The notes beneath the pieces are model-generated. The model saw only the letters and a program-made list of their open reading frames with translations. It did not search any database and had not been told where the DNA came from. Positions 1 through 17,069 of a DNA stretch of 17,069 nucleotides are shown here, in pieces. Location of the stretch: the NCBI GenBank assembly GCA_900498245.1, contig LS998015.1, forward strand, positions 543,416-560,484. Reading direction: 5' to 3'. This DNA is from Candidatus Zixiibacteriota bacterium. GTDB taxonomy: Bacteria > Zixibacteria > MSB-5A5 > GN15 > PGXB01. The number at the start of each line of letters is the position of its first letter. Within the stretch, counting starts at the first letter, position 1. A program made the position numbers and the translations under genes.

Positions 1-684
1 AAGCGTCTCGCCCTTCTTCTTATAATGCTGTTTCTCTACGGTCTCGTGATGGGGGCCTATCACAGTTTTCTGCAGGCCGTCGTTTCGGGTGTAAAGGTCG
101 CCCTGCTCTTTGCATTGGCGCTCCTGATCTGTTTTCCGGCCTTTTTCATAATCCAGTATATTCTCGGGTCGCGGTTGAAATTATCTCAGATGATTTCCAT
201 CATATTATCGGGATTTGTGTTGATGGCGGCGATCATGCTTTCATTCGTTCCGATCGTCATCATTTTTCTTCTGACTGGCAGTAATTATTATTTTTTGCAT
301 CTGCTGCATATCGCCGTCTTTATTTTCGCCGGACTTTTCGGCATGAACACCATCATTCAGGCCCTCAAATATTCCTGCGAGAAAAAAAATATCTATCCCC
401 GGACCGGGGTGGTGGTATTTCGGTTCTGGGTGGTTATATTGGCCTTCGTGGGAATTCAACTGGCCTGGAATTTTCGTCCTTTCCTGGGGGTGCGGGGAGA
501 ACCGTTTATGCTATTCGGACAGCGGGAGGGGAATTTCTATGCCGCCGTTCTCGACTCGGCCCGGCAATTAATTGTTCCCAAGAAGGGGTCCGGTCTCAAA
601 ACACCAAACCGGCCGGTGGAAGGTCGCCCCCTGGATACCTTGAGTCTGAAACAATTTTTTGGAGACAGCGCCGGTGGAAACTGA
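1..684 (+). CDS. Multi-pass inner-membrane protein, 5' end outside the window
   Basis: The reading frame is open from base 1 and an ATG occurs at 25, but the codons before it are also open and hydrophobic, so the gene probably starts upstream and 227 residues are visible. Counting from the ATG at 25, hydrophobic segments lie near residues 1-20, 28-50, 58-88, 90-112 and 130-148. A polar tail follows, with the pattern RPFLGVRGEPFMLFG and then QREGNFYAAVL. I recall a similar WxxRPFxG...PFxxF...REGNFYxAV tail in uncharacterised bacterial membrane proteins, often annotated only as hypothetical or with a spurious WH2 label, so no function is assigned. The stop (682-684) lies inside the next gene, so the two are probably co-transcribed and translationally coupled. 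The last ~45 residues are Pro/Gly-rich and likely cytosolic. Certainty that this is a real gene is high; its function is unknown. Confidence 0.8.
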   Translation, partial: KRLALLLIMLFLYGLVMGAYHSFLQAVVSGVKVALLFALALLICFPAFFIIQYILGSRLKLSQMISIILSGFVLMAAIMLSFVPIVIIFLLTGSNYYFLHLLHIAVFIFAGLFGMNTIIQALKYSCEKKNIYPRTGVVVFRFWVVILAFVGIQLAWNFRPFLGVRGEPFMLFGQREGNFYAAVLDSARQLIVPKKGSGLKTPNRPVEGRPLDTLSLKQFFGDSAGGN

Positions 685-889
685 CATCATGACGCTGGAA
701 GAAGTTGCGGCTTATCTGAAGGTCACCCCTCAGACCATTTATGTCTGGGCGCAGGAGAAGCGGATTCCCGCCGCTAAACTCGGCAAAGAGTGGCGGTTCA
801 AGAAATCAATTATTGATAAATGGTTCGCATCGCATTTCGACGCCAAATTCAATGACCTAATTGAAGAAGGCGGCGAAGCAAAAGAATGA
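674..889 (+). CDS. Excisionase-family (MerR-like) helix-turn-helix DNA-binding protein
   Basis: A 71-residue protein consisting almost entirely of one winged-helix domain of the excisionase type (helix_turn_helix_17). MTLEEVAAYLKVTPQTIYVW (6-25) forms the helix-turn-helix, followed by the wing-like RIPAAKLGKEWRF (30-42) and a last helix with DKWF. Family members bind DNA as small standalone adaptors or regulators, and most are unrelated to phage excision. I chose GTG 674 because GGAG at 661-664 lies 9 bases upstream and the family usually has only a few residues before the MTLEEVA motif. TTG 659 and ATG 689 are alternatives. It overlaps the membrane-protein gene by 11 bases, suggesting one operon, and it may regulate or localise that partner. 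No integrase or phage gene is nearby, so a role in excision is not supported. The acidic C-terminal tail (IEEGGEAKE) is not part of the domain. Confidence 0.82.
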   Translation: METDIMTLEEVAAYLKVTPQTIYVWAQEKRIPAAKLGKEWRFKKSIIDKWFASHFDAKFNDLIEEGGEAKE

Positions 890-900
890 CTGTCGCCGCC
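869..900 (+). terminator. GC-rich hairpin spanning the stop codon, possible terminator
   Basis: GGCGGCGA (869-876) pairs perfectly with TCGCCGCC (893-900) around a 16-base loop that contains the stop codon of the helix-turn-helix gene. No U-tract follows on the plus strand (GGTCTTCAAT), so this may be a weak or Rho-aided terminator, or simply an mRNA 3'-end structure. It sits in the 43-bp gap before the convergent peptide transporter gene. Confidence 0.3.
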
Positions 901-932
901 GGTCTTCAATGAAATATTACTGACTATTATTT

Positions 933-2261
933 CTAGACTGCCTTGGCCGGCCGGTGCTCAAACCGTCTTCCGACAAAATAGAAGAGAACTGTCACTACCG
1001 CAATCATGATAGTCATGATGCCGAAATAGTTCGCCGGAGTCATAGTTGTATAAATCCGGGAAAACCAGGCCGCCAGCGAATCTCCCAGGAACACGGTGAA
1101 GAGCCAGATGCCGGTAATCATCGATTTCATTCGCTCCGGAGCCTCTTCGAACGCCAGTTGCAGGCCAACCACGGAGATGCATAACTCCGCCATAGTAATT
1201 AATATATAGGCCCCCAGTTCCCATAAAATCGAGACCTTGTTTTGGATCCCGAAATATCCGGCCACCGTCATCAGTCCCATACAGAGTATCACCAGGAAGA
1301 AACCGATCAGCATCTTGCGCGGCGAGGATAATTTATGCGTTTCATCCTTATCGGTTTTCGACCAGATCCAGGCGAAGAGTGGGGTCATTATGACAATCAG
1401 GACCGGATTGAGACTCTGAACGGCGTCGGGCGGGATATGCCAGTTCCAGCCGAAGATATTCAGATCCAGGTTCATATAATCGCGGGCGAACAGGGTCCAG
1501 GTGGAATATGACTGATCGAAAATCGACCAGAAGAAAACGATCAAGATAAATAGACCGGAAATACGAAGCAGAACTCTCAAATCTTCTTTCTTCTGCTCCG
1601 GGGTTCTTTTTTCGCGCTGAATTTTGCGGACGTCCTCGGTGGGATAATGCTTCTTGCCGAGGTAGAAAATGCCGAGTGAAACCGCCATCAATATGGTCGG
1701 GGCCATGAAGGCCGGACCGTAGCCATAATGATCACGAATAAAGGGAAGTGAGAAGGTGGTGATGGCCGCGCCGATATTGATCGCCATATAGAACCAGGAA
1801 AAAGCTTGGGTCATCAGATGAGTTTTCCCGGCCTTCTGGTACATCAGCCCCATCAGAGTGCTGATGTTCGGCTTTATCGAACCGGAGCCGCCGGCCAGAA
1901 GGAGAAGCGCCGTATAGAGGCCGACCTCGGTATTGAAAGTTCCCAATATAATATGTCCCAATATATATGGGATGGCGAAGTAAATAATGGTTTTGAATTT
2001 GCCCAGCCAGTGGTCGGCCACATAGCCGCCGACGATCGGCAGGATGTAGCAGAAGGCGGTAAATAGCGAAACTACCGAGGCGCTGTTGGCATCGGTATAA
2101 CCCAGTTTCTGAATCATGTATAACAGGAGAAGGGTTTTCATTCCGTAAAACGAGGCGCGTTCGGCCAATTCACCCCAAAAGATGTAACGGAACCCGATCG
2201 GATGCTTGTTGTCATCGGGGTTGGTAATTATTGTGGACGGAGTCATTGCCTTATCTGTCAT
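933..2261 (-). CDS. POT/PTR2-family proton-dependent peptide MFS transporter
   Basis: A 442-residue inner-membrane secondary transporter of the major facilitator superfamily, expected to import di- or tripeptides with protons. The proton-coupling signature ExxERxxYYG is present as ELAERASFYG (31-40). The MFS loop motif follows as GGYVADHWLGKFKT (77-90), then GSIKPN (126-131) and the second PTR2 signature FSWFYMAINIGA (153-164). About twelve hydrophobic segments can be traced, with a charged central loop near 206-230 (KKHYPTEDVRKIQREKRTPE) linking the two six-helix bundles. The length is slightly below the usual 450-500 residues of bacterial POTs but complete. ATG 2261 is preceded by GGGAG at about 9 bases. 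The gene is divergent from the extradiol dioxygenase gene and convergent with the helix-turn-helix gene, so it is probably monocistronic. The exact substrate (dipeptide, tripeptide, peptidomimetic) cannot be read from sequence. Confidence 0.92.
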   Translation of the reverse strand: MTDKAMTPSTIITNPDDNKHPIGFRYIFWGELAERASFYGMKTLLLLYMIQKLGYTDANSASVVSLFTAFCYILPIVGGYVADHWLGKFKTIIYFAIPYILGHIILGTFNTEVGLYTALLLLAGGSGSIKPNISTLMGLMYQKAGKTHLMTQAFSWFYMAINIGAAITTFSLPFIRDHYGYGPAFMAPTILMAVSLGIFYLGKKHYPTEDVRKIQREKRTPEQKKEDLRVLLRISGLFILIVFFWSIFDQSYSTWTLFARDYMNLDLNIFGWNWHIPPDAVQSLNPVLIVIMTPLFAWIWSKTDKDETHKLSSPRKMLIGFFLVILCMGLMTVAGYFGIQNKVSILWELGAYILITMAELCISVVGLQLAFEEAPERMKSMITGIWLFTVFLGDSLAAWFSRIYTTMTPANYFGIMTIMIAVVTVLFYFVGRRFEHRPAKAV

Positions 2262-2416
2262 AATTATTGTCTCCCGGCAGAATGGTCCTGGGTCAAAATT
2301 TTTTAACCATCACGCTTTTTTGAAGATATTCATCAATTTAGCTGAATATTGCCGATTTGACAAATGTTTTCCCTCGGTTTTCTTAATTAAACAATTCATA
2401 TTTCCTCTGAATATTT

Positions 2417-2421
2417 GGAGG
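2417..2421 (+). promoter_or_regulatory. Shine-Dalgarno GGAGG fixing the dioxygenase start
   Basis: GGAGG lies 5 bases before ATG 2427. The in-frame TTG at 2415 overlaps this site and is therefore unlikely to be the start. Upstream, TTGACA (2357-2362) is a perfect -35 box, but no good -10 is found at 17 bases, so the promoter is only suggestive. Confidence 0.6.
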
Positions 2422-2426
2422 CACTT

Positions 2427-3230
2427 ATGGGAAGCTCCTCAATCGAGCGGTTGGACAGAATGCCGGTTCTATTCGTCGGGCACGGTTCTCCGATGAATGC
2501 CATCGAAGACAACGTCTGGAGTCAGAATTTCCGCAAACTGGCCGACCTGATACCGCCGCCAAAGGGGATATTGTCCATTTCGGCGCATTGGTTCATTACG
2601 GGGACCTTTCTTACCGGAAACGAGAATCCTGCGACTATTCATGATTTCAGCGGTTTTCCGAAAGAATTATATGAAATTGAATATCCGGCGCCGGGGGATT
2701 TGGCTTTGGCCCGAAAGGCGGTCAATCTGATTGGCGGCGATGTCGCGGCCCTGCGCGATGATTGGGGGATCGATCACGGAACCTGGAGTGTCCTCTGTCA
2801 TTTGCGGCCGCAGGCCGATTGCCCCGTGGTGCAACTGAGCATAGACAGCCGTCTGGATCCCGCCTCCCATTTCGATATCGGCAGGCATTTGGCCCCGTTA
2901 CGGGCCGAGGGCATATTGATCATGGGAAGCGGCAATATCACCCATAATCTTCGTTACGCCATGATGCATCTTTATAATAATGATCTTTCGCTCCCGGATT
3001 GGGCCGCTTCGTTTGATGCCGAAATGGCCGATGCCCTGGTTCGCCACGATGATGGTTACCTGAAAAAAGCGCTGGAAAGAAGCAATGGGAAAATGTCCCA
3101 TCCCACCCCGGATCATTTTCTACCGCTGTTGTATGCGGCGGGAGCGGCTAATGGAGAAGATAAGGTTAGTTTCCCCGTAACTGGATTTGATCTCGGTTCG
3201 CTCTCGATGCGGGCGGTACTTTTCGATTAG
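2427..3230 (+). CDS. ygiD: LigB-family extradiol ring-cleavage dioxygenase (4,5-DOPA dioxygenase, YgiD-like)
   Basis: A cytosolic 267-residue class III extradiol dioxygenase. In the YgiD/plant DODA subfamily, members open the aromatic ring of catechols such as L-DOPA at the 4,5 bond using a metal centre. Conserved histidines are all present: VGHGSPMNAI (H19), SISAHWF (H54), GIDHGTWSVL (H117), GSGNITHNL (H173) and HPTPDHFLPLL (H225, H230). By family knowledge the His of VGHGSP, of SAHW and of PDHF correspond to metal ligands and the others line the active site. Length matches the family (~260-270). ATG 2427 is chosen because of the GGAGG just upstream. The gene stands alone, with no other aromatic-catabolic genes next to it. 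Physiological substrates of bacterial YgiD homologues are poorly established, so the DOPA name indicates family rather than proven chemistry. Confidence 0.9.
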   Translation: MGSSSIERLDRMPVLFVGHGSPMNAIEDNVWSQNFRKLADLIPPPKGILSISAHWFITGTFLTGNENPATIHDFSGFPKELYEIEYPAPGDLALARKAVNLIGGDVAALRDDWGIDHGTWSVLCHLRPQADCPVVQLSIDSRLDPASHFDIGRHLAPLRAEGILIMGSGNITHNLRYAMMHLYNNDLSLPDWAASFDAEMADALVRHDDGYLKKALERSNGKMSHPTPDHFLPLLYAAGAANGEDKVSFPVTGFDLGSLSMRAVLFD

Positions 3231-3231
3231 A

Positions 3232-3257
3232 GGAAATTTTAAACCATTAAAATTTCC
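3232..3257. terminator. Perfect 11-bp AT-rich hairpin between convergent genes
   Basis: GGAAATTTTAA (3232-3242) and TTAAAATTTCC (3247-3257) form a perfect 11-bp stem around ACCA in the 43-bp gap between two convergent genes. A-rich and T-rich flanks are built into the stem, so it could terminate transcription in both directions. Its stem is AT-rich, which makes it weaker than a classical terminator. Confidence 0.5.
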
Positions 3258-3273
3258 CGATTCCGATCAACGC

Positions 3274-6200
3274 TTATTCTTTGGTAGGCCGGCGCATTTC
3301 GCGGCGGAAACGCTGCTCGAAGATAGTATAGAGCACCGGAATGAAAAATAAAGTGAGAAAGGTTGAAACAGTCAGACCGCCGATAACCGCTATCGCCAGC
3401 GGAGCCTGGGTCGATTCACCCCCCAGTCCAATCGCCATAGGAACAAGTCCCAATACGGTAGCCAGTGAAGTCATAATAATCGGTTTTAAACGGGTGCTGC
3501 CGCCGGCCACGACCGCTTCGAACAGTTCCGTTCCCTGTATCCGCAGATGGTTAATATAATCAACCAGAAGGACACCATTACTCACCACAATACCGATCAT
3601 TATAATGATTCCCTGGAACGACGTGACCGAGAGCGTAGTGCCGGTAAGGAACAATGTCCAGAGCACCCCGACTAACCCCAGCGGGACAGTGAACATGATA
3701 ATAAAGGGATCAATCAGCGACTGGAACTGCGATGCCATCACCACGTAAACCAGCAATATGGCCAGCCCCAGGGCCAGTGCCAGCATACTGAAAGTCTGTT
3801 TCTGCTGCTCGATGTTGCCGGTCTGTTTAACCTCGAAACCGGGGGGAACGGTTAAAGTATCGAGATTTTTTTGTATATCGGAAGCAACACTCCCCAAATC
3901 GCGTCCCGTGACATTGCCGGTAACTTCAACCAGCCGCTGCTGATATTTACGGTCGATCTGAACCGGAGAAGTAGTTTTTTCGATGGTCGCAATATTTCCG
4001 AGGAGAACCTGCTGGCCGGTGGAAGTGGTAATGGCGATATTCTGGAGATCCTCGATGTGGGACCGAAAATCTTCATCGAGACGGACCAAGATATTGTACT
4101 GATTGCCTGTGGCCGGATCGCTGTAGAGCGACGCCACCGAGCCGTTTATCATGGTGTTGATAGTATTGGCGACCTCGCCGACGCTTATGCCCAAAACTCC
4201 GGCCCGCTCCCGATCCACTTTGACCCGCAGTTCCGGCAAATTGTCCTCCCGGCTAATCTGGATATCAGTGGCTCCCGGGACCGTTCGTACAATAGAAGCG
4301 ACTTTTTTCGCCAGGGCCGAACCGGTGTCGAGATCGAATCCTCTGATTTCAATATCAACCGGCGCCGATGAACCGAAATTCAGCAAGAACCTTAAGAATC
4401 CGCCGGGGTTGATAAAAATTGAAGCGCCGGGGAGAGCCATAAGTTTGGGACGAATGGCATTGACAATTTCAAAAACCGACCGCTTTCGTTGATCCTGAGG
4501 AACCAGCGCTACCTGCACACTGGCGGCATGGCTGCCGGAATTACGGCTGAAAAGATTGCCGCTTCGGGCCGACGGCGTTCCGATGTCGGAGATGATGGTC
4601 TGCATTTCGGGGACATTATCCTTAATGACTTTTTCGACTTGTTTTACAAAAGCATCGGTCACTTCCGCTCTGGTCCCGACCGGAAGTTTGACGGATACGC
4701 TGAACTGACCCTCATCCTGGTCGGGGAAAAATTCGGTGCCGATAAATTTAACCAGGCCGACAGAGAGTATCGCCAATCCGACTATCATGCCGATAACCAG
4801 ACGGCGATGATTCAGCGCCCAGCGCAGGGCGACCGTGTAACGGTCATCAATTTTATCAATAAGGTCGTGGGCCCAAATCCGCAGCCGCTCCGAAAGACGG
4901 CGCGACTGGCGATCCATCGGCTTTTCCGGAGGGAGAAATTTCATGCACATCAAAGGTGTCACCGTTCTTGAGACAAAGAAGGAACCGAAGAGAGCCACTG
5001 AAATAGTAACGGCCAGAGGGACAAAGAGAAGTTTGGCGATACCGGAAACAAAGACGAGGGGGAGAAAAACGATAACAGTGCTGAGGGTCGAGACAAAAAT
5101 CGGTGACGCGACTTCCTTGGCCGCGTCCAGGGTCGCCTGAAGTTTGGTCTGCCCCTCCGTTTTCCGATTATAATGGCGGGAAATGGCCTCCAGTTCGACA
5201 ATAGAATCGTCTACCAATCTTCCCACCGCCAAGGCCAGCCCACCAAATGTCATAATATTCAAAGTGGCGTTTCCAAAGCGGAACCAGATGAAAGCGATAA
5301 GTATGGATAGTGGTATGGCAACAATAATAATTAGCGTGCCGTGCAGATTCCTCAGGAAAATCAAGATTATAAACATGGCCAGGATGGCGCCGAACAGGGC
5401 TTCATTTTTCAGGCCCGATATGGTCTGCTTGATATAGAGCGACTGATCGAAGGAAAGGGACATTTTAACCTTGTCGGGCACATCCGCCAATTTCGGCAAG
5501 GCGCGAAGGACATTATCGACCACCGCGACCGTGTTGGCGCTGGCCATCTTCTGAACCCGTAAGGTCACTCCCGGCTGACCATTGATGCGGACAATTTCGG
5601 TCTGCTCCTGATAACTGTCTTCCACTTTGGCTATATCGCGAATTCGAATCGGCACCCCGTTAATATTCTGAATGACAATATTTTCGATCGGCTTAACCAC
5701 ATTGAAACGACTCTCGGTCTTAAGAGAATAGTCGAAAATTCCGGTTTTGAGATCGCCCGAAGGGATAATCAGGTTGGAATTGGCGATAGCATTAAGAACC
5801 GCTTGGACCGGAAGTTTCAAACCCTGAATGCGATTTCGGTTTAAAGTAACATGGATTTCCCGGATCCGTCCCCCGGTAACAGCGGCCGAAGCCACGCCGG
5901 GGAGATGCTCTATTTGGGGTTCGATAGTATTGAGGGCCAGATCATACAGGTCGCGCTCATCCATATCTCCGGAAACCACGATATTACAGACCGGCAAATT
6001 GGTGATATCGAAACGAAGCACCACCGGTTGCGAGACGCCGTCGGGCAACTGGTTCATGATGCGGTTGACCCGCTGGACAACATCGACCAGGCCGACATCA
6101 AGGTTGGCATCCCAGTTGAAATTGATCCGAACTTGAGAGACCCCTTCCCGTGTCGAAGACTGCACATAATCGACATCATTGACCGAACTGACCGCCCGTT

Positions 6201-6402
6201 CTGTGATGACTGTCACCGATTGCTCCATATCCAGCGGGCTGGCCCCGGTATAGAAAGTAATGGTACTAACGACTGGAATAGTAATATCAGGAAGGAGGTC
6301 GACCGGCAACTGGAGGAACGAGACCACGCCCAGCACCACAATTGTGAGGGCAAAAAGCAGGGTCGAGATAGGATAGCGAAGCGCGAGTCGGGTCAGCCAC
6401 AT
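3274..6402 (-). CDS. RND-superfamily efflux permease (AcrB/HAE1-type)
   Basis: A full-length 1042-residue inner-membrane permease of a tripartite RND pump, which extrudes drugs or other amphiphiles using the proton gradient. The duplicated layout is visible: TM1 near 11-30, a large periplasmic porter loop to about 330, TM2-6 at about 335-485, a cytosolic helix, TM7 near 535-555, a second porter loop, and TM8-12 to the end. The TM4 proton-relay motif GGLALAVGRLVDD (387-399) keeps both Asp residues (398, 399). The TM10 segment reads GIVVSNGVLLVDY (937-949): the Lys that AcrB has here (K940) is Ser941. Lys-lacking versions occur in several HAE1 clades, so this is unusual relative to AcrB rather than evidence of inactivity. 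It lies 9 bp downstream of the adaptor gene in one operon, with no clear Shine-Dalgarno, suggesting translational coupling. No TolC-like gene is adjacent. Substrate is not predictable here. Confidence 0.95.
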   Translation of the reverse strand: MWLTRLALRYPISTLLFALTIVVLGVVSFLQLPVDLLPDITIPVVSTITFYTGASPLDMEQSVTVITERAVSSVNDVDYVQSSTREGVSQVRINFNWDANLDVGLVDVVQRVNRIMNQLPDGVSQPVVLRFDITNLPVCNIVVSGDMDERDLYDLALNTIEPQIEHLPGVASAAVTGGRIREIHVTLNRNRIQGLKLPVQAVLNAIANSNLIIPSGDLKTGIFDYSLKTESRFNVVKPIENIVIQNINGVPIRIRDIAKVEDSYQEQTEIVRINGQPGVTLRVQKMASANTVAVVDNVLRALPKLADVPDKVKMSLSFDQSLYIKQTISGLKNEALFGAILAMFIILIFLRNLHGTLIIIVAIPLSILIAFIWFRFGNATLNIMTFGGLALAVGRLVDDSIVELEAISRHYNRKTEGQTKLQATLDAAKEVASPIFVSTLSTVIVFLPLVFVSGIAKLLFVPLAVTISVALFGSFFVSRTVTPLMCMKFLPPEKPMDRQSRRLSERLRIWAHDLIDKIDDRYTVALRWALNHRRLVIGMIVGLAILSVGLVKFIGTEFFPDQDEGQFSVSVKLPVGTRAEVTDAFVKQVEKVIKDNVPEMQTIISDIGTPSARSGNLFSRNSGSHAASVQVALVPQDQRKRSVFEIVNAIRPKLMALPGASIFINPGGFLRFLLNFGSSAPVDIEIRGFDLDTGSALAKKVASIVRTVPGATDIQISREDNLPELRVKVDRERAGVLGISVGEVANTINTMINGSVASLYSDPATGNQYNILVRLDEDFRSHIEDLQNIAITTSTGQQVLLGNIATIEKTTSPVQIDRKYQQRLVEVTGNVTGRDLGSVASDIQKNLDTLTVPPGFEVKQTGNIEQQKQTFSMLALALGLAILLVYVVMASQFQSLIDPFIIMFTVPLGLVGVLWTLFLTGTTLSVTSFQGIIIMIGIVVSNGVLLVDYINHLRIQGTELFEAVVAGGSTRLKPIIMTSLATVLGLVPMAIGLGGESTQAPLAIAVIGGLTVSTFLTLFFIPVLYTIFEQRFRREMRRPTKE

Positions 6403-6411
6403 GGGATTTGA

Positions 6412-7461
6412 TTACGGTTGGATCTTTATCGGCCCGCCGTCGCGCACGAACTGCTGTCCGACGACAATGATTTGATCGTCACCGGTAAGACCGGAGAGAA
6501 TTTCGGTACGGGAATCGTGCTCCAGGCCGGCCTCGATATCCCGCCGGTGCGCGGTACTGCTGTCGGCGACAAAAATGTATGAACCCAGGGCATCCTGAAA
6601 GACGGCCTGCGTGGGGACGGTAAGAGCGTTTTCTTGTTTGTTTATGATAAGTGAGACCGCCGCAAACATCCCCGGTTTCAGGATATATTCATGATTGGGA
6701 ATATCGACTTCCACCGCCATGGTACGGGTATTAGGGTCGACCGCTTCGCTCTGGCGAACCACCGTTCCCTCAAATTCCCGGCCCGGGAAGGCATCGACTT
6801 TTACTACGGCCTCTTCACCGATTTTAATCAAAGGGACATCTTTTTCCAGGACATTGACGATAACCTTGACTCGGTCGAGATCCATAAGGTTGAAAAGGGT
6901 GGCATTCGTGGCCGTGAGGACCGCTCCCGGATCGAAATAGCGGCGCGTGATAAATCCGGAGAATGGAGCCGTAATGCGGGCGTAATCAAGTTGCGTTTTG
7001 GACGCATCGTAATTGGCTTGAGCCACTTTGAGAGCCGTAGTGGCGTAATCAAGATCTTGTTGTGCGACCAGGCTTTTGTCTCGGAGAGCCTTCGTCCTGT
7101 TATAATCGTCCTGCGCCTTCTGATAGTTGGCCAAAGCCTGATTGTACTGCTGCGACAAGACGGTTGTATCAATTTGAGCCAACATTTGATTGACTCTGAC
7201 AAAATCCCCCATGTTCACATAAACCGCTTCGAGATTTCCATATACTTTGGCGAAAACCTGGGCCTGTTGTATGGGCAAAATGTCTCCGGTTAATTGAAGG
7301 CTTTTTACCACGGTCTCCGTCCGGGGTTGCTCAATTTTCACCAAGGGAGCATTTTGACGGCGCACTTCACCTTTGGCGCTGGATTGAGAAATCTTCAAAA
7401 CCGCTATAGCAATTATGAATAGCGGTATCATGGCTATTATGACTTTGCTTTTTGTTTTCAT
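6412..7461 (-). CDS. RND efflux periplasmic adaptor (membrane fusion protein)
   Basis: A 349-residue HlyD/AcrA-type adaptor that links the inner-membrane permease to an outer-membrane channel. An uncleaved-looking N-terminal hydrophobic segment (about 6-23) anchors it; there is no lipobox Cys, unlike AcrA. Next come the first half of the lipoyl domain (about 72-98, with VYGNLEAVYVNMGD), a coiled-coil hairpin of roughly 99-162 rich in Gln, Ala and Lys, and the second lipoyl half (ARITAPFSGFITRRYFDPG). A beta-barrel (VKVIVNVLEKDVPLIKIGE) and the membrane-proximal domain (LTVPTQAVFQ onward) complete it. A GTG at 7485 would add eight residues, but ATG 7461 has AAGGA 7 bases upstream and directly precedes the basic signal-anchor (MKTKSK), so I prefer it. 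It is the promoter-proximal gene of the efflux pair. Confidence 0.93.
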   Translation of the reverse strand: MKTKSKVIIAMIPLFIIAIAVLKISQSSAKGEVRRQNAPLVKIEQPRTETVVKSLQLTGDILPIQQAQVFAKVYGNLEAVYVNMGDFVRVNQMLAQIDTTVLSQQYNQALANYQKAQDDYNRTKALRDKSLVAQQDLDYATTALKVAQANYDASKTQLDYARITAPFSGFITRRYFDPGAVLTATNATLFNLMDLDRVKVIVNVLEKDVPLIKIGEEAVVKVDAFPGREFEGTVVRQSEAVDPNTRTMAVEVDIPNHEYILKPGMFAAVSLIINKQENALTVPTQAVFQDALGSYIFVADSSTAHRRDIEAGLEHDSRTEILSGLTGDDQIIVVGQQFVRDGGPIKIQP

Positions 7462-7468
7462 TAGTTTT

Positions 7469-7473
7469 TCCTT
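7469..7473 (-). promoter_or_regulatory. Shine-Dalgarno AAGGA deciding the adaptor start
   Basis: Read on the minus strand, AAGGA precedes ATG 7461 by 7 bases. The alternative GTG at 7485 has no comparable site, which supports the shorter protein. Confidence 0.55.
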
Positions 7474-7496
7474 CGAATGAATCACCTCATTCTTCT

Positions 7497-7527
7497 ATTA
7501 TATTCAGCTACATCCTCAATTAGCCAA
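7497..7527 (-). promoter_or_regulatory. Putative promoter of the RND efflux operon
   Basis: On the minus strand a perfect TATAAT (7497-7502) lies 36 bases upstream of the adaptor ATG. TTGGCT (7522-7527) is the best -35 candidate, but the 19-base spacer is longer than ideal. It is the only consensus -10 in this gap on the correct strand. Transcription would start near 7490. Confidence 0.4.
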
Positions 7528-7538
7528 TGCCGACCATT

Positions 7539-7557
7539 TTGATACAATTTGATTCAA
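7539..7557. promoter_or_regulatory. Imperfect inverted repeat, possible operator of the efflux operon
   Basis: The plus strand reads TTGATACAATTTGATTCAA: seven-base half-sites match at five of seven positions around a 5-base centre. It lies just upstream of the proposed -35 of the efflux operon, where a TetR- or MarR-type regulator could bind. No regulator gene is adjacent, and a site this AT-rich could arise by chance. Confidence 0.22.
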
Positions 7558-7994
7558 AGGATCCTATGGCGTTAATCCCTCTTCAGTCGGTCATTGCATT
7601 TATCTTATAATTGATTTAATGTCTTTCTGTTCCCGCCATAGCCTAATTTTGACCAATTATATCTTGTTTTAAGAAGAGGAGCGGATTTGATTCTCGCGCT
7701 TCCTTCCCGCGCGACAGCTTGATATCCCCCTTTTGCGACCTTAAACCTATTGAAATACAATTGCTTGCGGCAAATACTTGTCTGCCCGCCGCTGTATTGA
7801 CCAGACCATTCCCGAAGAGTCCGATGGGCGGGACACTTTCCGGCGGCATTTCAATCGACCCCGATGGGAAGGCTTGCCAATAGAGATATTTAGATGTAAT
7901 TTATGGCCGGTTTGCGGCTTTTTGAGCAGTGGAATAAACTGTTTCGACGGGTTTTGTCGAATTGGCAATGGCAAATTAAAGGTGGTCATTTTAA
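7558..7994. other. Divergent intergenic region without a recognisable gene
   Basis: About 440 bp between the divergent efflux and lyase operons. Short open frames occur here on both strands (60-80 codons), but none has a good ribosome site, a recognisable domain or convincing composition. On the plus strand TTGCCA (7874-7879) and TAATTT (7897-7902), 17 bases apart, are a weak promoter candidate for the lyase operon and would give a ~85-base leader. The leader ends in AAAGGTGG (7978-7985), a good ribosome site for ATG 7995. No riboswitch, tRNA or strong terminator fold was recognised. The unusual length leaves room for a regulatory RNA or upstream operator that I cannot identify. Confidence 0.4.
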
Positions 7995-8936
7995 ATGATT
8001 AATAAGAAGGTAATTATCCATGAAGTGGGGCCTCGAGACGGCCTTCAGGTTGAAAAAGGGGTTGTTCCCCTCGACGAGAAAATACGCTGGATCGACGGAT
8101 TGATGAAGAGCGGTATCGATATCATTCAACTGGGATCATTTGTAAATCCGGAAAAGGTCCCGCAGATGGCCGATACCGACAAATTGTTCGCACATTACTC
8201 AAAAGCGGATCATAAAGAGGCGGATGTGATCCTGTCTGGATTGGTTTTGAATGAAAAAGGTCTGGAACGAGGGATGGCCTGCGGGGTCGATATGTTTTGT
8301 ATGGGGGTATCGGCCAGCGAAACTCACAGCCGGAAAAATACCGGAATGAGTCCTGCCGAAGCGCTGGGCCGGATCATTCCGATGGCCAAATCGGCTGTTT
8401 CCTCGGGGAAGCGGGTGCAGGTTTCGGTCCAATCGGCCTTTGGCTGCGGTTTTGAGGGGCCAATTTCGCAAGAGACCGTCCTCAGGATAGTAAAAGAATA
8501 TCTTGCCGCCGGATTGATCAACATAAGTTTAGCCGATACCGCGGGGCACGCCAACCCGTTTCAGGTCGAGGAGCTGTATCATGCCATTCGCGAACTGGAG
8601 CCAAAAGTCGAACTGGCCTGTCACTTTCATAATACCTATGGTCTGGGACTGGCCAATTGCTACGCCGCTCTGAAGGCCGGGGTGACATCGTTCGAATCCG
8701 CTTTCGGCGGGTTGGGCGGCTGCCCCTTCACGAAACTCCCGGCGGGGAATGTCAGCACTGAAGACTTAGTGCATTCCTTACAGCGGATGGGATACCGCAA
8801 AGATATCCGACTTTCGGTTCTTCTCGATGTGGCTCGGCAGGTGGCGGCCTTTTTCAACCGCGACCTGCCCGGTCTTATTCTCAAGTCGGGGTCAATTGTT
8901 GATTTCAAGAAAAACGAACGTAAAGAGGCAATATGA
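7995..8936 (+). CDS. HMG-CoA-lyase-like CoA-ester aldolase (possible citramalyl-CoA-type lyase)
   Basis: A 313-residue cytosolic DRE-TIM metallolyase (HMGL-like superfamily), which splits a 3-hydroxyacyl-CoA with a tertiary alcohol. HMG-CoA lyase itself gives acetyl-CoA and acetoacetate. Catalytic landmarks: EVGPRDGLQ (10-18; Arg14, Asp15), SFVNPEKVPQMADTD (48-62), metal ligands HFHNTYG (His210, His212), the mobile-loop Cys in GGLGGCPF (Cys243), and GNVSTEDLVH (Asn252). One deviation stands out: human HMG-CoA lyase has the catalytic Glu72 in the sequence IETTSFV, whereas this protein reads IQLGSFV, with Gln45. Together with its partners this suggests a related substrate such as citramalyl-CoA. 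Known (R)-citramalyl-CoA lyase activity has been linked to HMGL-like proteins in Chloroflexus, to my recollection. The start has a strong ribosome site (AAAGGTGG). The stop overlaps the next ATG by four bases (ATGA), so the two are translationally coupled. The HMGL family call is firm; the substrate is inferred. Confidence 0.88.
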   Translation: MINKKVIIHEVGPRDGLQVEKGVVPLDEKIRWIDGLMKSGIDIIQLGSFVNPEKVPQMADTDKLFAHYSKADHKEADVILSGLVLNEKGLERGMACGVDMFCMGVSASETHSRKNTGMSPAEALGRIIPMAKSAVSSGKRVQVSVQSAFGCGFEGPISQETVLRIVKEYLAAGLINISLADTAGHANPFQVEELYHAIRELEPKVELACHFHNTYGLGLANCYAALKAGVTSFESAFGGLGGCPFTKLPAGNVSTEDLVHSLQRMGYRKDIRLSVLLDVARQVAAFFNRDLPGLILKSGSIVDFKKNERKEAI

Positions 8937-10126
8937 AACTTCTGGAAAAAATCCGTGTCCTTGATATGACCAATGTCCTCTCCGGGCCGTTCGCGACCGT
9001 GCATTTGGCGCTTCTCGGAGCGGAAGTAATAAAGATTGAAAATCCTGACGGGGGCGATCTGGCCCGCAGACTGGGGAATGTCCCCAGTCTCAACAAGGAT
9101 CTGATGGGGACCAGTTTTCTGGCGCAAAATGCCAACAAGAAATCGATGACTCTTAATCTGAAAACCGAAGAGGGGAAAGAGATTTTTCGCCGATTGCTGA
9201 AAACCGCCGATGTGGTGGTGGAGAATTTCCGCCCGGCGGTAATGGCTCGTCTCGGTTTTTCCTATGAAGAGATCAGCAAAATTAATCCCCGCATTGTTTT
9301 CTGCGCTATCTCCGGATTCGGGCAGACCGGCCCCGACGCCTTCAAACCGGCCTACGATCAGATCATCCAGGGTCTGTCGGGGGCGATGGATGTCAATGGC
9401 GATGAACGTCTGCACCCTTTGCGGGCCGGCTTTCCGGTTTGTGATACGGTCGGAGGGCTGAATGCCGCTTTCGCCATAATGGCGGCGTTGTACCATCGCG
9501 AGCGGACCGGTGAGGGGCAGTTTATCGATATCGCCCTGCTTGATTCAATCATGCCGCTCATGGGTTGGGTGGCGGCCAATCTGCTTATCGGCGGCAAACC
9601 GCCGATACCGATGGGGAACGACAATTTCACCGCGGCTCCGTCGGGTGTCTTTCTCACAAAGGACGGGCATATCAATATCGCGGCCAACCAGCAGAAGCAG
9701 TGGGAAGATCTGGCCGATGAATTGGGGTTGCCGGAACTTAAAACCGATCCCCGCTTTCAGGAACGGGATACCCGCAAGGCCAATAGGAAGCTTCTGACGC
9801 CGCTATTGGAGGAAAAACTGAAAACCAAATCGACCGAGCATTGGGTCAAGGTCCTTAATGATAAGGGGATACCGACCGGCGACATTCTCGATCTGAACAA
9901 AGCTCTCAACAGCGAACAGATTAAGCATCGGGAAACGATTGTCGATATCAAAGAACCGAAAATCGGCAATATCAAACTTTTCAACCTGTCGGCTAAATTT
10001 TCCAAGACGCCGGCCAAAATCGAAACGCCGCCGCCGCGCCTGTCGGAACATACCGAAGAAATTCTCACCCAGATCGGCTACAGCAAAGATGATTTAAAGG
10101 GCCTGAAAGAAAAAATGGTGATCTGA
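8933..10126 (+). CDS. Class III (CaiB/BaiF, L-carnitine dehydratase family) CoA-transferase
   Basis: A 397-residue cytosolic family III CoA-transferase that moves CoA from a donor such as succinyl-CoA to a carboxylic acid. The N-terminal Rossmann-like part has LEKIRVLDMTNVLSGPFATVHL and the GAEVIKIENPDGGD (29-42) motif. NKKSMTLNLKTEEG (68-81), VVENFRPAVMARLG (95-108), GFGQTGP (128-134) and YDQIIQGLSG (141-150) are diagnostic. The catalytic Asp, which forms the acyl anhydride in formyl-CoA transferase (D169), aligns with Asp171 in GFPVCDTVGG. Length is normal (~390-430). The ATG overlaps the lyase stop, and a 40-bp gap precedes the large hydro-lyase subunit. Family members include succinyl-CoA:citramalate, :itaconate and :mesaconate transferases. 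In this operon the likely role is to activate the hydroxy acid made by the LeuCD-like enzyme for cleavage by the lyase. Donor and acceptor identity cannot be read from sequence. Confidence 0.92.
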   Translation: MKLLEKIRVLDMTNVLSGPFATVHLALLGAEVIKIENPDGGDLARRLGNVPSLNKDLMGTSFLAQNANKKSMTLNLKTEEGKEIFRRLLKTADVVVENFRPAVMARLGFSYEEISKINPRIVFCAISGFGQTGPDAFKPAYDQIIQGLSGAMDVNGDERLHPLRAGFPVCDTVGGLNAAFAIMAALYHRERTGEGQFIDIALLDSIMPLMGWVAANLLIGGKPPIPMGNDNFTAAPSGVFLTKDGHINIAANQQKQWEDLADELGLPELKTDPRFQERDTRKANRKLLTPLLEEKLKTKSTEHWVKVLNDKGIPTGDILDLNKALNSEQIKHRETIVDIKEPKIGNIKLFNLSAKFSKTPAKIETPPPRLSEHTEEILTQIGYSKDDLKGLKEKMVI

Positions 10127-10166
10127 TGTATAATGATATGACAATTACACTTGAGGAGTTGATATA

Positions 10167-11456
10167 ATGGGAATGACCTACGTCCAAAAAGTAATCGCCA
10201 GGGCCTGCGGTAAGCAAGCGGTCGCGGTTGGCGATGTGGTCGAGCCGGAAGTGCATCTGGCCATGTCGCACGAAAACGGCGCTTTGGTGATGAACCAGTT
10301 TGCCGAAATCTACAAGGGAACCGGAGCCGAGGCGAAAATCTGGAACCCGGATCGGATCGCCATAATTCTGGATCATCGCGTCCCGGCCGAAAGTTCCAAG
10401 ACCGCCACCAATCAGAAAAAACTGCGGGAATTTGTCGAGAAGCAGGGGATCAAGAAATTCCACGATATTCGTGGCGATGAAGGCGGTATCTGCCACCAGA
10501 TTCTCCCCGAGTACGGTTATGTCCGTCCGGGATATGTCGTTGTCGGAACCGACAGCCATACTACCAGCCACGGGGCGCTCGGCGCGTTCGCGTTCGGCAT
10601 CGGCGCCACCGAGATGGCGTCGGTATGGGCCCTGGGAAATATTCTCAATGTCGAGGTGCCGGCGACCATCAAAGTGAATGTCACCGGCAAGTTCCAGCCG
10701 CAGGTCGGGGCCAAGGACCTGATCCTGCATGTCATTGGGAAATTGACCGCCGAAGGGGCCAATTTCAAGGTGCTGGAGTTCCACGGCGAGACCATCAAGC
10801 ATATGCCGACTTCGGGACGGCTCACCATCTGCAACATGGCGGTCGAGGCCGGCGCCACCAGCGGTATTGTCCCGCCCGACGAGGAAACGCTGCACTATCT
10901 GAAAAATACCGCCGGGGTAAAAGACAAAATCGAAATTTTCGGTCCCGACAAAGACGCCGAGTACGCGCAGGTGCTCGATATCGATGTGTCCAAGATGGGG
11001 CCGCAGATCGCCTGCCCGCACACGGTCGATAATATCAAGACGGTCGAAGAAGTCTCCGGAAAGAAAGTGAACCAGATCGTTATCGGGTCATGCACCAACG
11101 GCCGGCTCGATGATCTGGCGGCCGCGGCCAAAATTCTCAAAGGGAAGAAAGTGGCCCGAGGCACGCGCATGCTGGTTTTTCCGGCCTCGTGGCGGATATA
11201 TAATGAGGCGATGGAGAAAGGGTATCTCTCCGATCTGGCCAAAGCCGGCGCCGTGATATGCAATCCCGGATGCGGCCCCTGCCTGGGGGTGCATCAGGGG
11301 GCCCTGGGGGACCAGGAGACGGCTCTGGCCACCACCAACCGCAATTTCAAGGGGCGGATGGGGAACCCCAACGCGGAAGTGTTTCTCTGTTCACCCGAAG
11401 TGGCCGCCGCCAGCGCCGTGACCGGGGTCATTTCCGATCCCAGAGGAGGTCGTTAA
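10167..11456 (+). CDS. leuC: Aconitase-superfamily hydro-lyase, large subunit (LeuC/HacA-like)
   Basis: A 429-residue [4Fe-4S] hydro-lyase large subunit of the short archaeal-type LeuC/HacA/DmdA group, which isomerises or hydrates malate derivatives. Cluster ligands are Cys309 (IGSCTNGR) and Cys369/Cys372 (NPGCGPCLG). Other signatures include ILDHRVPAES (67-76), GICHQILPE (107-115), VVGTDSHTTSHGALGAFAFG (125-144) and TTNRNFKGRMG (389-399). The segment after the first Cys reads LVFPASWRIYNEAMEKG, where leucine-pathway LeuC usually has a PGSxxVY pattern, hinting at a different substrate. GAGGAG (10153-10158) lies 8 bases before ATG 10167. The stop is one base from the ATG of the small subunit. 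Candidate substrates by homology: isopropylmalate, citramalate/citraconate/methylmalate, homocitrate or dimethylmaleate. The leuC symbol denotes family only; no leuA or leuB is present here. Confidence 0.9.
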   Translation: MGMTYVQKVIARACGKQAVAVGDVVEPEVHLAMSHENGALVMNQFAEIYKGTGAEAKIWNPDRIAIILDHRVPAESSKTATNQKKLREFVEKQGIKKFHDIRGDEGGICHQILPEYGYVRPGYVVVGTDSHTTSHGALGAFAFGIGATEMASVWALGNILNVEVPATIKVNVTGKFQPQVGAKDLILHVIGKLTAEGANFKVLEFHGETIKHMPTSGRLTICNMAVEAGATSGIVPPDEETLHYLKNTAGVKDKIEIFGPDKDAEYAQVLDIDVSKMGPQIACPHTVDNIKTVEEVSGKKVNQIVIGSCTNGRLDDLAAAAKILKGKKVARGTRMLVFPASWRIYNEAMEKGYLSDLAKAGAVICNPGCGPCLGVHQGALGDQETALATTNRNFKGRMGNPNAEVFLCSPEVAAASAVTGVISDPRGGR

Positions 11457-11457
11457 G

Positions 11458-11955
11458 ATGAGTAAAGTCGTATTCAAAACCGGTGATGATGTTTCCACCG
11501 ATATTATATATCCCGGACGGTACATGGCGACGGTACTTCCGACCGAGACCCCGCAGTATGCGTTCGCCGACAACACCGAGTTGAACAAAAAACTGAAAGC
11601 GGGCGAGATTCCGAAGGGAAGCGTGATTGTGGCGGGGCAGAATTTCGGCTGCGGGTCGTCGCGCGAGCAGGCGGCGTCGTGCCTCAAAGGGTACGATCTG
11701 ACGGTGGTGGCCAAGCATTTTGCCCGGATATTTTTGCAGAATTCGATCAATCTCGGGTTGAACATGGTGATCTGCCCCGATATCGAGGCCGATGAAGGGG
11801 ACGAACTGGAATTCGACGGACAGCAGGTGATCAACAAGACGTCGGGCAAGAGTTTTAAGACGGTGCCGCTTCCGAAGGCCCGGCAGGCGATAATCGACGC
11901 CGGCGGACTGGTACCGTACACCCGCAATCTCCTTCTGCAAAGGATGAAGAAATAG
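11458..11955 (+). CDS. leuD: Aconitase-superfamily hydro-lyase, small subunit (LeuD/HacB-like)
   Basis: A 165-residue swivelling subunit that closes over the large subunit's cluster and supplies catalytic Ser and Arg residues. The signature GCGSSRE (64-70) is intact; by alignment with aconitase GSSREH, Ser67 should be the catalytic base and Arg69 a substrate-binding residue. AKHFARIFLQNSINLGLNMV matches the usual SFARIFxRNAINxGL region. The substrate-specificity loop after GDDVSTDIIYPG reads RYMAT (21-25). Characterised archaeal enzymes have YLRT in homoaconitase and YLVY/YLVM-like loops in isopropylmalate isomerase, so this subunit matches neither class. The gene begins one base after the large subunit's stop, with GAGGTCG just upstream inside the coding end of leuC. 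A strong terminator follows 27 bases after the stop, so this is the last gene of the operon. Confidence 0.9.
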   Translation: MSKVVFKTGDDVSTDIIYPGRYMATVLPTETPQYAFADNTELNKKLKAGEIPKGSVIVAGQNFGCGSSREQAASCLKGYDLTVVAKHFARIFLQNSINLGLNMVICPDIEADEGDELEFDGQQVINKTSGKSFKTVPLPKARQAIIDAGGLVPYTRNLLLQRMKK

Positions 11956-11981
11956 ATTGCACAGTGTAATTTTTTTTGACA

Positions 11982-12012
11982 CCCCGGTGCCTGACGGTGC
12001 CGGGGCGTTTTT
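11982..12012 (+). terminator. Intrinsic terminator of the lyase/CoA-transferase/LeuCD operon
   Basis: CCCCGGTGCC (11982-11991) pairs with GGTGCCGGGG (11996-12005) over 10 positions (two G-U pairs in RNA) around a TGAC tetraloop. CG and a T5 tract (12008-12012) follow. It is the strongest classical terminator in the window and defines the end of the four-gene operon. Confidence 0.85.
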
Positions 12013-12030
12013 ATTGAACAGAAGAAATGA

Positions 12031-12179
12031 GGGCGGACACATTTGTGTTCTGACTTGGGTGCCACCCCCAAACTTCGGGACGGGCGGCGCGGCTCTCCGG
12101 GGTTTGGGGGTGTATCCTTCCGCCTCAGATTTCCTCCTGACGCCCACCCCAAGGGGTGGGTTACCCGTTGCGGGGCAAC
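12031..12179. repeat. Compact array of four hairpins, probably a dispersed structured repeat
   Basis: Four successive self-complementary blocks occur in 150 bp. They are GGACACA/TGTGTTC (12035-12050); CACCCCCAAAC (12063-12073) with GTTTGGGGGTG (12102-12112), extendable inward by six wobble-containing pairs; the perfect palindrome CCCACCCC AA GGGGTGGG (12143-12160); and GTTGC GGG GCAAC (12167-12179). The open frames on both strands are by-products of this palindromic composition. It looks like a multi-copy intergenic element, but only one copy is in the window, so its boundaries are approximate. Confidence 0.45.
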
Positions 12180-12531
12180 AACATAATTTTTAATAAAACT
12201 GAACGAAGCCGATTGAATTTTGGCATAACAGGATGACCGGTATGTAAATATCGGATATTTGGCTTCGCTTTTCTGATACAAAACGGGGCCCCATTTTTTG
12301 CATCATTTCAGTCAAGCGGTTGAAGGGGTGGAGATTGCGGAAATATTTAGGTGTGTAACGGCGCGATAATGGCCGGGCACAAGGGCCGATCGGTATTTGA
12401 TAATAAATTGACATAATTATAGATCTCTCCTTACCTATCCTCCCTTCCGACCGATGCACACCGAATTGATAGCGAAATTGTACGGGGCACGGTTCAACAG
12501 GGGGCATTATTATATGAATGATTTCAGTTTT
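12180..12531. other. Intergenic stretch with no firm gene
   Basis: About 350 bp of AT-richer sequence. The best coding candidate is a minus-strand frame from ATG 12414 to the stop at 12190 (74 codons), with AAGGAG at 12427-12432 but a 12-base spacing and no recognisable domain. The same frame extended upstream would run through the GTAG repeat at 12532-12582, which argues that the long version is not a gene. TTGACA (12409-12414 region) occurs on the plus strand without a matching -10 that leads to a gene. I see nothing else here. Confidence 0.3.
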
Positions 12532-12582
12532 GTAGGTCAAGCCTACTTGGGGAAGGGATAGGTGTGGTCGGGGGGGCTTGAC
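12532..12582 (+). repeat. GTAG/REP-like palindrome, subfamily B copy 1
   Basis: The element begins GTAGGTCAAGCC and ends GGGGGGGCTTGAC; the outer GTCAAGCC and GGCTTGAC form the stem. It is 51 bp long and matches the reverse complement of 13980-14030 with a single difference. The 5' GTAG before an imperfect palindrome is the hallmark of REPs served by RAYT transposases. Confidence 0.85.
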
Positions 12583-12644
12583 AATATTATATTTCTGATT
12601 GAATGAAAGAATTAATTGCCATATGTTATTATCTATGAGCATTT

Positions 12645-12695
12645 GTAGGTCGGGTTCCGAAAGCCCGGCTTCTGCCGGGATGAGAAACCCGACAT
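12645..12695 (+). repeat. GTAG/REP-like palindrome, subfamily A copy 1
   Basis: The element begins GTAGGTCGGGTTCC and ends GAGAAACCCGACAT. GTCGGG pairs with CCCGAC, and an inner GCCCGGC/GCCGGG hairpin (12663-12679) fills the loop. It is the opposite orientation of, and diverged from, the copies at 14131, 15006 and 16427. Confidence 0.8.
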
Positions 12696-12746
12696 ATTTC
12701 TGACAGTGAAGCAGATATTTTGATTATGTGAATTTTATGATAAAAG

Positions 12747-12855
12747 TTGGATTTAGGTTAATAAATAGGGCCCGGAGAATAAAATATCAAGATGTCAAGA
12801 CCGCCGCCACGCCCAATTTCATCCCCGCCAATCGGGGTCTTGACCTACGCCGGCT
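12747..12855. repeat. 109-bp direct repeat, copy 1, ending in a CTAC palindrome (subfamily C)
   Basis: Identical to 14263-14371 except for two C/T differences. The first ~44 bp (TTGGATTTAGGTTAATAAAT onward) are not palindromic. The remaining 58 bp (12791-12848) run from GATGTCAAGACC to GGTCTTGACCTAC, a stem closed by GTCAAGACC/GGTCTTGAC and ending in CTAC, the reverse complement of GTAG. The duplication therefore covers a REP-like unit plus unrelated flanking DNA. Confidence 0.9.
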
Positions 12856-12878
12856 ATCTATCCGGCCATACAAGTCGA

Positions 12879-13766
12879 TTAATCTTTAACACATCGAATT
12901 GAAAAGCCATCCTGTTTCATGGTATAGCTTGCATCGCATCTTGAATTTCCATGATAGAGGGACCAGTAAAAGGCTTCACGGATATTGCTTTCTGTGGCAG
13001 TCCAAAGGCCAGCATAGAATGGCATGCCGCCATAGTCATCTACGATATCGCGAAAGCCACCGGGCAATCCGCAAAAACCGCTCTCATTGGTCGCAGTGGG
13101 ATCGGGACTGGTCCAATGTGTAGTGTCCTTCATCTTTCCACCGGCAGAATTCCCGCCTCCAAGAATGTCAATTAAGATTTGCCATTCATCCTGACTGGGG
13201 ACATGCCAGCCATCGGGCGCAATATTGCGGGTATCATTTACTGCCTGCCAATTGTACATCCGGCCATAATCATCGACGAAAATATCATTATTGAAGTAAC
13301 TACAATAGGCTCCCGTAGAAAGATGGAACCAATCATCATAATCAGGGACTTTTTGTATTGAGTCGCCATTGCGGTAATGTGTGACTTTGAGATTTTGCGC
13401 CATCCAGACTTGCCCATCGGAGCAATTTGGTGCATCGCCACCATAGTATAAGTAATCTATTAAATAAATTATATCACTAATATCTATTTTGCCGGAATGA
13501 TCCACATCGGCAGATGAGCCAATGGCAACGGTATTATATATATTGCCGTCATAATCCGTTATCGTGCCTTTCGGTTGCGAAATGAACTGTGGCGTTGAGC
13601 CCGTCTTATAGAGATAATTTATGACATAGGCAACATCCATAATATTTATTGACCCGGAATTGTTGACATCGCCGCATCCCCCGGCAAAGGTGTGGAGCGA
13701 AAATATAGATAGGTGGACAATATTGATTAGCAGAAGACTCCAAACGGCCTTACGAAAGAAACTCAT
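12879..13766 (-). CDS. Secreted dockerin-like / FISUMP-domain protein
   Basis: A 295-residue exported protein. Residues 1-28 are a signal peptide (basic FFRK start, hydrophobic core, TFA before GG). A first dockerin-like calcium-binding repeat follows at 31-56 (GDVNNSGSINIMDVAYVINY). Residues 67-83 (GTITDYDGNIYNTVAIG) resemble the opening of the Fibrobacter succinogenes major paralogous (FISUMP) domain. A second dockerin-like repeat lies at 86-112 (ADVDHSGKIDISDIIYLIDY), and the rest of FISUMP at 118-293 has VWMAQNLKVTHYRNGD, YNWQAVND, APDGWHVPSQDEW and a final GFSIRCVKD. In usual FISUMP proteins the TVxIG strand runs directly into QVWMAxNL, so the second dockerin repeat interrupts the domain here. 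FISUMP function is unknown; surface or cell-envelope display is likely. ATG 13766 has only a weak ribosome site. The gene is monocistronic and surrounded by repeats. Confidence 0.9.
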   Translation of the reverse strand: MSFFRKAVWSLLLINIVHLSIFSLHTFAGGCGDVNNSGSINIMDVAYVINYLYKTGSTPQFISQPKGTITDYDGNIYNTVAIGSSADVDHSGKIDISDIIYLIDYLYYGGDAPNCSDGQVWMAQNLKVTHYRNGDSIQKVPDYDDWFHLSTGAYCSYFNNDIFVDDYGRMYNWQAVNDTRNIAPDGWHVPSQDEWQILIDILGGGNSAGGKMKDTTHWTSPDPTATNESGFCGLPGGFRDIVDDYGGMPFYAGLWTATESNIREAFYWSLYHGNSRCDASYTMKQDGFSIRCVKD

Positions 13767-13793
13767 AATAATCCCACGCGTGTTGATTTTATG

Positions 13794-13823
13794 AAAATAT
13801 GATCAAACGAAATATAAAGTCAA
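13794..13823 (-). promoter_or_regulatory. Promoter of the dockerin/FISUMP gene
   Basis: On the minus strand, TTGACT (13818-13823) is followed after 18 bases by TATTTT (13794-13799), or after 17 by ATATTT. Transcription would begin near 13787, leaving a ~20-base leader. The flanking DNA is AT-rich, as expected of a promoter. Confidence 0.5.
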
Positions 13824-13911
13824 TCTCCCCTTTGGCAAGCGGATTTTCTTTCTACGGTAAGATAAACCTCTTTGTTCGTGCCATAATCAAACCTGTATAC
13901 TATCTTCCCGG

Positions 13912-13958
13912 TCTATACCAATGGGTTTTCGCACAGCAGAGCTGTGGGGCACCGGTGC
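13912..13958. repeat. 47-bp hairpin repeat, subfamily E copy 1
   Basis: Begins TCTATACCAATGGGTTTTC and ends in the 10-bp palindrome GCACCGGTGC, with a CACAGC AGA GCTGTG hairpin between. It differs at one position from 14193-14239. It lacks the GTAG end of the other repeats and probably belongs to a separate family. Confidence 0.85.
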
Positions 13959-13979
13959 GAATGATATGGATTAAATAGT

Positions 13980-14030
13980 GTCAAGCCCCCCCGACCACAC
14001 CCATCCCTTCCCCAAGTAGGCTTGACCTAC
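13980..14030 (-). repeat. GTAG/REP-like palindrome, subfamily B copy 2
   Basis: Starts GTCAAGCCCCCCCGACC and ends GTAGGCTTGACCTAC. It is an inverted copy of 12532-12582 with one C/T difference over 51 bp, so the pair forms inverted repeats on either side of the dockerin/FISUMP gene. Confidence 0.85.
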
Positions 14031-14130
14031 TTGGGCTATTTTGTTGCCCTTGTCACATATTGAATTGATTTAATATTGGGGCAAGGGTGAGAATATGAAA
14101 TGTGAGGGTGGTTATGGCGAATAATAATAA

Positions 14131-14183
14131 GATGTCGGGTTTCTCGCCTGTTCGCTTTGCTCACGTCTCGAGACCCGACCTAC
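14131..14183 (-). repeat. GTAG/REP-like palindrome, subfamily A copy 2
   Basis: Starts GATGTCGGGTTTCTCG and ends CTCGAGACCCGACCTAC. The stem is formed by GTCGGG..TCTCG and CGAGA.CCCGAC. It is nearly identical to 15006-15058; the main differences are in the loop (TTCGCTTTGC versus TTCGCTACGC). It is 53 bp. Confidence 0.88.
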
Positions 14184-14192
14184 GGCGACTCT

Positions 14193-14239
14193 TCTATACC
14201 AATGGGTTTTCCCACAGCAGAGCTGTGGGGCACCGGTGC
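14193..14239. repeat. 47-bp hairpin repeat, subfamily E copy 2
   Basis: Second copy of the TCTATACCAATGGG...GCACCGGTGC element in the same orientation, with CCCACAGC AGA GCTGTGGG forming a perfect hairpin. The single change from copy 1 (C for G) restores one extra base pair in the stem. Confidence 0.85.
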
Positions 14240-14262
14240 ATCATACGAATATTTTGGTGAAA

Positions 14263-14371
14263 TTGGATTTAGGTTAATAAATAGGGCCTGGAGAATAAAA
14301 TATCAAGATGTCAAGACCGCCGCCACGCCCAATTTCATCCCCGCCAATCGGGGTCTTGACCTACGCTGGCT
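14263..14371. repeat. 109-bp direct repeat, copy 2 (subfamily C)
   Basis: Direct copy of 12747-12855 with two C/T differences. Its palindromic part is 14307-14364, ending in GACCTAC. The two copies start 1516 bp apart and bracket the dockerin/FISUMP gene together with four smaller repeats. Confidence 0.9.
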
Positions 14372-14385
14372 GGCGGTGATTATGA

Positions 14386-14410
14386 GGGCAGGCGCAAGAC
14401 CTGCCCCTAC
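14386..14410 (-). repeat. Short GTAG-type hairpin, subfamily D
   Basis: GGGCAGG (14386-14392) pairs perfectly with CCTGCCC (14400-14406) around a 7-base loop and is followed by CTAC (14407-14410). On the minus strand it therefore reads GTAG followed by a hairpin, the same layout as subfamilies A-C but with a different stem. It lies 15 bp from the 109-bp repeat. Confidence 0.65.
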
Positions 14411-14438
14411 AATTGAGAATATGGGGTAGAATAAGCGA

Positions 14439-14460
14439 CGCCCGCTTCGAGGGGCGGGCG
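14439..14460 (-). terminator. Hairpin terminator downstream of the DUF1772 gene
   Basis: CGCCCGC (14439-14445) and GCGGGCG (14454-14460) form a 7-bp GC stem 7 bases beyond the stop of the minus-strand DUF1772 gene. The minus-strand sequence after it is TCGCTTATTCT, only moderately T-rich, so termination may be imperfect. Confidence 0.5.
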
Positions 14461-14467
14461 ATCAGTT

Positions 14468-14950
14468 TTAAAATGAGGTCGGGGTGGGCAGGTTTATGGC
14501 CAGAACCTGAAGCACGAACACGACCAGAGTCAATACCGTGCGGGCGGTGTTTCCTTTCTCCCACGGTTTCCAGATTTCCGAGGCGTTGCCCGGAGGATTG
14601 GCCGGGCTCCAGGTCATCAGTTTCTTGTTGATCGGGACATTGACTGTCAATGTAATCGCAAAGACAATGATGATTCCGGCCGCGGCGACCGCCAGCATGA
14701 TGAACCCGGGAGCGGAGAGGGAAAAGCGAAGGAGATACAGCCAGATAAGACTGCTGAGGATGGCGATAATCTGGAGCGGGGGCATGAACCGGACATATTT
14801 TTTGTGGATGGTCTGCTGGAACTGCACGAAGGAGGAGACGGGAATGGTCGGCAGGGCGAAACTTGTACCCATCCGGTTGCCGAAGAAGATTCCGGCAAGA
14901 AGGCCGGTCGACAGGAGGGCGATAAAACTGGTGGCGTTAAGGAGTGTCAT
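14468..14950 (-). CDS. DUF1772 (anthrone oxygenase-like) integral membrane protein
   Basis: A 160-residue four-helix inner-membrane protein of the DUF1772 family. Hydrophobic segments lie near 5-23, 60-78, 82-103 and 137-153. Family landmarks are GNRMGTSFALP (24-34), FVQFQQTIHKKYVRFMPPLQ (41-60), TVNVPINKKLMTW (102-114) and the WKPWEKGNTAR block (128-138). Fungal relatives are cofactor-free anthrone oxygenases, but most bacterial members have no assigned reaction, so the function is unknown here. The gene stands alone between repeat clusters and is transcribed away from the hydrolase gene; a hairpin follows its stop. ATG 14950 has only a modest purine-rich stretch upstream (GAGAAAGAAAAG). Length is typical of the family. 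Confidence 0.88.
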   Translation of the reverse strand: MTLLNATSFIALLSTGLLAGIFFGNRMGTSFALPTIPVSSFVQFQQTIHKKYVRFMPPLQIIAILSSLIWLYLLRFSLSAPGFIMLAVAAAGIIIVFAITLTVNVPINKKLMTWSPANPPGNASEIWKPWEKGNTARTVLTLVVFVLQVLAINLPTPTSF

Positions 14951-15005
14951 ATACTTTTCTTTCTCAATTAAACGGTGGTGTATAAATCATTTATTTTTTC
15001 AAGAT

Positions 15006-15058
15006 GATGTCGGGTTTCTCGCCTGTTCGCTACGCTCACGTCTCGAGACCCGACCTAC
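15006..15058 (-). repeat. GTAG/REP-like palindrome, subfamily A copy 3
   Basis: A 53-bp copy of the 14131-14183 element, starting GATGTCGGGTTTCTCG and ending CCCGACCTAC. It lies in the divergent promoter gap between the DUF1772 and hydrolase genes. Confidence 0.88.
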
Positions 15059-15433
15059 ATATTCTGGTGTATTAAGTTTTCATTTTTCAATTATAAAGTC
15101 GTTCTGATATACGAATTATCCGTTGAAAAATGATGGATTTTTTTGGTCCGGGATGATGTCGGAGTTTTCGGCCGGCGAAGGCCGGATGAAGATGTCGATA
15201 CCTCGTCGCCCGGCAGTTGCCGGACTCGGGGGATTTTGGCCCACGGAAGAGGGCACGGCACGCCGTGCCACTACGTTAGCATGGATGTATCGGGCAAGAG
15301 AGGGGGACGGTCGCTCCAGGCGACTAATTTGCCGGCAAACGGCGGGGCAGGGCAAGCGTAGATTTGGTTATCGTGGACTATAGATGGCGATGATAGACTT
15401 TTGAAACGGGTTAAAGGGTGATCTTGAAATTAT
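15059..15433. other. Repeat-rich divergent intergenic region, no gene supported
   Basis: The first 100 bp are AT-rich and the next 200 bp GC-rich with several small inverted repeats, for example GGCCGGCGAAGGCCGG (15169-15184) and CCGGCAGTTGCCGG (15210-15223). An 86-codon plus-strand frame spans it, but its Arg/Gly-rich composition comes from the palindromes and it lacks a domain or good ribosome site. The last ~70 bp should contain the hydrolase promoter; I see no convincing consensus. Confidence 0.4.
15252..15274 (-). repeat. GTAG-type hairpin, subfamily G
   Basis: GGCACGGC AC GCCGTGCC (15252-15269) is a perfect palindrome, followed after one base by CTAC (15271-15274). On the minus strand it reads GTAG, one base, then the hairpin, fitting the GTAG-REP layout with yet another stem sequence. 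Only one copy is in the window. Confidence 0.5.
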
Positions 15434-15441
15434 ATGGAAAG

Positions 15442-15447
15442 AAAGGG
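15442..15447 (+). promoter_or_regulatory. Shine-Dalgarno-like AAAGGG favouring the internal hydrolase start
   Basis: AAAGGG lies 7 bases before ATG 15455. The upstream in-frame ATG at 15434 has its nearest purine-rich site (AAAGGGTG) about 13 bases away, so the shorter form with a conventional signal peptide is preferred. Confidence 0.4.
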
Positions 15448-15454
15448 CCGGGGA

Positions 15455-16402
15455 ATGAAGGAAATGAAATTAGCCGCCATGTTGGCAGTGATGGCACTAA
15501 CGGTTGCGGCCGGTATGGCGCGGGCCGGGGAATTGGTGTCGAAAGAAGGGTTTGTCGATGTTGACGGCGGCAAAGTGTGGTACCGGATGGTCGGGAGCGG
15601 AGCGGGCACGCCGCTTCTGATCTTACATGGCGGGCCGGGGGTGCCGAGTTACTATTTGAAGCCGCTGGCGGCGCTCGGCGACGAGCGGCCGGTGGTGTTT
15701 TTCGACCAACTCGGGTGTGGTCATTCACCGGCCGAAAATGACAGTTCACTCTGGACAATCAATCAGTTCGTGAAGCAGGTGGGGGACGTGAGAAAGGCGC
15801 TGGGATTGAAGGAGATCTATTTATTTGGCCATTCGTGGGGGACGATTCTGGCGGCGGAGTATATGTTCACCAAACCGGAGGGGGTTCGCGGATTGATTCT
15901 GGCCAGCCCGGCCCTGGATATCCCGCGCTGGGGTAAGGATGCCGAGAAACTTCTGGCGGGTCTTCCGGATTCGGTGCAGAGTGTCATTCATAAGCATGAG
16001 GCCGACGGCACGACCGATGCTCCGGAATATCAGAATGCGGTGATGGCCTATTATTTCAAATATCTGGCGCGGCGCCAGCCGTGGTCGGCCGATATCGATT
16101 CATCGTTTGCGCAAATAAATCCGGCACTGTACAATTATATGAACGGGCCCAGTGAATTTGCGCTGACGGGGACATTGATAAATTATGATTGCACGCACCG
16201 TCTGCACGAATTGACCGTTCCGGTTCTATTCACGGCGGGGGAGTTCGACGAAGCGGTTCCGTCGACGGTCGCCTATTTTGAGGATCTGGTGCCGCATTCG
16301 GAAATGGCGACGTTCAAAGATTGCGGTCATTTGACGATGCAGGATGATTCGACGCATTATGTCGAAGCGGTGCGGAAATTTTTGAGGAAATTGGATAAGT
16401 AA
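15455..16402 (+). CDS. Exported alpha/beta hydrolase, proline iminopeptidase-like (peptidase family S33)
   Basis: A 315-residue serine hydrolase of the proline-specific peptidase group, which typically removes N-terminal proline or other residues from short peptides. A signal peptide covers residues 1-24 (MKEMKLAAML, hydrophobic core, ARA before G), so it is predicted to be periplasmic or secreted; many family members are cytosolic. Motifs from this start: the oxyanion-hole HGGPG (58-62), FDQLGCGHS, the nucleophile elbow GHSWGT with Ser127, Asp265 in GEFDE, and His292 in CGHLTMQDD. A helical cap between 150 and 240 determines specificity. Fusarinine esterases and lactonases share this architecture, so peptidase activity is probable but not proven. 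ATG 15434 is possible and would add seven residues. The gene is monocistronic, with a GTAG repeat 24 bp after its stop. A peptidase outside the cytoplasm would fit the window's peptide importer, but this link is speculative. Confidence 0.87.
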   Translation: MKEMKLAAMLAVMALTVAAGMARAGELVSKEGFVDVDGGKVWYRMVGSGAGTPLLILHGGPGVPSYYLKPLAALGDERPVVFFDQLGCGHSPAENDSSLWTINQFVKQVGDVRKALGLKEIYLFGHSWGTILAAEYMFTKPEGVRGLILASPALDIPRWGKDAEKLLAGLPDSVQSVIHKHEADGTTDAPEYQNAVMAYYFKYLARRQPWSADIDSSFAQINPALYNYMNGPSEFALTGTLINYDCTHRLHELTVPVLFTAGEFDEAVPSTVAYFEDLVPHSEMATFKDCGHLTMQDDSTHYVEAVRKFLRKLDK

Positions 16403-16426
16403 CGATGAGGGACTTGTTAGGAATAG

Positions 16427-16478
16427 GATGTCGGGTTTCTCACCGCTTGCTGTGCTCGCGTTTCGGAACCCGACCTAC
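16427..16478 (-). repeat. GTAG/REP-like palindrome, subfamily A copy 4
   Basis: Starts GATGTCGGGTTTCTCACC and ends GGAACCCGACCTAC. The outer stem GTCGGGTT/AACCCGAC is kept, while the loop is diverged from the copies at 14131 and 15006. It is 52 bp and may also act as a transcription-stopping or mRNA-stabilising hairpin for the hydrolase gene. Confidence 0.82.
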
Positions 16479-16554
16479 GGGTCTGCCGCGCACGGGACGA
16501 GAGGAACGAGCAGATGTGGACAAATGAAAATCCAATGTAACACGGGAAGGCGTT

Positions 16555-17069
16555 ATGGCGATGAAGAAAAAAACAGGAAAGGGGGCCAACTTAGGTCGTA
16601 AGGCGGGCGGGACGAAGCCGGCAATGATGAAATCAGGGAAAGGCAAGGCCGGACCGGCCATAAAGAAACGGGTCGCGGCAGGCAAGAGGACGAAACGCGA
16701 AAATATTCCGGCCAAAGTCAGGGCGATGGAAGAGAAGATTCTGAAGGAAAAAAAGCAACTGACGGAACTTCGCAAAAAGATTGCCCCGGAGCCGATTTCC
16801 GATTATGTTTTTAAAACGCATGATGGTTCGGAGATTAGACTTTCCGATATGTTCGGGAATCACCGCGATTTGATTCTGGTGCATAACATGGGCAAGAGAT
16901 GCCCATATTGCACGCTTTGGGCGGACGGTTTTACCGGTTTGACCAAACATCTGGAGAATCGGGGCGGGTTCGTGGTGATATCGAAAGACGATGTCGAAAC
17001 GCAGAGAGATTTTTATCGCAGCCGGGGATGGAATTTCAAAATGTACTCCAGTCACGGATCGACCTTCAA
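16555..17069 (+). CDS. DUF899 thioredoxin-fold protein with Lys-rich N-terminal tail, 3' end outside the window
   Basis: 171 residues are visible before the window ends. ATG 16555 is preceded by GGAAGG 5 bases upstream. Residues 1-50 are strongly basic and low in complexity (KKK, GKGK, IKKRVAAGKRTKR). Residues 51-77 form a charged helix (VRAMEEKILKEKKQLTELRK) typical of the start of DUF899 proteins. The thioredoxin-like part follows: YVFKTHDGSEIRLSDMF (84-100), LILVHNMGKRCPYCTLWADG (106-125) with the CPYC pair Cys116/Cys119, and FVVISKDD (139-146), then QRDFYRSRGW. DUF899 proteins are AhpC/thioredoxin relatives of unproven function, often assumed to be redox-active. The basic tail is not a normal part of the family and resembles histone-like or nucleic-acid-binding tails. 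The gene stands alone after a GTAG repeat. The family call is confident; the biochemical role is not known. Confidence 0.87.
   Translation, partial: MAMKKKTGKGANLGRKAGGTKPAMMKSGKGKAGPAIKKRVAAGKRTKRENIPAKVRAMEEKILKEKKQLTELRKKIAPEPISDYVFKTHDGSEIRLSDMFGNHRDLILVHNMGKRCPYCTLWADGFTGLTKHLENRGGFVVISKDDVETQRDFYRSRGWNFKMYSSHGSTF

Follow-up and report, generated by a model that had tools for sequence, protein, structure and literature searches.

A conserved lyase, CoA-transferase and LeuCD-type operon of Zixibacteria: a possible reversible CoA-ester route for 2-oxo-acid homologation

Several described systems resemble the operon considered here in part. The citramalate (pyruvate) pathway to 2-oxobutyrate and isoleucine (CimA, LeuCD, LeuB) has the carbon skeletons and the LeuCD and LeuB families in common with it. 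Degradation of itaconate and (S)-citramalate by Ict-Ich-Ccl likewise uses a CoA-transferase and a lyase, and citramalyl-CoA is cleaved to acetyl-CoA and pyruvate; the lyase there is a CitE-type (S)-specific enzyme, and an enoyl-CoA hydratase acts on the CoA ester. In nicotinate fermentation, DmdAB (2,3-dimethylmaleate hydratase) is a hydro-lyase of the LeuCD/DmdAB type within a catabolic operon, but cleavage in that route is carried out by an isocitrate-lyase-family enzyme without a CoA ester. The named families closest to the lyase and the transferase of the operon are the HMG-CoA lyase of leucine degradation (LiuE/MvaB) and human SUGCT. Likeness in enzyme families and in the proposed reaction is found with a pair from Chloroflexus aurantiacus: its (R)-citramalyl-CoA lyase is a member of the HMGL family, and its succinyl-CoA:(R)-citramalate CoA-transferase a class III enzyme. 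The reactions of this pair, EC 4.1.3.46 (described as reversible) and EC 2.8.3.20, are known (PMC8307300).

The window is a stretch of 17,069 nucleotides from a Candidatus Zixiibacteriota bacterium, and its operon is listed in Table 1. The list of open reading frames, the Pfam matches and a hairpin scan bear out the genes, spacing and terminator given by an earlier, sequence-only reading. The lyase and CoA-transferase genes overlap by 4 bases (ATGA), a 40-bp gap follows, and leuC and leuD are separated by 1 bp. Purine-rich ribosome-binding sites were seen by eye before the lyase, leuC and leuD genes. The Pfam matches of all four proteins exceed the curated cut-offs (HMGL-like, 142 bits; CoA_transf_3, 414; Aconitase, 345; Aconitase_C, 49). 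The hairpin at the end of the operon has 10 pairs, 8 of them G-C, and was at the top of the scan.

Table 1. Features of the operon (positions in the window)
Feature	Position	Strand	Length	Remark
HMGL-superfamily acyl-CoA lyase	7995-8936	+	313 aa	predicted 2-hydroxy-2-alkylsuccinyl-CoA (citramalyl-CoA-like) lyase
Class III (CaiB/Frc) CoA-transferase	8933-10126	+	397 aa	
LeuC/HacA-family hydro-lyase, large subunit	10167-11456	+	429 aa	
LeuD/DmdB-family hydro-lyase, small subunit	11458-11955	+	165 aa	
Intrinsic-terminator-like hairpin and T-run, operon end	11982-12005	+		hairpin scan

The four families form a real, conserved unit. Their co-occurrence, which the sequence-only reading had proposed as a check, recurs at 80 related loci, which are spread over more than 10 phyla of uncultured bacteria and are all or nearly all metagenome-assembled. 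The same gene order is found in other genera, families and phyla, which excludes a chance arrangement. At 67 of 68 loci the lyase gene is directly succeeded by that of the CoA-transferase, which brings together an HMGL-family lyase and a class III CoA-transferase, the two families of the citramalate enzyme pair. A leuC gene lies within reach in 44 of 52 loci (the other eight have none nearby), and leuD in 44 of 51. A LeuB-like β-decarboxylating dehydrogenase is encoded directly upstream in 47 of 69 loci; it is linked to the unit in most other phyla and usually not in Zixibacteria. It should be mentioned that a PrpB/isocitrate-lyase-family gene, of the kind that serves the DmdAB route, lies beside the unit only at locus L086, between the transferase gene and leuC, and would suit an alkylmalate substrate. 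No description of this lyase/CoA-transferase/LeuCD gene set was found in the open-access literature.

We propose, at about even confidence, that the operon supplies most enzymes of a reversible CoA-ester route for 2-oxo-acid homologation, with the methyl (citramalate) series as the likeliest and with a catabolic or central role. The lyase would join acetyl-CoA and a 2-oxo acid to 2-hydroxy-2-alkylsuccinyl-CoA, and the CoA-transferase would exchange this ester with succinate for the free alkylmalate and succinyl-CoA. LeuCD would interconvert 2-alkylmalate, alkylmaleate and 3-alkylmalate, and a LeuB-like enzyme would convert 3-alkylmalate with NAD(P)+ to CO2 and a 2-oxo acid one carbon longer, each step being reversible. 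The likeliest series would be pyruvate, (R)-citramalyl-CoA, (R)-citramalate, citraconate, 3-methylmalate and 2-oxobutyrate. The lyase and the CoA-transferase would thus take the place of the one-way LeuA/CimA synthase; compared with the citramalate pathway, the unit has no CimA, and this pair would keep the thioester and make the first step reversible. Two things differ from Ict-Ich-Ccl: the lyase belongs to the HMGL family, and the hydro-lyase is proposed to take the unesterified acid. The choice of citramalate leans on the Chloroflexus pair, which is likened to the unit by family and reaction rather than by sequence and to which the unit adds LeuCD and mostly LeuB in the operon. In this scheme we infer the substrate, its stereochemistry, the CoA donor, the direction and, for the window genome, the enzyme of the LeuB step. 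A series in which LeuCD acts first, then the CoA-transferase and then the lyase, to give acetyl-CoA and a 2-oxo acid, had been suggested before and still seems the best reading. The sequence-only reading had taken the operon for a complete pathway that cleaves a branched dicarboxylic acid. This view is incomplete: since the LeuB-like fifth gene is usual outside Zixibacteria, the supposed cleavage pathway may really be a reversible one linking two 2-oxo acids.

The side chain of the substrate is indicated by the hydro-lyase and the dehydrogenase. LeuC and LeuD are two separate subunits, the large one with cluster cysteines, which fits a 4Fe-4S hydro-lyase of the LeuCD/DmdAB type. The LeuC-like protein of the window carries the motifs SCTNGR and NPGCGPCLG (three cluster cysteines); SCTNGR is found in 56 of 60 LeuC-like matches, the remainder including truncated sequences. 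Neither subunit passed the leucine equivalogs (LeuC: TIGR02083, 458 against 611 bits, and TIGR00170, 255 against 560; LeuD: TIGR02084, 120 against 246, and TIGR00171, 43 against 116); among the leucine-type models, only subfamily models pass. The substrate loop of LeuD reads RYMATV in the window and R[F/Y/H]MATV in all 54 scored operon copies. The Arg26-Thr27 loop (YLRT) of homoaconitase is absent from these 54 copies, as [F/Y/H]MAT has Ala in place of Arg. Arg26 of the homoaconitase small subunit binds the γ-carboxylate, as is reported from work on the M. jannaschii enzyme. In the LeuB-like proteins, the pocket reads YRSPIVRMR in 48 of 48 readable operon copies (four were not read by the pattern). 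These copies have SPI in place of the Ser-x-Asn of isocitrate dehydrogenase, in which Asn115 contacts the γ-carboxylate; the canonical isocitrate dehydrogenase of the window genome reads SLN at this site. Because both LeuD and LeuB are without γ-carboxylate-binding residues, the pockets argue for a nonpolar side chain, that is, a citramalate- or isopropylmalate-like substrate. A side chain like that of citramalate or methylmalate, as suggested earlier, fits, but methyl, ethyl and isopropyl are indistinguishable by these residues.

A larger side chain is unlikely. The unit would then be a CoA-ester version of LeuABCD interconverting valine and leucine skeletons, from 2-oxoisovalerate and acetyl-CoA through 2-isopropylmalyl-CoA, 2-isopropylmalate and 3-isopropylmalate to 2-oxoisocaproate, or else an ethylmalate series. 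The nearest PDB relative of LeuC is the M. jannaschii isopropylmalate/citramalate isomerase, Ala in the LeuD loop and Ile/Val in the LeuB pocket would leave space for bulk, and genes for VorB-type 2-oxo-acid:ferredoxin oxidoreductase (2-oxoisovalerate), which we also count in favour of the main scheme, are near six operons of Ignavibacteria/Bacteroidota. However, we know of no characterised 2-isopropylmalyl-CoA lyase or transferase, and three operon genomes (G140-G142) also have IlvD and LeuA, so that leucine synthesis there is independent of the unit.

For the LeuB step of the citramalate route, the sole candidate in the window genome is G000:C1:2404499-2405614 (60% identity). Matches to it are present in 121 of 132 Zixibacteria genomes, with or without the operon. 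Because of this near-universal presence, the unlinked gene was rejected as a proven fifth member and may belong elsewhere.

The lyase keeps the Mg ligands D15, H210, H212 and N252 and the catalytic R14 and C243. At the corresponding residues of HMG-CoA lyase (Asp42, His233, His235, Asn275, Arg41 and Cys266), none of 77 operon lyases shows a change. Glu72 and Tyr167 of HMG-CoA lyase are also named as catalytic (PMC6941031). In the window lyase they are replaced by Q45 and S144; the first site is Gln in 77 of 77 operon lyases and the second Ser in 76 of 77, whereas the references have Glu in 7 of 7 and Tyr in 6 of 7. As the group as a whole has lost two of the four catalytic residues, the operon lyase is probably not an HMG-CoA lyase. 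The Glu-to-Gln change could alternatively be the sign of an unforeseen reaction.

It is thus improbable that LeuCD hydrates methylglutaconate, a SUGCT-like transferase forms HMG-CoA and the lyase yields acetyl-CoA and acetoacetate. This scheme has in its favour that the window lyase passes the subfamily model "hydroxymethylglutaryl-CoA lyase" (280 bits, cut-off 246) and that the closest solved structure to the transferase is human SUGCT (succinate--hydroxymethylglutarate CoA-transferase). The transferase has the class III profile and the catalytic Asp motif G-[F]-P-x-x-D-x-x-G-G, which reads G-F-P-x-C-D-T-V-G-G-L in 61 of 77 matches, most of the rest being incomplete; it is under the cut-off of all curated NCBIfam equivalogs. 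A cluster resembling methylcrotonyl-CoA carboxylase, with an enoyl-CoA hydratase, is present in the window genome as well, and the lyase is the only PF00682 protein there. Against this, where a carboxylase cluster of a sister genome has a lyase next to it, that lyase shows only 33-38% identity to the operon lyase and is separated from it by a branch with SH-aLRT 92 in an unfinished quick tree. No leucine degradation genes are linked to the unit, and a β-decarboxylating dehydrogenase would have no role on methylglutaconate or HMG. An HMG-CoA-synthase-like gene, seen by eye to adjoin the carboxylase cluster, would be another way to close leucine breakdown.

A tricarboxylate version, with citryl-CoA or homocitryl-CoA lyase, CoA-transferase, aconitase or homoaconitase, and isocitrate or homoisocitrate dehydrogenase, seems quite improbable. 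The best scores of the LeuB-like protein are with models of homoisocitrate/isocitrate dehydrogenase and with solved isocitrate dehydrogenases, and the transferase family prefers dicarboxylates, but the NCBIfam scores are all below equivalog cut-offs and the pockets are those described above. Furthermore, the window genome already has a citrate synthase match and aconitase-like proteins of a single chain, and its canonical isocitrate dehydrogenase is encoded next to malate dehydrogenase. Replacement of citrate synthase, an idea prompted by sister genomes some of which have a synthase instead, was rejected on the same citrate synthase match. The operon and this sister synthase cluster have one genome in common between sets of 18 and 32 (hypergeometric 0.035, with lists set by hand and confounded by phylogeny), and the synthase in that genome is a CimA-like protein; mutual exclusion was not accepted and is suggestive only.

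That an acid from the environment (citraconate, (R)-citramalate or dimethylmaleate) is broken down, as the sequence-only reading had it, and that the LeuB-like gene is an accessory, is very improbable. The usual lack of a linked leuB in Zixibacteria and the gene at L086 accord with it, but no transporter or regulator recurring next to the operon was found among the loci compared, and active sites that hardly vary over so wide a range of sediment and anaerobe lineages suggest central metabolism and not a niche substrate.

Branched-chain amino-acid biosynthesis is absent from most genomes that carry the operon. IlvD (PF00920) was found in 0 of 132 Zixibacteria genomes, with 14 of 14 controls positive, and is missing from 13 of 16 other operon genomes; isoleucine would therefore not be made from the route there, in contrast to the citramalate pathway. 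The check proposed by the sequence-only reading shows no second two-subunit leuCD in the window genome, but neither LeuA nor CimA was found in it either. Outside Zixibacteria, an Ignavibacteriae relative (G141) carries a complete ilv/leu/cimA cluster in addition to the unit. Plain leucine or isoleucine biosynthesis was rejected on these grounds, and the earlier view that the operon serves neither leucine biosynthesis nor ordinary leucine catabolism is upheld. Methylmalonyl-CoA mutase co-occurs in 14 of 17 genomes and is uninformative. We think that the role of the citramalate route is in catabolism or central metabolism, with 2-oxobutyrate or propionyl-CoA tied to acetyl-CoA and pyruvate.

If this is true, what textbooks present as one-way biosynthesis also exists in a reversible version through CoA esters, in more than 10 bacterial phyla of sediments and soils, and its hosts are mostly unable to make branched-chain amino acids. 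Under automatic annotation the unit is labelled as HMG-CoA lyase and leucine biosynthesis, and predictions of auxotrophy and leucine metabolism would then be wrong. More tentatively, and on balance unlikely, the unit may represent a widespread and so far undescribed central pathway of uncultured bacteria, which would mirror the citramalate pathway but conserve the thioester, and in which 2-oxobutyrate (hence propionyl-CoA) and CO2 would be interconverted with acetyl-CoA and pyruvate via LeuB, LeuCD, CoA-transferase and lyase. Cells might use it to oxidise propionate or threonine, or to take up CO2, with no need of the methylmalonyl-CoA route.

The coordinates of the four open reading frames, including a 4-base overlap, a 40-bp gap and a 1-bp gap, agree with the sequence-only reading. 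The proteins are matched at the subfamily level only: they passed the HMG-CoA lyase, LeuC/HacA and LeuD/DmdB subfamily models, whereas the equivalog cut-offs of LeuC, LeuD and homoaconitase, and of all named CoA-transferases, were not reached.

Features of the operon region (window positions)
Feature	Position	Strand	Remark
HMGL-like lyase ORF	7995-8936	+	HMGL-like match far over cut-off
Class III CoA-transferase ORF	8933-10126	+	CoA_transf_3 match far over cut-off
LeuC-like ORF	10167-11456	+	Aconitase match far over cut-off
LeuD-like ORF	11458-11955	+	Aconitase_C match far over cut-off
Terminator-like hairpin with T-run	11982-12005		Strongest such site in region
Secreted-looking protein	12879-13766	-	Dockerin type I and Fibrobacter succinogenes major domains

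Close relatives of the lyase (62-90% identity) are found in 17 more genomes of the phylum, and the order lyase-transferase-leuC-leuD is kept wherever the contig is long enough; one of these loci has a 2.4-kb insert. Across 84,980 species genomes 315 relatives came up, the best 80 of which were kept. These 80 come from Zixibacteria, Chloroflexota (Anaerolineae), Acidobacteriota, Aminicenantes, Ignavibacteria, Bacteroidota, Chlorobiaceae, Gemmatimonadota, Calditrichota, Krumholzibacteriia, Armatimonadota, Planctomycetota, Eisenbacteria, Chrysiogenales and others; most of the assemblies are labelled MAG, a few are binned assemblies without that label, and single-contig assignments such as "Bacillota" or "proteobacterium" might be binning errors. 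Among their loci with enough flank, the CoA-transferase adjoins the lyase in 67 of 68, and leuC and leuD are close by in 44/52 and 44/51, respectively; in other words, the co-occurrence of the four families proposed earlier as a check was observed. Judged from sequence, the operon is a real, tightly conserved and functionally intact unit. In one Zixibacteria genome (L086:3820-6125), ROK-family and PrpB/isocitrate-lyase-family proteins sit between the transferase and leuC.

Protein clustering revealed one extra recurrent neighbour family, a LeuB-like β-decarboxylating dehydrogenase of the isocitrate/isopropylmalate family, whose gene lies immediately 5' of the lyase in 47/69 loci from the best 80 of 315. 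The earlier proposal of a complete CoA-dependent cleavage pathway for a branched dicarboxylic acid holds in outline but leaves out this fifth gene, and its substrate and direction are putative. The five-gene unit would form a full chain from a 2-oxo acid and acetyl-CoA to the next longer 2-oxo acid and CO2. The operons lacking a linked LeuB-like gene are chiefly those of Zixibacteria. The window genome has an unlinked homologue (60% identical; G000:C1:2404499-2405614), which can be counted only as a putative member of the pathway, since it occurs in most Zixibacteria whether the operon is present or absent. A second LeuB/IDH-like enzyme (L067:8497-9615, minus strand), near-universal in Zixibacteria, has the same Ser-Pro-Ile-Val pocket, with Glu-Lys-Pro-Asn replacing His-Lys-Ala-Asn.

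The loop of the LeuD-like small subunit is R[F/Y/H]MATV in all 54 scored copies. The corresponding M. jannaschii sequences are YLVY for the isopropylmalate/citramalate isomerase, as against YLRT for homoaconitase, whose Arg26 reportedly gives the γ-carboxylate preference in a mutagenesis study. The LeuB-like pocket is YRSPIVRMR in 48/48 readable copies (four more were unreadable by pattern), whereas isocitrate dehydrogenases have S-x-N at this site. Loop and pocket point to a nonpolar substrate side chain. The Chloroflexus citramalate enzymes presumably belong to the HMGL family (lyase) and class III (transferase). Among substrates with a nonpolar side chain citramalate is preferred, because both of the required activities are known: a (R)-citramalyl-CoA lyase (EC 4.1.3.46), said to be reversible, and a succinyl-CoA:(R)-citramalate CoA-transferase (EC 2.8.3.20) (PMC8307300). 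Isopropylmalate is a serious rival, and VorB-type 2-oxo-acid oxidoreductase genes close to six operons (the model cut-off was reached in the one tested) fit either substrate.

A role in amino-acid biosynthesis is opposed by the distribution of IlvD, which was not found in 13/16 operon-bearing genomes reached via the loci, and by L134, an Ignavibacteriae locus and one of the three IlvD-positive cases. There, a classical cluster, read as ilvD, ilvB, ilvN, leuA, leuC, leuD, cimA, leuB and ilvC, lies on one contig, and the genome has the operon as well (leuC, leuD, leuB and both synthases called by tblastn, the rest except ilvD by eye), so that the operon copies are a second, separate set. IlvD (PF00920) was found in 0/132 genomes of the phylum, with the control positive in 14/14 reference genomes; branched-chain amino-acid auxotrophy, or an alternative route, seems to be general in Zixibacteria. 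In sister Zixibacteria without the lyase operon (L185-L197; e.g. L188:3595-14399, L190:3-17861), a LeuA/homocitrate-synthase-like gene has its own leuC, leuD and often leuB, and is neighboured by 2-oxo-acid oxidoreductase, acyl-CoA dehydrogenase, enoyl-CoA hydratase, hydroxyacyl-CoA dehydrogenase, thiolase and ADP-forming acyl-CoA synthetase genes. These sets, in a phylum without IlvD, possibly serve 2-oxo-acid elongation that feeds β-oxidation.

The most critical catalytic residues of HMG-CoA lyase are Arg41, Glu72, Tyr167 and Cys266, and its metal ligands are Asp42, His233, His235 and Asn275 (PMC6941031, a review). When the sequences are aligned (33-40% identity), the metal ligands and the Arg41 and Cys266 equivalents are invariant across 77 operon lyases; the Glu72 site is Gln in 77/77 and the Tyr167 site Ser in 76/77 (Q45 and S144 of the window lyase). 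Nearby positions 142, 146, 147, 183, 185 and 246 (window numbering) are also fixed and differ from a small set of seven references, comprising five sister-Zixibacteria lyases, of which three sit in clusters of carboxylase genes, plus two sequences from the PDB taken from printed alignments. A quick tree separates 78 operon lyases from these seven across a branch with SH-aLRT 92. The two replacements and the tree split argue against a typical HMG-CoA lyase.

The window genome is a single contig of 3.5 Mb, 98.9% complete. Its sole PF00682 protein is the operon lyase, which means that LeuA, CimA and pyruvate carboxylase are absent. A citrate synthase match is present, and next to malate dehydrogenase lies an isocitrate dehydrogenase of the canonical type, which has the Ser-Leu-Asn motif. 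Further aconitase-family open frames encode 656, 663 and 542 aa; the regions of the first two have both LeuC-like and LeuD-like matches, that of the third a LeuC-like match only. Another region (L068; G000:C1:2112000-2129000) holds a methylcrotonyl-CoA-carboxylase-like cluster that includes an enoyl-CoA hydratase and is adjoined by genes resembling HMG-CoA synthase, thiolase and a DUF35-type protein. Leucine breakdown in this genome may end via HMG-CoA synthase instead of HMG-CoA lyase.

Methylmalonyl-CoA mutase is present in 14/17 operon genomes; it was not found in three, all draft, two of them Anaerolineae or Chloroflexi. No description of this enzyme combination was found in the open-access papers searched, and the operon is rated as known reaction types, newly combined as far as that literature shows. 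Every step of the pathway would be reversible in principle. Since isoleucine formation from 2-oxobutyrate is impossible in most operon genomes, a central or catabolic role of the operon is likelier than synthesis.
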